Below the pieces are notes generated by a model, which ran no database searches, was not told the DNA's origin, and saw nothing but the letters and a program-made list of their open reading frames with translations. The position numbers and the translations under genes are program-made. A stretch of DNA of 64,000 nt from the NCBI GenBank assembly GCA_024244705.1, contig JAAEOK010000098.1, positions 62,001 through 126,000 on the forward strand, written 5' to 3'. Below, piece after piece: positions 1 through 64,000 of this stretch (position 1 is its first letter; the number at the start of each line of letters is the position of its first letter). Source of the DNA: Alphaproteobacteria bacterium (GTDB lineage Bacteria; Pseudomonadota; Alphaproteobacteria; JAAEOK01).

Positions 1-171
1 GTCGTCCTCGACCAGCACCGGCACCTCACCGGCCGGGTTGAGGGCGAGGAACTCCGGACGCCGCTCCCAGACCTTTTCCGCGCGCAGCGTGATCTCCACT
101 TCTTTCTCCGCCGCGGCGATGCGGATCTGGCGGCAAAACGGCGACAGTGGCAGATGATAAAGCGTGCGCAT
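1..171 (-). CDS. Glutathione S-transferase family protein, N-terminal part (runs off the window)
   Basis: The first 57 codons of a gene whose remainder lies beyond the window edge. The peptide starts MRTLYHLPLSPFCRQIRI and ends near FLALNPAGEVPVLVEDD. This is the thioredoxin-fold N-terminal domain of a GST: a beta strand, an SPFC turn before the first helix, and the cis-proline loop VPVLVEDD that holds glutathione. Substrate cannot be inferred. The ATG is at 171-169 on the minus strand; no strong ribosome binding site is visible before it. It lies 78 bp beyond the gltB stop and reads in the same direction. Confidence 0.75.
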   Translation of the reverse strand, partial: MRTLYHLPLSPFCRQIRIAAAEKEVEITLRAEKVWERRPEFLALNPAGEVPVLVEDD

Positions 172-249
172 GGCGGCGCGAGTCTATCGCGATATGCGGC
201 GCCGAGGAAACGGTTCCAATGACCCCCGACCGGTCCCGGTCGGAGCGTT

Positions 250-3200
250 CTAGGCGCGGCGCTCGCCGGCGGCGGCCTCGGTGATGGGATGGTCGAGCCG
301 CGCCACCATCTCCTTCGGCACCACCTGCCAGAAGTGGCGCAAGGCGCCGTCCCAATTGTGCAGCAGGCTGGCGCCATAGGTCGATTGCGTCTCCCGCGCA
401 TGGCGCACCACCATGTCGCGCAAGCGGTCGGCCCAATACGCCGTCTCGATTCGCTGAAAGACGACCGAATCCGGATTGATCAAGTCGGGCAGGCGATCGT
501 CGACATCGTAAACGAAGGCCATGCCGCCGGTCATGCCGGCAGCGAAATTGTCACCGATCGCGCCGAGGATGACGGCGGTGCCGCCGGTCATGTATTCGCA
601 ACCGTTGGCGCCGCATCCCTCGACGACCGTGTCGGCGCCGGAGTTCCGCACCGAGAACCGCTCCGCAGCCTGGCCGGCGGCGAACAACACGCCGGCGGTG
701 GCGCCATAAAGACAGGTGTTGCCGATGATCGTATTGCGTTCGGTCTGCAGCGGGCTGGCCGCCGTCGGGCGGACGACGATGGTGCCGCCCGAGAGGCCCT
801 TGCCGACATAGTCGTTGGCGTCGCCGAACACTTCGAGCTTTAGCCCCTGCACCGCGAAGGCGCCAAGCGACTGGCCGGCGGAACCGCGCAGGCGCACGGT
901 CAGGTGGCCCTCGGGCAGCGTGAACATGCCGAAGCGCCGGGTGATGTGGGACGAGATGCGGGTACCGATCGCGCGCTGGGTGTTGCGGATATTATAGGTG
1001 AGCTGCATTTTCTCGCCGTCTTCGAGGGCGCGAAACGCATCCTTGACCATTTGGGCGTCGAGGGTGTCGGGCACTTCGTTGCGACCTTCCAAGGTGCAGT
1101 AGCGCGGATAGTCGCCGGGATCGGCCTGGGTCAGCAGCCCGTTGAGGTCGAGGTCGTCGAGATGGGCGGCGCCGCGGCTGACCTGGAACAACAGGTCGGA
1201 ACGGCCGATGATCTCCTTCAGCGACCGGAAGCCGAGCGAGGCCAAGATCTCCCGCACCTCCTCGGCCATGAACGAGAACAGGTTGACCACCTTCTCCGGG
1301 CTGCCGGTGAACTTTTCGCGCAGCCGCTCGTCCTGGGTGCAGACCCCGACCGGGCAGGTGTTGCTGTGGCATTGGCGGACCATGATGCAGCCCATGGCGA
1401 TCAACGAAGTGGTGCCGACGCCGAATTCCTCGCCGCCGAGCATCGCCGCGATGACCACGTCGCGCCCGGTCTTGATGCCGCCGTCGACCCGCAGCTTGAT
1501 GTTGTGGCGGAGCCGATTGAGGGTGAGCACCTGGTGCACCTCGCTGAGCCCCATTTCCCAGGGAACACCGGCATATTTGATACTGGTCTGCGGGCTCGCG
1601 CCGGTCCCGCCGACATGGCCCGAGATTAGGATCACGTCGGCCTTGGCCTTGGCGACGCCGGCGGCGATGGTGCCGATGCCGGTGCGCGAAACCAGCTTTA
1701 CGCAGACCTGCGCGTCGGGGTTGATCTGTTTGAGGTCATAGATCAGCTGGGCCAGATCCTCGATCGAATAGATGTCGTGATGGGGCGGCGGTGAAATCAG
1801 CGACACGCCCGGCGTCGCATGGCGCAGGCGCGCAATCATTTCGGTGACCTTGAACCCGGGCAGCTGGCCGCCCTCGCCCGGCTTGGCACCTTGCGCCACC
1901 TTGATCTCGATCTCGCGGCAATTGTTGAGATATTCCGCGGTCACGCCGAAGCGCCCGGACGCGATCTGCTTGACCGGCGAATTGGCATTGTCGCCGTTGG
2001 GCCGGGGCTTGAACCGTTCCGCCCCTTCACCGCCCTCGCCGGACACCGACGCCGCGCCGATCCGGTTCATGGCGATGGTCAGGGTTTCGTGCGCTTCCGG
2101 GCTGAGCGCGCCGAGCGACATGCCCGGGGTCACGAACCGCTTGCGGATCTCGGTGATCGATTCGACTTCTTCGCTCGACACCGGCGCGCGGCTCGAATCG
2201 AAAGCCCACAAATCGCGCAGATTTATCGGCGGCAGGTTTTTCAGCCCTTCGCTGTATTTGCGATAGGTGGTGTAGGAATCGGTCGCCACCGCATGCTGTA
2301 GGGCGTGGATCAATGTCCCCTCGAAGCCGTGCGCCTCGCCGCCGCGGCGGTATTTGTAGAATCCGCCGACCGGCAAGGCGACGATGTCCTCGGCCCAGGC
2401 ACGGCGATGGATTTCGTAAACCTTTTGCTGGATGCCGATCAGCCCGATGCCCGAAATCCGCGATGGCAGGCCGGGGAAGAATTCAGCCACCAGCGAACGC
2501 GACAGACCGACGGCCTCGAAGTTGTAGCCGCCGCGATAGGAACTGATCACCGAAATGCCCATCTTCGACATGATCTTGAGCAGACCGTCGTCGACCGCCT
2601 GCTTGAAGCGCTTGACGCAGTCGCCAAAGGCGATATCGCCGAACAGCCCGCGGCGATGGCGGTCGGCAAGCGCCTCTTGGGCCAGGTATGCGTTGACTGT
2701 GGTCGCGCCGACGCCGATGAGAACGGCAAAATAGTGGACGTCGAGGCATTCGCCCGAACGAACGTTGAGCGACGTAAAGGTGCGCAATTGCTGTCGCACG
2801 AGATGGCTGTGAACGGCGCCGGTGGCCAAGATCATCGGGATCGGCGCTTTGGCCGCGCTGGTCTCCTTGTCAGACAGGATGACATGCGTACAGCCGCCGC
2901 GGATCGCCGTCTCGGCTTCGTTCTCGATGCGGGTCAGGGCGTCGCGCAGCGCGCCGTCGCCGCCGGCGGCATCGAACGTGCAGTCGATTTCGAGCGCGGT
3001 GCCGCCGAGATAACCCCGCAGAGCATCGAATTCGGCGTTCGACAGCACCGGGCTCTCCAGCTGGAGGACGTCGCACTGGCTGGCGTCCTGTTCGAGAATG
3101 TTGCCGAGATTGCCGAGCCGTGTCTTGAGCGACATCACCCGGCGCTCGCGCAACGAATCGATCGGCGGGTTGGTGACTTGGCTGAAATTCTGCCGGAAGA

Positions 3201-4809
3201 AATGATGCAGACCACGGTAGCGCTTCGAAAGCACGGCGGCCGGCGTGTCGTCGCCCATCGAGCCGACCGCCTCCTTGGCGTCCTCGACCATCGGATGGAG
3301 GATCAGCTCGAGGTCCTCCATCGACCAGCCGACGCCGACCATGCGCCGCCGCAGCTCGTCCTTCGAGAACTCGGCGCCTTCCACGACCGCGGTCCTGATC
3401 AGGCTGTCGAGGACGATCGTGCGCGCAACCCACTCGCCATAGGGCTTCTGACCGGCGAGCCAATCCTTGATTTCCAGATCGCTATAGAATTTGCCGTCCT
3501 TGAGGTCGACGGCAACCATCTGGCCCGGACCGACGCGTCCCTTCTCGACCACCGTTGCCTCGTCGATCGACACCATGCCGGTCTCGGAACCGACGAACAG
3601 CATGCCGTCACCGGTCACGGTGTAGCGCATGGGGCGGAGGCCGTTGCGATCCATGCCGGCCACCACCCAACGGCCGCCGAAGCCGACGATCGCCGCCGGA
3701 CCGTCCCACGGCTCCATGACCGAATTGCAGTAGGCGTAGAGGTCGCGATGGGATTGCGGCACGGTGGTCTTGTTGGTCCATGCCTCCGGGATCAGCAGCG
3801 TCTTGACATAGGGCAGCATATAGCCCGTTCGACTGAGCACTTCGAAAACCGCATCGAGCGCCGCCGAATCGGAACTGCCGGCCTGGATCACCGGGTGCAG
3901 ATCGTCGATATGGTCGCCGAAATTCTCGTGCGCCATGCGGGTTTCGTGCGATTTCATCCAATTGATGTTGCCGGTGAGCGTGTTGATCTCGCCGTTATGG
4001 GCGATGACACGGAACGGCTGCGCCAGGTACCAAGTCGGGAAGGTGTTGGTCGAGTAGCGCTGATGGAACAACGCGAAATTCGAAACGAAGCGGTCGTCGA
4101 GCAAGTCGGGATAAAAATCGGTCAGTTGCTCGGCCAGGAACATACCCTTGTAGATGATCGAACGGCACGACAGCGAGCAGATATAGAAGCCTTTGATGTG
4201 CTCCTCGAGGACCCGCTTCTCGATGCGGCGGCGGATGACGTAGAGGTCGAGCTCGAAGTAATAGTCGTCGATCGCCTTGCTGTTGGCGATCATGATCTGT
4301 TCGATCTCGGGCCGCGTGGCATTGGCCTTTTCGCCGATCACCGCGACGTTGAACGGCACCTGACGCCAGCCGTAGATGTAGTAGCCGAACTTGAGGATCT
4401 CGTCCTCGACGATACAGCGGCACCGCTCCTGGGCGGCGAAATCGGTACGCGGCAGGAAGATCATGCCGACGCCGAGACGCCCGGGCAGTAATTCGTGGCC
4501 GGTGCGCTGAACGTGTTCCTTGACGAAGTTCTGCGGAATCTGGACATGGATGCCGGCGCCGTCGCCGGTCTTGCCATCGGCATCGACGGCGCCGCGGTGC
4601 CACACCGCCTTGAGCGCGGTGATCCCGGCCTCGACCACGGCGCGGCGCGGCTTGCCGTCGATTGCGGCGATCATGCCGACGCCGCAGGAATCGTGCTCGC
4701 GGCTCGGGTCGTAGGCGCCCGCTTCGGTCAGCCGGGACGAATTCCGTCGCCAGGTGTCGACGAACCCCTGACTGTCCACGTCGTTATCCATCCTCGGGTC
4801 CCCGGTCAC
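250..4809 (-). CDS. gltB: Glutamate synthase (NADPH) large subunit
   Basis: The alpha subunit of glutamate synthase (GOGAT) transfers the amide nitrogen of glutamine to 2-oxoglutarate, working with GltD. At 1519 codons it has full family length. A short propeptide precedes the Ntn-amidotransferase nucleophile Cys (REHDSCGVGM, residue 42 from the GTG). The central and FMN-binding domains follow (GEGGEGAERF, PGEGGQLPG, HVGGTGASPQTS). The 3Fe-4S cysteines are in CHSNTCPVGVC near residue 1145, and the C-terminal GXGXG beta-helix is present (GGTIVVRP, YMTGGTAVILG). The GTG at 4809 overlaps the gltD stop as GTGA. An in-frame ATG at 4791 is an alternative start six codons later. Confidence 0.97.
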   Translation of the reverse strand: MTGDPRMDNDVDSQGFVDTWRRNSSRLTEAGAYDPSREHDSCGVGMIAAIDGKPRRAVVEAGITALKAVWHRGAVDADGKTGDGAGIHVQIPQNFVKEHVQRTGHELLPGRLGVGMIFLPRTDFAAQERCRCIVEDEILKFGYYIYGWRQVPFNVAVIGEKANATRPEIEQIMIANSKAIDDYYFELDLYVIRRRIEKRVLEEHIKGFYICSLSCRSIIYKGMFLAEQLTDFYPDLLDDRFVSNFALFHQRYSTNTFPTWYLAQPFRVIAHNGEINTLTGNINWMKSHETRMAHENFGDHIDDLHPVIQAGSSDSAALDAVFEVLSRTGYMLPYVKTLLIPEAWTNKTTVPQSHRDLYAYCNSVMEPWDGPAAIVGFGGRWVVAGMDRNGLRPMRYTVTGDGMLFVGSETGMVSIDEATVVEKGRVGPGQMVAVDLKDGKFYSDLEIKDWLAGQKPYGEWVARTIVLDSLIRTAVVEGAEFSKDELRRRMVGVGWSMEDLELILHPMVEDAKEAVGSMGDDTPAAVLSKRYRGLHHFFRQNFSQVTNPPIDSLRERRVMSLKTRLGNLGNILEQDASQCDVLQLESPVLSNAEFDALRGYLGGTALEIDCTFDAAGGDGALRDALTRIENEAETAIRGGCTHVILSDKETSAAKAPIPMILATGAVHSHLVRQQLRTFTSLNVRSGECLDVHYFAVLIGVGATTVNAYLAQEALADRHRRGLFGDIAFGDCVKRFKQAVDDGLLKIMSKMGISVISSYRGGYNFEAVGLSRSLVAEFFPGLPSRISGIGLIGIQQKVYEIHRRAWAEDIVALPVGGFYKYRRGGEAHGFEGTLIHALQHAVATDSYTTYRKYSEGLKNLPPINLRDLWAFDSSRAPVSSEEVESITEIRKRFVTPGMSLGALSPEAHETLTIAMNRIGAASVSGEGGEGAERFKPRPNGDNANSPVKQIASGRFGVTAEYLNNCREIEIKVAQGAKPGEGGQLPGFKVTEMIARLRHATPGVSLISPPPHHDIYSIEDLAQLIYDLKQINPDAQVCVKLVSRTGIGTIAAGVAKAKADVILISGHVGGTGASPQTSIKYAGVPWEMGLSEVHQVLTLNRLRHNIKLRVDGGIKTGRDVVIAAMLGGEEFGVGTTSLIAMGCIMVRQCHSNTCPVGVCTQDERLREKFTGSPEKVVNLFSFMAEEVREILASLGFRSLKEIIGRSDLLFQVSRGAAHLDDLDLNGLLTQADPGDYPRYCTLEGRNEVPDTLDAQMVKDAFRALEDGEKMQLTYNIRNTQRAIGTRISSHITRRFGMFTLPEGHLTVRLRGSAGQSLGAFAVQGLKLEVFGDANDYVGKGLSGGTIVVRPTAASPLQTERNTIIGNTCLYGATAGVLFAAGQAAERFSVRNSGADTVVEGCGANGCEYMTGGTAVILGAIGDNFAAGMTGGMAFVYDVDDRLPDLINPDSVVFQRIETAYWADRLRDMVVRHARETQSTYGASLLHNWDGALRHFWQVVPKEMVARLDHPITEAAAGERRA

Positions 4810-6263
4810 GACGCGAGCGCCAGATCGGACCCGGCCTCGGTCGCGGCTGCCCTGGCTTCCAAGTACCGGTGAATCTGCGTGGCCGCGTCACGGCCGTCGC
4901 GGATCGCCCACACCACCAGGGAGGCTCCGCGGACGATATCGCCGGCGGCGAAAACGCCGTCGAGATTGGTCATCATCGTCCGGTGATCGATCCGTACGGT
5001 GCCCCATTCGGTTACGTCGAGGTCATCGGCGCCGAACAACAGCGGCAAATCCTCGGGATCGAACCCGAGCGCCTTGATCACCAGGTCGGCGTCCATCGTG
5101 AAGCTCGATCCCTCGATCGGAACCGGACGCTGCCGTCCCGATGAATCGGGCGCGTCGAGCCGCATGCGTTGGGCACGAACGCCGCCGACCGCGCCATCGC
5201 CCAGGAAAGCCTCCGGCGCCGACTGCCAGATGAATTCGACGCCCTCCTCTTCCGCATTCGCGACCTCACGCATCGAGCCCGGCATGTTGGCACGATCGCG
5301 GCGATAGAGACACCTGACCGATTTCGCGCCTTGCCGCACCGCGGTGCGTACGCAATCCATCGCCGTATCGCCGCCGCCGATCACGACGACGTCTTTGCCG
5401 GCGCCGTCGAGGCGGCCGTTGTCGTAGTCGGGCACCGCGTCGCCAAGGCCATGGCGGTTGCTCGCGGTGAGATAGGTCATCGCGGCGACGACATTGTCGA
5501 GACCGGCGCCCGGCAACGCGATCTCGCGGGCCTCGTAGACCCCGGTGGCAATCAGCACGGCGTCGTGCCGGGCGCGCAATTGTTCGAGCGTCGCGTCACG
5601 GCCGACCTCGAAATCGCGGTGGAACCGGATGCCCCCTTCGGCAAGCCGATCGGTGCGCCGGACGACGACCGATTTCTCGAGCTTGAAGTTGGGAATACCG
5701 TAAATCAGCAGGCCGCCGAGGCGGTCGTAACGGTCATAGACATCGATCTGGTAGCCGCTGCGGCGCAATTCCTCGGCGGCGGCCAACCCGCCGGGCCCGG
5801 CGCCGATGATGGCGATCGACTGCGGGCGCTCGCGGCGCGGCCGCAATGGCGCCACCCAGCCGCTCTGCCACGCCGTTTCGGTAATGTACTTTTCAATCGC
5901 GCCAATGGTGACCGTGCCGTGGGTCGATTGCTCGATCACGCAATTGCCCTCGCAGAGCCGGTCCTGCGGGCAAATTCGGCCGCAGATCTCGGGCATATTG
6001 TTGGTCGAGGCGGCCATTTCGTAAGCCTCTTCAAGGCGCCCCTCTGCGGTCAGCATCAGCCAATCCGGGATATTGTTCTGCAACGGACAGTGCACCTGAC
6101 AGAATGGAATGCCGCATTGCGAACAGCGCGCCGCCTGCTCGGCCGCCCGCGCGGGCGAGAATTCGTCGTAGATTTCATCGAAATCCGTCCGCCTTTCCGC
6201 CGCCACGCGTTTCGGCGGTGTCGTCTGCGCGACGGTGACGAATTTGAGCATGGTAGGGGGCAT
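4806..6263 (-). CDS. gltD: Glutamate synthase small subunit
   Basis: The beta subunit oxidises NADPH and passes electrons through FAD and 4Fe-4S clusters to GltB. Near residues 42-54 are the cluster cysteines CSQCGIPFCQVHC, followed by CGRICPQDRLCEGNC. The FAD-binding GAGPGG motif is near residue 154 and the NADPH-binding GGGDTA motif near 297. The frame stays open for 48 codons upstream, but I place the start at the ATG at 6263 (MPPTMLKFV) because GGAG stands 7 nt before it. A second ATG four codons later is possible. The protein is 485 aa, normal for the family. The stop is fused to the gltB GTG, so the two subunits are probably translationally coupled. Confidence 0.96.
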   Translation of the reverse strand: MPPTMLKFVTVAQTTPPKRVAAERRTDFDEIYDEFSPARAAEQAARCSQCGIPFCQVHCPLQNNIPDWLMLTAEGRLEEAYEMAASTNNMPEICGRICPQDRLCEGNCVIEQSTHGTVTIGAIEKYITETAWQSGWVAPLRPRRERPQSIAIIGAGPGGLAAAEELRRSGYQIDVYDRYDRLGGLLIYGIPNFKLEKSVVVRRTDRLAEGGIRFHRDFEVGRDATLEQLRARHDAVLIATGVYEAREIALPGAGLDNVVAAMTYLTASNRHGLGDAVPDYDNGRLDGAGKDVVVIGGGDTAMDCVRTAVRQGAKSVRCLYRRDRANMPGSMREVANAEEEGVEFIWQSAPEAFLGDGAVGGVRAQRMRLDAPDSSGRQRPVPIEGSSFTMDADLVIKALGFDPEDLPLLFGADDLDVTEWGTVRIDHRTMMTNLDGVFAAGDIVRGASLVVWAIRDGRDAATQIHRYLEARAAATEAGSDLALAS

Positions 6264-6445
6264 GCGGACGCTCCGACGATCGGTTTGGTTCGCTGTTGGG
6301 ACGCAAGCTCGGGCAACGGTGGATAATATGCGATCGGCCCCGCCGCGAGTCGAGCAAAAATCGGCAAAAAGGTATGACATGTTTACGACTTCTCGAATCA
6401 ATACCATGAATTATGGTTAACTCTGCGGAAATTATTCGTCATAGA

Positions 6446-6475
6446 TTGCTGATAGTCTCAATTTGGACCTAATAT
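6446..6475 (+). promoter_or_regulatory. Candidate sigma-70-type promoter for uppP
   Basis: TTGCTG at 6446-6451 and TAATAT at 6470-6475 are separated by 18 bp, about 80 bp upstream of the uppP start. They lie in the 291-bp gap between the divergent gltD and uppP genes, the most AT-rich part of this neighbourhood. The assignment is by consensus only. The gltD promoter must lie in the same gap but I cannot point to it. Confidence 0.35.
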
Positions 6476-6554
6476 CTCATCTGGAGGCGCGGTGACTCGG
6501 ATGGTATAAGCGCGCCACCGCCACTGCGCGCGGTCGTCGCCGGCAGGGGAACAC

Positions 6555-7388
6555 GTGACACTGCTTCATATCGTGATCGTGGCCCTGATCCAGGGCATTA
6601 CCGAATTTCTTCCCATAAGCTCATCGGCCCACTTGATCCTGGTGCCGGCGGTGACCGGCTGGACCGATCAGGGCCTGGTTTTGGATGTCGCGGTCCATGT
6701 CGGGACCCTCGGCGCCGTCATCGTCTATTTCTGGCGCGACCTGTGGGCGATGGCCAAGGGCTTGGCTCTACTCGCGGCCGGCCGGCCGACAATCGAGGCA
6801 AGCCTGGTCGGAAAACTGGCGATCGCGACGGTGCCAGTCGTCATCGCCGGGTATTTGGTTCACGAATTCGCGCCGACCCTGTTCCGTGGCGTCGAGGTCA
6901 TCGCCTGGGCGACGATCGGGTTCGGCATCCTGCTCTACATCGCCGACCGCCGGGCCATGACCCTCCGTCGTCTCGACCACCTCACCTTTGGATATGCCGT
7001 GGTGGTCGGACTGTCCCAGGCCTTGGCCCTGATCCCGGGGACCAGTCGTTCCGGCATCACCATGACCGCCGCGCGGTTGCTCGGCTTTGAACGCACCGAC
7101 GCGGCGCGCCTCTCCCTTTTGATGTCGATCCCAGTGATCATTGCCGCCGGCACCCTGTCGGGCCTCGACCTTTATCGCGCCGGCGACCCGACCCTAACGG
7201 TACAGGCTGCGGTCGCCGCGCTGCTGGCGTTCGTGGCGGCGCTGCTGGCCATCGCCGCGATGATGGCTTGGCTGCGCCGGCTGACGTTTACACCATTCGT
7301 CGTCTATCGCGTCGTCCTCGGCGTGATACTGCTGATCTGGGTTTATGTCTACGACGCGCAGCCGTTCACGCCGATCGCGGGCGGCTGA
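6555..7388 (+). CDS. uppP: Undecaprenyl-diphosphatase (bacitracin resistance protein)
   Basis: An integral membrane phosphatase that converts undecaprenyl diphosphate to the monophosphate, recycling the lipid carrier for peptidoglycan and other envelope polymers. The 277-aa protein carries both BacA/UppP signatures: EFLPISSSAHL near residue 18 and PGTSRSG near residue 163. It has about seven to eight hydrophobic segments. The start is GTG at 6555, with AGGGGA four bases before it. The 3' end overlaps the convergent NDUFA9-like gene by 23 bp. It is transcribed away from gltBD and has no operon partner. Confidence 0.95.
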   Translation: MTLLHIVIVALIQGITEFLPISSSAHLILVPAVTGWTDQGLVLDVAVHVGTLGAVIVYFWRDLWAMAKGLALLAAGRPTIEASLVGKLAIATVPVVIAGYLVHEFAPTLFRGVEVIAWATIGFGILLYIADRRAMTLRRLDHLTFGYAVVVGLSQALALIPGTSRSGITMTAARLLGFERTDAARLSLLMSIPVIIAAGTLSGLDLYRAGDPTLTVQAAVAALLAFVAALLAIAAMMAWLRRLTFTPFVVYRVVLGVILLIWVYVYDAQPFTPIAGG

Positions 7389-8373
7389 AGCGTCCGCCGG
7401 CACGGTAACGGTCCATATAGCTGTCGATCACGGCTTCGATCGGCGTTGCCCGGAGCCCGAGATCGGCCAGCGTGTCTGCGCCTTCGGCCACCACATTGTC
7501 GCGTTCGAGCATCGCGACTTGGTCGCGGGTCAACGGCGGTACCGGGAGATATTCGAGGAACGCCGCCTGCAACCGCGCGATGGCGAACGGCAGCGGCACC
7601 AGCCAGCGCCGTCGGTTGGTCCGGCGCAGGATCAACTCGAGAATCGCCTTCATGCTGAGGACTTCCGGGCCGCCGAGTTCGAAGGTCCGGCCCCGACCTT
7701 GCCCCGGCTCGAGGGCGCGAACGACCGCATCGGCGACGTCACCGACATAGACCGGCTGGAACTTTGGCCCGCCGTCGCGACAGAAATCGCGGCCGGTCAC
7801 AGAGCGGCGGCCAAACGGCAGCTCGGGCGCCGCGCCGACAACCGGCAGCAGCCACGATAGGCGCGCCATGCCGGCAAACCGGTTGATGAAATCGTCCTCG
7901 GCACCGAACACCACGCTCGGCCTCAAGACCGTCGCCGAGGGCAGCGCCTCGTGTACGGCAGCCTCGCCGGCCGCCTTCGAACGCGCATATTCGGACGGCG
8001 ATTTCGCATCGGCGCCGAGCGCCGAGACATGGACCAGCCGGTCGACGCCCGCCGCGGCGGCCGCCGCGGCCACATTGCGCGCGCCGTCATGGTGGATGGC
8101 GGCGAAGGTCCGCGCGCCGCGCTGGTAAAGGATACCGACCAGATTGATTACCCAATCGGCACCTTCAACCGCCGCCGCGACGGCGTCCGGATCGGTCACC
8201 GGCGCCCGCAGCGGCACGATTTGCCCGACATTTCCGGCCGGTTTGAGTAAGGCGGCCTCGTTCGGATGACGAACGGCGATTCGAACGACGACGCCGGCAT
8301 CGGCCAAGCGCTCGACGACGTAACGTCCGATAAACCCGGACCCGCCAAAAACCGTCGCTCGCCGTATCGTCAT
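7366..8373 (-). CDS. NDUFA9-like NAD(P)-binding epimerase/reductase family protein
   Basis: A 335-aa atypical short-chain dehydrogenase. It starts MTIRRATVFGGSGFIGRYVV with the GGSGFIG dinucleotide-binding loop and continues with NLVGIL and VSALGAD strands. The SPSEYARSKAAGE segment holds the YxxxK pair, followed by LRPSVVFGAEDDF. This pattern fits the bacterial relatives of the complex I accessory subunit NDUFA9, common in alphaproteobacteria; the exact role there is unknown. The start is the ATG at 8373, preceded by AGGAA; the frame extends 16 codons further up without a better site. The last 23 bp overlap the end of uppP on the other strand. Confidence 0.85.
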   Translation of the reverse strand: MTIRRATVFGGSGFIGRYVVERLADAGVVVRIAVRHPNEAALLKPAGNVGQIVPLRAPVTDPDAVAAAVEGADWVINLVGILYQRGARTFAAIHHDGARNVAAAAAAAGVDRLVHVSALGADAKSPSEYARSKAAGEAAVHEALPSATVLRPSVVFGAEDDFINRFAGMARLSWLLPVVGAAPELPFGRRSVTGRDFCRDGGPKFQPVYVGDVADAVVRALEPGQGRGRTFELGGPEVLSMKAILELILRRTNRRRWLVPLPFAIARLQAAFLEYLPVPPLTRDQVAMLERDNVVAEGADTLADLGLRATPIEAVIDSYMDRYRAGGRFSRPRSA

Positions 8374-8477
8374 TTCCTGTCTGCCACGCTTACCCAGGTG
8401 CGCGGGCGCAGACGTATGCACCCATCGACCTTAAGTATTATACGCGTGCGGCGCGGCCGGCCAGCGCGAAAACGCCG

Positions 8478-8506
8478 TTGACAATATCGGCGCCCCTCTG
8501 TACCGA
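8478..8506 (+). promoter_or_regulatory. Promoter of the tRNA-Leu / RNase D unit
   Basis: A perfect TTGACA (8478-8483) is followed after 17 bp by TACCGA (8501-8506), 27 bp before the tRNA. The spacing and the perfect -35 fit a strong housekeeping promoter of the kind found before stable RNA genes. Confidence 0.6.
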
Positions 8507-8533
8507 ATCGGCCCGTTCCAGATCGGATCAAAT

Positions 8534-8620
8534 GCCCAGGTGGCGGAATTGGTAGACGCGCAGGTTTCAGGTACCTGTGGGGGCAACCCCGTGGAAGTTC
8601 GAGTCTTCTCCTGGGCACCA
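8534..8620 (+). tRNA. tRNA-Leu (anticodon CAG)
   Basis: An 87-nt class II tRNA. The acceptor stem GCCCAGG pairs with CCTGGGC, the D arm reads GGCGGAATTGGTAGACGC, and the anticodon stem CAGGT/ACCTG encloses TTCAGGT with anticodon CAG. There is a long variable arm (GTGGGGGCAACCCCGT) and a T arm with GTTCGAGTC. The 3' CCA is encoded. An RNase D gene begins 16 bp later. Confidence 0.97.
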
Positions 8621-8636
8621 TGTGTGCGATAGCGCC

Positions 8637-9248
8637 GTGACCATCGAGCTTCACAGGGGAGACCTGCCCGCGACGGTCGAACTGGGCCCGGTTGTCGCCG
8701 TCGACACCGAAACGATGGGCCTGCACCCGCATCGTGACCGCCTGTGCCTGGTTCAGCTTTCGGCGGGCGACGGCAGCGCCCACCTCGTTCAACTCCAGGA
8801 TGACGCGTATCAGGCCCCGCGATTACGGGCGATTCTGGGCGACCCCGACCGATTGAAGCTGTTTCACTATGCGCGCTTCGATGTTGCCGTTCTCAAGCGT
8901 TATTTGGACGTCGATTGCGCGCCGGTCTACTGCACCAAGATCGCTTCGAAACTGTGCCGAACCTTCACCGACCGTCACGGATTGAAGGACCTTTGTCGCG
9001 ACCTACTCGGTGTCGAGCTGTCGAAGCAGCAGCAATCGTCGGATTGGGGCGCCGCCGATTTGACCGACGAACAGATCGGCTACGCCGCGTCGGACGTTCT
9101 TCACCTGCACGCCCTCAAGGCGCGGCTGGACGCGGCGCTGGCGCGCGAGGGGCGATCCGAACTGGCGGCCCGCTGTTTCGCATTCGTGCCGGCGCGCGCG
9201 GCGCTCGATCTGGCGGGCTGGCCCGATGAGGATATATTCGCCCACTAG
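8637..9248 (+). CDS. rnd: Ribonuclease D-like 3'-5' exonuclease
   Basis: A DEDDy-family 3'-5' exoribonuclease that trims 3' ends of tRNA and other small RNAs. All acidic motifs are visible: Exo I VDTETMGL near residue 21, Exo II HYARFDVAVLKRY near residue 78, and Exo III GYAASDVLHLHALK near residue 143. At 204 aa it consists of the exonuclease domain without HRDC domains, the common short alphaproteobacterial form. I place the start at GTG 8637, giving (M)TIELHRGDLP; a GTG at 8622 is also in frame. It sits only 16 bp after a tRNA with no promoter between, so it is probably transcribed with the tRNA. Confidence 0.85.
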   Translation: MTIELHRGDLPATVELGPVVAVDTETMGLHPHRDRLCLVQLSAGDGSAHLVQLQDDAYQAPRLRAILGDPDRLKLFHYARFDVAVLKRYLDVDCAPVYCTKIASKLCRTFTDRHGLKDLCRDLLGVELSKQQQSSDWGAADLTDEQIGYAASDVLHLHALKARLDAALAREGRSELAARCFAFVPARAALDLAGWPDEDIFAH

Positions 9249-9435
9249 GCGGCCGATTTGGCTGATCGAAACGCCGCATTGCGTTGACCAAAAGGCCCCG
9301 CCAGAGTCATACTGCAGCACGATTTATCATTGCCTTTCGGTGCTTTACGGCGCCGTATGGGGCGCCCAACACCGAGCGGGCACCGGGCGGCGGGGGTGCG
9401 ACGAGCTTCGGCTGGGTTTGGGAAGGCGGCGGGTC

Positions 9436-10407
9436 ATGCCGAAGAACGGCCACATCAGCGAGGATATCGCAGCGGCGCGGGAAGCGCTCGGGCTCGAGGC
9501 CGACGGCCTGAACGCCTTGGCCGCCGCGCTCGATGAGAGCTTCGCATCGACGATCGACATACTGGTCGCCGTAACCGGACGGGTTATCGTCTCCGGGATG
9601 GGCAAGAGCGGGCTCGTCGCCCGCAAGATCGCCGCGACTCTGGCCTCGGTCGGCACCCCGGCCGCATTCGTCCATCCCGGCGAGGCGAGCCATGGCGACC
9701 TCGGCATGGTCACCGCCAATGATGCCCTGATCGCCCTGTCCAATTCCGGCGAAACCGAGGAATTGAGCGATTTGCTCGACTACGCCAAACGATTCGCCAT
9801 CCCCGTCATCGCCATTTCCGGCGACGCCGACAGCACCCTGGCGAAGGCCGCGGATGTCGCGCTCATTCTGCCGCCCGCCGAAGAGGCTTGTCCGATGGGG
9901 CTGGCCCCGACAACCTCGACCACCATGATGCTGGCGCTCGGCGACGCGATCGCGGTCACTTTGATCAAGCGTCGCGGATTCACCGAATCCGACTTCCAGA
10001 TTTTCCATCCGGGCGGCCGGTTGTCGCGCCGCCTAATGCAGGTTGCCGATCTGATGCACGCCGGTGACGAGCTCCCGCTCACCGCCGACGATACCGTGAT
10101 GGCGGAAGCATTGATTCAAATGACGCAGAAACGGTTCGGCTGCGTCGGTGTCCTCGACCCATCGGGCGAACTCGTCGGGATCATCACCGACGGCGACCTT
10201 CGGCGGCATATGAGCGGGAACCTTCTCGCCATGAACGCGGCCGACATCATGACGCGGTCCCCGCTGACTATTCGGTCGAGTGCGCTCGCGAGCGAGGCTC
10301 TCGGCCTTATGAACGCGCGGCGCATTACTTCGCTGTTCGTCGTCGACGGACAGCGGCCGGTGGGGATCCTTCATATTCACGACTGCCTGCGGGCGGGGGT
10401 CGCGTGA
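9436..10407 (+). CDS. kdsD: Arabinose-5-phosphate isomerase, KpsF/GutQ family
   Basis: Converts ribulose 5-phosphate to arabinose 5-phosphate, the first step of Kdo synthesis for lipopolysaccharide. The 323-aa protein has an N-terminal SIS domain (SGMGKSGLVARKIAATL, PGEASHGDLG, SNSGETEE, PTTSTTMMLALGDA) and two C-terminal CBS domains (FGCVGVLDPSGELVGIITDGD and the matching second repeat). The ATG at 9436 has GGAAGG 9 nt upstream; the frame is open further up but lacks coding character. A weak TTGACC/TCATAC pair at 9284-9312 may be the promoter of the operon. The stop overlaps the lptC start as GTGA. Confidence 0.95.
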   Translation: MPKNGHISEDIAAAREALGLEADGLNALAAALDESFASTIDILVAVTGRVIVSGMGKSGLVARKIAATLASVGTPAAFVHPGEASHGDLGMVTANDALIALSNSGETEELSDLLDYAKRFAIPVIAISGDADSTLAKAADVALILPPAEEACPMGLAPTTSTTMMLALGDAIAVTLIKRRGFTESDFQIFHPGGRLSRRLMQVADLMHAGDELPLTADDTVMAEALIQMTQKRFGCVGVLDPSGELVGIITDGDLRRHMSGNLLAMNAADIMTRSPLTIRSSALASEALGLMNARRITSLFVVDGQRPVGILHIHDCLRAGVA

Positions 10408-11087
10408 CCGCGGCGAGCGAAATCGGCGATAAGAAACCGCCGCAGCGCTTGCGCCACCTCACGGCGCGCGCGGCGCCATCGCATTTCAGTCGGAGCCACA
10501 GCTATGTCGTCCGGTTCTGCAAGATCGTCTTGCCGTTGATCGCCGTGGCGATGCTGGCGACGGCGTTCATGTGGCCCGGCTTTCGCGATCGCATGGCAAG
10601 CTTCGCCGGGTTCATTCCGGCCGCGATCAACGCCGCCACCGACGACTACCAAGTGCTCAGGATGAGCATCCGCGGCGTGGACAACGAAGACCGGCCTTTT
10701 ACCTTCACCGCTGACACCGCAATCAAATACGATCCCGATATCGAGGAGATCGAGTTGCTGCGCCCGTCGGCGGATTTCGAGCTCGAGAACGGATCGTGGT
10801 TGGCCGTCATGGCCGATCGCGGGCACTATCTCAAGGAACGGAAAGCCCTTCTCATGCAGGACAACGTCAACATGTTTCATGACGAGGGCTATGAGATGAA
10901 TACCAGCGCTGCCGTATTCAGCCTGGAGAACAGCGAAGCGAATAGCGATCAGCCGACGCATGGACACGGCGAATTCGGCGAATTCGATGCCCAAGGCGGC
11001 TTTCGGATCCTCTCCGACGGCGATCGCATTCTCCTCAAGGGGCCGGCCAAGATCGTAATCTACCCCGACCACGAAGACTCGCAATGA
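10404..11087 (+). CDS. lptC: LPS export system protein LptC
   Basis: A bitopic inner-membrane protein that receives LPS from LptBFG and hands it to LptA. The 227-aa sequence has a cytoplasmic N-terminus of about 35 residues, one transmembrane segment (IVLPLIAVAMLATAFMW) and a periplasmic beta-jellyroll domain (YQVLRMSIRGVDNEDRPFTF, ALLMQDNVNMFHDEGYEMNT). The start is GTG at 10404, overlapping the kdsD stop. The end overlaps lptA as ATGA, so expression is probably coupled. LptC proteins diverge strongly, so position in the operon supports the call as much as sequence. Confidence 0.9.
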   Translation: MTAASEIGDKKPPQRLRHLTARAAPSHFSRSHSYVVRFCKIVLPLIAVAMLATAFMWPGFRDRMASFAGFIPAAINAATDDYQVLRMSIRGVDNEDRPFTFTADTAIKYDPDIEEIELLRPSADFELENGSWLAVMADRGHYLKERKALLMQDNVNMFHDEGYEMNTSAAVFSLENSEANSDQPTHGHGEFGEFDAQGGFRILSDGDRILLKGPAKIVIYPDHEDSQ

Positions 11088-11917
11088 GCATGCGCCGGCA
11101 GAGAAATTGGCGCACGTATGTTGTCGCGGCGATCGCGATCGCGGCCATCGAGTTGGCGCCGGCGGCGGCACAGCAGGCATCGCTGGGCGAGGATGTCATC
11201 GATCTTACCGCCGACGGATCGATCGAATGGCTACGCGACAGCAAGGCGTACGTCGCCAAAGGCAACGCCCGGGTTCGCCGCAACGACATGACCATCTACG
11301 CCGATCGGTTGATCCTGCACTACCGCGACAAACCGGGCGGCGGATCCGAAGTCTGGCGCTACGAAATGCATGGCGACGTCAAGGTGGTCTCGGACGACGG
11401 GACCGTCAGCGGCGACGATGCCGCCTACGAATCGGACAGCGAGGTTCTGGTCGTTACCGGAACCAAGAACCCACCGACGGTGGTCAGCGAGGATACGACG
11501 CTGACCGCCAGCGAAACGATCGAATATTGGGAAACCAAAGACATGGCCGTCGCCCGCGGCAACGCAAAGATCGTGGATGAAGACCGCACGCTGTGGGCGG
11601 ATATCGTGACCGCCCATTACCGGGGCGACGGTGAGGTTGCGCCAGCCAAACCGGACGGCGGAGAAAGATCGGACCTCAAGCGCTCGGAGGCTTTCGGCAA
11701 CGTCAAATTCGTCTCTGACGACGACGTGCTCCGCGCCGACAAGGTGCTATACGATGCGGACGCCGATATGGCGCAGCTTTTCGGCTCGGTACGAATCACG
11801 AGCGGCGACAGTCAGCTCAATGGCGATTACGGCGAATATGATCTGGACGCCAAGATCGGCAGAATAACAGGCGGCGGATCGAAGCGGGTGCATGGACTCT
11901 TCAAAACCGACGACTAA
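11084..11917 (+). CDS. lptA: LPS transport periplasmic protein LptA/OstA
   Basis: A periplasmic bridge protein that carries LPS from the inner to the outer membrane. The 277-aa precursor has a signal peptide ending near APAAAQQ (about residue 29). A region of repeating beta-jellyroll strands follows (VAKGNARVRRNDMTIYADRL, VARGNAKIVDEDRTLWADIV, FGNVKFVSDDDVLRADKVLY), the OstA pattern. It is longer than E. coli LptA (185 aa), as is usual in alphaproteobacteria. The ATG overlaps the lptC stop, and its last 26 bp overlap the lptB start. Confidence 0.93.
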   Translation: MSMRRQRNWRTYVVAAIAIAAIELAPAAAQQASLGEDVIDLTADGSIEWLRDSKAYVAKGNARVRRNDMTIYADRLILHYRDKPGGGSEVWRYEMHGDVKVVSDDGTVSGDDAAYESDSEVLVVTGTKNPPTVVSEDTTLTASETIEYWETKDMAVARGNAKIVDEDRTLWADIVTAHYRGDGEVAPAKPDGGERSDLKRSEAFGNVKFVSDDDVLRADKVLYDADADMAQLFGSVRITSGDSQLNGDYGEYDLDAKIGRITGGGSKRVHGLFKTDD

Positions 11918-12782
11918 GCCTCGGCGGCTGCCGCGTTTCCCCCGGCGAAAGCGACCGCCGGAGGACTCGCCCGACGCCGCCGGTGCGGCTCCTTCGGCAC
12001 CTGTCGACGACGTCGGCGCGGGCGATTCGACCATAACGCAACCTCGGCTTGTCGCCGACAACACCGGTTTGGTGGCGACCGGTCTGAGCAAGACGATCAA
12101 GCGCCTCGAAATCGTGCGCGATGTCGACATCAGCATTGGCCGCGGCGAGATTGTCGGGCTCCTCGGCCCCAACGGCGCCGGCAAGACGACCACGTTCTAC
12201 CTGCTCACGGGCCTCATTCCAGCCAATCGCGGAACCATTGTGCTCGACGGCATCGACGTCACCGATCTGCCCCTCTACCGCCGCGCCCGCATGGGTCTCG
12301 GCTATCTACCCCAGGAATCATCCGTGTTTCGCGGCCTCTCCGTCGAAGAGAACCTGTTGGCATTGCTCGAGGTTACGGAACCGGACCGCGAGGCACGCCA
12401 AACGATCGCCGATGAGCTTCTGGAAGAGTTCGGCATATCGCGCGTCCGCCATGCCGCCGCAATAGCGCTGTCGGGCGGTGAGCGGCGCAGGGTGGAAATC
12501 GCCCGCGCTTTGACGACGCGGCCGAATATCCTGCTCCTCGACGAGCCGCTCACCGGCATCGATCCGATCGCCATAGGCGAGCTGAAGGATCTCATTCTCC
12601 AGCTCCGCGATCGCGGTATCGGCGTCCTGGTGACCGATCATAATGTCCGCGAGATGCTGACCATGGTCGACCGCGCCTATATAATCCACAATGGTGCGGT
12701 TCTCGCTGCCGGTGTCCCCGGGGACATCGTCTCGAACGAAGACGTGCGCCGGGTTTTTCTCGGCCACCGCTTTCGACTGTGA
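11892..12782 (+). CDS. lptB: LPS export ABC transporter ATP-binding protein LptB
   Basis: The ATPase that powers LPS extraction from the inner membrane. The Walker A motif GPNGAGKTTT is near residue 92, followed by the Q-loop, the signature LSGGERRRVEIARAL, Walker B ILLLDEPLTGID and the switch histidine in VTDHNVRE. Relative to the usual 240 aa, this 296-aa reading has about 60 extra N-terminal residues rich in Pro, Arg and Ala. The start at 11892 overlaps lptA by 26 bp. A GTG at 12072 (before ATGLSKTIK) would give a standard-length protein. It is coupled to rpoN downstream by a TGATG overlap. Confidence 0.95.
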   Translation: MDSSKPTTKPRRLPRFPRRKRPPEDSPDAAGAAPSAPVDDVGAGDSTITQPRLVADNTGLVATGLSKTIKRLEIVRDVDISIGRGEIVGLLGPNGAGKTTTFYLLTGLIPANRGTIVLDGIDVTDLPLYRRARMGLGYLPQESSVFRGLSVEENLLALLEVTEPDREARQTIADELLEEFGISRVRHAAAIALSGGERRRVEIARALTTRPNILLLDEPLTGIDPIAIGELKDLILQLRDRGIGVLVTDHNVREMLTMVDRAYIIHNGAVLAAGVPGDIVSNEDVRRVFLGHRFRL

Positions 12783-14215
12783 TGGCGATAAAGACACAGC
12801 TCGTACCGCAGCAGACCGTCTCGCCTGTGGTGTCGCCGCAGATGCGTCAGGCGATTGCAATGCTGCAACTCTCGACGCTCGAACTGACCTCCGCGATCGC
12901 CGAGGAAATCGAACGCAATCCGCTCCTCGAATGGGCGGAAGCGGATTTCGGCGCCTCGGGCGCCGTTGCCCAGGGTCCGGGTGGCGGCGATCGATCGCCG
13001 CCACCGGGGACCGCAGCCACGGGTTCGGGACGGCCAAATTATGTGACGGCGCTGTTCGGATCGTCGGTCCGCAAGCCGGCGGCCGAATCCGGCGAGGCGG
13101 AAGGCCGCGGCAGCGGTATCCGTTCCGGCGATCCCACCCTGCAAGAGCACCTCACCCAGCAGCTCCACGAAGCGACGCGCGATCCGGTCGATCACGCTAT
13201 CGGCGGCTTCCTGATCGGCAACCTGGACGACGCCGGCTACCTGAGGACGTCTCCGCGCGATGCCGCCGTCCAGCTTCAGTGCGAAGAGGCTCGCGTCGCG
13301 ACGGTCCTCGAACGGGTTCAGCGTTTCGACCCGCCTGGTGTCTTCGCCCGCGATCTGGCGGAATGTCTGGCACTGCAACTGGAGGAGCGCGGCCGCCTCG
13401 ATGCGGCGATGGGCCGCTTGATCGGCAACATCGACGTTTTGGCCCGGCAAGACCGAGCGGCCCTGAAAAGAATCTGCGAGGTCGACGATGATGAACTCGA
13501 CGGCATGATCGCAGAAATCCTCGCCCTCGATCCCAAGCCGGGCCTGGCGTTCGATACCGAAGTCACCACCACCATCGTACCCGACGTGTTCGTCACCCGG
13601 ACCGGGAATGGCGAATGGCGGGTCGAATTGAATTCCGACACCTTGCCGCGCCTGATTATCAATAACGCTTACCGCACCGAGATATCGCGCAGTCGGGGGC
13701 GGCCGGAAAAGAGCTACATCGCCGAATGCTTTTCGTCGGCCAACTGGCTGATCAAGGCGCTCAATCAACGGGCCGAAACGATTCTGAAGGTGGCGAGCGA
13801 GATCGTCGTCCGGCAACAGCGATTTCTCGCCGGCGGCGTGGTGGAATTGCGCCCGATGGTGCTGCGCGATGTCGCCGCCGCGATCGACCTTCACGAGAGC
13901 ACCGTCAGCCGGGCGGCGAACAACAAGTACATGGCGACGCCGGGCGGCGTCTTCGAACTCAAATACTTTTTTTCGTCCTCGATCGCGCGATCCGACGGTG
14001 GTGAAGCGGTATCGGGCAAGGCAGTGCGCCACCGTATTGCCGAACTGGTCGCCAACGAGGATCCGGCATCGGCCCTGTCGGATGCGAGAATCGCCGAAAT
14101 CCTCGATCGCGAAGGCATCGCTATCGCCCGCAGGACAGTGGCCAAATACCGCAAAATCCTGGGTCTCGAGCCTTCCGCGGTACGCCGCAGGCGAAAGCGA
14201 ACGGGCCCACGATAG
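12782..14215 (+). CDS. rpoN: RNA polymerase sigma-54 factor
   Basis: The alternative sigma factor for nitrogen and other activator-dependent promoters. The 477-aa protein opens with region I (MRQAIAMLQLSTLEL) typical of RpoN, then an acidic region II. The core-binding domain follows (DPTLQEHLTQQL, RFDPPGVFARDLAECLALQL), then the helix-turn-helix, and the RpoN box ARRTVAKYRKILGL close to the C-terminus. The ATG at 12782 overlaps the lptB stop as TGATG; a GTG three bases earlier is also in frame. The lptB-rpoN-hpf-ptsN order is widely conserved in proteobacteria. Confidence 0.97.
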   Translation: MAIKTQLVPQQTVSPVVSPQMRQAIAMLQLSTLELTSAIAEEIERNPLLEWAEADFGASGAVAQGPGGGDRSPPPGTAATGSGRPNYVTALFGSSVRKPAAESGEAEGRGSGIRSGDPTLQEHLTQQLHEATRDPVDHAIGGFLIGNLDDAGYLRTSPRDAAVQLQCEEARVATVLERVQRFDPPGVFARDLAECLALQLEERGRLDAAMGRLIGNIDVLARQDRAALKRICEVDDDELDGMIAEILALDPKPGLAFDTEVTTTIVPDVFVTRTGNGEWRVELNSDTLPRLIINNAYRTEISRSRGRPEKSYIAECFSSANWLIKALNQRAETILKVASEIVVRQQRFLAGGVVELRPMVLRDVAAAIDLHESTVSRAANNKYMATPGGVFELKYFFSSSIARSDGGEAVSGKAVRHRIAELVANEDPASALSDARIAEILDREGIAIARRTVAKYRKILGLEPSAVRRRRKRTGPR

Positions 14216-14341
14216 CCATGCAAATCGATCGTCCGGCCAGTGTTGACTCGGTCATACGGCATGCGTATGTTCCGCGCCTTGCGGATGCCCGGCCCCCCGC
14301 AGATTCGGTATAGGCGGCCCTGGGCAAGGACACAGATACCC

Positions 14342-14941
14342 ATGCACCTTTCGGTTTCGGGCAAGCAAATGGACGTTGGAGGAGCGTTGAAATCCCACGT
14401 CGAGCAAGGGCTTGCCACCACTGTCACAAAGTACTTCGACAACGCCATCGAGGCCCATGTGGTATTCTCGCGCGTCGCCCATCAGATACGCTCCGACATC
14501 TCGGTCCATGTTGGCCGCGGCATCATCGTCCAGGGCCACGGCGAATCGGCGGATGCCTATTCCGCTTTCGATGGGGCGTCGGACCGGATCGGCAAGCGGT
14601 TGCGGCGCTACAAGGGTCGGTTGCGGGACCATCATCGCAATCGCGGCCCGCAGGTCGACACTCAGATGGCCCAGCAATATGTCCTGGCCGCCAACCACGA
14701 CGAAGACGATGGCGAGCCGACGGGCGACGAAGCGAGCCCAATGGTGATCGCCGAATCCTCGACCCAGATCGCCACCGTGACGGTCGGCGAGGCGGTCATG
14801 ATGATGGATTTGGCCGAATTGGCGGCGATGATGTTTCGCAACGTCGCCCATGGCGGATTGAACATGCTCTACCGGCGACAGGACGGAAATATCGGCTGGG
14901 TCGATCCACGAGGCAATCGTGAAAAAACGAAAAATATTTAA
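14342..14941 (+). CDS. hpf: Ribosome hibernation promoting factor, long form
   Basis: Binds the ribosome in stationary phase and promotes dimer formation and protection. The 199-aa length and two parts mark the long form. The N-terminal S30AE domain starts MHLSVSGKQMDVGGALKSHV. After an acidic linker comes a C-terminal dimerisation domain (TVGEAVMMMDLAELAAMMF, RRQDGNIGWVDPR). The ATG at 14342 matches the conserved family start; the frame is open for 34 more codons upstream without similarity. It lies between rpoN and ptsN, the usual place for this gene. Confidence 0.94.
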   Translation: MHLSVSGKQMDVGGALKSHVEQGLATTVTKYFDNAIEAHVVFSRVAHQIRSDISVHVGRGIIVQGHGESADAYSAFDGASDRIGKRLRRYKGRLRDHHRNRGPQVDTQMAQQYVLAANHDEDDGEPTGDEASPMVIAESSTQIATVTVGEAVMMMDLAELAAMMFRNVAHGGLNMLYRRQDGNIGWVDPRGNREKTKNI

Positions 14942-14950
14942 GGTCGCAAC

Positions 14951-15415
14951 ATGAACATTGGTGAGCTTGTCAGCCCGGCTCGGGTTCTCCCGGCGCTCAG
15001 GGCCAGCAGCAAGAAACAGACTCTGCAAGAATTGGCCCGTTTCGCTGCGAAGCACCTCGACCTCGACGAACGAACGGTCTTCGACATCCTTCTCGAGCGC
15101 GAACGATTGGGCACGACGGGGGTCGGGCACGGCGTCGCCATCCCGCACGGCAAATTGTCGACCCTTGACAGATTGCATGGCTTTTTCGCCCGCCTCGAGT
15201 CGCCGGTCGGGTTCGATGCCATCGATGAACAACCGGTGGATTTGATTTTTCTTCTGTTGGCCCCCGAGACCGCGGGCGCCGATCATCTGAAGGCGCTGGC
15301 CCAAGTATCGCGACTGCTGCGCGACCAGAACGCGTGCAAGAAATTACGCGAATCCGAATCCACCGACGGGATTTACGCGCTGCTGACGGAGACCGCCGCC
15401 AGCGAAGCGGCCTGA
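14951..15415 (+). CDS. ptsN: PTS IIA-like nitrogen-regulatory protein
   Basis: EIIA-Ntr, the terminal phosphate acceptor of the nitrogen PTS, which regulates potassium transport, the stringent response and other processes by its phosphorylation state. It is 154 aa with the EIIA-Fru fold. The phospho-accepting histidine is in GVAIPHGKL (His66), with the second conserved His60 just upstream. It starts 9 bp after hpf and ends the kdsD-ptsN run. Its upstream partners EI and HPr would be the proteins at 53.2-55.3 kb. Confidence 0.95.
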   Translation: MNIGELVSPARVLPALRASSKKQTLQELARFAAKHLDLDERTVFDILLERERLGTTGVGHGVAIPHGKLSTLDRLHGFFARLESPVGFDAIDEQPVDLIFLLLAPETAGADHLKALAQVSRLLRDQNACKKLRESESTDGIYALLTETAASEAA

Positions 15416-15576
15416 CCTCGACCGCATTCTCAACTTCAAGCGGAACCGCCTCACCGGGCTCGAGGGCGCGCGCAAGACGTTCCCGACCGGTCGCCCGGAC
15501 GACGCCTCACCAACCATTGACCGGCCGGCTTGCCGGCGGTTGATCGTCACCCGATGATGATGACCCCGGCCACCGA

Positions 15577-15807
15577 TCAGTGGACGCTGACGGCCTCGAA
15601 ATCGTTCCGCCTGGCGGCCACGAAAGCGGTCTCACGGTCTTCGAAGACGGCGAGTTCGGAACCGTCCGCGCCATGAATGGCAAAGACCAAACGACCGTCG
15701 ACGGTTATCGGCTTGACGTAGGCCAATTGATTGAGCCCGAGCACGGCAAATTTCTCGGGCGACAGATGGTGGCGGCCGGGACTGTGGCTGGATGTCTTCA
15801 TGATCAT
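15577..15807 (-). CDS. DUF1150 family small protein
   Basis: A 76-aa protein of unknown function (LSPEKFAVLGLNQLAYVKPI, GRLVFAIHGADGSELAVF, FEAVSVH). These features fit DUF1150, an alphaproteobacterial family that regularly follows hsp20. The ATG overlaps the hsp20 stop as ATGA, so the two are probably translated together under heat-shock control. The sequence has no cysteines, membrane segment or catalytic motif. Its position suggests a chaperone-associated role, which is inference. Confidence 0.8.
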   Translation of the reverse strand: MIMKTSSHSPGRHHLSPEKFAVLGLNQLAYVKPITVDGRLVFAIHGADGSELAVFEDRETAFVAARRNDFEAVSVH

Positions 15808-16286
15808 GACTCCGCGCTGCGCTCGTCGGTCTCGACCTCGATCGTCCGCCCCGGGGTGCCATCGCCGCCGCCGGAATTTGCATTGCGAATGGCGATATTC
15901 TTGACCCGGCTTTTCGGATCCGGCCGGCGAAGGTCGATGTTCAGCAATCCGCTGTCGAGACTGGCATCGATGATATCTATGCCTTCCGCCAGGACAAAAG
16001 TGCGCTTGAATTGGCGGGTGGCGATTCCGCGGTGCAGATAGAGGCGGTCCTTGTCTTCGCCGAGGCGACCGCTGACGATGAGTTGGTTGTTTTCGAGCTG
16101 GACCACCAAATCGTCCTGACCGAAGCCCGCGACAGCCAATGTGATGCGCAGGCCGGTATCGCCAATTTGTTCAATATTATAAGGAGGATAACCGTCAGCT
16201 GGCGCCTTGGCCAAGCGGTCCAGGACCTCTTCGAACTGGTCGAAACCCAGCAAAAGCGGGCTGTTGAACATCGATACGCGAGACAT
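15804..16286 (-). CDS. Small heat-shock protein, Hsp20/alpha-crystallin family
   Basis: An ATP-independent holdase that binds unfolding proteins. It is 160 aa. The N-terminal arm (MSRVSMFNSPLLLGFDQFEE) is followed by YPPYNIEQ, which begins the alpha-crystallin domain. The domain contains DLVVQLENNQLIVSGR and the consensus end DASLDSGLLNIDL, and is followed by an acidic tail. This resembles the IbpA class of alphaproteobacteria. GAGAGGAG stands 6-7 nt before the ATG. A heat-shock promoter lies about 90 bp upstream, and DUF1150 follows with a 4-bp overlap. Confidence 0.95.
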   Translation of the reverse strand: MSRVSMFNSPLLLGFDQFEEVLDRLAKAPADGYPPYNIEQIGDTGLRITLAVAGFGQDDLVVQLENNQLIVSGRLGEDKDRLYLHRGIATRQFKRTFVLAEGIDIIDASLDSGLLNIDLRRPDPKSRVKNIAIRNANSGGGDGTPGRTIEVETDERSAES

Positions 16287-16374
16287 GGCGCACTCCTCTC
16301 AATGAGCGAGTCCCCGCCAACGGCCCAGAATTGGCGCCCTCGGCAGGTGTTACAAAAAAGCAACACACGATAAA

Positions 16375-16402
16375 ATATGGGGCATCGAATCCGTCATTCA
16401 AG
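16375..16402 (-). promoter_or_regulatory. RpoH (sigma-32) heat-shock promoter of hsp20
   Basis: On the minus strand CTTGAA (16402-16397) is followed after 14 bp by CCCCATAT (16382-16375). This matches the sigma-32 consensus CTTGAA / CCCCATnT almost perfectly. The -10 element lies about 88 bp upstream of the hsp20 ATG, leaving a 5' leader of roughly 80 nt. Confidence 0.85.
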
Positions 16403-16443
16403 TTGACGGACAGAAATGATGGCTTTAGCACTGAGTTGAATGT

Positions 16444-16522
16444 GCCTATTTCCCTATTTGACGGCACGGGTGATATACCGCATGATAGTGCCGCAATTGT
16501 CATCCGTGACAAGGAAATAGGC
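16444..16522. repeat. Nested inverted repeats between hsp20 and the OmpA lipoprotein gene
   Basis: GCCTATTTCC (16444-16453) is the exact reverse complement of GGAAATAGGC (16513-16522). Inside it GGCAC (16463-16467) faces GTGCC (16488-16492), and TTGTCA (16497-16502) faces TGACAA (16507-16512). The stretch is clearly more AT-rich than the flanking genes. It could form a branched hairpin in RNA or be an operator or small element remnant; I cannot decide. Confidence 0.5.
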
Positions 16523-16660
16523 GGCTGGATTAGGAATTGATCGTAGCCTTCGGTATTTGTATGAGGTTGCGAGTGCCCGCCACGACGGGACGGCAGAAAC
16601 ACAGATTGGTTGGGACTGCGTGACGGATTTGAGTTTCATAAGGAGGGGAAGGTACGGATC

Positions 16661-17518
16661 ATGAGAATCGTACGCACTTTTGTGGCGGGAGCATTGCTTG
16701 CAGCCCTCGCAGCCTGTAGCGGGAATGTGTTCCCGTTGGGCAATACCTATATTAGTGATCAGCTGGATGCGACCGAAAGCATGGCCACTTCTGGCTCGGC
16801 TTTCGATAAGGCCCTGCATAAGGAGTATATGTGGGTTGCCCGTACCGAGCATGCCAGCGGCGAGCCCGCCAGCAATGTCGGCGCGCTCATGTTCAACAAG
16901 CGATCGGCAACCGCTGGCAGCGGCCAGAGAGTTGACCCGATTGACCCCGCTTCGGTCGCGGTCGACGATCCGGAAATCGTTGACGGCTACAAGCGTTTGA
17001 CCGCCGCGGCTGCGGCGGGCGGCGCCGACAAGGCCCCGGCCGACATGGCCAAGGCCCAAGCGGCGTTCGATTGTTGGGTTTATGCCGTCTGCAATCGTCA
17101 GAGCGGCATCGCGGAAGAGTGTAAGAAGCGCTTCCTCGACGCGATGGCAGCCGTTGAAGCGGCGCTCGCCCCGGCAGGTCCGCCGATGGCGTCCAACTTC
17201 ATCGCTTACTTTGACTGGGATTCGTCTGCCATCCGGCCGGACGCCGCACAGGTCCTCAACGAGGTTCTGCGGGCTGCTGGCGGCATGGAAGGCTCGAAGG
17301 TCTTCGCCACCGGTTACACCGATACGTCAGGCTCGCCGCAGTACAATCTCGGCCTGTCAGAACGGCGTGCGGTTTCGGTACGCGATTACCTGATCAATGG
17401 CGGCCTCGGTTCCTACCGGATCTTCATCGACTGGCGCGGTGAAGCGGATCCGCGGGTGCCCACCGGACCGAACGTCCGTGAGCAGGAGAACCGCCGGGTG
17501 GAAATGAGGCTGCAATAG
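16661..17518 (+). CDS. OmpA/Pal-type peptidoglycan-associated lipoprotein
   Basis: A 285-aa lipoprotein precursor. The lipobox LAAC places the lipidated Cys at residue 19 (ALLAALAACS). A middle region of about 150 residues has no family I can name and contains two cysteine-bearing stretches (FDCWVYAVCN, EECKKRF). The C-terminal OmpA domain starts near FIAYFDWDSSAIRPDA and contains GYTDTSGSPQYNLGLSERRA and EQENRRVEMRL, the peptidoglycan-binding pattern. The ATG at 16661 has a strong SD about 13 nt upstream; an in-frame start 17 codons earlier would spoil the signal peptide. A clear terminator follows. It probably anchors the outer membrane to the cell wall. Confidence 0.88.
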   Translation: MRIVRTFVAGALLAALAACSGNVFPLGNTYISDQLDATESMATSGSAFDKALHKEYMWVARTEHASGEPASNVGALMFNKRSATAGSGQRVDPIDPASVAVDDPEIVDGYKRLTAAAAAGGADKAPADMAKAQAAFDCWVYAVCNRQSGIAEECKKRFLDAMAAVEAALAPAGPPMASNFIAYFDWDSSAIRPDAAQVLNEVLRAAGGMEGSKVFATGYTDTSGSPQYNLGLSERRAVSVRDYLINGGLGSYRIFIDWRGEADPRVPTGPNVREQENRRVEMRLQ

Positions 17519-17544
17519 CACCTTAACCATCCAAGCATAAAGGG

Positions 17545-17575
17545 AACGGCGCCGGTCCTCCGGCGCCGTTTCTTT
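17545..17575 (+). terminator. Rho-independent terminator after the OmpA lipoprotein gene
   Basis: An 11-bp perfect stem, AACGGCGCCGG (17545-17555) and CCGGCGCCGTT (17560-17570), has a 4-nt loop and is followed by TCTTTTTG. It begins 27 bp after the stop codon. Confidence 0.92.
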
Positions 17576-17756
17576 TTGTGCGGGACCTTCTGGACGGACC
17601 GTCATCGGGGAGCGGGCGGCGAACGAGGGCCGGGACGCCCGATGCTAAACCACAAGCACCTAGAGCGCCTGGAACTCGAGACCCTGCCGGATCTCGTCAC
17701 ACATCAAACGATTTCTTGAAGAGGGCGGAGCCGCGCCCGGCGTCAACCCGGTACGT

Positions 17757-18308
17757 CTACCAGTCGGTTAGACCGTCAAGGCCGAAGCCGCTCGTCTGCG
17801 CCCCGGCGGCGCGCCGATAGCCGACGACGTGGGCGTCGAGAAATTCGTCGAGTGAAAGACCGTTGTTACGATCCGCGTCCGCCGCCCGAAAATCCGATCG
17901 CCCGTCAGCGCCGAGCTCATCAAGCGACAGGACATTGTCGCGGTCCTGGTCCAACGCAGCAAACATCTGAAAAGCGGACAGACGAATTTCGGTGAGATCG
18001 ATGCGACCGTCACGATTGCGGTCGACACTTGCGAACGCCGACGAGGTCCGATCCGTCGCGGCAATGTCGTCGGCCAGCGCCAACGACGCGAAGGCCGCGC
18101 AGGCGGCAAGCCCGATTGCCATGATGCCGATCGAACGGCGCCACTGCGGTCGCAGGTAAGGCGCTGCGGCGGGTGCTGCGGGTACTGGAATTCGCCGCTC
18201 GGGATAGAGCACGATCACTTCGGCGGGGCCGCGCGGCGACCGGCCGAACCGCAATGCGGGCACGCGTTTTAGACTTTCGTCGGTGTTATATTTCGCGGCG
18301 TTGCACAT
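17757..18308 (-). CDS. EF-hand domain protein with N-terminal membrane anchor or signal
   Basis: The 183-aa reading has a basic, proline-rich N-terminus of about 58 residues and a hydrophobic stretch (SIGIMAIGLAACAAFASLAL) ending in an ALAD-type cleavage site. Three EF-hand loops follow: DRNRDGRIDLTE, DQDRDNVLSLDE and DADRNNGLSLDE. All three keep acidic residues at positions 1 and 12, so calcium binding is likely. The exported part is probably periplasmic. The first ATG (18308) lacks a clear SD; an internal ATG at 18122 would give a weak signal peptide without positive charges. It is convergent with the OmpA lipoprotein gene. Confidence 0.75.
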   Translation of the reverse strand: MCNAAKYNTDESLKRVPALRFGRSPRGPAEVIVLYPERRIPVPAAPAAAPYLRPQWRRSIGIMAIGLAACAAFASLALADDIAATDRTSSAFASVDRNRDGRIDLTEIRLSAFQMFAALDQDRDNVLSLDELGADGRSDFRAADADRNNGLSLDEFLDAHVVGYRRAAGAQTSGFGLDGLTDW

Positions 18309-18356
18309 GAGAGCCCATGGGTTTGCACTCTACCCGTGGATTACACCACCAATTTG

Positions 18357-18370
18357 TTAAGAAATGTTAA
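18357..18370. promoter_or_regulatory. TTAA direct repeat upstream of the EF-hand gene
   Basis: On the minus strand TCTTAAC occurs twice with a 10-bp period (TTAA at 18367-18370 and 18357-18360), about 50 bp upstream of the EF-hand start. The layout resembles a CtrA box (TTAA-N7-TTAA) but the spacer is 6, not 7. It is weak evidence for regulator binding. Confidence 0.25.
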
Positions 18371-18455
18371 GACAATGTGGTAAGTTTCCTGTGTTCTTTT
18401 TTGGACCGCCCCATCGTCGGACCGCACCGGATGGGCGCGATCGCGTATGAGACGG

Positions 18456-18635
18456 TTAACCCGAACCTCCGGCCCGCAATCCGCTCACCATGTCGAACGT
18501 TTCCGGTTCGCCGTGGCGTTCCGCCGGGATCCGGCCGAGCCCGGCGCGGTGGTTGATCCAGTCATCGAAAGCGAAGGGGAAGTCCGGCCCGAAAATCGTG
18601 ACCGGGCCGAGGGCCTCGTCGGCCGATTCTGTCAT
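18456..18635 (-). pseudogene. N-terminal remnant of a flavin monoamine oxidase-like gene
   Basis: A 59-codon frame starts inside the nitrilase stop (ATGA) and reads VTIFGPDFPFAFDDWINHRA and then GLGRIPAERHG. That segment resembles the N-terminal lead-in of bacterial flavin monoamine oxidases (tryptophan monooxygenase-like), which normally run straight on into a GxGxxG FAD-binding loop. Here the sequence changes right after AERHG and stops 17 codons later, so the catalytic part is missing. The start/stop coupling to an amidase-type gene fits an ancestral operon. The family match is from memory; it could instead be a genuine small protein. Confidence 0.5.
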
Positions 18636-19456
18636 GCGCCGTCCCCGGGATCGGTGAGTTGGGAATCGCTTGTCGCATAGAGATCCGGCCGGCGGTCGCC
18701 AAGGTGGGTCGACACCTGCCGCACAGACTCGAAATGGGCACGATCGAAGTCGGCGAAGATCATTTCTTCGGCCACCCCGGCGCGGGCGAGGTCCGCGCCG
18801 TCGGGGCCGGCGATGCAGCTCAAGCCGACATAGTCGAATTCGCCCTCGGTGCCGACATAATTGGCGTAGGCGACGAACACCTCGTTCTCCTCGGCGCGGG
18901 ACGGCACCACCCGAGTCGCGATCGAGACGAACGGCGCCATGTTGGCGGTCGGAACCAAGATCGCCTCCGCGCCGGCGAGCGCCAGGGCGCGTGCCAGCTC
19001 GGGAAACTCGATGTCGTAGCAAATCGCCACCGCCAGCCGCCAGCCGCCATAGATCACCGGTCGGGCAAGCGCCGTGCCGGCCGAGAACATCGCCCGGTCG
19101 ACGGCGCCGAACAGATGGGTCTTGCGATAGTCGCTCACCATGTCGCCGTCGGCGCCGATCAGTTGAATCGCGTTATAAACCGCGCCGTCCGTGGTCAGTT
19201 CCGGATAGCCGTAGAGCAACCCGATCTTGTTGGTCCGAGCGATTTCGGCGGCCGCCCGCGCCGCCGGCCCGTCCGCCGCCTCGGCCCGCGCCCGCACCGC
19301 CTCGGCGCCGATGTTGTAGCCGGAGAGAAACATCTCCGGCGTAATCAGGATATCGGCGCCCTCGGCCGCCGCCTGCCCGGCCGCCGCTGCCAGTCGATCG
19401 AGGCCGTCGGCGACGGAGCCGCGGTTGGGCGTAGTTTGATAGAGCGCGACTCGCAT
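18632..19456 (-). CDS. Carbon-nitrogen hydrolase (nitrilase superfamily)
   Basis: A 274-aa enzyme of the nitrilase/amidase superfamily that hydrolyses amides, nitriles or carbamoyl compounds. The Glu-Lys-Cys triad is visible: Glu in ILITPEMFLSGYN, Lys in YRKTHLFGA and Cys in AVAICYDIEFPE. The substrate is not determinable. I chose the ATG at 19456 (MRVALYQTTP), which begins directly with the first beta strand; an earlier in-frame ATG adds 13 residues. It is coupled by ATGA to the truncated amine-oxidase frame, so the pair may once have oxidised an amine or amino acid and then hydrolysed the amide. Confidence 0.9.
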   Translation of the reverse strand: MRVALYQTTPNRGSVADGLDRLAAAAGQAAAEGADILITPEMFLSGYNIGAEAVRARAEAADGPAARAAAEIARTNKIGLLYGYPELTTDGAVYNAIQLIGADGDMVSDYRKTHLFGAVDRAMFSAGTALARPVIYGGWRLAVAICYDIEFPELARALALAGAEAILVPTANMAPFVSIATRVVPSRAEENEVFVAYANYVGTEGEFDYVGLSCIAGPDGADLARAGVAEEMIFADFDRAHFESVRQVSTHLGDRRPDLYATSDSQLTDPGDGA

Positions 19457-19686
19457 GACCCGTTCAGCATAGTGCCAGATTGCGGCCCTGGTCACGGGCC
19501 ATCGACGGGCGAGGGATGCAGCGCGGCATAACGTCGAACCATGGCGACGTGTTCCTTCGTCATGAGACTGCCTCGACGCGCCAATTCACTTCACGACGGA
19601 TACCAAAAGGGGCCTTCCGCCCCGTCTCCACAGAGATGGATTTCACTATCCGGCCCCGCTACTCTCGCCGCCGAAGGAGACTGGGC

Positions 19687-21450
19687 ATGCAGCGCCGATT
19701 GGCTGCCATTCTTGCCGCCGACGTCGTCGGTTATAGCCGCCTCATGGGCGCCGACGAGAGGGGAACGCTCGAGCGTTTGAAATCGCTGCGGAAAGACCTC
19801 GTGCAACCGAATATCACGGCGCGTAAGGGACGCACCGTCAAGCTCATGGGTGACGGGCTCCTGGCCGAATTTCCCAGCGTCGTCGAAGCCGTGCAGTGCG
19901 CAGTCGACATCCAAGAGAAGATGATCGGCCGCGAGACCGATCTGCCCGACGAACAGCGGCTCCGGCTTCGAATCGGGGTCAACTTGGGCGACATCATCGT
20001 CGAAGGCACCGATATTTACGGCGACGGCGTCAACGTGGCCGCCCGGCTGGAAGCACTTGCCGAGCCCGGCGGTATTTGCGTTTCGGGAACCGTGTTCGAC
20101 CACGTCAGAGGGAAGGTCGCCGTGGAATTCGCGGACCTGGGAGAGCAGAAAGTCAAGAACATCGACCAACCGGTCCGGGTCTATGGGCTTGTTCTCGATG
20201 GTGGCGCGGACACCGGCGAAGCGACTGCCACGCCCGCCGCGGCGACAGGCCCGCTCAAACAGCCCGACAAGCCGTCCATCGCCGTCCTGCCGTTCACCAA
20301 TATGAGCGGCGACCCGGAACAGGATTATTTCGCCGACGGCATGGTCGAAGACATCATTACCGGCCTCGCACGCATCAAATGGCTGTTCGTCATCGCACGC
20401 AATTCGACCTTCACCTACAAGGACAAAGCCGTGGACGTGAAGCGGGCCGGACGCGAGCTCGGCGTGCGCTATATTCTCGAGGGAAGCGTTCGCAAGGCAT
20501 CGAACCACGTGCGCGTCACCGGCCAGCTCATCGAGGCGGAGACCGGCAGCCACGTCTGGGCGGAACGCTACGAGCGCTCGCTCGACGACGTCTTCGCGAT
20601 CCAGGACGAACTGACGATGAGCGTCGTCGCCGTCCTCGAGCCCAGCCTCCGCCAAGCCGAGATCGAGCGTGTCAAGCGCAAGCGGCCCGACAATCTCGAT
20701 GCCTACGACCTCGTGCTCCGCGCGCTCCCGCATATCTATCCGGCCATGCCCGAGAACGCGGCAAAGGGGCTGCCGCTGCTCGAGCAGGCGCTCGAGATCG
20801 AACCCGACTACGCGCTCGCCCATGGTTTCGCCGCCTGGGGCCATGAGATCGTTTATGCGCGCGGCGGCGGGCGTGAGGAGAACCGCGTCGGAGCGATCCG
20901 CCACGCCCACGCGGCGATCGGCCACGGACGCGACGACGCCATCGAGCTGTCGCTCGGCGGATTTTCCCTCGGTTTGGTCGCGCACGATCGCAAGGCCGCG
21001 CGCCAAGCCTTCGAGGCGGCGTTGGCGGTCAGCCCGTCCTGCGCGCTCACCTACAACTTGGGCAGCGTCGTGACCGTCTTCGACGGCGATGCGGACCAGG
21101 CCATCGAATGGGCCGAACGTGCGCTCCGTTTAAGCCCGGTCGATCCGATGAACTTCGCCCCTTGGCTGTCGATTACTTATGGCCGTTTCATGCGGGGGGA
21201 TTTCGAGGCCGCGGCGGAGGCGGCGGGCAAGACCGTCCAGTCGAACCCCTATTTCAGCGCGGCGTATATGTTGCTGGCGGGGACGCACGCCAAGCTCGGG
21301 CGGCACGACGCCGCCACGGCGGCCGTGACGCGGGTCCTCGAATTGGAACCGGGATTTACGATCAGCGGCTATTTCGCGTCGTTCGACATTGACCCATCCC
21401 TTGCCGGGCCCTTTGGCGACGCGCTGACGGAGGCGGGACTACCGGCGTGA
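19687..21450 (+). CDS. Class III adenylate/guanylate cyclase with TolB-like and TPR domains
   Basis: A 587-aa protein in three parts. Residues 1-180 form a class III cyclase domain that keeps both metal aspartates (AADVVGYSRLM and MGDGLLAEF), the lysine just before the second (RTVKLMGDG) and the catalytic Asn/Arg pair (GVNVAARLEALAEPGG), so it looks active. Residues 200-330 match the FlgO/TolB-like domain (IAVLPFTNMSGDPEQDYFAD, YILEGSVRKASNHVRVTGQL). The rest is TPR repeats (LEQALEIEPDYALAHGFAAW, WAERALRLSPVDPMNF). AAGGAG lies 6 nt before the ATG. No membrane segment is seen, so it is cytoplasmic. The signal it senses is unknown. Confidence 0.9.
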   Translation: MQRRLAAILAADVVGYSRLMGADERGTLERLKSLRKDLVQPNITARKGRTVKLMGDGLLAEFPSVVEAVQCAVDIQEKMIGRETDLPDEQRLRLRIGVNLGDIIVEGTDIYGDGVNVAARLEALAEPGGICVSGTVFDHVRGKVAVEFADLGEQKVKNIDQPVRVYGLVLDGGADTGEATATPAAATGPLKQPDKPSIAVLPFTNMSGDPEQDYFADGMVEDIITGLARIKWLFVIARNSTFTYKDKAVDVKRAGRELGVRYILEGSVRKASNHVRVTGQLIEAETGSHVWAERYERSLDDVFAIQDELTMSVVAVLEPSLRQAEIERVKRKRPDNLDAYDLVLRALPHIYPAMPENAAKGLPLLEQALEIEPDYALAHGFAAWGHEIVYARGGGREENRVGAIRHAHAAIGHGRDDAIELSLGGFSLGLVAHDRKAARQAFEAALAVSPSCALTYNLGSVVTVFDGDADQAIEWAERALRLSPVDPMNFAPWLSITYGRFMRGDFEAAAEAAGKTVQSNPYFSAAYMLLAGTHAKLGRHDAATAAVTRVLELEPGFTISGYFASFDIDPSLAGPFGDALTEAGLPA

Positions 21451-21497
21451 GCTGCGGCGGCCCATAGCCGCGATGACCGTAAGCGCGGCGTCCGGTT

Positions 21498-22376
21498 TCA
21501 GGTTTTCCGTCCGCCCAGTTTCGACAGGATCACGCCGGCGACGATCAAGACGGCGCCGATGATCATGTTGGAGGTCAGGGGCTCGCCGAGGAAGATGTGG
21601 GCGTTGACGAAGGTGAATACGATGGAGAGGGTGAACAGAAGCGTCGCCGAAACGGTCGACACCCGGGCCGCCGCCTCATACCACAGATAGTAGGCGGCGG
21701 CGGTCGGAAACACGCCCAGCAATACGAGCAGCAAGATGTCATCTGTGGTCGCGTCGAACGGATAGAAGAACACCAACGGCGTCAGCACGACCGCGGACAA
21801 AATAAACACGTTGAAGAGGAAACTGATCCGCTCGATGGTGCTCACGGTCGTGCTCAAGGCCTTGCTGCTTCCCATCAGGAAAATGGCCCAGGTAAGGCCG
21901 GCGGCGACCTCGAGGATGTCGCCCTCGATCCCTTCACCTCCGACGGAAATGTCGTGCCTGACAGTAAGGTACACGCCGAGCAGGGCGATCATTGTGGCGA
22001 CCACCTCCGTTCTTCCAATGCGCTCTTTCACGACCACGAACAAGAAAACCAAAACGAAGAACGGAGCCGTGTTCTCGAGCATCATCGCATTGGATGCGCT
22101 GGTGTGCTCCAAGCCGATATGAAAGAAAATGTAGTTGGTGGTGGCGCCGAAGGTCGTGATCAGGAAATTCCGGTCGGTGAAATCGATCGAAACTGGGCGC
22201 TTGTAGGCCCTCATGATGAGATACAGCACGAAGGCGGCGATATAGAGTCGCAGAACGGCGATCGTGATGCCGGGCAAGTCGCCGGTGAGATAGCGGACGA
22301 TGACGCTATGCGTGCCCCAGAAAAAAGCCGCCAGGAGACCGAATAAGAAGGCTTGAACGACGAGGTTGGGCTTCAT
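21498..22376 (-). CDS. EamA/DMT-family transporter
   Basis: A 292-aa integral membrane protein with about ten hydrophobic helices in two similar halves, the EamA (drug/metabolite transporter) arrangement. Landmarks are AAFFWGTHSVIVRYL in helix 1, NAMMLENTAPFFVLVFLF at the end of the first half, and AAAYYLWYEAAARVSTVSA with IFLGEPLTSNMIIGAVLI in the second. Substrate is unknown. The ATG at 22376 (MKPNLVVQAF) has AGGGAA about 10 nt upstream; the earlier in-frame ATG adds an unlikely 11 residues. It is convergent with the cyclase gene and has no operon partner. Confidence 0.88.
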   Translation of the reverse strand: MKPNLVVQAFLFGLLAAFFWGTHSVIVRYLTGDLPGITIAVLRLYIAAFVLYLIMRAYKRPVSIDFTDRNFLITTFGATTNYIFFHIGLEHTSASNAMMLENTAPFFVLVFLFVVVKERIGRTEVVATMIALLGVYLTVRHDISVGGEGIEGDILEVAAGLTWAIFLMGSSKALSTTVSTIERISFLFNVFILSAVVLTPLVFFYPFDATTDDILLLVLLGVFPTAAAYYLWYEAAARVSTVSATLLFTLSIVFTFVNAHIFLGEPLTSNMIIGAVLIVAGVILSKLGGRKT

Positions 22377-22571
22377 CGTGTTTGCGGTTCCCTGTATCCG
22401 GGTCGGCAATCATTGCGACGGGGACCGCCACGTAATCATGGCCCGGCGCGGGTGTCACCACCGGCGTTGGCGCGCCGATTCGCCGGGCAAGGGCAATCCA
22501 CTTATCGTTGATGATGACCGGCGTCGCGAACGGACGCCGACGTTGTTTCGACCGAGGGTCGCGAAGCAGGA

Positions 22572-22647
<76 letters not shown>

Positions 22648-22690
22648 GACCGATGGGATGGGTGCGGCGCAATGGCGCCGAAGTGCCGAG

Positions 22691-22718
22691 AAAATAGTGA
22701 AACGCGAGCGCCGCGCAA
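22691..22718 (-). promoter_or_regulatory. Candidate promoter of tRNA-Ala
   Basis: On the minus strand TTGCGC (22718-22713) and TATTTT (22696-22691) are 16 bp apart, about 43 bp upstream of the tRNA 5' end. This is a weak consensus match, supported mainly by position. Confidence 0.35.
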
Positions 22719-22756
22719 GGGAAAAACGCATCGGCGGTGACGCCGGGCGGGGCACG

Positions 22757-23128
22757 CTACTCCTTGTCTTCGGCCTCGGTGTGCTCGAGCACTTCGGCCA
22801 TGTCGTCGTCATCCTCGCCGAGGTCGGAGGTATCCTCGATCACGTCATCGTCCGAATCGTCCTCGACTTCGGAAAGCTCCTCGTCATCGTCGTCATCGTC
22901 TTCGACGACAGGTTCGTCCTCGTCCGGGTCTTTGTCCGGTTTCTTGGCCTCCTCGACAGGCTTGACTTCGACCGGGGCCGGACGGGTAGTGCGCCGGCGG
23001 GTAACGAAATCGTCGGCGGCATGCTCCGATCCGCATTTCGGGCAGGTGATTGGATTCGCGCGCATGTCGTAAAACCGTGCGCCACAGCTGAGACAGATTC
23101 GCTTGGCACCCCATTCGGCTTTTGCCAC
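22757..23128 (-). CDS. FYDLN-acid / TIGR02300 family protein
   Basis: A 123-aa protein of unknown function. Residues 1-45 contain a zinc-ribbon-like cysteine pair set (RICLSCGARFYDMRANPITC and PKCGS) with the FYD motif that names the family. The C-terminal half is an acidic tail of Asp and Glu runs (VVEDDDDDDEELSEVEDDSD). The start is GTG at 23128 with GGAGGG 7 nt upstream; the open frame continues upstream but loses similarity. It faces aroA divergently, the usual arrangement in alphaproteobacteria. The acidic tail suggests contact with a basic partner, which is inference. Confidence 0.85.
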   Translation of the reverse strand: MAKAEWGAKRICLSCGARFYDMRANPITCPKCGSEHAADDFVTRRRTTRPAPVEVKPVEEAKKPDKDPDEDEPVVEDDDDDDEELSEVEDDSDDDVIEDTSDLGEDDDDMAEVLEHTEAEDKE

Positions 23129-23319
23129 CGTGATCCCTCCGAAAATGTGCTGAATGCAGAGAGGACAAGGGCGTGCCAATTGCCATGTTCGCGAGCGCCT
23201 GTCAAACCACAATCGCAGCTTTGCTCTGTCGCGATGGGCGCCAGTTTGTGATAGGGACTTCCTCGAACCAATCGGCGGCCGGCGCAAGACCGCCATCGAG
23301 CATATCCAGGGTGCCCGCC

Positions 23320-24651
23320 ATGGCCGTTTCGGCCCAACCCAGCCAGCGACTTAGCGGTACGATCGCCGCTCCCGGTGACAAGTCGATTTCGCACCGCGCC
23401 CTTCTGCTCGGCGCCTCGGCGGTTGGCGAAACCACCATCCGCGGCCTGCTCGAAGGTCACGACGTGCTGGCCACCGCCGGCGCGCTGCGCGCCATGGGGA
23501 TTTCCATCGAGCGCGAGGGGTCCGGGTTGTGGCGCGTCGTCGGGCGTGGCGTCGGTGGCCTGCGCGAAGCGGCAACCGCGCTGGACCTCGGCAATTCGGG
23601 GACCGGCGCGCGCCTGCTCATGGGCCTCGTCGCCACCCAACCGATCACCAGTATATTCATCGGCGACGAATCGCTGTCGCGGCGGCCGATGTCCCGCGTC
23701 CTCGATCCGCTGAGACAGATGGGCGCCACGGTCGGGGCCCGCGGCGGCGACCGGCTGCCGGTCACGATGACCGGCGCCGCCGCGCCCCTGCCCATCGCCT
23801 ACGAGCTTCCGGTGCCATCGGCCCAGGTAAAATCCGCGATCCTGCTGGCCGGTTTGAACACGCCCGGCGAAACCGTTGTCGTCGAACCGACGCCGACCCG
23901 CGATCACACCGAACGGATGCTGGCCTATTTCGGCGCCGATCTGAAAACCGAGACCGCCGAGGACGGCGGTCGATGGACGACGCTGTTTGGCCAACCCGAG
24001 CTGGCCGCAAACGAAGTCACCGTCCCCGCCGACCCGTCGTCAGCCGCCTTCCCCACCGTCGCCGCACTGATTACGCCCGAATCGGCGATTCGCATTACCG
24101 GGGTCGGGGTCAATCCGCTGCGGACCGGGCTGTACCAGACGCTGATCGAAATGGGTGCCGATATCGAGTTCACCAACGAACGCACGCTGGCCGGTGAACC
24201 GGTGGCCGATCTCTTGGTCGCCAGCAGCGCGATGCACGGCGTCGACGTCCCGCCGCGCCGCGCCGCATCGATGATCGACGAATATCCCGTCCTCGCCGTC
24301 GCCGCTGCCTGCGCCCGCGGCACATCGACGTTCCGCGGGATCGGCGAGCTCCGGGTCAAGGAAAGCGACCGTATCGCCGCCATCGCCACCGGTCTCGCCG
24401 CCTGCGGTATCGCGACCGAGGTCGCTCCGGACAGCCTCACCATCGAGGGGTGCGGCGGACCGCCCCCCGGCGACGGCGTCGTCGAATCCCGGCTCGATCA
24501 CCGCATCGCGATGGCCTTCCTGGTGCTCGGCCTGGGTGCCGCGGCGGCGGTCGCAATCGACGATGCCGACCCGATCGCCACCAGCTATCCCGATTTCACG
24601 GCGCATCTAAAGTCGCTCGGCGCCCGCATCGGCGGTTCCGAAGCCCCATGA
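23320..24651 (+). CDS. aroA: 3-phosphoshikimate 1-carboxyvinyltransferase (EPSP synthase), class II
   Basis: Joins shikimate 3-phosphate and phosphoenolpyruvate in the shikimate pathway. The 443-aa protein begins RLSGTIAAPGDKSISHRALL (shikimate and PEP site). It follows the class II pattern known from Agrobacterium CP4: SLSRRPMSRVLDPLRQMGA, SAQVKSAILLAGLNTPGET, MIDEYPVLAVAAA, ELRVKESDRI and LDHRIAMAFLVLGL. In the PEP loop it has GNSGTG (Gly94) where CP4 has Ala. The ATG at 23320 is chosen because the family similarity begins there. The stop overlaps cmk as ATGA. Confidence 0.96.
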   Translation: MAVSAQPSQRLSGTIAAPGDKSISHRALLLGASAVGETTIRGLLEGHDVLATAGALRAMGISIEREGSGLWRVVGRGVGGLREAATALDLGNSGTGARLLMGLVATQPITSIFIGDESLSRRPMSRVLDPLRQMGATVGARGGDRLPVTMTGAAAPLPIAYELPVPSAQVKSAILLAGLNTPGETVVVEPTPTRDHTERMLAYFGADLKTETAEDGGRWTTLFGQPELAANEVTVPADPSSAAFPTVAALITPESAIRITGVGVNPLRTGLYQTLIEMGADIEFTNERTLAGEPVADLLVASSAMHGVDVPPRRAASMIDEYPVLAVAAACARGTSTFRGIGELRVKESDRIAAIATGLAACGIATEVAPDSLTIEGCGGPPPGDGVVESRLDHRIAMAFLVLGLGAAAAVAIDDADPIATSYPDFTAHLKSLGARIGGSEAP

Positions 24652-25283
24652 TCATCGCCGTCGATGGCCCCTCCGCCGCCGGCAAGGGCACGTTGGCGCG
24701 GCGGCTGGCAGCCCATTTCGACTATGCCTATCTCGACACCGGGTCGCTCTATCGTGCGCTCGCGCTATCGTTGCGCGCCGCCGGGACCGACCCGCAGGAT
24801 GCCGACGCGGCCGCCGCTGCGGCGCGCGCGCTCGATCTCGATCTCGTGGATTCGCCGCGCCTGCGCGACGATGATATCGCCGCGGTGGCGTCGGTCGTCG
24901 CTGCCTATCCCGAGGTGCGCCGGGTGCTGAACGACGTCCAGAGGCGTTTTGCAGCGAGCCCGCCCGGCGGCAAGGCCGGCGCCGTGATCGACGGCCGCGA
25001 TATCGGAACCGTGGTCTGCCCCGACGCGGACGCCAAGATATTCGTCACCGCGTCGGCCGAGGCGCGCGCCCGTCGCCGCCACAAAGAGTTGATTGACGGG
25101 GGTCAAAACAGTATATATGCCCGCGTTCTGCAGGACTTGACGGAACGCGATGCCCGCGATAGCGGGCGGGACGTGGCGCCATTGAAGGTGGCAATAGACG
25201 CTTTCATGCTGGACACCACGGACCTGGATGCAGACGCGGCCTTCGAAGCGACCCTGGCATACCTGAAATCGCGGAACGGATAG
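24648..25283 (+). CDS. cmk: Cytidylate kinase
   Basis: Phosphorylates CMP and dCMP to the diphosphates. It is 211 aa with a P-loop GPSAAGKGT at residues 7-15, the substrate segment AYLDTGSLYRALAL, the GRDIGTVVCPDADAKIFVTA block, and a lid region RHKELIDG/RDARDSGRDVAPL. The ATG overlaps the aroA stop. The order aroA-cmk-rpsA is widely conserved. A compact hairpin follows one base after the stop. Confidence 0.96.
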   Translation: MIIAVDGPSAAGKGTLARRLAAHFDYAYLDTGSLYRALALSLRAAGTDPQDADAAAAAARALDLDLVDSPRLRDDDIAAVASVVAAYPEVRRVLNDVQRRFAASPPGGKAGAVIDGRDIGTVVCPDADAKIFVTASAEARARRRHKELIDGGQNSIYARVLQDLTERDARDSGRDVAPLKVAIDAFMLDTTDLDADAAFEATLAYLKSRNG

Positions 25284-25304
25284 GAAATCGCCTAAGGCGG
25301 TTTC
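25284..25304 (+). promoter_or_regulatory. Hairpin between cmk and rpsA
   Basis: GAAATCGCC (25284-25292) pairs with GGCGGTTTC (25296-25304) with one T-G wobble and a TAA loop, directly after the cmk stop. A second small hairpin GCGGCC/GGCCGC lies at 25323-25340. Neither has a T-run, so they may be leader structures of rpsA or processing sites rather than terminators. Confidence 0.35.
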
Positions 25305-25405
25305 GCACCGCAGTTCCGAGCGGCGGCCGGGTATGGCCGCGGATTATTGTTGTAAGACCGCCGGATTCAACCGGCTGGCCTGAATACCGAAAGGAACGAC
25401 GCCAC

Positions 25406-27334
25406 ATGAACACATCCCCGGAAACCCAGGATCCCGGCAGCGCGATGAGCGACGACGATTTCGCCGCCCTCCTCGACGACGGCTTCGATCAGAAACGCGG
25501 CTATGAGGGCCGCGTGGTCAAGGGCACCGTCATCGCCGTGGAGAACGATTTCGCCCTCATCGACGTCGGGTTGAAGTCCGAAGGGCGGGTGCCGCTGCGA
25601 GAGTTTTCCGCCCCCGGCCTGCGATCCGAAATCAAGATCGGCGACATGGTCGAGGTCTATGTCGAGCGGTTCGAGGACCGCAATGGCGAGGCCTTGCTGT
25701 CGCGCGAGCGCGCCCGCCGGGAAGAGGCATGGACGCAGCTTGAGCGGGCCTTCAAGGACAATCAGCGGGTTACCGGCGTTATCTTCGGCCGTGTCAAGGG
25801 CGGGTTCACCGTCGATTTGTCCGGCGCGGTAGCCTTTCTGCCGGGCAGCCAAGTAGACATCCGGCCGGTACGCGACATTACGCCGCTGATGAACCAGGAG
25901 CAGCCGTTCCAGATCCTCAAGATGGACCGCCAGCGGGGCAACATCGTGGTGTCGCGGCGGGCGGTGCTCGAGGAGACCCGCGCCGAGGCGCGGGCCGAGC
26001 TGATCTCCAACCTCAAGGAAGGCCAAGTGCTGACCGGTATTGTCAAGAACATCACCGATTACGGCGCCTTCGTCGACCTCGGCGGCGTCGACGGACTGCT
26101 CCATGTGACCGATATCGCCTGGCGCCGCATCAATCATCCCAGCGAGGCCTTGCAGATCGGCCAAAGCGTTCAAGTCCAGGTCATCCGGTTCAATCCGGAG
26201 ACCCAGCGCATCAGCCTCGGCATGAAGCAACTCGAGGCCGATCCTTGGGATGGGGTGGTGCAGAAGTATCCGATCAGCACCAAGCTCAAGGGCCGGGTCA
26301 CCAACATCACCGATTACGGCGCTTTCGTCGAATTGGAACCCGGGATCGAGGGTCTGGTCCATGTCTCGGAGATGAGCTGGACCAAAAAGAACGTGCATCC
26401 CGGCAAGATCGTCTCGACCAGTCAAGAGGTCGAGGTGATGGTGCTTGAGGTCGATTCCGAAAAGCGGCGCATCAGTCTCGGCATCAAGCAATGCCAGGAG
26501 AACCCGTGGGCCGAGTTCGCCGACAGGTTCGCCGTCGGCAGCGAGCTCGAGGGTGAGATCAAGAACATCACCGAATTCGGCCTCTTTATCGGCCTACCCG
26601 GCGACATAGACGGCATGGTTCACCTGTCCGATCTGAGCTGGGGTAAATCGGGCGACGAAGCTATCAGCGGCTTCACCAAGGGCGAAATGGTCAAGTTCAA
26701 GGTGCTCGACGTGGACCTTGAGAAGGAACGCATCAGCCTCGGCATCAAGCAGCTGAGCGACGATCCCTTCACCTCGACCACCGCCAACATCAAGAAGAAC
26801 GACATCGTGACCTGCACCGTGTCCGAGGTGACGCCAGCCGGAATCGAGGTCTCTTTGGGCGACGGTGCCACCGGCTTCATCCGCAAGTCGGACCTGTCGC
26901 GCGACCGCAGCGAGCAGCGCCCGGACCGTTTCGCGGTCGGCGAGAAGGTCGATGCGGTGGTGAGCTCGGTCGATCAATCGACCCGCCGCATCACTTTGTC
27001 GATTAAGGCGAAGGAGGTGCGCGAAGAGAAAGAGGCGATGGCTCAATACGGTTCGTCTGACAGCGGCGCCAGCCTTGGCGACATTCTTGGCGCCGCGCTT
27101 AGCAAGGCCAGCGAGAATCGGGAGACCCCCGAATCGGAGGAGCCGACCGAAACCGAGGCAACCGACGACGCAGCGGAAAAGGCCGCGCCTGAGGCCGCTT
27201 CGGACGATACGGCGCCTGCGGACGCGTCCGACGAGGCCAAGGATGCGCCCGAAGAGGCCGCGGATACGCCCGAAGAAGCCAGCGATGGGCCCGAGGACGC
27301 CGAGGACGCGCCCGACGAGCCAAAAGACGCATAA
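25406..27334 (+). CDS. rpsA: 30S ribosomal protein S1
   Basis: Binds mRNA on the 30S subunit and unfolds structured leaders. The 642-aa protein has six S1 RNA-binding repeats, recognisable from KGTVIAVENDFALIDVGLKS, GVIFGRVKGGFTVDLSG, GIVKNITDYGAFVDLGGVDG, GRVTNITDYGAFVELEPGIEG, GEIKNITEFGLFIGLPGDIDG and CTVSEVTPAGIEVSLGDGA. It is followed by a charged tail of roughly 75 residues rich in Glu, Asp and Ala, ending in four seven-residue repeats. The tail makes it longer than the roughly 560 aa common in the class. AAGGAA precedes the ATG by 9-10 nt. Confidence 0.97.
   Translation: MNTSPETQDPGSAMSDDDFAALLDDGFDQKRGYEGRVVKGTVIAVENDFALIDVGLKSEGRVPLREFSAPGLRSEIKIGDMVEVYVERFEDRNGEALLSRERARREEAWTQLERAFKDNQRVTGVIFGRVKGGFTVDLSGAVAFLPGSQVDIRPVRDITPLMNQEQPFQILKMDRQRGNIVVSRRAVLEETRAEARAELISNLKEGQVLTGIVKNITDYGAFVDLGGVDGLLHVTDIAWRRINHPSEALQIGQSVQVQVIRFNPETQRISLGMKQLEADPWDGVVQKYPISTKLKGRVTNITDYGAFVELEPGIEGLVHVSEMSWTKKNVHPGKIVSTSQEVEVMVLEVDSEKRRISLGIKQCQENPWAEFADRFAVGSELEGEIKNITEFGLFIGLPGDIDGMVHLSDLSWGKSGDEAISGFTKGEMVKFKVLDVDLEKERISLGIKQLSDDPFTSTTANIKKNDIVTCTVSEVTPAGIEVSLGDGATGFIRKSDLSRDRSEQRPDRFAVGEKVDAVVSSVDQSTRRITLSIKAKEVREEKEAMAQYGSSDSGASLGDILGAALSKASENRETPESEEPTETEATDDAAEKAAPEAASDDTAPADASDEAKDAPEEAADTPEEASDGPEDAEDAPDEPKDA
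27242..27325 (+). repeat. Four 21-bp in-frame repeats encoding the acidic tail of S1
   Basis: The codons spell DAPEEAA, DTPEEAS, DGPEDAE and DAPDEPK (27242-27262, 27263-27283, 27284-27304, 27305-27325), then Asp-Ala-stop. The DNA units keep a GAN-NNG-CCC-GAN core. This looks like recent slipped-strand duplication inside the reading frame. Confidence 0.85.
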
Positions 27335-27342
27335 CCGGTACC

Positions 27343-27376
27343 GCGGCGGGGGCGCGGAGCGCCACGCCCCTGCCGC
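27343..27376 (+). terminator. GC-rich hairpin after rpsA
   Basis: GCGGCGGGGGCG (27343-27354) pairs with CGCCCCTGCCGC (27365-27376), 12 bp with one wobble and a 10-nt loop, starting 8 bp after the stop. There is no T-run, so it may be a weak or Rho-assisted terminator or a 3'-end stabiliser. Confidence 0.45.
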
Positions 27377-27581
27377 CCGCTCGGCCGCTACTGCGGCTCG
27401 CGAATCTGCTCCGTATGCGTCCTTTCGGCGCTGGAAAACCTTTCTTTCAGAGACACTTATGCTTGACGGTCGGGGGGCGGTCTGGCACCCTTAACACTGC
27501 CTGGAAATCCAAAAAAATCGGCGGGTCGTGGTGTGCGTTCTTGCGGTACACCGCCCGACCAGTTAGGCAAAGGGGAGTCGC

Positions 27582-27863
27582 ATGACCAAGTCCGAGCTTA
27601 TTATGCGTTTGGCTGAGCAAAACGAGCATTTGCTGCAACGTGAGGCGGAACGAATCGTATCGACGATTTTCGATGAGATCGCTGCCGCGCTGGAACGGGG
27701 CGATCGCGTGGAATTGCGGGGATTCGGGGCGTTTTCGGTCAAGCGCCGGCCGCCGCGCGTGGGCCGCAACCCGCGTACCGGAGAGACCGTGCATGTCGAG
27801 GAGAAGCATGTTCCTTTCTTTAAGACCGGCAAACAGTTAAGGGAACGTCTCAACCGCCCATGA
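27582..27863 (+). CDS. ihfB: Integration host factor subunit beta
   Basis: A small DNA-bending protein, one half of IHF. It is 93 aa with the HU/IHF fold ([20 protein letters not shown]) and the DNA-binding arm [20 protein letters not shown]. The [19 protein letters not shown] tail marks the beta subunit. AAGGGGAG precedes the ATG by a few bases. The gene after rpsA is ihfB in most proteobacteria. IHF commonly assists sigma-54 promoters, and rpoN is in the same window. Confidence 0.95.
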
Positions 27864-27903
27864 CCGGCGGCACGAAAAGGAGCGGCGCGGCCGTGCGACC
27901 ATC

Positions 27904-28272
27904 GTGAAGCTCATAATCTGGATAATTGCCGCTATCGTGACGCTCGCGGTTACGGCCTTCGCGGTGAGCAACCGGGCGCCGGTCGAAGTTGATTTCTGGC
28001 CGCTGCCCTACGCCGCGATCCTACCCTTGTTCGCGGTTCTGCTGGTCGCCGTTGTCCTCGGATTTCTATTCGGCGCCATTACTACCTGGTGGTCGGGCCG
28101 AAAATGGCGGCGTGGCGCCCGCGAGGCACGCCGCGAGAACGATCATCTGCGGCGTGAACTCGAAGCGGTCAAGCGCGCCGCCTCGGCGACCGAGCCGGGG
28201 CGTTCACCCCTACCTTCCACGAACTCCGGTGCACCGCCCAGCCTGCCACCCAGCCGCGCCGCCCAAGGCTGA
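27904..28272 (+). CDS. lapA: LapA-domain (DUF1049) inner-membrane protein
   Basis: A 122-aa protein with two transmembrane segments (LIIWIIAAIVTLAVTAFAVS and AILPLFAVLLVAVVLGFLFG) around the NRAPVEVDFWPLP signature of the LPS-assembly LapA domain. A basic cytoplasmic helix follows (RKWRRGAREARRENDHLRRE), and then a proline-rich tail. In E. coli LapA acts in control of LPS synthesis; the same role here is inferred. The start is GTG at 27904 without a close SD. It lies between ihfB and an oxidase gene that begins 5 bp later. Confidence 0.85.
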   Translation: MKLIIWIIAAIVTLAVTAFAVSNRAPVEVDFWPLPYAAILPLFAVLLVAVVLGFLFGAITTWWSGRKWRRGAREARRENDHLRRELEAVKRAASATEPGRSPLPSTNSGAPPSLPPSRAAQG

Positions 28273-28277
28273 TCGCA

Positions 28278-29396
28278 ATGGAGGTCATTGTCGTCGGCGC
28301 CGGCATCATGGGCCTGGCGACCGCCTGGGCTTGCCACAGGCGCGGCGATTCGGTCCGCGTCTACGAGCAGGGCCCGATTCCCAATCCTCATGCGTCGTCC
28401 GTCGACGAGCACCGCGCGATTCGCCAAATCTACGGCGACAAGGAAGGCTATGCGCGGATGATCGGAGGCGCCTTCGAGGCCTGGGATTTGGTCTGGCAGG
28501 ACCTGGACGAGCGCCTCTATGCCGAGACCGGCATCCTGACCCTGGTTCGCGGCCGCGACAGCTTTGGTTACCGATCGATCGCCACCCTGGATCGGGTTGG
28601 CATCGACTACGAGCGCCTGGAGCCGGTGGAATTGGCGGCACGGTTCCCGCTCATGCGCTTCGACGGCGTCGATTGCGGGCTCTATTTCCGTCGCGGCGGG
28701 GCATTGCTCGCCGGCCGCATCATCGAGCGCCTCGGCCACCATCTCGGCACCCGCGGCGTCACGATCCACGCCCATAGCGCGGTGACCGCGATCGGCCCGG
28801 ATGCCGCCACCGTAACGCTCGCCGACGGACGGCGCGACCACGCCGACCGGTTGGTCGTCGCCGCCGGTCCGTGGGTCGGCGACCTGGTCCCGGATTTCGC
28901 GGCGCGGGTAACGCCGTCGCGCCAGATCGTGGCTTATCTGACGCCCCCCGACGACCTCGCCGCGGCCTGGGCGGCGGCACCGATATTGGTGGATATCGGG
29001 CCCGACGAAGGTCTCTATCTGGTACCACCGGTCGGCGGCACGTCGATGAAGGTCGGCGACCACGGTTTTTCCTTGTCCGGCCATCCGAGCGCGGATCGCG
29101 AAGCCGCCCCGGCGGAGACGCGCGCGATCTACCAATTGTGCCGCCGGCGAGTGGCCGATCTCGACCGCTTCCGTCTCGCTTCCGGCCGGACCTGCTTCTA
29201 CACCATTTCGCCCGATGAGAATATTATCGTCGAGCCGATTGGCGACCGCGTCTGGGTAATGACCGGGTTCTCCGGCCACGGCTTCAAGTTCGGTCCGTTG
29301 TTGGGCCTGGAACTGGCCGACGCCATGGCCGGCGGGCAGGAACCGGCGGCGCTCGGCCGATGGGCGGCCGGTCTCGAAGGCGCGCGCCCGGGATGA
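28278..29396 (+). CDS. FAD-dependent amino-acid/sarcosine oxidase family protein (DAO)
   Basis: A 372-aa flavoenzyme starting MEVIVVGAGIMGLATAWACH with the GAGIMG FAD-binding loop. It resembles monomeric sarcosine and N-methyltryptophan oxidases: SSVDEHRAIRQIYG follows, then GGALLAGRII, VVAAGPWVGDLVPD and a C-terminal GDRVWVMTGFSGHGFKFGP, the covalent-flavin type end in which this family usually has Cys (here Ser). The substrate is probably an N-methyl or D-amino acid, not determinable here. It sits 5 bp after lapA and overlaps pyrF as ATGA, so it is part of the operon. Confidence 0.85.
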   Translation: MEVIVVGAGIMGLATAWACHRRGDSVRVYEQGPIPNPHASSVDEHRAIRQIYGDKEGYARMIGGAFEAWDLVWQDLDERLYAETGILTLVRGRDSFGYRSIATLDRVGIDYERLEPVELAARFPLMRFDGVDCGLYFRRGGALLAGRIIERLGHHLGTRGVTIHAHSAVTAIGPDAATVTLADGRRDHADRLVVAAGPWVGDLVPDFAARVTPSRQIVAYLTPPDDLAAAWAAAPILVDIGPDEGLYLVPPVGGTSMKVGDHGFSLSGHPSADREAAPAETRAIYQLCRRRVADLDRFRLASGRTCFYTISPDENIIVEPIGDRVWVMTGFSGHGFKFGPLLGLELADAMAGGQEPAALGRWAAGLEGARPG

Positions 29397-30106
29397 GCGC
29401 GGGCGCCCGCATATTCTGCGCGATCGACACCGCCGATGCGGTGCGGGCGGTGGAACTCGCCGACGCGCTCTCCGATGTCGTCGGCGGGCTCAAGCTGGGG
29501 CTCGAATTCTTCGCCGCCCGCGGCCCGGCCGGCGTCGCTGCGATCGCCGAACGGCGCCTGCCCCTGTTCCTCGATCTGAAGCTCCACGACATTCCCCATA
29601 CCGTGGCGGCGGCGGTCCGCGCCTGCCTCCCGATCGAGCCCTTCCTGCTGACCATTCATGCCGGCGGCGGTCCAGCGATGATCGCCGCCGCCGCCGAGGC
29701 GGCGCGCGAAGCCGCGGGTACGCGGCCGCGCATCATCGCCGTCACCGTTCTGACCAGCCTGAGTGACGACGATCTCGACCGTGTCGGACAATCCCGGCCG
29801 GCGCTCGATCAGGTCCGGCGCCTCGCCGCTCTGGCCCAGGAATCGGGCGCCGACGGGGTCGTCTGCTCGCCCCGCGAAACCGCCGCCCTGCGCCAAGATT
29901 GCGGCGAGGATTTCGTTCTCGTGGTGCCCGGTATCCGGCCGCCAGGCGCCGCGGCGGGCGACCAGAAACGGGTCACCACACCGGCCGAGGCGCTGGGTGC
30001 CGGCGCCAGCTATCTGGTCATCGGCCGTCCGATCACCGCCGCCCCGGATCCCGCCGCCGCGGCTCGCGCCATCATCGCCGGAATCGATTCGGGCAGCGGC
30101 GGGTAG
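29393..30106 (+). CDS. pyrF: Orotidine 5'-phosphate decarboxylase
   Basis: The final step of UMP synthesis. It is 237 aa. The catalytic DxKxxD array is in LFLDLKLHDIPHTV. Other conserved pieces are GLKLGLEFF, the phosphate-binding VVPGIRPPGA and YLVIGRPITAAPDP. The start is the ATG at 29393, which overlaps the oxidase stop; an in-frame start 11 codons earlier would lie well inside the oxidase gene. The order pyrF then trpF is common in alphaproteobacteria; here two membrane-protein genes intervene. Confidence 0.96.
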   Translation: MSAGARIFCAIDTADAVRAVELADALSDVVGGLKLGLEFFAARGPAGVAAIAERRLPLFLDLKLHDIPHTVAAAVRACLPIEPFLLTIHAGGGPAMIAAAAEAAREAAGTRPRIIAVTVLTSLSDDDLDRVGQSRPALDQVRRLAALAQESGADGVVCSPRETAALRQDCGEDFVLVVPGIRPPGAAAGDQKRVTTPAEALGAGASYLVIGRPITAAPDPAAAARAIIAGIDSGSGG

Positions 30107-30209
30107 TGTGGCGGTAAATGGGGTCGCTGGACGCCGCCAATCGCGCCACTTATTGTCCTGCCAGCAATTATCGGTTTAGGGGAATATTGGCGTCTACAAT
30201 GGGGTCGAA

Positions 30210-31034
30210 ATGACGCTTTCCAGTACGCCGCCCGCGGCACCGCGCTCCCTTCCCGTCGGCAGGACGGTGGCGACCATCTATCGCACGTTGCTCGACCTGG
30301 CGCCGCAGTTTCCGCGCATCGTCGTCCTGCCGATCGCGCTGTCGACCATGCTTGGCGTGTTCGACGCCCTCCTCGGTTTGGATCCTATCTTGTCGACGCT
30401 GATTTTTTTGATTCCCGGCAATATCGTCTACACCCTGTTTGCTGTCGCCTGGCACCGACTGACCCTGATCGGTGCCGAGGCCGCCCATGTCGCGTCTTGG
30501 GACCGATGCCATACGACCTTTTTTGTCTATGCGCTGGTCCTCAGCCTCCTCGACTTTGTCTTCTTGTTGCCCGGCATTGTCGGACCGGACGGCACGGATT
30601 CGGCCGAGATTGCCATGCTGGTACTGCTGTGGACTTTTGCTCTAATGCCCCTGACATTGTTCCTGCTGGTCCGTCTATCGTTCGTATTCCCGGCCGCCGC
30701 GGTCGGTGAATCGTTCGGATTCGCCGATTCATGGCGCACCACGCGGGGCCGGTTTTGGCGAATCTCCGCCATTTCAATTCTGGTCGGATTGCCCTTCATA
30801 ATTGCGATAATGGCCTTCATGGCCGCGGATCCGACGGTCTTCGACGGTGCGGCCGGCGAAGAGATCAGGGCCGCGCCGCCGCTTTCCCTCGGAGTCATTT
30901 TCGAACAGGCAATCGGTGCCCTGGCCGGTTACGCGTTCATTGCCACCGCGGTAACCGGCCTGTCGATCACCTTCCGTACCTGCACCGGCTGGATCGCGGC
31001 GGCACCGCCAACGACGCCGCCCGCGACCACCTAG
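30210..31034 (+). CDS. Membrane protein of unknown function, paralogue 1
   Basis: A 274-aa protein with a proline-rich N-terminus and about six hydrophobic segments. I cannot name a family with confidence; it vaguely resembles glycerophosphodiester phosphodiesterase membrane-domain proteins. It shares a set of motifs with the next gene: YTLFAVAWHRL, FVFPAAAVGESFGFADSWR followed by TTRG, and SITFRTCTGWIAAAPP. These conserved cytoplasmic-looking motifs suggest a common function. It starts 103 bp after pyrF and is followed by its paralogue after 76 bp. Confidence 0.75.
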   Translation: MTLSSTPPAAPRSLPVGRTVATIYRTLLDLAPQFPRIVVLPIALSTMLGVFDALLGLDPILSTLIFLIPGNIVYTLFAVAWHRLTLIGAEAAHVASWDRCHTTFFVYALVLSLLDFVFLLPGIVGPDGTDSAEIAMLVLLWTFALMPLTLFLLVRLSFVFPAAAVGESFGFADSWRTTRGRFWRISAISILVGLPFIIAIMAFMAADPTVFDGAAGEEIRAAPPLSLGVIFEQAIGALAGYAFIATAVTGLSITFRTCTGWIAAAPPTTPPATT

Positions 31035-31110
31035 AGCCTTTTGGCATCGAGCGCGCTATATGGAATGATGGGCGGGCGACGATCAGCCCATTCCGGTGGA
31101 GCCGAATCCC

Positions 31111-32019
31111 ATGACAGTGACCTCTACGCCGCCGCCGACCGGGCGGAAACTCGCCATCGGCGAGATATTCAGCAACACCTATGGCACCTGCTGGCGGTTG
31201 ATCGGCAAGCTCCCGGGCGTCGCCGCCTGGCCGTTCCTGATTGCGATCGTCGCCTTCGCGGTGCCCCTGGTCATGCTCTACAGCCCGGCGGCGGTGAGCG
31301 CTTCGACGATCTTTGAGATCGCCCACTATCTGATTATGGCGATGTCGTACACGCTGTTCGCGGTCGCCTGGCACCGTCTAGTGCTGCTCGCCAGCGCGGC
31401 GGAGACGAGTTCCCCGATGGCGTGGCGGCGCCGGCACACGGTGTTTTTCGGCTACCAGATTCTGCTCTACGTGGTGATGGTCGTGCTGACCCTGCCGGTC
31501 ACCGTATTCATGGCGACTTTGGTCGAGCCGTCGCCAGGCGGAGAGCCCGGGATATCACCGGAATCCATGGAGACGGTGTTCACCATCCTGCCGATCATGT
31601 TCGTCGCGCTCCTCGTCTTCTATTATGTTTTTTTCCGGCTTTGTTTCGTGTTTCCGGCCTGCGCCGTCGGCGAGCGTTACGGTTTGGCCGATTCGTGGCG
31701 CCACACCCGGGGCAACGGTTGGCGCCTCATCATCATCTCGATATTGGTCAATTTGGCGATGGTTGTGGTCCTGGTGCCGGTGGTCTCCGTTCTCGTCGCA
31801 CTGATTTCGGTCGTCGCCTATTCCGGCGCCCAGGGCGGTGACGCGGCGATCATCGTGTCGGCGCTGGTCATCGGCGGCGTCTATACCATCGCCGCGTTCG
31901 TCGCCTTGGCCCTCAACGTGACATTGATCTCGCTTTCCTTCCGCGCCGCCACCGGTTGGGTGCCGGGACCGCCGGCCGCGGCGCCGGCGGTGTGGTCGAA
32001 CGGCAATGGCGGCGCATGA
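31111..32019 (+). CDS. Membrane protein of unknown function, paralogue 2
   Basis: A 302-aa protein with about six membrane segments. It repeats the motifs of the preceding gene at the same relative positions: YTLFAVAWHRLVLL, FVFPACAVGERYGLADSWRH followed by TRGNGWR, and SLSFRAATGWVPGPP. Identity outside the motifs is low, so the duplication is old. GGTGGAG lies about 9 nt before the ATG at 31111; a GTG at 31096 is also possible. The stop overlaps trpF as ATGA, tying its translation to tryptophan synthesis, perhaps by accident of gene packing. Confidence 0.78.
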   Translation: MTVTSTPPPTGRKLAIGEIFSNTYGTCWRLIGKLPGVAAWPFLIAIVAFAVPLVMLYSPAAVSASTIFEIAHYLIMAMSYTLFAVAWHRLVLLASAAETSSPMAWRRRHTVFFGYQILLYVVMVVLTLPVTVFMATLVEPSPGGEPGISPESMETVFTILPIMFVALLVFYYVFFRLCFVFPACAVGERYGLADSWRHTRGNGWRLIIISILVNLAMVVVLVPVVSVLVALISVVAYSGAQGGDAAIIVSALVIGGVYTIAAFVALALNVTLISLSFRAATGWVPGPPAAAPAVWSNGNGGA

Positions 32020-32663
32020 CCGTGGCGGCCAAAATCTGCGGCATCAACGACGCCGCCGCGATGAACGCGGCGGTGAGCGGCGGCGCGCGCGCCGTCGGCC
32101 TCGTTTTCTATGCGCCATCGCCACGCTACGTGACACCGGCCCAGGCCGCCGCGTTGGCCGGCACGGTACCGGAGACGGTGGACAAGGTCGGCCTCTTGGT
32201 CGACGAGGAAGATGACGTCATCGCCGCCATTCTCGACGCGATCGGTCTCGATCTGCTGCAACTCCATGGCAGCGAGTCGCCGGACCGTGTCGCCGCCATC
32301 AAGTCCCGGTTCGGCCTGCCGGTGATGAAGGCGGTCAAGGTCGCGGGCGCGGCCGACCTCGAGCGGGTTGCCGCCTACGAGGCCGTCGCCGACCGTATCC
32401 TGTTCGATGCCAAGCCGCCCACGGAGATGACCGACGCCTTGCCCGGAGGCAATGCGTTGTCGTTCGACTGGCACCTCCTCGACGGGCGCGCCTGGGCCTT
32501 GCCGTGGATGCTGTCGGGCGGGCTCGACGCGGCCAACGTGGCCGCCGCGGTGCGCATCAGCGGCGCCACCTACGTCGATGTCTCGTCGGGGGTCGAGGAC
32601 CGGCCCGGGGTCAAGAATCCGGAGAAGATTCGCGAGTTTCTCGCCATCGTCGCGAGTCTTTGA
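32016..32663 (+). CDS. trpF: Phosphoribosylanthranilate isomerase
   Basis: The third step of tryptophan synthesis from chorismate. It is 215 aa, a TIM barrel with the catalytic Cys in [22 protein letters not shown] (phosphate and substrate loops), [14 protein letters not shown], and the phosphate-binding [14 protein letters not shown] and [15 protein letters not shown] near the end. The ATG at 32016 overlaps the preceding membrane-protein stop. Confidence 0.96.
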
Positions 32664-32721
32664 CCTTTCCTTCGGCCTGTGCTTCATTCCGCCGCCAGAG
32701 CGATCACCCTGGCGGAGCGCC

Positions 32722-33936
32722 ATGCCAGCACAGATGAACACCTACCGGGCCGGACCGGACGAGCGCGGTCATTTCGGCATTTATGGCGGCCGATACGTCG
32801 CCGAGACGCTGATGCCGCTGGTGCTGGCGGTCGGCGCCGCCTATGAAAAAGCGAAGGCCGACGCCGCGTTTCAGGACGAATTCGCGCGCTACCTGCGCGA
32901 CTATGTCGGGCGGCCCAACCCGCTCTATCACGCGGCACGGGCGAGCGCTCATTTCGGCGGCGCCAAGATCTACTTCAAGCGCGACGAGCTCAACCATACC
33001 GGCGCTCACAAGATCAACAATTGTCTCGGCCAGGTGCTGCTCGCCAAACGCATGGGCAAGACCAGGATCATCGCCGAGACCGGGGCCGGCCAGCACGGCG
33101 TCGCGACGGCCACGGTGGCGGCGTTGTTCGACCTGCCGTGCACCGTCTATATGGGCGAGGTCGATATCGCCCGGCAATCTCCCAACGTCTTCCGCATGAA
33201 GCTTCTCGGCGCCGAAGTGGTGCCGGTGACCAGCGGCAGCGCCACCCTCAAGGATGCTCTCAACGAGGCGATGCGTGATTGGGTGGCCCACGTCGACGAC
33301 ACGTTCTATGTCATCGGTACGGTTGCCGGGCCGCATCCCTATCCGGCGATGGTGCGCGACTTCCAGTCGGTGATCGGCAACGAAGTGCGCGAACAGATTC
33401 TCGAATTGGAAGGCCGCCTGCCCGATACCCTGGTCGCCTGCATCGGCGGCGGGTCGAACGCGATGGGGCTGTTCCATCCCTTCCTCGACGAGCCCGACAT
33501 CGCCATGATCGGTGTCGAGGCGGCGGGCTTCGGCCTCGACAGCGGCAAGCACGCGGCCTCGCTCACCGGCGGCCGTCCCGGCGTCCTGCACGGCAACCGC
33601 ACCTATCTGCTGCAGAACGCCGACGGCCAAATCCAGGAGGCGCATTCGATATCGGCCGGTCTCGACTACCCCGGCATCGGCCCCGAGCACGCCTGGCTCC
33701 ACGACACCGGCCGCGTCAGTTACGTCGCCGTTACCGACGACGAGGCGCTGGCGGCGTTCCAGCATTGCTCCCGGCTCGAGGGCATCATTCCCGCGCTCGA
33801 GCCGGCCCATGCCTTCGCCCAGGTGGCCAAGATCGCGCCACAGCTACCGCCCGACCATCTCATTGTGATGAATATGTGCGGACGCGGCGACAAGGACGTG
33901 TTCACCGTCGCCGAGGCGCTGGGAGTGACCCTGTGA
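32722..33936 (+). CDS. trpB: Tryptophan synthase beta chain
   Basis: A PLP enzyme that condenses indole with serine. It is 404 aa. It shows [17 protein letters not shown], the PLP lysine in [32 protein letters not shown], the phosphate-binding GGGSNAMG and the NMCGRGDKD ending. GGCGGAG precedes the ATG at 32722 by 5 nt; MNTYRAG four codons later is an alternative. The stop overlaps the trpA GTG, a coupling common for the two subunits of the alpha2-beta2 complex. Confidence 0.97.
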
Positions 33937-34766
33937 ACGAACGCCTCGCGCGCCGCTTCGCGGCCCTTGAAGCGGAGGGCCGCGGTGGCCTTATCCTTTT
34001 CATCACCGCCGGCGACCCCGACCGTGAGACCTCGGCGTCCATTCTCAAAGGGCTCGCGGCAGCGGGCGCCGACGTTATCGAGCTCGGCATGCCGTTCTCC
34101 GACCCGATGGCGGACGGTCCGGCGATTCAGGCCGCCGGGTCGCGCGCCCTCAAGGCCGGCGCCGACATGCGCCAAACGCTCGACTTGGCACGCGAGTTTC
34201 GCGCTGCGGACGACGAAACACCGGTCGTCCTGATGGGCTATTACAATCCGATTTATGCATATGGCGTCGCGGCCTTCACGGCCGACGCCGCGGCGGCCGG
34301 AATCGACGGCCTGATCATCGTCGATTTGCCGCCGGAGGAAGAGGATGAGCTGGCACCGGTGGCGCGGCAGGCCGGCATCGACATGATCCGGCTGATCGCG
34401 CCGACCACCGACGACGCCCGCCTGCGCACCGTCCTCCAGGGGGCCGATGGCTTTGCCTATTACGTCTCGGTCACCGGCGTCACCGGTACCGTATCCGCGG
34501 TCGAGGCGGATATCGAACAGGGCATCGCGCAGCTACGGGGAATCACCGAATTGCCGATCGCCATCGGCTTCGGCATCAAGACGCCCGACCAGACCGCCGC
34601 CATGGCCCGGCTCGGCGATGCCGCGGTGGTCGGCTCGGCACTCGTCCAGCGTATCGCCGACGGCCTCGACGCGGAGGGCAGGCCAGAACCGGATCTGGTC
34701 CAAAATGTGCTAGGATTCGCAGCCCAACTCGGGGCTGCGGTCCGCGGCGGCAATGGCTCCGGTTAG
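33933..34766 (+). CDS. trpA: Tryptophan synthase alpha chain
   Basis: Cleaves indole-3-glycerol phosphate to indole, which passes to TrpB. It is 277 aa with the catalytic Glu in [20 protein letters not shown] and the catalytic Asp in [12 protein letters not shown]. The phosphate-binding elements [11 protein letters not shown] and [12 protein letters not shown] are also present. The start is GTG at 33933, overlapping the trpB stop. accD follows after 45 bp. Confidence 0.97.
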
Positions 34767-34811
34767 TGTGATCGTCACGCGGTCGCGAATCGACCCGGCA
34801 CGGAAGCGAAG

Positions 34812-35774
34812 ATGAACTGGCTCACCAATTTTGTCCGTCCCCGAATCCGCGCCTTGGTCAGCAAGACCGAAGTGCCCGAGAACCTGTGGGAGAAGTGCCC
34901 CGGCTGCGAGCAGATGCTGTTCCATCGCGAGCTGGAGGCCAATCTACGGGTCTGCCAGCACTGCAACTACCACATGCGGATCGGCGCCGCGAAGCGTCTT
35001 GATATGCTATTCGACGACGCGACCTACGCACTCATCGAGATGCCCAAGGTCGAGCCCGACCCGCTCAAATTCCGCGACCGCAGGCGTTACAGCGAACGGC
35101 TGAAAGATGCCCAGGCCAAGACCGGACATTCCGACGCCCTGATTGCGGCCCAAGGTACCATCGGCGGCATACAGTCGGTTCTCGCGGTTCTCAATTTCGA
35201 ATTTCTCGGCGGATCGATGGGGCTGGCCGTCGGCGAAGGTTTGTTGACGGCGGCCCGCCAAGCGGTGGCGTTGAAGGCGCCCTTCATCGTCATCTCTGCC
35301 TCGGGCGGCGCGCGGATGCAGGAAGGGATCCTCTCGCTCATGCAAATGCCGCGCACGGTGATCGCCGTCAATCAAGTGCGGGATGCGGACCTGCCCTATA
35401 TCGTCATCCTGGCCGACCCGACGACCGGCGGCGTATCGGCATCGTTTGCCATGCTTGGCGATATCACCATCGCCGAGCCGGGCGCGGTGGTCGGATTTGC
35501 CGGCTCGCGGGTCATCGAGGAGACCATTCGCGAAAAGCTGCCCGACGGATTCCAGCGCGCCGAGTATCTGCTCGACCACGGCATTGTCGACATGGTGGTC
35601 GATCGCCACAAAATGCGCGACACGATGATCCGGCTGCTTGGTTTCCTCACCCCGCAGGACATCATCGCCCTGCCGGCGATGAAGTCGGAGCGGAAGACGA
35701 AACCGGACGCGAAACTGGAGCCTCGCGCCGCGGACACCGCCATCGCCTCTGAGCCCGAGGGGGAAGAGAGCTGA
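34812..35774 (+). CDS. accD: Acetyl-CoA carboxylase carboxyltransferase subunit beta
   Basis: Part of the carboxyltransferase that makes malonyl-CoA. It is 320 aa. The N-terminal zinc ribbon shows CPGCEQ and CQHC pairs. The crotonase-like core has GGSMGLAVGEGLLTAARQAV, ISASGGARMQEG, ADPTTGGVSASFAMLGDI, and ends GFAGSRVIEETIREKLPDGF followed by AEYLLDHGIVDMVVDR. A short charged tail follows. The trpA-accD-folC order is conserved in proteobacteria. Confidence 0.97.
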   Translation: MNWLTNFVRPRIRALVSKTEVPENLWEKCPGCEQMLFHRELEANLRVCQHCNYHMRIGAAKRLDMLFDDATYALIEMPKVEPDPLKFRDRRRYSERLKDAQAKTGHSDALIAAQGTIGGIQSVLAVLNFEFLGGSMGLAVGEGLLTAARQAVALKAPFIVISASGGARMQEGILSLMQMPRTVIAVNQVRDADLPYIVILADPTTGGVSASFAMLGDITIAEPGAVVGFAGSRVIEETIREKLPDGFQRAEYLLDHGIVDMVVDRHKMRDTMIRLLGFLTPQDIIALPAMKSERKTKPDAKLEPRAADTAIASEPEGEES

Positions 35775-35815
35775 AGCTCGACACGCTTCCCAATGCGGCG
35801 GCTCGCCGCGACATC

Positions 35816-37081
35816 GTGCTGGACCGCCTGTTGGCGCTGCACCCCAAGATTATTGATTTATCACTCGACCGCGTCCACCGCCTGCTCGACGCCCTCGACA
35901 ACCCGCACCATCATCTGCCGCCGGTGGTGCATGTCTCCGGCACCAACGGCAAGGGATCGGTGCTCGCCTATTTGCGTGCGATTCTGAGCGCCGCCGGCTA
36001 TCGCGTGCACGTCTACACGTCGCCCCATCTGGTTCGATTCAACGAGCGCATCGTTCTCGCCGGAACGACGATCGAAGACGAATATTTGATCGAACTGCTG
36101 GACGAAGCCGAGCGGGCCAACTTCGACCAACCGATCACCTTCTTCGAGATCACCACAATTGCGGCGATGTTGGGGTTCGCGCGTAATCCGGCCGACATTC
36201 TGTTGCTGGAAACCGGACTCGGCGGGCGCCTCGACGCGACCAACGTGATCGACCGGCCGGCGCTTACCGCCCTGACCCCGGTGAGCCTCGACCACCAGCA
36301 ATATCTCGGCGACACCTTGACCCAGATCGCGGCCGAGAAAGCCGGTATTCTGAAGCCGGGTGTGACCGCGGTGATCGGCCCGCAGCCAGCCGAGGTCCTG
36401 TCGCTGATCGATGACCGCGCCGCCATGCTCGGCGCCCCGGTTTCCGCCTATGGCCGCGATTGGACGGTGTCCGAAGCCGGCCCCGGGTTTCGTTTCGACG
36501 GCTCCGAGTGGCGGCTTAGTCTGCCCAGTCCGGCCCTCCCCGGGGGCCATCAAATCGCCAACGCGGCGACCGCGATCGCCTGCCTCGAACACCTCCCTGC
36601 CTTCACCGTTCCGGCGACCGCGATCCGCCAGGGCCTGTCTCAGACGGTTTGGCCGGGCCGCCTCCAGCGCCTCGATCACGGACCGCTGGTCGGCACCCTA
36701 CCGCCGGGTTGGGCGCTGTGGCTCGACGGCGGACATAACGAAGACGCAGCCCGCGCCTTGGTCGGAACCCTGGTGCGATGGAACGACTGCCCGCTCGATC
36801 TCGTTGTCGGCATGATCGACAGCAAGGACCCGCGCGCTTTCCTGGCGCCTTTCGCCAAAATCGCCCGGCGCGCCTATGCGGTGACCATTCCCGGTCAGAG
36901 CGCGGCTATCGCCGCCGACGACCTGGTCCGCGCCGCCGCCGATTGCGGCCTCGAGGCGGCGCCCGCGGCGACCGTGGCCGACGCCGTGCGCGGGCTTGTC
37001 GCCGCCAACGATACGCCGGCGCGGATCCTCATTTGCGGCTCGCTCTACCTGGCCGGCGCGGTGCTCGGTGAGAACGCGTAA
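35816..37081 (+). CDS. folC: Dihydrofolate synthase / folylpolyglutamate synthase
   Basis: Adds glutamate to dihydropteroate and to folates, using ATP. It is 421 aa as read. The P-loop HVSGTNGKGSVLAYLRAIL is near residue 40, followed by YTSPHLVRFNERI, LLETGLGGRLDATNV, SLDHQQYLGDTLTQIAAEKA and the C-terminal-domain LDGGHNEDAARALV. The first in-frame start codon is GTG at 35816. Coding-like sequence (LDTLPNAAARRDI) continues back to the accD stop, so a rare upstream start codon is possible. It converges on trxA with 69 bp between. Confidence 0.94.
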   Translation: MLDRLLALHPKIIDLSLDRVHRLLDALDNPHHHLPPVVHVSGTNGKGSVLAYLRAILSAAGYRVHVYTSPHLVRFNERIVLAGTTIEDEYLIELLDEAERANFDQPITFFEITTIAAMLGFARNPADILLLETGLGGRLDATNVIDRPALTALTPVSLDHQQYLGDTLTQIAAEKAGILKPGVTAVIGPQPAEVLSLIDDRAAMLGAPVSAYGRDWTVSEAGPGFRFDGSEWRLSLPSPALPGGHQIANAATAIACLEHLPAFTVPATAIRQGLSQTVWPGRLQRLDHGPLVGTLPPGWALWLDGGHNEDAARALVGTLVRWNDCPLDLVVGMIDSKDPRAFLAPFAKIARRAYAVTIPGQSAAIAADDLVRAAADCGLEAAPAATVADAVRGLVAANDTPARILICGSLYLAGAVLGENA

Positions 37082-37150
37082 TTCTGTCCGAGGGTCCGTT
37101 AGAGTCGATTTCTTGGCTTCGCGCCACGCCCGGAGCGGGGTAGGCGGGAC

Positions 37151-37471
37151 TCAGATCGCGGACTCGACCCAGTCGTAAAGCTGGCTCTTGGGCACGCTGC
37201 CGACCTTGGTCGCCGCCACCTGCCCGTCCTTGAACATCATCAGGGTCGGGATGCCGCGCACGCCATATTTTTGCGGCGTGGTCGGGTTCTCGTCGATGTT
37301 CAACTTGGCGACGGTGACTTTTTCCGAAAGATCGCGCGCGAGATCCTCGAGCGCGGGCGCGATCTGAAGACAGGGACCGCACCACTCGGCCCAGAAATCC
37401 ACGATCACCGGCCCGGACGCGTTGAGGACATCGTTCTCAAAGCTGTCATCCGTCACTTTCGTCGTTGTCAT
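37151..37471 (-). CDS. trxA: Thioredoxin
   Basis: A cytoplasmic disulfide reductase. It is 106 aa with the active site [16 protein letters not shown], the buried Asp in VIVDFW and the cis-proline loop [17 protein letters not shown] stands 6 nt before the ATG at 37471. It is transcribed in the same direction as the addA gene upstream, 84 bp away; trxA next to addA is a standing alphaproteobacterial arrangement. Confidence 0.97.
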
Positions 37472-37555
37472 CGCGATTCCCCCGGATGGAATAGTGGCGC
37501 GGTGAGGACATATCCGTTCCGCTTATCAGAAATCTAAGAAGGCGCCCGCAGCGCG

Positions 37556-40500
37556 TCAAGGCACGTCGCCGTCGAGGGCCTCGTCCGGCACCGCCATCAG
37601 GCCCGGTCCATCCGTCCACAGCAGCGCACAACGTATTGATTTGGAAGGGTAAATTTCCCTCAACAGAGCACGATAGTTGGCCATCTGCGAGAGGTAAATC
37701 GGCGGGATATCGGCAATCTCGCGAGGCGGCGCTCGATTGGTCTTATAGTCGACCACCAGAACCTCTGTTTCAGTCACCGCGAGGCGATCGACCCGACCGC
37801 TGACTACCCGGTCGCCGACGATTCCGGTCAGGGCAACCTCGGCGCGCGAGCCCGGTGCAAAAAGCGGCGCGAATTGGGGATCATCGAGGACGGCCAGAGT
37901 TTCCGCAACAATCGCAGTGCGCACCTCCGGGTCGAGATCGTCGCCACGCCGGGCGAGCCAACGCCGGCACAACGGGGCGCGTTCCGCTGGCGCCGTCTCG
38001 GGCAGCAGCTCGAGCAGCTTATGGATAAGCAGGCCGCGGCGAAATATGTGCCCGCCGTCGGCCAGCGGCGAGACCAGCCCCGGTTCCGTGCCGTCGCCCC
38101 GCGCCGGCGCCAACGGCCGCGGCGGCGACGGTTCGGCGGGAGGCAGGGTCGTCACCCAGTCGGCGATTGGTGTCGGCTCCATTGGACCAACCGCGTCCGC
38201 CGTCTTTTCCGCGTCCGCCGTTTGCTCGGTTTCGATATACAATCCGGCGCCGTCACCGACCGGAAACGGGGACCCCACCGGTGGCGCCATTCCCGCCCTG
38301 GCCAGCTCGTACCAGTTGCCGGCAGGTGCCGCGCGCCGGGTCTCCCAGCCGCAGATATAGAGCCGGTCTTCGGCCCGGGTCATGGCGACGTAGAGGAGGC
38401 GGCGATATTCTTCGATACGCCGCGCGTCGGCCTCGCCGCGAAGTCGGGCGGCGATCGCTTCGTCGTCGGCTTTGCGGGGCGGCCACAGCACGACGTCGCG
38501 GTCCCAGAACAAGCGCACGCCACGCTCGCTCGGCACCTGCAGGGTATCGGGCAGGATGACGATCGGCGCTTGCAGCCCCTTGGCGCCATGAACGGTCATG
38601 ACCCGGACCTCGTCGCGCCGGCCCTGTTCGAGCTCGCGCTTGACCTCGCTCGACCCGGCGCCGAACCACGCCAGAAACCCTTGCAACGACGGTGGATGAC
38701 TGCGCTCGAAGACCAGCGCCAGGGAGAGGAACTCCTCTATCGCATCCGCCGCCTCGGGGCCGAGCCTGGCGAGCAATCGCTGCCGCCCGCCGCCGGAGCC
38801 GAGGAGCCGGGCATAGAATTCAAACGGTGGGACAAAATCCGCTGTCGCCAGGAGTTGCGCCAGGCGACCGTGTGCCGTCGCGAAGTCTTCGTTGTCGGCA
38901 CGGCGCGCCGTCAGTTCCGCCCACAGCGTGCGGTCGCCACGCCCGGCCGCCAAATCATAGAGCCGCGTCTCGCTCAGCTCGATAAGCGGGCTCCTGAGGA
39001 CGGTCGCCAGCGTCAGGTCGTCGCCCGGCAACAGCAGGAACGCGCCGAGTGCGACCAGGTCCATGACCGCGAGCTGCTCGTTCAGGATCATGCGGTCAAC
39101 GCCGGCGACCGGGATCCCCCGGTTCTTGAGTTCACGGACCATGCGGGCGACGAAAGAACCGCGGCGGCGAACAAGAATCATGACATCGCCGGGCCGCACG
39201 GCGCGGTCACGGGCCGGCAAGCGCTCGCCGGTCTCGATCCAGCCGGCAATGCGGTCCGACACCATGGCCGCGACGCGCTGTTCCGGATCGGTTTGGACGT
39301 GACTGTCGACCGGCGGTGCCCAGGCTTCGATCTCGGGATCTTCGGGAGGTGCCGCCGCGGGCCACAACTCGACCCGGCCGGCCTGGCCGAGGCGCGATGG
39401 CCGATGACCGAGAGTAAGACCGGGGCCGACGACGCCGTCGCGGGCAGTATCGTGGGCAAACACGGCATCGACGGCGTTGAGAATAGCGGCGGCGGAACGA
39501 AAGGAGATATCCAAATCAACCTCATCCCACGCCTGCCCGGCGTGGCCCACCAGCTCGGCGAACCGGGCGCGGTTGGCGGCGAAGCCGGCCGGGTCGGCGC
39601 GCTGGAAGCTGAAGATCGATTGCTTGGCATCGCCGACCGCGAAAATCGTGCGCGGGCTTGCCTCCGTATCGCGCGTCTCGCCGGCGAAGAAATCCCCGGC
39701 CAAGGCGGCGACAATCTGCCACTGCTCCGGATTCGTGTCCTGCGCCTCGTCGATCAGAATGTGGTCGATACCCTCGTCGAGCTTGTACATCACCCACGAC
39801 ACGGCGCCGGCGTTGCGCAGCAGGTCCCGGGTCAGCAGGACGAGGTCGTTGTAGTCGAGTGCCGCGCGCCGCGCCTTCAGGACATCGTAGGCATCGAGGA
39901 TCGCACCACCGACGCGGATCAGAGCGGCGGTCGCCGACACCGTGCGGTGTACCCGCCGCGACGCCTCGACCGCTTCGATGCGATCCGCTTCGGCGCCCAG
40001 CACCGCGTCCGCCTGGGGCGCGCGCGATGCCGCCTCCTTGCCGATCAGCGTCTTGCGCCGCGAACCCGCTGCGGTCAGGAAGGCGGCGACATAGGTGTCC
40101 CAAGTCGCCACCCGGTCGTCGCGATCGCCGAGCCAGGCGGCCACCACCGCGCCCCGCCCCCGATCGGTCTTGGTGCTTTCCATCAGCGCGGCGGCGGCGG
40201 CGGTCAGTGCCGGGCCGTCGACGGCATCGTCGCGGCACGCGCGCCGGAGAACATCGGCCTCGGTTTCGGTCGGCGGCACGCCGAGTCGCAGGTAGAGATC
40301 GCCGATCAGGCGTTCGGCCCCGCCACGACCGGCGACAAGATCGCGAAAGCGGCCACGTTCGGCGCTCAGCGATTGGATGAGCTCATCGAAACGGTTTTCG
40401 TGGGCGACACCGCTCAGCACGCCCATGGCCTCGGCCAATCCGCCGTCGTCGCCAGCCGCGGCAAGCAGGAATTGCGCTTTGGCCTCGTGCAGCACTTCCG

Positions 40501-40966
40501 ACGCCGTGCGTTCGTCGAGGACCTCGAAATGGGGCGCAATGCCGGCCTCGAGCGGGAAGCGGCGGAGGATCGACTGGCAAAATGCGTGGAGCGTGTCGAT
40601 TTGAAGGCCCTGTGGGGCATCAATGCCGTCGGCGAACAGACGGCGCGCCGTTGCCATCATCCCGAAGTCGGGGGTCAGTCCGGTCAGGTCGGTCAGCGTC
40701 GCAGCCAATTCAGATTCGTCGATGACGGCCCACTCCGCCAATTGGCGGTTGATGCGCAGCGCCATTTCGGCGGCCGCCGCCTTGGTGAATGTCAGGCAGA
40801 GGATCCGGGACGGTGCGGTGCCGGCCAGCAGCAACCGCAAGACGCGGTCGGTGAGCACCTTGGTCTTGCCGGTGCCGGCCGAAGCGGTGACCCAGACCGA
40901 GGCGTCGGGACGCGAGGCGCGGCGCTGATCGGCGTTGGCGCGGAAGATTGGATCGGCGGCATTCAT
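37556..40966 (-). CDS. addA: AddA, helicase-nuclease subunit of the AddAB recombination complex
   Basis: Processes double-strand DNA ends for RecA loading, replacing RecBCD. It is 1136 aa. UvrD-type helicase motifs: Walker A VTASAGTGKTKVLTDRVL near residue 30, then LTFTKAAAAEM, the DEAQDT box in HILIDEAQDTN, GDAKQSIFSFQRADP, MTVHGAKGLQ and YVAMTRAEDRLYI. The C-terminal nuclease domain contains GRVDRLAVTE and the catalytic VVDYKTNRAP. The ATG at 40966 overlaps the addB stop as ATGA; the frame is open for 77 codons more inside addB but without similarity. Confidence 0.96.
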   Translation of the reverse strand: MNAADPIFRANADQRRASRPDASVWVTASAGTGKTKVLTDRVLRLLLAGTAPSRILCLTFTKAAAAEMALRINRQLAEWAVIDESELAATLTDLTGLTPDFGMMATARRLFADGIDAPQGLQIDTLHAFCQSILRRFPLEAGIAPHFEVLDERTASEVLHEAKAQFLLAAAGDDGGLAEAMGVLSGVAHENRFDELIQSLSAERGRFRDLVAGRGGAERLIGDLYLRLGVPPTETEADVLRRACRDDAVDGPALTAAAAALMESTKTDRGRGAVVAAWLGDRDDRVATWDTYVAAFLTAAGSRRKTLIGKEAASRAPQADAVLGAEADRIEAVEASRRVHRTVSATAALIRVGGAILDAYDVLKARRAALDYNDLVLLTRDLLRNAGAVSWVMYKLDEGIDHILIDEAQDTNPEQWQIVAALAGDFFAGETRDTEASPRTIFAVGDAKQSIFSFQRADPAGFAANRARFAELVGHAGQAWDEVDLDISFRSAAAILNAVDAVFAHDTARDGVVGPGLTLGHRPSRLGQAGRVELWPAAAPPEDPEIEAWAPPVDSHVQTDPEQRVAAMVSDRIAGWIETGERLPARDRAVRPGDVMILVRRRGSFVARMVRELKNRGIPVAGVDRMILNEQLAVMDLVALGAFLLLPGDDLTLATVLRSPLIELSETRLYDLAAGRGDRTLWAELTARRADNEDFATAHGRLAQLLATADFVPPFEFYARLLGSGGGRQRLLARLGPEAADAIEEFLSLALVFERSHPPSLQGFLAWFGAGSSEVKRELEQGRRDEVRVMTVHGAKGLQAPIVILPDTLQVPSERGVRLFWDRDVVLWPPRKADDEAIAARLRGEADARRIEEYRRLLYVAMTRAEDRLYICGWETRRAAPAGNWYELARAGMAPPVGSPFPVGDGAGLYIETEQTADAEKTADAVGPMEPTPIADWVTTLPPAEPSPPRPLAPARGDGTEPGLVSPLADGGHIFRRGLLIHKLLELLPETAPAERAPLCRRWLARRGDDLDPEVRTAIVAETLAVLDDPQFAPLFAPGSRAEVALTGIVGDRVVSGRVDRLAVTETEVLVVDYKTNRAPPREIADIPPIYLSQMANYRALLREIYPSKSIRCALLWTDGPGLMAVPDEALDGDVP

Positions 40967-43962
40967 GGCTCGCCGACCGGGGCGCCGACCGACCATTCGA
41001 GGACCCGCGCCAAATGGGCATAATCGTTGTAGCGCGGCGCCGCCATCGGCCGCGGGACCGGCAAATACGGCGTTTCCGGATCGTCGAAGCGGCGGACGAG
41101 GGCAATCAAGCCGGCGCGCGCCGCGGCCATCGCCGCCTCGGGGTCGCCGTCGAAATCGCGGATCGTGCCGGCCGGTGCGCCGCCGCCGAGCTGCCAATAG
41201 GCAAGTTCCCTAGCCACCGCCGCGGGCACACCGTCGAAGCCATCGGCCGCGGCGATGACTGCTTCGAGCGGCAATTGCGGCGCCAACCCGGCGCGCATCT
41301 CCCGAACTTGCGGTACCGACCCGGTCTTGTAATCGATGATCGCCAGACCGCCGTCGGTGAAACGATCGATCCGGTCCGCCGTCGCCCGCAGCTCGAACGG
41401 CGCGATATCATCGGTCAACTCCGCCCTACCCTTGACCTCGGACCGGCTATCGGCGACCCGGACCCGCCGCGCCGCCTCTTGGCCTATGAACCAGCCGGCA
41501 ATGCGTTCGAAGCGCGGCCACCAGAAGGCGCGCACGCCGGGACGGTCGCGGAAGGCACGAAAGCTGGCCTCGCCGATCTCCAGCAGGCGATCGAGTGCAT
41601 CGTCGGGAAGCGCCGCGGGATAGGCTTTGAGGAATCGGTCGAGCGCATCGTGGATAATCGTTCCCCGGTCGGCGGCGTCGGGCTCGGCGTCGATCGGGTC
41701 GAGTGGCCTCAGCCGCAGGATATGGCGGGCATAGATCGAATAGGGATCGCGCAGCCAGCTCTCGATTTGGGTCACCGACAGCGATCGCGGACGCGTCGCC
41801 ACCGGCGGCCGCGGTTCCGGCCGTGGCTCCGGGCGGTAGGCCGCCGGCCGGTCGAGCTGCCGCCACCACTCGATCAGGTGCCCGGCGCGGCGGAGCCCTG
41901 CCGGATTGACCCCGGCACGGCTGAGCGCGACGTCGAGCCGGGACAGCCAACGCGATTCGACCGTCGGCGTGCCGTCCACCCGCTCGGCCCGGGTAAGGAA
42001 GACCTCGGCGGCGCAGAACGCCTGGCAGAAATCGTGGGCCGCCAGGCCGATCTGGCGTTCCAGCGGTGGCAGGCCGAATTGCTTCCGCATTGGCCGGCTC
42101 ATCCACGGATCGGCGCGCACGTCGGCCGGCCACGAGCCCTCGTTCAAGCCGCCGAGGACCAGGCGGTCGACCTGCTGCAGCCGGGCCTCGAGCGGGCCCC
42201 ATATCGCCAGCCGAGGGTGACCGCCAAATCGGGGCCGGACGACATGGCCGGCCATCAGCGCGTCGAGCAAGGCGGGGTATTCGGCCCCGGCCATGGTGGG
42301 TTGGCCGGCCGCCGCCGCGGCCAGTTCGGCGACAAAGTGGGCCGCCGCCTCCCCCGTCTCGCCCGACCACAGCCGCGCCGCACCGCTCTGCTCGGCACCA
42401 GCGGCAAGCCATTCGGCAAAAGCGACATGCGCGTCGACCAATTTGGCGAGGCGAACGCGGCGGCGGCCGACGGCGCGGACAAAGGGCGCGCCACCCGCCT
42501 TCAATTGGGTCAACCAGCGACGAAGGTCGGCATAGCGCGGTCCCCTCATCACCCGCTTGAGGCCGTCGAAGCCCGGCGCCGGGCGTGGCCCGCGCAGGAC
42601 CGCCCGTTCGAGCTCGCGCGCACGGGCGCGGAATGTCTCGGGTGCCACGCCGCCCGCCGCCAACGGATGCTTGAGCACCGCCAACAGGTCGACCGGGGCG
42701 AGGTCGCCGGCGGCCATCCGCGCCGTCAGACGGAGAAATACGCCGACCGGTGTCAGCGCCAGCGGAATCCCCGCCGAATCGTCGACCTTGACGTCCCAGC
42801 GCAGCAATTCAGCCGCGACCCGGCGCGCCAGAACGCGATCGGCGGTGACCAGCGCCGCCGTCTTGCCCGGGGTATCGAGCACCTCGCGCAAGACCAGGGC
42901 GGCGACCCCGGCCTCCTCCTCCCCGGTCGCGCAGTCGACACGGAAAACGCCTTCGAGAGCCGCCGCGGCGGCGGCGCGGTTGATATCGCCGGTCGGCGCG
43001 GCGGTGCCGGCGGCCGGGCGCAAGGCCGCGCTTACCAACGCCGCCCGCGCCGGAGAGCCGGTGGCGTCGACCGCCCCGGGCCAATCCGCGACCGCCTGGC
43101 GGGCAACGCCGATGTGATCGAGCAGGCGTGCCATCGCCGCCTGCGGGTGGGTCGCCGGCAGCTCGCTCCAATCCGTATCGTCGAGGTTCGGATCGAGGCC
43201 GGGCAGGACGACCGCGCCGCGCGGTAGCCCCGCCACCACTTTGATGAGGTCCGCGGTGGCCGGCACGGTACCGGTCGACCCGGCGGCGATCACCGGCGCC
43301 GGCGGCGGCGATCGGCGCCACAGCTCCGACTGGGCCTCGAGCAGGCGATTGCGCCGCGTCGCGGCATCGATCTGGCCGTGTTGGGCGAGAACATTGGGCC
43401 AGTGCCGGGTCAGCAGGCGAAGAAACCGCAATACGACCTGCCAATGCGCCGCGTAATCATCGGGCACCAAGTCTTCCAGCCGGTCAAAGCTCAGTCGCTC
43501 GATCTGGACCTGATCGAGGAAGCGGGCGAGCTCGGCCGCCAGCCGGGCGCCCTGGTCGGCGGTCAGCGGCCGGTGACCCGTCGTGCCGCCTTGGCGCGCC
43601 TTCTTCAGCCCCTTCTGCTCGGCGCCGATCAGGCGGCTGAGCAACAGGCGCCGCTGCAGATCGCCGATCGCCGGCGGCACTTCCAGAGCGATGTCTTCGT
43701 GTAGGTCGGCGGGCTCCAACCACAGCGCGTCCTCCTCGACATCGCCGATCGCCGAGAGCCGTGGCAGCAAGGTCGGCCGGCCCGCGCTCTGGCGCAGGAA
43801 TGCCTCGCTCAGGGCGCGCACGGCCCGGCGCGTCGGCACCAATACGACGGTGTCGGCGAGCCGTTCGGGATGACCCGCGGTATCGGCCAGGAGGCCCCGC
43901 GCCAGCGCATCGGCGAACGAACACCACGGCGGAATGGTGTAAACCGCTGGTGCACCGCTCAT
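40963..43962 (-). CDS. addB: AddB, second subunit of the AddAB recombination complex
   Basis: Partner of AddA in double-strand break repair and Chi-type recognition. It is 999 aa of the alphaproteobacterial type. The N-terminus (VVLVPTRRAVRALSEAFLRQ) lacks a GxGKS/T Walker A motif, so this subunit is not expected to be a helicase motor. The C-terminal nuclease domain has ELRATADRIDRF and the active-site AIIDYKTGSVPQV. I see no cysteines in that domain that could hold the 4Fe-4S cluster known from Bacillus AddB. The start overlaps the murU stop, and the stop overlaps addA. Confidence 0.93.
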   Translation of the reverse strand: MSGAPAVYTIPPWCSFADALARGLLADTAGHPERLADTVVLVPTRRAVRALSEAFLRQSAGRPTLLPRLSAIGDVEEDALWLEPADLHEDIALEVPPAIGDLQRRLLLSRLIGAEQKGLKKARQGGTTGHRPLTADQGARLAAELARFLDQVQIERLSFDRLEDLVPDDYAAHWQVVLRFLRLLTRHWPNVLAQHGQIDAATRRNRLLEAQSELWRRSPPPAPVIAAGSTGTVPATADLIKVVAGLPRGAVVLPGLDPNLDDTDWSELPATHPQAAMARLLDHIGVARQAVADWPGAVDATGSPARAALVSAALRPAAGTAAPTGDINRAAAAAALEGVFRVDCATGEEEAGVAALVLREVLDTPGKTAALVTADRVLARRVAAELLRWDVKVDDSAGIPLALTPVGVFLRLTARMAAGDLAPVDLLAVLKHPLAAGGVAPETFRARARELERAVLRGPRPAPGFDGLKRVMRGPRYADLRRWLTQLKAGGAPFVRAVGRRRVRLAKLVDAHVAFAEWLAAGAEQSGAARLWSGETGEAAAHFVAELAAAAAGQPTMAGAEYPALLDALMAGHVVRPRFGGHPRLAIWGPLEARLQQVDRLVLGGLNEGSWPADVRADPWMSRPMRKQFGLPPLERQIGLAAHDFCQAFCAAEVFLTRAERVDGTPTVESRWLSRLDVALSRAGVNPAGLRRAGHLIEWWRQLDRPAAYRPEPRPEPRPPVATRPRSLSVTQIESWLRDPYSIYARHILRLRPLDPIDAEPDAADRGTIIHDALDRFLKAYPAALPDDALDRLLEIGEASFRAFRDRPGVRAFWWPRFERIAGWFIGQEAARRVRVADSRSEVKGRAELTDDIAPFELRATADRIDRFTDGGLAIIDYKTGSVPQVREMRAGLAPQLPLEAVIAAADGFDGVPAAVARELAYWQLGGGAPAGTIRDFDGDPEAAMAAARAGLIALVRRFDDPETPYLPVPRPMAAPRYNDYAHLARVLEWSVGAPVGEP

Positions 43963-44669
43963 GGCAAGGCGGCAAGCCGGGTTTCGGCAAGGGTCAGGGC
44001 GGCCGGTGTGCCGACGTGGAACCAGGCGCCGTCATGGACCAGGCCGTGGAGCCGGCCGGCATCCTCGGCCCGGTCGTAGAGCCGCTTGAGCGAAAACGGT
44101 GCGACCGCGACGCCGGCGAATAGGCGAGGATGGAGAATCTGAACGCCGGCGAAGACGAACGGCGCCGCGGCGCCGTTGCGTGACGCAAGACGGCCTGAGG
44201 CCGCCACCTCGTAATCGCCCTTGCCGTCGTAGCCCCAGGCCTCGGCGACCGGTACAACGAGGAGCAGCGCATCCATCAGTGTCTCGTCCCATGACGCGGC
44301 GAGGCGGCGGAGGGTCGGCGCGGCGCCATCGGTCCATAGCGCGTCGCTGTTGACGACGAAGAACGGGGCGGCGCCGAGCAGCGGCAATGCGTTTGCCACG
44401 CCGCCGCCAGTGTCAAGCAATTCGCTTTCATGGCTGATCTCGACACCGGGTGCCTGCCGCCCGGCGAGACGTTCTTCGATCTGTGCCGCCAGGTAATGGG
44501 TATTGACGATGGCCGATTCCACGCCGGCGGCGGCGAGATGAGCCAGCACGCGATCGACAAGCGATATACCGGCGACCTCGATCAGGGGCTTGGGTAGCGT
44601 CTCGGTCAGCGGCCGCATCCGCTCGCCGCGCCCGGCCGCCAGCACCATCGCCCGGGCCGGACCGGTCAT
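43959..44669 (-). CDS. murU: N-acetylmuramate alpha-1-phosphate uridylyltransferase
   Basis: Converts MurNAc-1-phosphate plus UTP to UDP-MurNAc in peptidoglycan recycling, bypassing de novo synthesis. It is 236 aa, a nucleotidyltransferase with AMVLAAGRGERMRPLTETLP and KPLIEV, the GGG-containing LLDTGGGVANALP, VNSDALW and FHVGTPAALTLAE. I take the ATG at 44669 because it overlaps the amgK stop as ATGA; a GTG at 44681 is also in frame. The tight coupling to amgK supports MurU over other sugar nucleotidyltransferases. Confidence 0.9.
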   Translation of the reverse strand: MTGPARAMVLAAGRGERMRPLTETLPKPLIEVAGISLVDRVLAHLAAAGVESAIVNTHYLAAQIEERLAGRQAPGVEISHESELLDTGGGVANALPLLGAAPFFVVNSDALWTDGAAPTLRRLAASWDETLMDALLLVVPVAEAWGYDGKGDYEVAASGRLASRNGAAAPFVFAGVQILHPRLFAGVAVAPFSLKRLYDRAEDAGRLHGLVHDGAWFHVGTPAALTLAETRLAALP

Positions 44670-45676
44670 CGGCTTTGGCACGGCGGCGGCGCGACGTGCA
44701 GCGTCGGCGGCACCCGTTCGTCGATCCAGCGACGCAGCTCGGCGAGGGCGGGATGGCTCAGATTGCGCTCCAACAAGCGCCAGACACGGGGAATATGGCG
44801 CAGATAGATCGGCTTCCCGTCGCGCCGGTCGAGGCGGGTGAAGATCCCGATCACCTTGGCGTGTCGCTGAGCGCCGAGCACCGCCATACTGGCGGTGAAG
44901 GCGTCGCGGTCGAGCTCCGGGAAGGCTTCGAGGTAGCGCGCGTGCATGGATTCGATCAGTACGCCCGATATATCCCGACGGGCATCCTCCAGCAGCGACA
45001 CCAGATCGTAGGGACAGGGTCCGATCACCGCATCCTGGAAATCGAGCAAGCCGCAGGCGGCCAGCCCTTGGCGGCGGTCGACGCGAAGCAGGTTGTCAAC
45101 ATGGTAGTCGCGCAGGACCAGCGAATCCGGAACGCCCCGCGCCACTGGTAGCATCTGGCGCCACAAATCGAGATAGTCGCTGCGGTCGGAATCGGTGACC
45201 GGCGTTCCCGTCACCGCCGGCAGGAACCAGTCGACGAGCAGCACCGCCTCGTCGAGCAGGCGCCCATCGTCGTAGGGCGGAACCGGGGCGTCGACCGACC
45301 CCGCATGCCGGTGCAGGGCGATCAGAACGTCGGTCGCCAGCGCGTAGAGGTTGGTCTCGTCGCCACCCTCGGCGAGGACGCGGGTAAAGGTCGCGTCGCC
45401 GAGGTCTTCGAGCAACAGGAACCCGTGCTCCGCATTCTCGGCCAGAATATCCGGCGCGCTGAAGCCGAGCCGGCGCAGATGGCGGTCGACAACGACAAAC
45501 GGGCGGACATCTTCCTGCGGCGGCGGCGCGTCCATCAGCATCGCCATGGCGCCATCGTCCTTGATCAACCGGATATAGCGCCGGAACGAGGCGTCGCCGT
45601 CGAGCGGCCGGCGTCGGGCCGAGCCCCAACCGGACGCGGCGAGGAAGCGATCGATGAGCTGTGCGCGGGGTGTCAC
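44666..45676 (-). CDS. amgK: Anomeric MurNAc/GlcNAc kinase, aminoglycoside-phosphotransferase fold
   Basis: Phosphorylates the anomeric hydroxyl of MurNAc to supply MurU in the recycling route. It is 336 aa with the APH-type kinase pattern: DASFRRYIRLIKDDGAMAML (nucleotide-binding lobe), LLLEDLGDATFTRVL (hinge), catalytic VLRDYHVDNLLRVD and metal-binding LLDFQDAVIGPCPYDLVSLL. The start is GTG at 45676, overlapping the tsaE stop as GTGA. The tsaE-amgK-murU order is typical of alphaproteobacteria. Confidence 0.91.
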   Translation of the reverse strand: MTPRAQLIDRFLAASGWGSARRRPLDGDASFRRYIRLIKDDGAMAMLMDAPPPQEDVRPFVVVDRHLRRLGFSAPDILAENAEHGFLLLEDLGDATFTRVLAEGGDETNLYALATDVLIALHRHAGSVDAPVPPYDDGRLLDEAVLLVDWFLPAVTGTPVTDSDRSDYLDLWRQMLPVARGVPDSLVLRDYHVDNLLRVDRRQGLAACGLLDFQDAVIGPCPYDLVSLLEDARRDISGVLIESMHARYLEAFPELDRDAFTASMAVLGAQRHAKVIGIFTRLDRRDGKPIYLRHIPRVWRLLERNLSHPALAELRRWIDERVPPTLHVAPPPCQSR

Positions 45677-46158
45677 GCCGGCGCATCCGCGATGATCGGC
45701 TCGAGCCGCCGCGACCACGAGCCGGGGCCGGACAGTCGCATCGTGCGGCGATCCGTGTCGGCATCGAAATCGAGCTCGATCCACAGACATTCCAGTGGCA
45801 GTGACACGCCCAGACGCTCCGGCCACTCGATCAGCGAGACGCCGCCGGCGAACGCTTCTTCGAGGCCGATTTCGAGCGCCTCGCGCGCCGATCCGAGCCG
45901 GTAGAGATCGAAATGCCACAACGTGAAGTCCGCCACATCATAGGTCTGGACCAGCGTAAAGGTTGGACTCGGCACGTCTTCGTCGGCGCGACCGAGGGTT
46001 CGAACGACGGCGCGCGCGAAAACGCTCTTGCCGCTACCGAGGGGTCCGGCAAGGGCGATCACGTCACCGGCTTCGAGGCACGGCGCGAAGCGGCGCGCAA
46101 AGTCACGGGTGGCCGCTTCGTCGACGAAAACCAGTTTGGCGATTTGGTTCGTTGGCAT
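45673..46158 (-). CDS. tsaE: tRNA threonylcarbamoyladenosine biosynthesis ATPase TsaE
   Basis: The ATPase needed with TsaB and TsaD to make t6A37 in tRNAs. It is 161 aa from the ATG at 46158, which has AGGTGG just before it; an ATG at 46197 would add 13 residues. It carries the P-loop LAGPLGSGKSVFARAVVRTL, VPSPTFTLVQTY, LWHFDLYRLGS and LIEWPERLG, all hallmarks of the family. It begins the minus-strand run tsaE-amgK-murU-addB-addA-trxA. Confidence 0.94.
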   Translation of the reverse strand: MPTNQIAKLVFVDEAATRDFARRFAPCLEAGDVIALAGPLGSGKSVFARAVVRTLGRADEDVPSPTFTLVQTYDVADFTLWHFDLYRLGSAREALEIGLEEAFAGGVSLIEWPERLGVSLPLECLWIELDFDADTDRRTMRLSGPGSWSRRLEPIIADAPA

Positions 46159-46486
46159 TGCCACCTGTGCGCCGAGCCCGATTTCCGGCCCATCCATCCG
46201 CCGCTTGGCGGCTTCCGGACGGGCCGAATCGGTGCCGCCGCGCGGTCTTGGTTGGTTCGTCCTTCGCGCCCCATCATCCGGTCCGCCAACGCCATGTCAA
46301 GCCGGGCACATCGCGCCGATGGTGCCGTTACCGCGTGGTTCGGCGGGACGCCTCTCAAGGTCCGGCTGCATGCCGGGGATGTGGTACGCGGCCCTATCCG
46401 CCCCGCCGGCGGGGTCGTCATCGTGTCTCGGCGATGAGCCAAATTTCGAGCCCGACCAATCTTCGGACAATTCGTGGATTCTGGCG
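46159..46486. other. Gene-free stretch between the LysR gene and tsaE (328 bp)
   Basis: I find no gene here. It should hold the promoter of the tsaE run and the end of the LysR transcript. A perfect 14-bp palindrome CCCCGCCGGCGGGG sits at 46401-46414. Open frames on both strands lack start signals. Confidence 0.45.
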
Positions 46487-47395
46487 CTACGCCGCCGCAC
46501 TTGAACCCGGCTCTATTCGTTGCGCGAGAAAATCAACAAACACGCGAACCTTGGGCGCCAGATGCCGGTTGTGGGCGAAGACCGCGTGGATCGGGGTGCT
46601 AGGCGGTATCAATGGAAAGTCTTCGAGCAAGGGCACCAGATGCCCACGTTTCAGGGCGTGGCCGATGATCCACGTCGGAACCATGATGATCCCCAGCCCG
46701 GCGAGGGCGGCGTCACGCAGGAATACGACGCTGTTCGCGTTGAGGCATCCCGATATCGGCACGTCAATCACACCCCGCGGCGACTGGAAGCTCCAACGGT
46801 TCTTTCCCAATTGAGTGCGGAATGACAGACAACTATGCGCTTCGAGCTCGCTGGGATGCCGAGGCGTGCCTCGCTTTGCAAGATAGGCGGGGCTGGCGCA
46901 CAGCACCGAGCGGCTCATCGCGATCTTGCGCGCGATCAGGCCGGAATCGTCCAGATGACCCATACGTATGGCGAGATCGATGCCACTGTCGACGAGATCC
47001 ATCGCGCCGGCGCCCAAAGAGAAGCGAAGCTGTATCGCGGGATAGCGGTCGAGGAATTCCGGCAGAATGGGCGCCACAAACGCGACCGCGAAATCCGCTT
47101 CCGCGGTGACGTGCAGGCGACCTGACGGCGTGTCGGTAAGCCGGCTCAACGCCAGTCGAGCCTCGTCAAGATCGGCGACGATGCGACGCGCGTGTTGGAA
47201 ATACATGTTGCCGGCCTCCGTGAGGCTCTGCTTGCGCGTGGTGCGGTGGAAGAGGCGCGTTCCGAGTTCGCTCTCCAACTGGGATACTTGGCGGGAAACC
47301 GAGGACGGCGTGATGCCAAGGAAGCGTGCCGCCGCGGAAAAGCTCCCGTCTTCGACGACACGAACGAATAGCGGCATATGCGAAAGTTCGCTCAT
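46487..47395 (-). CDS. LysR-family transcriptional regulator
   Basis: A 302-aa regulator. The N-terminal winged helix-turn-helix is clear (FVRVVEDGSFSAAARFLGIT, SSVSRQVSQLESELGTRLF followed by HRTTRKQSLTEAG), as is the periplasmic-binding-like effector domain (SGRLHVTAEADFAVAFVAPI, GIDLAIRMGHLDDSGLIARK, AALAGLGIIMVPTWI). It belongs to the large CrgA/DsdC-like LTTR group. It is divergent from the secreted cupin gene, its probable target, and an inverted repeat lies 5 bp from its first ATG. A second ATG at 47377 is possible. The effector is unknown. Confidence 0.92.
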   Translation of the reverse strand: MSELSHMPLFVRVVEDGSFSAAARFLGITPSSVSRQVSQLESELGTRLFHRTTRKQSLTEAGNMYFQHARRIVADLDEARLALSRLTDTPSGRLHVTAEADFAVAFVAPILPEFLDRYPAIQLRFSLGAGAMDLVDSGIDLAIRMGHLDDSGLIARKIAMSRSVLCASPAYLAKRGTPRHPSELEAHSCLSFRTQLGKNRWSFQSPRGVIDVPISGCLNANSVVFLRDAALAGLGIIMVPTWIIGHALKRGHLVPLLEDFPLIPPSTPIHAVFAHNRHLAPKVRVFVDFLAQRIEPGSSAAA

Positions 47396-47399
47396 TTAT

Positions 47400-47417
47400 G
47401 ATATATTCGCATATATC
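47400..47417. promoter_or_regulatory. Inverted-repeat operator candidate between LysR and cupin genes
   Basis: GATATAT (47400-47406) and ATATATC (47411-47417) are perfect inverted arms around TCGC. The site lies between the two divergent genes, against the LysR start and 89 bp before the cupin ATG. It fits a LysR-type site but is AT-rich and could overlap a -10 element. Confidence 0.5.
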
Positions 47418-47505
47418 TTTTGCGTTCTTCGATATTTTTCATGGAATTCGAATAGATCATGTTACGGCGTGCGACTCAACCGGAATCATGAAAGGAACAT
47501 CACCA

Positions 47506-47988
47506 ATGTCTGCCAGGAAAACCAAACCCATGATCGGTCTGCGGGAATTCGCCGCCGCCATCGTGATCGGGGTCTTTGCGATCGCACCGGCCACCGCATT
47601 CTCAAAATCGATCACCGCCGTCGAGCACGAAATCGGCGTGCCGGTCGACGACCTGAATTGGGTGCCATTCGCCGGAGGGACTGGACAGATGGCGCTGCTT
47701 TGGGAAAACACGGATAGCGGTGAGTATGCCATGCTCCTGAAGTTGCCGTCCGGTTGGACCCCTGGGGCGCACAGTCACAGCGCGGCCTATTACGGCGTCA
47801 CCCTGCAGGGAAACTGGGTGCATACCTTCGGCGATGGCGACAGCAGAACATTGCCGCCGGGTTCCTATGTCGTACAACCCGGCGAAGCGGTGCACGACGA
47901 CGCCTGCGCGGGCCCGGAAGACTGCATCCTCCTCATCCATCAGCACAAACCGTTCGACTTCACGCTGGCCCATGCTGCCACTGACTAG
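47506..47988 (+). CDS. Secreted cupin-fold protein
   Basis: A 160-aa precursor with a signal peptide (basic start, then FAAAIVIGVFAIAPATAFSK). The mature domain has cupin motif 1 features (GWTPGAHSHSAAYYGVTLQG) and motif 2 features (PPGSYVVQPGEAVHDDACAG), with histidines suited to bind a metal. It resembles DUF4437-type cupins, but I am not certain. AAGGA is about 9 nt before the ATG at 47506; an ATG at 47488 would place the SD inside the gene. It is probably periplasmic and controlled by the adjacent LysR regulator. Confidence 0.78.
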   Translation: MSARKTKPMIGLREFAAAIVIGVFAIAPATAFSKSITAVEHEIGVPVDDLNWVPFAGGTGQMALLWENTDSGEYAMLLKLPSGWTPGAHSHSAAYYGVTLQGNWVHTFGDGDSRTLPPGSYVVQPGEAVHDDACAGPEDCILLIHQHKPFDFTLAHAATD

Positions 47989-47997
47989 TCGAAACCT

Positions 47998-48040
47998 CCG
48001 ACATTTCCCCGCGATGGGTCCGGTCCCGGGGGAATGTCGG
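47998..48040 (+). terminator. Long hairpin after the cupin gene
   Basis: CCGACATTTCCCCG (47998-48011) pairs with CGGGGGAATGTCGG (48027-48040), 14 bp with one wobble and a 15-nt loop, ten bases after the stop. There is no proper T-run after it, so the terminator call is tentative. Confidence 0.45.
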
Positions 48041-48191
48041 CTTGTGCCGAAGCGCTGTCCGCTCAGTGGCGCCACCTTTGCGACAAAGCGCGGGCGGGGC
48101 ACCGGAATCGGTTTGCCCCCATGGGTGGCGATGCAACCAGGCTTCGAGCCGTACTTAACAACCATCGAGCAAAGAGCCTGCAATAATCCTA

Positions 48192-48228
48192 TTGACAGGA
48201 TTGCGTAATAATATAACTAATATGTTAT
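48192..48228 (+). promoter_or_regulatory. Promoter/operator of the ArsR-SRPBCC operon
   Basis: TTGACA at 48192-48197 is followed by an AT-rich stretch with several possible -10 hexamers. ATAAC (48213-48217) and GTTAT (48224-48228) form an inverted repeat around TAATAT that runs into the ArsR start codon. This is the usual layout of an autoregulated ArsR gene with a very short leader. Confidence 0.5.
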
Positions 48229-48598
48229 GGAACAATTAGGTTATATAAATCCGCAGGCGAATCTCGACGTGGTGTTTGCCGCGTTGGCCGACCCTACGCG
48301 GCGGGCAATATTGTCGCGACTTGCCGACGGTGAGGCTTCGGTGAATGAGATCGCAGCACCGTTTGAAATAAGCCAACCAGCGGTCTCTCGGCATCTGAAG
48401 GTGCTGGAACGGGCAGGGTTGATTGAGCGGGATGTTGACGAACAACGCCGCCCAGCGAGATTGAAGGCTGAAAACTTGGCGGTCGCCGTCGACTGGCTGG
48501 CCGAATTCAGAGCTTTTTGGGGGACCAGCTTCGACCAGCTCGATGAGGTCCTGATGCACATGAAACAAGCCGCAGCAAAGGATACAGGCGATGAGTGA
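48227..48598 (+). CDS. ArsR-family transcriptional regulator
   Basis: A 123-aa winged-helix repressor: FAALADPTRRAILSRLADGE, the recognition helix ISQPAVSRHLKVLERAGLIE and a RDVDEQRRPARLK wing. No cysteine metal-sensing motif is present, so it is the non-metal type that accompanies SRPBCC (AHSA1) proteins. Codons such as TTA and ATA occur early, unlike the neighbouring GC-rich genes. It shares 8 bp with the SRPBCC gene, so the pair is translated together. Confidence 0.92.
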   Translation: MEQLGYINPQANLDVVFAALADPTRRAILSRLADGEASVNEIAAPFEISQPAVSRHLKVLERAGLIERDVDEQRRPARLKAENLAVAVDWLAEFRAFWGTSFDQLDEVLMHMKQAAAKDTGDE

Positions 48599-49094
48599 AT
48601 TACCCGAGTACCTGCTTGACCGAGTATTCGATGCGCCCCGTGAAATGGTCTGGCGAGCATGGACCGACCCCGAATTGCTCTCGCGTTGGTATGGCCCCGG
48701 GGTAGAAACGATCATTCATGAATTTGATTTGAAACCCGGTGGGATGTGGCTCAACGAGATGAAATGGGGGGACAAATCCGATCTTAGCAAAATCGTATTC
48801 CAAGAAGTCGTGCCGGAAGAGAAGCTGGTTTGGCATCACTCTTCCACAGACTCCGATTGGAACATCATCACCAATCCCATGATGACGGACTGGCCTCGTG
48901 TGCTGTTGACGACCGTGACATTCGAGGACCTGGGCTCCAAGACCAAGGTGCGGCTGACGATGGTGCCCATCGAAGCGACCGACGCCGAAATCGCCTGTTT
49001 TGCCGGGGCCATGGCCGGTATGGATAAGGGCTGGGGCAGCGGCTATTCAGTACTGGATGAGCTGTTCGCAGAGCTACAGGCCAAAAATACATAG
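48591..49094 (+). CDS. SRPBCC (AHSA1-like) domain protein
   Basis: A 167-aa START/Bet v1-fold protein. It opens with LDRVFDAPREMVWRAWTDPE and LLSRWYGPG, continues with FDLKPGGMWLNEMKWGD, and closes with the long C-terminal helix GWGSGYSVLDELFAELQA. The fold makes a hydrophobic pocket for an unknown ligand. Pairing with ArsR is a common bacterial arrangement in which the regulator controls the SRPBCC gene. The overlap ATGAGTGA joins it to ArsR. It converges on divL. Confidence 0.92.
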   Translation: MSELPEYLLDRVFDAPREMVWRAWTDPELLSRWYGPGVETIIHEFDLKPGGMWLNEMKWGDKSDLSKIVFQEVVPEEKLVWHHSSTDSDWNIITNPMMTDWPRVLLTTVTFEDLGSKTKVRLTMVPIEATDAEIACFAGAMAGMDKGWGSGYSVLDELFAELQAKNT

Positions 49095-49223
49095 CTGAGA
49101 GCGAATGCTGCTCGGTGCACCATGTGTTCCTGCCGAATCAATTCTGTTGCGGGTTGGGCGAGGCGGTCCGCGAGGCGCCGTCCGAAACGACGCGATCCTA
49201 CCGTCTCGCCAAGGCCGGACCCC

Positions 49224-51659
49224 TCAGCCGACGGCCGGTATCGCCGTCGGCGATTCGTCCGTTGCCGACCGCGGCGGATCGTCCGGCAGGACGCAGGTCA
49301 CCGTCGATCCCTCGCCCGGCAGCGAACTGATCTCGACCCGCCCGCCGTGAAGCTGGACGATCTGCTTGACCAGCGACAGCCCTAGCCCGACCCCGGCGGC
49401 ACGACCGTCCGGGGTCCTGCCGCGCTCGAATTTCTCGAAGATTTTTTTCTGATCGGCGGCGTCGATACCCATTCCGGTGTCGGTGACGCCGATCGCCACT
49501 TGGTCGCCGTTGCGCCGTGCCGATATGGTGATGCGGCCGCCGGCGCCGGTAAACTTGACCGCGTTGCTGACCAGATTCATCACCGCTTGCTTGAGACGCC
49601 GCTCGTCGCCGACGATGTGTCCGAGATCCGGGGCGAGATCGAGGTCGAGTTCGGAGTTCGCCTGGCGCGCCCATTGGGTGCCGAGATCGAGAGTGGCCCC
49701 GAGCATGGTCGCCAGATCGATCTCGCCGAATTCGAGACTCAGCCTGCCGGCCTCGATCATTGACAGGTCGAGGATATTGTCGATCAACGCCAGTAGGCCC
49801 TGCGACGATTGCAGGATGCCGCCGACATATTCCTGTTGCCGTTCGTTCAGCTCGCCATAGAAATTCTTCTCGAGGATCTCGCTGAACCCGATGATCGTAT
49901 TGAGCGGCGTGCGGAGCTCATAAGAGACATTGGTCAGGAATTCGGTCTTGAGGCGATCGGTGGTCTCGAGCGCTTCGGCCTTATCGCGCAAGGCTCGTTG
50001 AACGCGAGAGGAATCGGTCGAATCGATATAGCTCAATAGGGTTCCGCCGTCGGGCAGAGGTACGAAGGCGAGATTGAGCACCGTGTCGTCGGTCCGTTCG
50101 AGTTCGCCGGAATAGACTTGGCGATCGGTCACCCGGGCGACCACCCGTTCCTTGTAACTGTCCCAGTTTTCCGTCTCGATGAAATGCCGGGAGCGGTCGA
50201 CGACCTCGCCAAAATGGGGACTGCTATCGAGGAAACTTTCCGGCAAGTCCCAGATGCGGGCAAAGGACGAATTGAACAATTTGATACGACCGTCGCCGCC
50301 GACCACCGCCACCCCCTCATAGAGATGGTCGAGGGTTTCTCGCTGAACGTCGATCAGGGTGTTGTAGGACCGTTCCAAGGCCAGCCGGTCGGTGACGTCC
50401 TCGTATAGAAACAGCAATCCGCCAAATGGATGGGGCGTCGTCAGGGTGCGCAGGGTGCGGCCGTCGGACAAATGCATCAGGTCTTCGACCGGGTCGATAA
50501 GGGTCATGAACTGGCGTTCCTGCTCCCTCTTCCAGGCCAAAAAATCGGCGAATTCCGGCAATCGCCGCCGCACCCGCAGCGCCTCCAAAACCTCGCCCAT
50601 GGATGGCTCGGCATAGAGAAACTCGCCGTCGAGTCCCCACAGATTGACGAACGCGCCGTTGAAGAACTTGAGCCGCTTGTCGGGGCCGTAGATCGCGACC
50701 GCGGTCGCCATGTGCTGCAGCACCTCGCCATGGGCGTCGACATGGCGTCTGAGCTCGACGCTTGCCTCCTCAAAGCCGGTGTGGTCGATCGCCAGACCAA
50801 GGACCATCGATGTCCCGGTCAACGGCTGCTCGGTGATTTCGAGCAAGCGGCGGGAACCGCCGATGACGACGTGCTGGTTCTGCGACAACGGCGTACCCAT
50901 GTCGCGCGCATCGTGCGCCAGCGCCTTGCCGCCGTTCTCGATCGCCGCGGCCGCGATCTCGCGCCCTTCGGCGACGACCTGTGCGACGCTGTCGGCCTCG
51001 ACCGCGGCGACGTAGGCATCGTTGCAGTCGATGATCGACAGCTCCTTGTCGCGGCACCAGATCGGAAACGGCAAGGCGTTCAAGGTTTCGCGGAGGATAT
51101 CCCGCTCGACCACCGCATCATGGCGCAAACGGAATTCGTCGCTGATGTCGCGAACCCGAACAACATCGACCTCGCGATCGACGGGGATCGCAACCCGTCG
51201 ACCGACCAGCGCGAAGCGGCGGTCGTTTTCGCCTTCGGTGCCACGCGCATCGAGCGCGAAGCCGACGCCGTCAGCGCGCAACCGGTCAATGGCGCCGCCA
51301 AGATTTGCGCCGTCGACGGTCTCCAGCGACCGGCACAGGGCGGCCACATCGATCGTTTCATCCGAACCCAAACCGAGCAACGCGCCAAGCCCTAAGGCCG
51401 TGACCCCGCCGTCGGGGCGGAATACCAACAGCGCGTCTTCCGGCGATTCCCGGGTGAGCGCCGCCGAGGCCAGTGGGATGAGCAAATCCCCGTGCTTGGA
51501 CAAGCGTCGCGCGCTCACCGAATAGGCCGAGACCGCCGCGACCGCAGCACCGACCGCGAGCAGCGAGAGCAGCCACGGCGCGGACACACCGCCATCGGCT
51601 GCCGCGGCGGGAGCGGAGAACAGCAGGAACGGGGCGGCGAAAGACAGCACGCGCCGCAT
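49224..51659 (-). CDS. divL: DivL-like PAS-domain pseudokinase of the cell-cycle phosphorelay
   Basis: An 811-aa membrane-anchored sensor. After an N-terminal signal/anchor and a second membrane segment (WLLSLLAVGAAVAAVSAYS) come several PAS domains (IWCRDKELSIIDCNDAYVAA, AIYGPDKRLKFFNGAFVNLW, VAVVGGDGRIKLFNSSFARI). The dimerisation helix and ATPase domain follow. The H-box reads FLTNVSYELRTPLNTIIGF, with Tyr580 (TAT codon at 49922-49920) where kinases have His, as in Caulobacter DivL. The ATPase boxes NLVSNAVKFT, DTGMGI and GVGLGLSLVKQ are intact. ATG 51659 is preferred to a TTG at 51725. In Caulobacter DivL controls CckA and so CtrA. Confidence 0.88.
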   Translation of the reverse strand: MRRVLSFAAPFLLFSAPAAAADGGVSAPWLLSLLAVGAAVAAVSAYSVSARRLSKHGDLLIPLASAALTRESPEDALLVFRPDGGVTALGLGALLGLGSDETIDVAALCRSLETVDGANLGGAIDRLRADGVGFALDARGTEGENDRRFALVGRRVAIPVDREVDVVRVRDISDEFRLRHDAVVERDILRETLNALPFPIWCRDKELSIIDCNDAYVAAVEADSVAQVVAEGREIAAAAIENGGKALAHDARDMGTPLSQNQHVVIGGSRRLLEITEQPLTGTSMVLGLAIDHTGFEEASVELRRHVDAHGEVLQHMATAVAIYGPDKRLKFFNGAFVNLWGLDGEFLYAEPSMGEVLEALRVRRRLPEFADFLAWKREQERQFMTLIDPVEDLMHLSDGRTLRTLTTPHPFGGLLFLYEDVTDRLALERSYNTLIDVQRETLDHLYEGVAVVGGDGRIKLFNSSFARIWDLPESFLDSSPHFGEVVDRSRHFIETENWDSYKERVVARVTDRQVYSGELERTDDTVLNLAFVPLPDGGTLLSYIDSTDSSRVQRALRDKAEALETTDRLKTEFLTNVSYELRTPLNTIIGFSEILEKNFYGELNERQQEYVGGILQSSQGLLALIDNILDLSMIEAGRLSLEFGEIDLATMLGATLDLGTQWARQANSELDLDLAPDLGHIVGDERRLKQAVMNLVSNAVKFTGAGGRITISARRNGDQVAIGVTDTGMGIDAADQKKIFEKFERGRTPDGRAAGVGLGLSLVKQIVQLHGGRVEISSLPGEGSTVTCVLPDDPPRSATDESPTAIPAVG

Positions 51660-51750
51660 CGTGATGGCCCATCGAGCGTTTCGTATCACGATGGCCAGTT
51701 TAAGCGCGGCGTGCGAAAGCGACAAGCGAAGGCGACGGCCGGCCGGCGCC

Positions 51751-53151
51751 TCAGTACCTGTAGTGGTCGGGTTTGAACGGACCCTCCGCCGGAACGTCGA
51801 TATAGGTGGCCTGCTTTTCGTTGAGCCGGGTCAGGTGAACGCCGAGCTTGTCGAGATGGAGCGCGGCAACCCGTTCATCGAGATGCTTGGGCAGGATGTA
51901 GACCTTGCGGTCATAGTTTTCCGGCCGCGTCCACAACTCGATCTGCGCCAACACTTGGTTGGTGAATGACATGCTCATCACGAAGCTGGGATGGCCGGTC
52001 GCGTTGCCGAGATTCACCAAGCGGCCCTCCGACAGCAGGATCAGCCGCTTGCCGTCGGGGAATTCGATCTCATCGACCTGCGGCTTGACGTTGTGCCATT
52101 TGTAGTTCTTGAGCGCGGCGATTTGGATCTCGGAATCGAAATGGCCGATATTGCAGACGATGGCACGGTGCTTCATGGCCCGCATATGATCGATCGTGAT
52201 GACGTCGATATTGCCGGTCGCGGTGACGAATATGTCGCCCAACAACGCCGCTTCCTCCATGGTCACGACCTCGAACCCTTCCATCGCCGCCTGCAGGGCG
52301 CAAATCGGGTCGATCTCGGTCACCAGAACCCGGCACCCGGCATTCTGCAGGGATTGCGACGAGCCCTTGCCGACCTCGCCGTATCCGCACACCACCGCGA
52401 CCTTGCCCGACATCATGACGTCGGTGCCGCGGCGGATACCGTCGACCAACGATTCGCGGCAGCCGTAAAGGTTGTCGAACTTCGACTTGGTGACGCTGTC
52501 GTTGACGTTGATGGCGGCGAACCGCAACCGGCCGTCGCGTTCCATCTGGTAGAGGCGATGGACCCCGGTCGTCGTCTCCTCGGTCACGCCCTTTATGCTT
52601 TCGGCCAAGGCCCCGTACCAGCCGGGCGATTCGGCGATCCGCTTGGCGATGGTGGCATAGAGGACCTCCTCCTCCTCGTTCTGCGGATCGTTGAGAACGG
52701 ATGGGTCGTGCTCCGCCATTGCACCGAGATGAACCAGCAGGGTCGCGTCGCCGCCATCGTCGAGGATCATGTTGGGGGTCTCGGCGGTGCCCCAATCGAA
52801 GATCCGGTGGGCGTAGTCCCAATACTCCTCGAGCGTCTCCCCCTTGACCGCGAACACCGGGGTGCCCCCGGCGGCGATGGCGGCCGCGGCATGGTCCTGG
52901 GTCGAATAGATATTGCAAGACGCCCAGCGCACGGTCGCGCCGAGCGCCTCCAGGGTCTCGATCAGCACCGCGGTCTGGATCGTCATATGGAGTGAGCCGG
53001 CGATGCGGGCGCCGGCCAAGGGCTGCGACGGGCCGAACTCCTCGCGCACCGCCATCAGGCCGGGCATCTCGGTTTCGGCGAGATCGATCTCCTTGCGGCC
53101 CCAATCGGCCAGGCCGATATCGGCGACGATGTAATCGGCGGTGTCAGTCAT
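51751..53151 (-). CDS. ahcY: Adenosylhomocysteinase
   Basis: Hydrolyses S-adenosylhomocysteine to adenosine and homocysteine, relieving methyltransferase inhibition. It is 466 aa with [20 protein letters not shown], the NAD-binding [50 protein letters not shown] and the conserved C-terminus [14 protein letters not shown] is 7 nt before the ATG at 53151. No SAH riboswitch is recognisable in the 77 bp upstream. It lies between the EI gene and divL on the same strand. Confidence 0.97.
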
Positions 53152-53228
53152 AGGGTTTCTCCCAGGGGAATTTCGTGCGCGGTGATAGCAGGCGCGACCG
53201 GCCGCCTCAAGCGCCAATCAGGATCGAT

Positions 53229-55043
53229 TCAGGCCAATGCGTTGAAGTCGTCGAGGAGCGTCGCGATGCGGCCGTAATCCCACTGGTCCATGATCAGCCG
53301 TGCGCGCCGTGTCGCGGCATTCAGATCGAGGTTACGGATGCGCTGCTTGACCCGCGGCAGGGACTGGGCGGTCATCGACAGATCGCGGATACCGAGACCG
53401 AGGAGCAGAGCCGTATAGCGCGCGTCGCCGGCCATCTCACCACACAGACAAACCGGGATTCGGGCCCGCAGCGCGGCCTCGGTGGAGAACTGAATCAGAC
53501 GCAGCACCGCCGGGTGCAGCGGATTGTAGAGATGGGCCACCTGATCGTCGCCGCGGTCGATTGCCAGCGTGTACATGGTCAGGTCGTTGGTGCCGATGGC
53601 GAAGAAATCCGCTTCGTGAGCGAGTGCATCGGCGGCGAGCGCGGCGCCCGGCACCTCGATCATCACGCCCAAGGGCGGCAGCGGATCGGCGAACTTGACG
53701 CGGCGGCGGTTGAGCCGCGCGGCCACCCGCTTCATGCGCTCGCGCACCTGTTTGAGCTCGCCCAGGTTGGAGATCATCGGCAGCAGGACACGGATCGGAC
53801 CGTGGGCTCCGGCGCGCAGCATCGCCGCCAATTGGGCGTCGAGCAGGCGCTCGTCTTTCAGCGACAGCCGAATGGCCCGGAGCCCGAGCGCCGGGTTCAC
53901 GCTTTCGCCGATATGCCCGCCCAGCGAATAGGCCAGCTTGTCGCCGCCGACGTCGAGGGTGCGCATGGTGATCTCGGGTCCTCCCATTCCGCCGACCACC
54001 TCCCGCAACGCTTGATACTGCTCCTCTTCGTCGGGCAGCGTGTCCCGGTTCATATAGAGGAACTCGGTGCGCAACAGACCGACGCCCTCGGCGCCCATGC
54101 GGACCGCGTTCTCCATTTCGCGCGGCAGCTCGACGTTGGCCTGCAAACGAATGGCAACATCGTCGAGGGTGATCGCCGGCAACGCGCCGAGCCGCGCCAG
54201 GTTGCGCTCCTCGCGGCGCCACGCCCGGCCGCGACTGGTATAGTCCGCCACGGTCTCGTCGCCCGGATCGACGATCACCACGCCGTCCGTACCGTCGACG
54301 ATGACCGTGGCCCCGGGTTCGACCAGCCCGACCAGCCCGGGGACGCCGAGCACCGCCGGCAGACCTAGTGAACGCGCCATGATCGCGGTATGGCCTTCGA
54401 CACCGCCGAGGATGGTGGCGAACCCGGCGATCCCGGCGGGGTCGAGGAGCGCGGTGTCGGCCGGCGTTAGTTCCTCGGCGATGATCACCGAACCTTCCGC
54501 CACCCGTGAAAATGCCTGGTAGGGCGTATCGGTGAGGTTGCGGATGAGCCGGTTGCCGACCTCGCGGATGTCGTCGATGCGGGCCGCGAGATAGGCATCT
54601 TCCATCGCCGCGAAGCCATGGGCGATCTCGGAAATCACCGCCTGCACCGCGGCTTCGGCGTTGAGCGCGTCACGGCTGATGCGCTCGGCCACGCCACGCG
54701 TCAGGCGCGAACCCGACAGCATCTGACCGTGGGCATCGAGAAGGAAACCCATCTCTTCGGCCGCCGCCGGTGGCAGGTCTTCGGTCTTCGTTCTGAGCCG
54801 ATCGACCTGGCGGCGGGAGGTCACGACAGCGGCTTCGAACCTAGCCTGCTCGCCGGCAATGGCGGCTTTTGGAATACGGTATTCCGGCACGTCGGGGGCG
54901 CCGATTTCGCGGACATGGGTTCGGCCGATGGCGATACCGGCCGAGACACCGAGGCCGGTCAGGCGGCGCTCCTTCGCCGCCTTCTTGGCGCCGCCCTTGC
55001 GGCCCGGATGACGTTTCTCCTTAGCCTTCGCCAAAACGATCAC
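53229..55043 (-). CDS. Phosphoenolpyruvate-protein phosphotransferase (EI), without GAF domain
   Basis: The first enzyme of the PTS relay, moving phosphate from PEP to HPr. It is 604 aa. A lysine-rich leader (KRHPGRKGGAKKAAKERR) precedes the HPr-binding domain. The phospho-histidine is in GGVEGHTAIMARSLGLPAVL (His218), and the PEP-binding barrel has GVGLLRTEFLYMNRDTLP, LPMISNLGEL, FFAIGTNDLTMYTLAIDR and VCLCGEMAGD. No N-terminal GAF domain is present, so it is EI-like rather than classical EI-Ntr. The GTG at 55043 overlaps the HPr end by 23 bp. Confidence 0.93.
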   Translation of the reverse strand: MIVLAKAKEKRHPGRKGGAKKAAKERRLTGLGVSAGIAIGRTHVREIGAPDVPEYRIPKAAIAGEQARFEAAVVTSRRQVDRLRTKTEDLPPAAAEEMGFLLDAHGQMLSGSRLTRGVAERISRDALNAEAAVQAVISEIAHGFAAMEDAYLAARIDDIREVGNRLIRNLTDTPYQAFSRVAEGSVIIAEELTPADTALLDPAGIAGFATILGGVEGHTAIMARSLGLPAVLGVPGLVGLVEPGATVIVDGTDGVVIVDPGDETVADYTSRGRAWRREERNLARLGALPAITLDDVAIRLQANVELPREMENAVRMGAEGVGLLRTEFLYMNRDTLPDEEEQYQALREVVGGMGGPEITMRTLDVGGDKLAYSLGGHIGESVNPALGLRAIRLSLKDERLLDAQLAAMLRAGAHGPIRVLLPMISNLGELKQVRERMKRVAARLNRRRVKFADPLPPLGVMIEVPGAALAADALAHEADFFAIGTNDLTMYTLAIDRGDDQVAHLYNPLHPAVLRLIQFSTEAALRARIPVCLCGEMAGDARYTALLLGLGIRDLSMTAQSLPRVKQRIRNLDLNAATRRARLIMDQWDYGRIATLLDDFNALA

Positions 55044-55317
55044 TCACCATCTTCGCCAATGCGGCGACCGCCGCCGCCGCCTCGCGTCCGCGCGCCACGA
55101 TTTCGATGGCGCACCCCGGTCCGGCCGCCAGCATCATCAGCCCCATGATCGATCCGCCCGAGACTTCGATGCCGCTGCGGATGACCGTGATCTCGGCGTC
55201 GAAAGTCTCGGCCAATTTGACGAATCGGGCGGCCGCACGGGCATGCAGACCGCGATCGTTGACGACTTCAACCGACCGCCGCACGGTGGCGATCGCCGGC
55301 TCTTGCGTGGCATCCAT
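55021..55317 (-). CDS. ptsH: HPr phosphocarrier protein
   Basis: The small phosphocarrier between EI and EIIA proteins. It is 98 aa with the phospho-histidine in NDRGLHARAAARFVKLAE (His25 here, His15 in E. coli numbering). The HprK-type serine is in VSGGSIMGLMMLAA (Ser56, equivalent to Ser46). Both sites present fit dual control by EI and by the HprK encoded nearby. The ATG at 55317 lies 7 bp after the EIIA stop. Confidence 0.95.
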   Translation of the reverse strand: MDATQEPAIATVRRSVEVVNDRGLHARAAARFVKLAETFDAEITVIRSGIEVSGGSIMGLMMLAAGPGCAIEIVARGREAAAAVAALAKMVSDRFGEG

Positions 55318-55324
55318 GGCGCGC

Positions 55325-55729
55325 CTACGAATCTTCCTGCAACAGGCTGGAGGCGATGTTGATGTATTTGCGGCCGGCTTCCTGGGCTTCGGCCGCCGCC
55401 TTCGCCAGATCTCCGGCCTCGCGGGCGCTGGCCAGCTTGATGAGCATTGGTAGATTGATGCCGGCGATGACCTCGACGTTCGCGTTTTCCATAACCGAGA
55501 TTGCCAAGTTCGACGGCGTGCCGCCAAACATATCGGTAAGCAGCACGACACCGTCGCCGCCGTCGACCGTCTCGATACTGTCGAGGATGTCCTTGCGCCG
55601 TTTTTCCATATCGTCGTCGGGACCGATGCAAATTGCCGCGACCCGTTCCTGCGGCCCGACGACATGTTCGAGAGCGGCGATGAATTCTTCCGCTAGGCGG
55701 CCGTGGGTAACGAGGACCATTCCTATCAT
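55325..55729 (-). CDS. PTS EIIA component, mannose family
   Basis: A 134-aa EIIA-Man domain: MIGMVLVTHGRLAEEFIAAL with the phospho-histidine His9, GDGVVLLTDMFGGTPSNLA and NLPMLIKLASAR. No EIIB, IIC or IID genes are nearby, so it is not part of a sugar transporter; this stand-alone EIIA with HPr and HprK is the regulatory PTS of alphaproteobacteria, which senses PEP status. It lies between rapZ and the HPr gene. Confidence 0.93.
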   Translation of the reverse strand: MIGMVLVTHGRLAEEFIAALEHVVGPQERVAAICIGPDDDMEKRRKDILDSIETVDGGDGVVLLTDMFGGTPSNLAISVMENANVEVIAGINLPMLIKLASAREAGDLAKAAAEAQEAGRKYINIASSLLQEDS

Positions 55730-55747
55730 CGGCCAATCCCTTTCAAA

Positions 55748-56656
55748 CTATCGATGGCTCAAGTCGCGGTGGCGCACGGTCACCGGGACACCGGTTTGAC
55801 GCAAAGTCGCCGCCAGTCGTTCCGCGACATAGACCGACCTATGCCGTCCGCCGGTACATCCCGCCGCGATCGTCAGGTAGCTCTTCCCTTCCCGCTCATA
55901 ACGCGGCAGCAGAGGCAACAACAACTCGGTCAAGTTGTCAAAAAAAGTTTTGAAGCCCGGCGACTCGGCAATGAACTCGGCGACCCGCTGATCGAGTCCG
56001 GTAAGCGGCCGCAAGGCGGAATCGTAGTACGGATTGTCGAGAAACCGCACGTCAAACACCAGATCGGCACCACGCGGCAGGCCCTTGCCATAAGAGAACG
56101 AGGTCACGATGACGTTGAGCCCGGGGGTGTAATCGCGTGCAAAACGGTGGGCCAGATCGCTCCGCAGGTCGGCAAGGCTGGAGGTCGTCGTATCGATGAC
56201 CAGATCGGCTCGCTCACGCACCGCATTGAGCACGATTCGTTCGTCCCGGATCCCGTCGGCGAGCGGCCGGTCCATGGCCAGCGGATGGCGGCGACGGGTC
56301 TCGGTGAAGCGTCGGCCGAGCACTTCATCGTCACAGTCGATAAAGATCAGCATGACATCGAGGCCGGGGGTGTTCTTCAGGCGGTCGATCTCGCGGGTAA
56401 GCCGGGCGACGCCGAAATCGCGGGTCCGGATGTCAACCCCAATGGCCGCCGGGCGCGACAGCTCTTTTTCGCTGTGGACCAGGGTCTCAAGAAGAGTCAG
56501 CGGCAGATTGTCGACCGCTTCATAGCCTTGATCCTCGAGCGCGCGCAGGACCGAGCTTCTGCCGGCGCCCGACATGCCCGTTATCAGCAATACCGGGGTC
56601 GTCGCGGCCTCTTTGAGCGCCTCCGCCGCCATCGGCGTGTCATCCGTGGTCGTCAT
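55748..56656 (-). CDS. rapZ: RNase adapter protein RapZ
   Basis: An ATP/GTP-binding protein. In enterobacteria it directs cleavage of the GlmZ RNA and controls amino-sugar synthesis; the target here is unknown. It is 302 aa. The Walker A is LLITGMSGAGRSSVLRALED with Arg in place of the usual Lys, as I recall for alphaproteobacterial members. DLVFDVRFLDNPYYDSALRP and AAGCTGGRHRSVYVAERLA are the conserved C-terminal blocks. Its start overlaps the hprK end by 17 bp. Confidence 0.94.
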   Translation of the reverse strand: MTTTDDTPMAAEALKEAATTPVLLITGMSGAGRSSVLRALEDQGYEAVDNLPLTLLETLVHSEKELSRPAAIGVDIRTRDFGVARLTREIDRLKNTPGLDVMLIFIDCDDEVLGRRFTETRRRHPLAMDRPLADGIRDERIVLNAVRERADLVIDTTTSSLADLRSDLAHRFARDYTPGLNVIVTSFSYGKGLPRGADLVFDVRFLDNPYYDSALRPLTGLDQRVAEFIAESPGFKTFFDNLTELLLPLLPRYEREGKSYLTIAAGCTGGRHRSVYVAERLAATLRQTGVPVTVRHRDLSHR

Positions 56657-57086
56657 CGCCAGGCACTATACCACGCCCAATTGCCGCTGCCGCGAGCCTA
56701 AGCTTGGCCGGCGCCGACGGCTCGAACGGCGCCACCGCGAGCCGCGGCACGGACACGCCCGCGATCACTGCGCTGTCGGGCGACGGCAAACGATCGATCT
56801 GTTCCGGCGCCATCAAATCGCAAACCAGCGCGACCCGGACGGAGGCAACCGCCGGCATCCGCATGATGCCGAGACCACGCACCTCGATCCGGCCGGCCAG
56901 GGCTTTCGGCGCACTGGCCCGCAGGCCGTCATCCGCCGCCGCCAGGTCGACGCGATCATCGGCGACCAGGCGTCCACCACCGTCGATCAGGCGCAGCGCG
57001 AGGTCGCTCTTGCCGCTACCCGGGGCTCCGCGGAGCAGGAGTCCGATCGCCGCGACCTCGATGCATGTGCCGTGGATTTGGGCCAC
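56640..57086 (-). CDS. hprK: HPr kinase/phosphorylase, short alphaproteobacterial form
   Basis: Phosphorylates HPr on serine. It is 148 aa, only the C-terminal catalytic half of the Gram-positive enzyme: IHGTCIEVAAIGLLLRG and the Walker A APGSGKSDLALRLID, then RLVADDRVDL. The capping region seen in HprK hexamers is reduced (GRIEVRGLGIM). The start is GTG at 57086 with TAGGAA 7 nt upstream; longer readings would run into chvG. The chvG-hprK-rapZ-EIIA-HPr order is the standard alphaproteobacterial arrangement. Confidence 0.93.
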   Translation of the reverse strand: MAQIHGTCIEVAAIGLLLRGAPGSGKSDLALRLIDGGGRLVADDRVDLAAADDGLRASAPKALAGRIEVRGLGIMRMPAVASVRVALVCDLMAPEQIDRLPSPDSAVIAGVSVPRLAVAPFEPSAPAKLRLAAAAIGRGIVPGDDDHG

Positions 57087-57118
57087 CGCCGTTCCTACCC
57101 GCGCCGGTCGCCGCCGGC

Positions 57119-58807
57119 TCAGACCGCCGGCATCAGCACGGTGAAGCACGCGCCGATGACGACGCCTTCGCGATGCCGGTTGACAGCCTCGATGGTTCCG
57201 CCATGGGCCTCGACGATCTGCCGCGAAATGCTGAGGCCGAGGCCCGAGTGAATGCCGAATTTCTCGCCCTCCGGGCGCTCGCTGTAGAAGCGCTCGAAAA
57301 TGTCGTCCTCCTTTCCTTCGGGGATGCCCAGTCCGTCGTCGGCAATTTCGACGCGAACCTTGTCGCCGGAGCGGGCGGCGGAGACGACGATCTTGCCGTC
57401 GGGCGGAGAGAACGAGATCGCGTTTTCGATCAGGTTGCGGAACACCTGAACCATCTGCCCGTCCTGCGCCTCGACCACCAATGCGCCGGGATCGATGTCG
57501 AAGACGAGCTCGGGGCCGCTGTCGGCGGTCTCACTGTGGATGTTGGAAAGCGTTTTCAGCATCGACCCGACGTCGACCCGTTCTGACTGCACGCGTGACA
57601 GTTCGGCATCCAGGCGCGATGCATTGGAGATGTCCGTGATCAGCCGGTCGAGGCGTTGCACATCCTCGAGGATGATCGTCATCAGCCGCCGCTGCTGGTC
57701 CGGGTCCTTGACCCGGGCGGCGGTCTCGACGGCGCTCCGCAAGGAGGACAGCGGGTTCTTGATTTCGTGGGCGACATCGGCGGCGAAGCGTTCGATCGCA
57801 TCCATCCGCCGCCACAGTGCCTCGGTCATCTCCCGCAACGCGCCCGACAGGTCGCCGACCTCGTCATCGCGGGAGGTGAAATCGGGGATCGTGACCTTGC
57901 GGCCGCGGACTCGTTTCATCCGTTCCGCCGCCGAGGCCAGCCGCCGGATCGGGTGGGCGATGGTGCCGGCGAGATAGATCGACAGGATCACGGTAATGGT
58001 GAGGGCGACGGCGAACACCTTGAGAATGTCGAGGCGGACCGCGCGCACCGTGCGCTCGATCTCACGGCTATCCATGGTCAGCATGAGGGCGCCCAGAACC
58101 CGCCGGTAGCGCTGCACCGGAACGGCAACGCTGAGCACGAGATGGTCTTCCGGATGACGCCGCACCTCGGCGGTGAAATCGCCCGATAGGGCGGATACCA
58201 CCTCGTGATAGTCGCGGGCCAACGGCACCGGTGTTTCGATATAGAGCGGCGGCACCTCGTCGGGGCCGACCAGGGCCAACAACCGGCCATAGAGATCGAC
58301 GAAGAACCGTCCTATGCCGTCGCCGCTTTCGGGCGGCGGCAACTCCTCGACGATTACGGCCCGGCTGGCGCCGGCCAGCTGCCGGCTGTCGGCGACCAGA
58401 TTGCCGCCGGGATCGAACAGTCGCGCCCGAACCCGTCCCGACTCCGTCAGCCGCCGCACGAGCTGTTGCGCGATGACCTGGTCGAGCGCCCTTTGCACCC
58501 GGCGATCCTCGCTGAACGCACCTTCGGCTATGGCGCCCGCGATCAGTTCGCCCTGGGTTTTCAGGCCTTCGAGCGAGGTCTGCACCAGACTGCGCTGGTA
58601 CTCGCCGAGATAGAGCAGCCCGGCGACCAGGATGGCCAGGGCGAGGATATTGACCGCGGTGATGCGGAGCGTGATCGGAGAAAGCCGCCGCCGCTTGCGG
58701 CGCGGTCCGGTCGTCCATTCGGCATCGGCCACCCGTTCGGTTCCCATATTCCGGGATCGGCCCGCCGCCGCATCGGGCTGTGACCGATCACCACCGTCGG
58801 GTGCCAT
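57119..58807 (-). CDS. chvG: Sensor histidine kinase ChvG/ExoS
   Basis: The membrane kinase of the ChvG/ChvI system, which in rhizobia and Agrobacterium responds to acidity and cell-wall stress. It is 562 aa. TM1 is near residues 50-67 (ILALAILVAGLLYLG), with a periplasmic sensor of about 200 residues and TM2 FAVALTITVILSIYLAG. A HAMP domain follows, then the H-box RFAADVAHEIKNPLSSLRSA with an intact His. The ATPase boxes are NLIENAISFS, DDGLGIP and GLGLSISRQIVEAHGG. It starts 9 bp after chvI and ends 33 bp before hprK. Confidence 0.94.
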   Translation of the reverse strand: MAPDGGDRSQPDAAAGRSRNMGTERVADAEWTTGPRRKRRRLSPITLRITAVNILALAILVAGLLYLGEYQRSLVQTSLEGLKTQGELIAGAIAEGAFSEDRRVQRALDQVIAQQLVRRLTESGRVRARLFDPGGNLVADSRQLAGASRAVIVEELPPPESGDGIGRFFVDLYGRLLALVGPDEVPPLYIETPVPLARDYHEVVSALSGDFTAEVRRHPEDHLVLSVAVPVQRYRRVLGALMLTMDSREIERTVRAVRLDILKVFAVALTITVILSIYLAGTIAHPIRRLASAAERMKRVRGRKVTIPDFTSRDDEVGDLSGALREMTEALWRRMDAIERFAADVAHEIKNPLSSLRSAVETAARVKDPDQQRRLMTIILEDVQRLDRLITDISNASRLDAELSRVQSERVDVGSMLKTLSNIHSETADSGPELVFDIDPGALVVEAQDGQMVQVFRNLIENAISFSPPDGKIVVSAARSGDKVRVEIADDGLGIPEGKEDDIFERFYSERPEGEKFGIHSGLGLSISRQIVEAHGGTIEAVNRHREGVVIGACFTVLMPAV

Positions 58808-58816
58808 GCCTGGGTC

Positions 58817-59512
58817 CTATTCTTCCTTGTAGCGGTAGCCGATCCCGTACAGCGTTTCGATGTGGCCGAAATCGACGTCGACAACTTTGAACTTCTTGCG
58901 CAACCGCTTGATGTGACTGTCGATCGTGCGGTCGTCGACATAGATGTGCTCGCCATAGGCGGCGTCCATCAGCTGGTCGCGGCTCTTGACCAGGCCGGGG
59001 CGCTTGGCCAGCGCCTGCAGAATGAGGAACTCGGTCACCGTGAGCGTCACCACATCACCCTTCCAGGTGCAGACGTGGCGCGCCGGATCGAGCACGAGCT
59101 CGCCCCGGACGATGGCGCTCTCGGCCTTGTCCGGACCTTCGCCGACCGGGTCCGAGCGGCGCAGCAGGGCGCGGATGCGCTCGATCAGCAGGCGCTGTGA
59201 GAACGGCTTGCGAATATAATCGTCGGCGCCCATGCGCAGACCGAGCACTTCGTCGACCTCTTCGTCCTTCGAGGTCAGGAAAATCACCGGCATGTTCGAC
59301 TTGCGCCGCAGCCGGTTCAGCAATTCCATGCCGTCGAGACGCGGCATCTTGATGTCGAGAATGGCGAGGTCCGGCGGCCGCGCCGAAATCCCGTCGAGCG
59401 CCTCCGCGCCGTCCTTGTAGGTTCGAACCTTGAAGCCTTCGGCCTCCAGTGCCATGGTCACCGAGGTCAGGATATTCCGGTCGTCATCGACGAGCGCAAT
59501 GGTCTTAGACAT
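58817..59512 (-). CDS. chvI: Response regulator ChvI, OmpR family
   Basis: A DNA-binding partner of ChvG. It is 231 aa. The receiver domain starts [18 protein letters not shown], with the phospho-aspartate in [17 protein letters not shown] and the conserved Lys in [13 protein letters not shown]. The winged helix carries [20 protein letters not shown] and [16 protein letters not shown], ending GIGYRYKEE. The gene opens the chvI-chvG-hprK-rapZ-PTS run and faces the PCuAC gene divergently across 173 bp. Confidence 0.96.
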
Positions 59513-59685
59513 GGTTTGCCCTCTTCCCGGCCGCGCGCGTCACTCCGTCGCATCGACGGTCGAATTGGCCGCACGTTAGCCTAACATAATTTCGTCATAG
59601 ATATGTCTAGAACCCAGTCATTACGAGGATTTATGGCTTTTTCCGGCGGGTCCGCTATCGCGCCGACCGGGCGCAAGGAGGACAA

Positions 59686-60237
59686 TTGAAGCGGATATTG
59701 GACTGTTTTGTGGTGGTCGTTGCCATAATTCTGCCATGGGTGGCGGCGGCCGAGGGTCCCGAGATCATCGTCGAACGGCCATGGTCGCGGGCCTCGGTCT
59801 CGAAGACCGGCGCGGTCTACCTCACCATCGTCAACATCGGCAACGCCGCCGATACGCTGATTGGTGTTTCGTCCGCGGCCGCGAAGAAGGCCGAGGTGCA
59901 TACCACGATCGACGACGGCGGCGTGATGAAGATGCGCCCGGTCGAGCGTATCGAAATCGCCCCCGGCGAACATATTATTCTGGAACCGGGCGGCAAACAT
60001 ATCATGCTGATCGGCCTGACCGGCGCGCTACAGGAAGGCGGCACGGTTCCGCTGGCGCTGATGTTCGAAAAGGCGGGACCGGTGGCGGCCACCGCGGCCG
60101 TCCATAAGGCTGGGGCGACCATGCCGGCCGGGATTCATGGGCACGGTGAGGAACATTTGCACGACGCAGGGCACATGAGCGACGATGGGCATATGCAGGA
60201 TCACGAACATCAACACGGCCATGGCACCACCGAATGA
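59686..60237 (+). CDS. PCuAC-family periplasmic copper chaperone with His-rich tail
   Basis: A 183-aa precursor that in related systems delivers copper to cytochrome c oxidase. The signal peptide (ILDCFVVVVAIILPWVAAAE) is followed by the PCuAC domain. Its copper ligands are visible: His in KAEVHTTIDDGGVMKMRPV with the two Met, and His-x-Met in GGKHIMLIGL. The last 35 residues are rich in His, Met and Asp (GHGEEHLHDAGHMSDDGHMQ), a further metal site. The start is TTG at 59686 with AAGGAGG four bases before it. It overlaps the next gene by 17 bp. Confidence 0.9.
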   Translation: MKRILDCFVVVVAIILPWVAAAEGPEIIVERPWSRASVSKTGAVYLTIVNIGNAADTLIGVSSAAAKKAEVHTTIDDGGVMKMRPVERIEIAPGEHIILEPGGKHIMLIGLTGALQEGGTVPLALMFEKAGPVAATAAVHKAGATMPAGIHGHGEEHLHDAGHMSDDGHMQDHEHQHGHGTTE

Positions 60238-61006
60238 CGATCGCGGGGCCGGGCGGGAAGGCCCCGGTCCGGCGGAGATCGGCGCGCACATCCGGCGCCT
60301 TATGCGCGGCGCCGAGCGCGCTGCCCTGAGCACGGGTCTGGGCGACCGCGACGGCTGGCCTTACGGTTCCCTCGTGCTCACCGCGAGCGATGTCGACGGA
60401 GCGCCGATCCTGCTGATGTCCGCCCTCGCCGTCCATACCATCAATATCAAGACCGACGACCGCGTGTCGCTGCTGTTCGACGGCACCGCCGGCTTCGACG
60501 ATCCGCTCGCCGGCCCGCGGGTGACGGTGCTGGGCCGCGCCATCGTCAGCGACCTCCCCCATCATCGCGCGCGATTCCTCGCCCGCCATCCGGGCGCCCG
60601 GGAATACGCCGATTTCGGCGATTTCGCCTTCTACCGGGTGGACCCGGTGCGCGCCCACAGCGTCGCCGGGTTCGGACACATCCACTGGCTTTCCGAGGAA
60701 GATCTGGCGTTCGATGTTGCGGGCTGCGGCAACTTGATCGACGCCGAGGCAGAGATCGTCGACCACATGAACGCCGACCATAGCGACGCCATTGGCCTCT
60801 ATGCCATGGAATTGCTGGGCCGCGACGGCAGTGGGTGGATCATGACCGGGATCGATCCCGAGGGCTGCGACCTGCGCTGCGGCGGTAACGTCGCGCGGCT
60901 AAACTTCGAGGAACCGATATTCGGGCCCGACGATGCCCGCCGCGCGCTCGCGGCGCTGGCCGCACGGGCGCGCGAAAGCCGAGACTCGGCGCCCATTCCA
61001 GACTAG
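60221..61006 (+). CDS. PNPOx-like / DUF2470 (HugZ-type) protein
   Basis: A 261-aa protein with an N-terminal split-barrel flavin- or heme-binding domain (DGWPYGSLVLTASDVDGAPI, NIKTDDRVSLLFDG, RVTVLGRAIV) and a C-terminal DUF2470 domain (EAEIVDHMNADHSDAIGLYA). This is the architecture of HugZ-like heme-utilisation proteins and of related pyridoxamine-oxidase-like enzymes. HFRG-type heme residues are not evident, so the activity is uncertain. The ATG at 60221 lies inside the PCuAC tail, so the two are co-transcribed. A link to heme-copper oxidase assembly is inference. Confidence 0.85.
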   Translation: MAPPNDDRGAGREGPGPAEIGAHIRRLMRGAERAALSTGLGDRDGWPYGSLVLTASDVDGAPILLMSALAVHTINIKTDDRVSLLFDGTAGFDDPLAGPRVTVLGRAIVSDLPHHRARFLARHPGAREYADFGDFAFYRVDPVRAHSVAGFGHIHWLSEEDLAFDVAGCGNLIDAEAEIVDHMNADHSDAIGLYAMELLGRDGSGWIMTGIDPEGCDLRCGGNVARLNFEEPIFGPDDARRALAALAARARESRDSAPIPD

Positions 61007-61123
61007 AATGCATCAAATTCGGAATTGAGGCCAAAGCCGGTTGCCGGTGCCGATTGGCCCGTATAAGGTGCCGCGTTTTTTGCGCGCGAAATCCGGTCGA
61101 ATCGTACAGCCAGGGAGGCGAGG

Positions 61124-62734
61124 GTGCCGCAGGTCGGACCTGTCATCAGCAAATTCGGATTGGACACTTGCGGAGTATCCGATTACCGGACCGCGTATTG
61201 GAATCTGACGACACCATTGCTCTATGAGCAGGCGATCCGGCGCGACGAAGGCCATATCGCGGCCGGTGGCGCCTTCGTCGCGTTGACCGGCCAACACACC
61301 GGTCGCGCGCCCAAGGACAAGTTCCTCGTCGACGAGCCGTCGAGCCGCGACGACATCTGGTGGGGCGACATCAACCGGCCGATCACGGAAGAGAAATTCG
61401 ACGCCTTGCTGGCGCTGGTTCTGTCCTATTACGGCGATCGCGACCTGTTCGTGCGCGATTGTTTCGCCGGCGCCGATGCCGATTACCGGCTGCGCGTGCG
61501 CGTGGTCACCGTCGAGGCGTGGCACAACATGTTCGCGCGCAATATGTTCCTGCAGCCGCCGGCCGCCGAACTGGCCGAATTCGAGCCCGATTTCACCATC
61601 CTGCAAGCACCGAAACTGCAGGCCGATCCGGCGCTGCACGGCACCGATTCGGGGGTCTTCATCGTCGTCCATTTCGCGCGCCGCATGGTCCTGATCGGCG
61701 GCAGCGGCTATGCCGGGGAGATCAAGAAGTCGGTCTTCGGGTTGCTCAATTATCTGCTGCCCGAACGCGGCGTACTGCCGATGCATTGTTCGGCCAACAT
61801 CGGCCGGGGCGGTGACACGGCCATCTTCTTCGGCCTATCCGGCACCGGCAAGACGACGCTTTCGGCCGACGGCACACGAAAACTGATCGGCGACGACGAA
61901 CATGGCTGGTCGGAGAACGGCATCTTCAACTTCGAGGGCGGATGCTACGCCAAGGTGATCCGGCTGAGCCCCGACGCCGAGCCCGAGATTCACGCCACCA
62001 CCGGGCGATTCGGCACCATCCTCGAGAACGTCGTCATGGATCCGATAAACGGCGTGCTCGATTTCGACGACGCCTCGCACACCGAAAACACGCGTGCGTC
62101 CTACCCCATCGACTATATTCCCGACATCGCCGAGGACGGCCGCGGCGGACACCCCGAGAACATCGTCATGCTGACCGCCGACGCCTTCGGCGTCCTGCCG
62201 CCGATATCGCGGCTGACCGCCGCGCAGGCGATGTATCACTTCCTGTCCGGCTACACCGCCCGCGTCGCCGGCACTGAGAAGGGTCTCGGCAGCGAGCCCC
62301 AGGCGACCTTTTCGACCTGTTTCGGCGCGCCGTTTATGCCGCGTCATCCGTCGGTCTATGCCCGGTTGCTGGGCGAGAAGATCCAACGCCACGGCGCCCG
62401 CTGCTGGCTCGTCAATACCGGCTGGTCGGGCGGCAGCTTCGGCGTTGGCGAGCGCATGAAAATTGCCCACACCCGGGCCATGGTGCGGGCCGCGCTGGAC
62501 GGGCAGCTCACCGAAGTGGCGACGACGCCGCATCCCGATTTCGGCTTGGCGATGCCCGATTCGTGCCCCGAGGTGCCGGGCGAGGTGCTCAACCCCAAGA
62601 ACACCTGGGCCGACAAGTCAGCCTACGATACGACGGCGCGCGAGTTGACCAAACGGTTCGAGACCAACTTCAAGCAGTTCGAGCCCTATGTCGATGACGG
62701 CGTCAAGGCGGCCGGCATTCACGCCGCGGCCTGA
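61124..62734 (+). CDS. pckA: Phosphoenolpyruvate carboxykinase (ATP)
   Basis: The gluconeogenic enzyme making PEP from oxaloacetate. It is 536 aa with the substrate segment TGQHTGRAPKDKF, GLLNYLLPERGVLPMHCSAN, the P-loop FFGLSGTGKTTLSADGTRKL, the metal site DDEHGWSENGIFNFEGGCYA and NTGWSGGSFGVGERMKI. The start is GTG at 61124 with GGAGG 6 nt upstream. pckA near chvI/chvG is typical of alphaproteobacteria, and its product PEP feeds the PTS relay encoded here. Confidence 0.97.
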   Translation: MPQVGPVISKFGLDTCGVSDYRTAYWNLTTPLLYEQAIRRDEGHIAAGGAFVALTGQHTGRAPKDKFLVDEPSSRDDIWWGDINRPITEEKFDALLALVLSYYGDRDLFVRDCFAGADADYRLRVRVVTVEAWHNMFARNMFLQPPAAELAEFEPDFTILQAPKLQADPALHGTDSGVFIVVHFARRMVLIGGSGYAGEIKKSVFGLLNYLLPERGVLPMHCSANIGRGGDTAIFFGLSGTGKTTLSADGTRKLIGDDEHGWSENGIFNFEGGCYAKVIRLSPDAEPEIHATTGRFGTILENVVMDPINGVLDFDDASHTENTRASYPIDYIPDIAEDGRGGHPENIVMLTADAFGVLPPISRLTAAQAMYHFLSGYTARVAGTEKGLGSEPQATFSTCFGAPFMPRHPSVYARLLGEKIQRHGARCWLVNTGWSGGSFGVGERMKIAHTRAMVRAALDGQLTEVATTPHPDFGLAMPDSCPEVPGEVLNPKNTWADKSAYDTTARELTKRFETNFKQFEPYVDDGVKAAGIHAAA

Positions 62735-62746
62735 GCGGTCCAACCC

Positions 62747-63082
62747 CTAACCGGCCAGCAGGCGGCTGCGCTCCTCGAACTCTTCCTTGTCGATTTCGCC
62801 GCGCGCGAAGCGTTCGCGCAGGGTCGTCATGGCGGCGTCGTGGCCGCCGGCGCCTTGCCCCGCGATCCCGAGCCAGCGCAGGATCAGGATGACGACGCCG
62901 ATGATCACCGCCAGGAACAGGATCATCATCAACGGGCCGAAGACCCAGCCGAAACCGCCGCCCCACATATGTTCGCGATAATAGGGGCCGCTCTGCTGGG
63001 CCCAGGCCGCGGCTGTGGCGAGCAATACGGTTGTGGTCGCCGACGCCGATGCCCAACCCGCATTCACGTATGCTGATCTCAT
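62747..63082 (-). CDS. SHOCT-domain membrane protein
   Basis: A 111-aa protein: an N-terminal signal-like segment (SASATTTVLLATAAAWAQQ), a Gly/Trp-rich loop (MWGGGFGWVFGP), one strong membrane helix (LMMILFLAVIIGVVILILRW) and a C-terminal SHOCT domain (LRERFARGEIDKEEFEERSR). SHOCT domains are short oligomerisation helices found at protein termini. GGGAG stands 7 nt before the ATG at 63082. It converges on pckA with a 12-bp gap. Function is unknown. Confidence 0.88.
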   Translation of the reverse strand: MRSAYVNAGWASASATTTVLLATAAAWAQQSGPYYREHMWGGGFGWVFGPLMMILFLAVIIGVVILILRWLGIAGQGAGGHDAAMTTLRERFARGEIDKEEFEERSRLLAG

Positions 63083-63279
63083 GGCAAATCTCCCTACGGC
63101 CCGCCACCCGAGACGGACCGGCGCATGAACAAAGTTGCCTATATTTTCCAACAATCGGCGCGCGCCCTCGTTGACATGGGTCAACCGCTGCCAACACACT
63201 GAGTAACCAATCGAATCTGGGCGGCCGCGGGGGCCTGGCCGTCCCCCAAAGGAACGCGCACGGTGGTGAGGAGGAAGCG

Positions 63280-63908
63280 ATGAGTGACGTCGTTGTCTAT
63301 GGGTTTCCGCAGAGCACATATGTCCGTACAACGCGAATCTGCCTGCAGGAAAAGGGCGTCGCCTATACGATCGAGAGCGTGGATCTGAGCGCCGACGACT
63401 ACCCAACCCTGCACCCCTTCCGCAAGGTTCCGGCGTTTCGCCATGACGATTTCCACCTCTACGAAACGGCGGCCATCGCCCGATACGTCGATATGGCCTT
63501 CGACGGCCCGGCGCTGACGCCCGCCGATGCGCGGGGGTGGCGCGCATGGCGCAATGGATCAGCGCGATCAACGACTACGTCTATCCGGCCATGATCCGGC
63601 GCTGCGTTCTCGAGCGGTTCGCACCGGTGATCAGGGGGCGCGACCCGGACGAGGCGACGATCGCGGCGGCGCTGCCCGACATCGAATACCAGCTCGGCGT
63701 GTTCGACGCCGCGCTCGGCGGCAGCCCGATGCTGGTCGGCGATGCGCCGTCGGTCGCCGACTACTTCCTTGCCCCGATCCTGTTCTACATGTCGATCACG
63801 CCGGATTCGGCGGGCCTTGTCGAGGCGCGGCCCAACGTCGTCCGCTGGCACGCGGCGATGCAATCCCGCGCCAGCTACCAGGACACGATTCCCGAACTGC
63901 CGACCTAG
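63280..63908 (+). pseudogene. Glutathione S-transferase gene split by a frameshift
   Basis: The first frame (from ATG 63280) encodes a GST N-terminal domain (VVVYGFPQSTYVRTTRICLQ, HPFRKVPAFRHDDFHLYETA) and runs off into nonsense after LTPADARG, stopping at 63594. The C-terminal domain continues in another frame from about 63534 (MAQWISAINDYVYPAMIRR, VGDAPSVADYFLAPILFYM) to the stop at 63908. The shift coincides with a run of five G (63533-63537); one added G would restore a protein of about 209 aa. It could be a true mutation or a sequencing error. Both halves keep normal family sequence, so any mutation is recent. Confidence 0.8.
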
Positions 63909-63949
63909 CAGCCCGATCCGGGTCTCGCTCCGCCCACTTGCCGATCGGC

Positions 63950-64000
63950 TCAATGCGCCTCGGCCCAGTTGTCGCCGACGCCGGCATCGACGACCAGCGG
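63950..64000 (-). CDS. polA: Probable DNA polymerase I, last 16 residues (runs off the window)
   Basis: The final codons on the minus strand read PLVVDAGVGDNWAEAH then TGA at 63952-63950. This matches the usual C-terminus of PolA, where a PLxVxxGxGxNWxxAH ending is conserved. Only these codons are in the window, so the call rests on this short match. Confidence 0.6.
   Translation of the reverse strand, partial: PLVVDAGVGDNWAEAH

Follow-up and report, generated by a model that had tools for sequence, protein, structure and literature searches.

A DivL ortholog with tyrosine at the phospho-acceptor site, and the variability of that site across its family

The gene at 49224–51659 on the minus strand of the window, the 64,000-nucleotide stretch of alphaproteobacterial DNA analyzed here, encodes a protein that by sequence is an ortholog of DivL and, in itself, an ordinary new member of a known family. 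DivL is an alphaproteobacterial cell-cycle regulator with the build of a histidine kinase, in which tyrosine replaces the active histidine; to our knowledge it is the best-studied bacterial pseudokinase and is known chiefly from Caulobacter. We consider the window protein to be a pseudokinase that reads DivK and steers CckA, and give this explanation as a whole a probability of roughly 0.93. The first-pass annotation was right in its observation and essentially right in its interpretation; the part worth following is the variable residue at the acceptor site, together with the DivLs that carry histidine there and the docking triad of Caulobacter. The window adds a lineage with a full DivL-DivK-CckA-ChpT-CtrA-SciP set, natural variants at the site, such as His, Phe, Val, Ser and Cys, some of them from DivK-bearing genomes, make the role of the tyrosine testable, and our survey suggests that the Caulobacter docking surface is atypical.

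Domain layout and assignment to DivL

The divL frame is uninterrupted by stops in the minus-strand translation, from the ATG at 51659 to the stop at 49224, and comprises the following features.

49224–51659, minus strand: divL, 811 amino acids, ATG at 51659 (Pfam HisKA, HATPase_c and PAS; PDB match; tree)
51495–51575, minus strand: membrane helix, residues 29–55 (AlphaFold2 helix; hydropathy peak at 23–50)
51147–51434, minus strand: PAS-like module 1, residues 76–171 (model; no Pfam PAS match here)
50784–51062, minus strand: PAS-like module 2, residues 200–292 (model; weak Pfam PAS match at 189–223)
50397–50702, minus strand: PAS-like module 3, residues 320–421 (model; Pfam PAS_8 at 313–362)
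50022–50315, minus strand: PAS module 4, residues 449–546 (model; Pfam PAS_7 at 443–554)
49752–50018, minus strand: DHp dimerization and docking helices, residues 548–636, including Arg583, Asn587, Phe592 and Tyr611 (model; HisKA; docking positions)
49920–49922, minus strand: TAT codon of Tyr580, where the phospho-accepting histidine is expected (aligns with Tyr550 of 4q20)
49284–49727, minus strand: CA ATPase-like domain, residues 645–792 (model; HATPase_c)

Residue 580 is a tyrosine encoded by codon 49922–49920, inside NVSYELRTPLNTIIGFSE, and both codon and translation confirm the H-box VSYELRTPL reported at first pass. The glutamate directly after Tyr580 is retained, and a conserved histidine one turn away was looked for in the window DivL sequence and not found. 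Tyr580 is not a sequencing error, since tyrosine occurs in 117/146 readable family members in a class survey that was not conditioned on the residue. The ATPase-domain boxes were also described correctly as complete, with N (NLVSNAVKF), G1 (DTGMGI), F (FEKFER) and G2 (GVGLGLSL) all read in the sequence, and the Pfam matches are strong for both HATPase_c (1.8e-30) and HisKA (3.3e-19).

The AlphaFold2 model, built with 46 sequences, has a mean pLDDT of 85 and a pTM of 0.43, which makes the relative placement of its domains unreliable; the PAS-like modules were assigned from the order of strands and helices within it. The predicted structure contains four such modules, where at least three had been counted before. 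Of two hydrophobic segments proposed at the N terminus, one is a confident helix (residues 29–55), but the first stretch (about residues 3–21) is hydrophobic with low confidence in the model and hydropathy profile, and resembles a signal peptide or weak segment. The overall order of N-terminal helix, PAS modules, DHp and CA, from the model and Pfam, fits DivL.

By sequence, the closest match of solved structure is Caulobacter DivL (4q20, 2.3e-49), which leads the other PDB matches by nine orders of magnitude (runner-up 3.2e-40), so the protein is not closer to a non-DivL kinase family. In Foldseek, 4q20 is among the top matches of the predicted model: it takes ranks 6 and 7, aligned across DHp-CA, with a TM-score of 0.75 to the target and 41% identity at rank 6. 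Searches for orthologs returned matches at 1e-60 in 23 of 41 genomes and at 1e-55 in 164 of 289 genomes of the class. All DivL-like rows form one clade in a FastTree tree of 155 rows, with Caulobacter DivL within it and the outgroup of seven histidine kinases (six from this genome, one from G007) outside (support 94). Caulobacter DivL groups there with two Caulobacterales-like rows and G182 (support 100), the label Caulobacterales-like being based on the 61% identity of family f64 to 4q20 over the kinase region. The tree has long branches, and 39 of its 152 inner branches have support below 80, so that its inner order is loose. An IQ-TREE subset, in which a Caulobacterales-like row takes the place that 4q20 holds in the FastTree set, separates DivL from the kinase paralogs with an SH-aLRT of 97. 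The DivL-type identity claimed at first pass is borne out by the PDB match, by the common clade with Caulobacter DivL, apart from the histidine kinases of this genome, and by the ahcY-divL-tsaE neighborhood shared with Brucella.

DivL is single-copy in the 20 genomes that were rescored in depth, since each has one match covering PAS and kinase regions; second-best matches reach at best 1.8e-58 and mostly cover the kinase domain only. DivL is single-copy in this genome too, where the next kinase scores 6.7e-51, again over the kinase domain only.

Variation at the acceptor site

The acceptor site was read across 150 DivL-like genomes, of which 117 have tyrosine, 29 have another residue and 4 lack a readable kinase half, none being aligned. 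The alternatives are His (7), Thr (4), Gln (4), Phe (3), Gly (2), Val (2) and one each of Cys, Ser, Glu, Arg, Lys, Asp and Leu; the residue of G126 (Gln), read at the edge of a broken alignment, is uncertain. Of the 164 matched genomes among 289, 147 entered the statistics, three more were read later and 14 weak matches were left out. A scan of contigs with a pattern that admitted no acceptor residue but Tyr, Cys or Ser gave 80 loci, all with Tyr; these are excluded from the residue counts and were used solely for structure alignment and synteny examples. The family is less uniform at this site than the literature has it, the available part of PMC4211667 describing tyrosine throughout DivL with a single exception, alanine in Magnetospirillum. 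The first-pass annotation had called tyrosine diagnostic of DivL; it is typical but not diagnostic, since 29/146 readable members differ, 7 of them with histidine.

Several members depart further from the usual form. One family (L035, L232 and L284, from G021, G152 and G250) has Glu, Gly and Asp at the site; both members whose ATPase motifs were read show erosion of them, and no DivK passed the cut-off. DivL of G140 (L286) occupies two frames, a PAS part of 543 amino acids and a kinase part of 280, with the tyrosine retained. Four DivL frames (L037, L236, L240 and L241) have no aligned kinase half. Two of these four genomes, G193 and G286, still have a DivK that scores above the cut-off, contrary to the published rule linking PAS-only DivL with loss of DivK.

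At a DivK cut-off of 1e-42, tyrosine rows fall into 100 DivK-positive, 13 negative and 4 unclear, and non-tyrosine rows into 11 from DivK-positive and 18 from DivK-less genomes. By family, 62/70 tyrosine families are DivK-positive versus 5/15 of the others (Fisher p 2.5e-5 for 85 families with one genome each; 1e-5 to 0.002 over four DivK cut-offs). The Fisher test includes the three late genomes, which the tree-based independent-pairs test excludes, and scores unclear DivK as negative. The pairs test found about 2 pairs for, 0 against and about 10 with no difference (median p 0.5), and a causal link is accordingly not claimed. Considered together, these results are suggestive of an association of tyrosine with DivK at the residue level, not demonstrably beyond shared ancestry. 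The kinase half of DivL has been linked with DivK in print, in the portions available of PMC2877005 and PMC9430884.

Histidine at the site occurs with every kinase motif intact in family f42 (G041, G167 and G264; L182, L188 and L191), where it is encoded by CAT. The f42 divL adjoins ahcY and tsaE, DivK in these genomes has 77–78% identity, and no second full-length DivL was found in them. We counted five changes to or from histidine on the tree, and family f6 contains a fully supported sister pair made up of a tyrosine row (G005) and a histidine row (G239). Reversion was rejected as a firm claim, as the AU test allows f42 to stand beside the histidine-kinase outgroup (p 0.61), and f42 plus f93 likewise (p 0.19). 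A title-level literature search on DivL found no paper devoted to DivLs with natural histidine.

DivK docking, the CtrA circuit and competing readings

A CtrA-type circuit had been implied for this organism from DivL, and its components were located on contig C85: CtrA at 79295–79966 (413.7 bits against a cut-off of 350), ChpT at 78788–79153, SciP at 80243–80479, DivK at 190041–190406 (70% identity to Caulobacter DivK) and CckA, a hybrid kinase with a receiver, at about 81829–83976. CckA scores 701 bits on the Brucella CckA model, which is under the cut-off of 1000 yet far ahead of that model's other matches. The genes chpT, ctrA, sciP, a DksA-like gene and cckA lie within about 6 kb (L281; G000 C85:76000-88000). 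Contamination of the assembly, estimated at 4.4%, is an unlikely source of the circuit genes because the 4-mer profile of C85 agrees with that of the window (ranks 1 and 4 of 201 loci). The search proposed at first pass for cckA, chpT, ctrA, divK and pleC therefore yielded the first four, and for pleC candidates only: three PleC/DivJ-like kinases (L002, L003 and L005) match DivJ/PdhS models over the kinase domain alone. No GcrA (PF07750) turned up in the assembly, which is 97% complete, with the Caulobacter control positive. Judged from its gene content, the organism has the inferred CtrA circuit.

The surface on which Caulobacter DivL docks DivK differs in several residues in the window protein. 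Of nine docking positions compared, three are identical (Tyr550, Arg553 and Gly561 in Caulobacter numbering), whereas Caulobacter Thr557, Tyr562, Leu565, His579, Ala582 and Ala601 correspond to Asn587, Phe592, Ile595, Tyr611, Gly614 and Ser633. The residues at 583, 587, 592 and 611 are Arg583, Asn587, Phe592 and Tyr611, with asparagine at the position of Thr557. According to the available text of PMC4211667, T557N, Y562A and H579E each lowered DivK~P binding in Caulobacter, T557N alone by 8–15-fold. The residues that the window DivL has at these three positions prevail among 113 DivK-positive genomes (3 unreadable): at position 587, 86 genomes have Asn and 21 have Thr; at position 592, 100 have Phe and 7 have Tyr; and at position 611, 102 have Tyr and 4 have His. 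The docking arginine is retained in 110/110 of the readable DivK-positive genomes and Gly591 in 109/110. Thr/Tyr/His is found in both Caulobacterales-like rows, and Asn/Phe/Tyr recurs in the DivJ/PleC-like kinases L002, L003 and L005 of this genome. The Caulobacter triad is therefore the outlier, and the window DivL, which shares its docking set with those kinases, probably docks DivK with the geometry of an ordinary kinase, unlike the Caulobacter variant, as far as the aligned residues indicate. By eye, the DivK contact residues named in PMC4211667 are the same in the DivK of this genome.

We tentatively raise a broader reading, which we think less probable than not by some distance: the tyrosine of DivL may not be a fixed one-way loss, the f42 protein may be a working kinase that kept its histidine from the ancestor or regained it through a single base change (TAT to CAT), and the Thr/Tyr/His triad may be local to Caulobacter, most DivLs docking DivK through Asn/Phe/Tyr. 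If so, the phosphospecific DivL of Caulobacter would not be representative of the family.

In the mechanism we favor, the window DivL would be a membrane-anchored PAS-sensor pseudokinase of this alphaproteobacterium, in which Tyr580 would prevent phosphate uptake on the DHp helix. The response regulator DivK would dock on the DHp/CA region and be read there, and the PAS region would relay this reading to the hybrid kinase CckA, which would then drive ChpT and CtrA. Unbound DivL would hold CckA in kinase mode, with CtrA on; binding of DivK~P would shift CckA towards phosphatase, with CtrA off. Loss of catalysis, docking and control of CckA are carried over from Caulobacter; sequence, domain order, orthology, neighborhood and the presence of CckA, ChpT, CtrA, SciP and DivK were seen in this analysis. 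Caulobacter DivL is without kinase or phosphatase activity, its catalytic domain is dispensable, its DHp docking surface binds DivK~P, its PAS domains are needed for phosphospecificity and it controls CckA, as reported in the sections available of PMC4211667. Against the mechanism weigh the limited agreement of the docking positions (three of nine), the score of CckA under the cut-off of its model, and Hyphomonas neptunium, where DivL is essential and DivK dispensable (PMC7200025, in part), so that DivK is not necessarily the chief input of DivL.

The most serious competitor holds that the protein is DivL by descent but mainly a PAS sensor that tunes CckA, its kinase-like half docking DivK weakly or not at all. 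Three of the four positions at which mutations reduce DivK~P binding in Caulobacter differ in the window DivL, and DivL is kept in lineages without DivK, often with a decayed or absent kinase half (excerpts of PMC9430884 and PMC2877005). We nevertheless regard this reading as unlikely: DivK is present here, with 70% identity to Caulobacter DivK and the contact residues that excerpts of PMC4211667 name, Asn/Phe/Tyr is the majority set in DivK-positive genomes and in the DivJ/PleC-like kinases here, and the docking arginine is invariant wherever DivK is present.

Two further readings seem far less probable. The complete-looking ATPase boxes, and the words "tyrosine kinase" still in the PDB title of 4q20, would suit an active kinase that phosphorylates itself on Tyr580; we consider this very improbable, given that Caulobacter DivL has neither kinase nor phosphatase activity and a dispensable catalytic domain (PMC4211667, available part) and that relatives have His, Phe, Val, Ser, Cys, Thr and others in place of the tyrosine. 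Slightly less credible still is an ordinary PAS histidine kinase, unrelated to DivL, that recently lost its histidine. No DivL model is among the best 25 NCBIfam matches, and those at the top represent kinases in general and all fall short of the cut-off, but full-length tyrosine relatives across the class, the conserved neighborhood and the clade with Caulobacter DivL refute it. The pseudokinase that reads DivK and steers CckA remains our preferred explanation.

Gene neighborhood and comparison with known systems

The genes around divL carry names that we take from sequence recognition (ptsP, HPr, EIIA, rapZ, hprK and the rest), save where Pfam was run.

51751–53217, minus strand: ahcY, directly upstream of divL, with some 90 bases between its stop and the ATG of divL; relatives keep the order
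53229–59512, minus strand: ptsP, HPr, EIIA, rapZ and hprK, then a ChvG/ChvI-like pair, upstream (ORFs)
57119–58807, minus strand: ChvG/BvrS-like kinase (ORF and Pfam)
58817–59512, minus strand: ChvI/BvrR-like regulator (ORF)
61124–62734, opposite strand: pckA-like gene, beyond the ChvG/ChvI-like pair
45673–46197, minus strand: tsaE, downstream, parted from divL by an inserted block (tblastn places it beside DivL in relatives)

Across the 147 genomes, ahcY adjoins divL in 82/136 with sufficient upstream sequence and tsaE in 59/141 with downstream sequence; divL lies beside one or the other in 102/147 and beside both in 40/130. All these counts are lower bounds, as the flanks span only about 0.5–3 kb. 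LysR, cupin, ArsR and AHSA1-like genes lie between divL and tsaE at 46487–49094 of the window; this block looks like a lineage-specific insertion, divL and tsaE being adjacent in many relatives. In G040 (L032, 940–3909), a Ser-type DivL is fused to TsaE in one open frame of 990 amino acids (Pfam TsaE at 834–955, 2.2e-34), the sole case among the DivL frames checked. A literature search for divL together with ahcY or tsaE found one paper, PMC9491525, whose accessible part gives the Brucella abortus bvrRS operon as ptsM, ptsO, a pseudogene, ahcY, one gene, divL and tsaE, and reports an action of Brucella divL on DivK and CckA.

Among known systems, Caulobacter crescentus DivL (4q20; PMC4211667, as far as available) shares with the window protein an identical VSYELRTPL, the N-terminal helix, PAS before DHp-CA, complete ATPase boxes and the docking arginine and glycine. 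The window divL adjoins ahcY, whereas in two Caulobacterales-like genomes divL does not. Compared by gene order, Brucella abortus is like the window in its ChvG/ChvI (BvrS/BvrR) pair, PTS genes, ahcY, divL and tsaE (PMC9491525, in part), but the window differs in having the four-gene block between divL and tsaE. The short DivL of Rhodobacterales and DvlL of Anaplasmataceae, likened here by published description, share this family's PAS region; as the available portions of PMC9430884 and PMC4426382 describe them, they are without the kinase half and DivK, both of which are present here.
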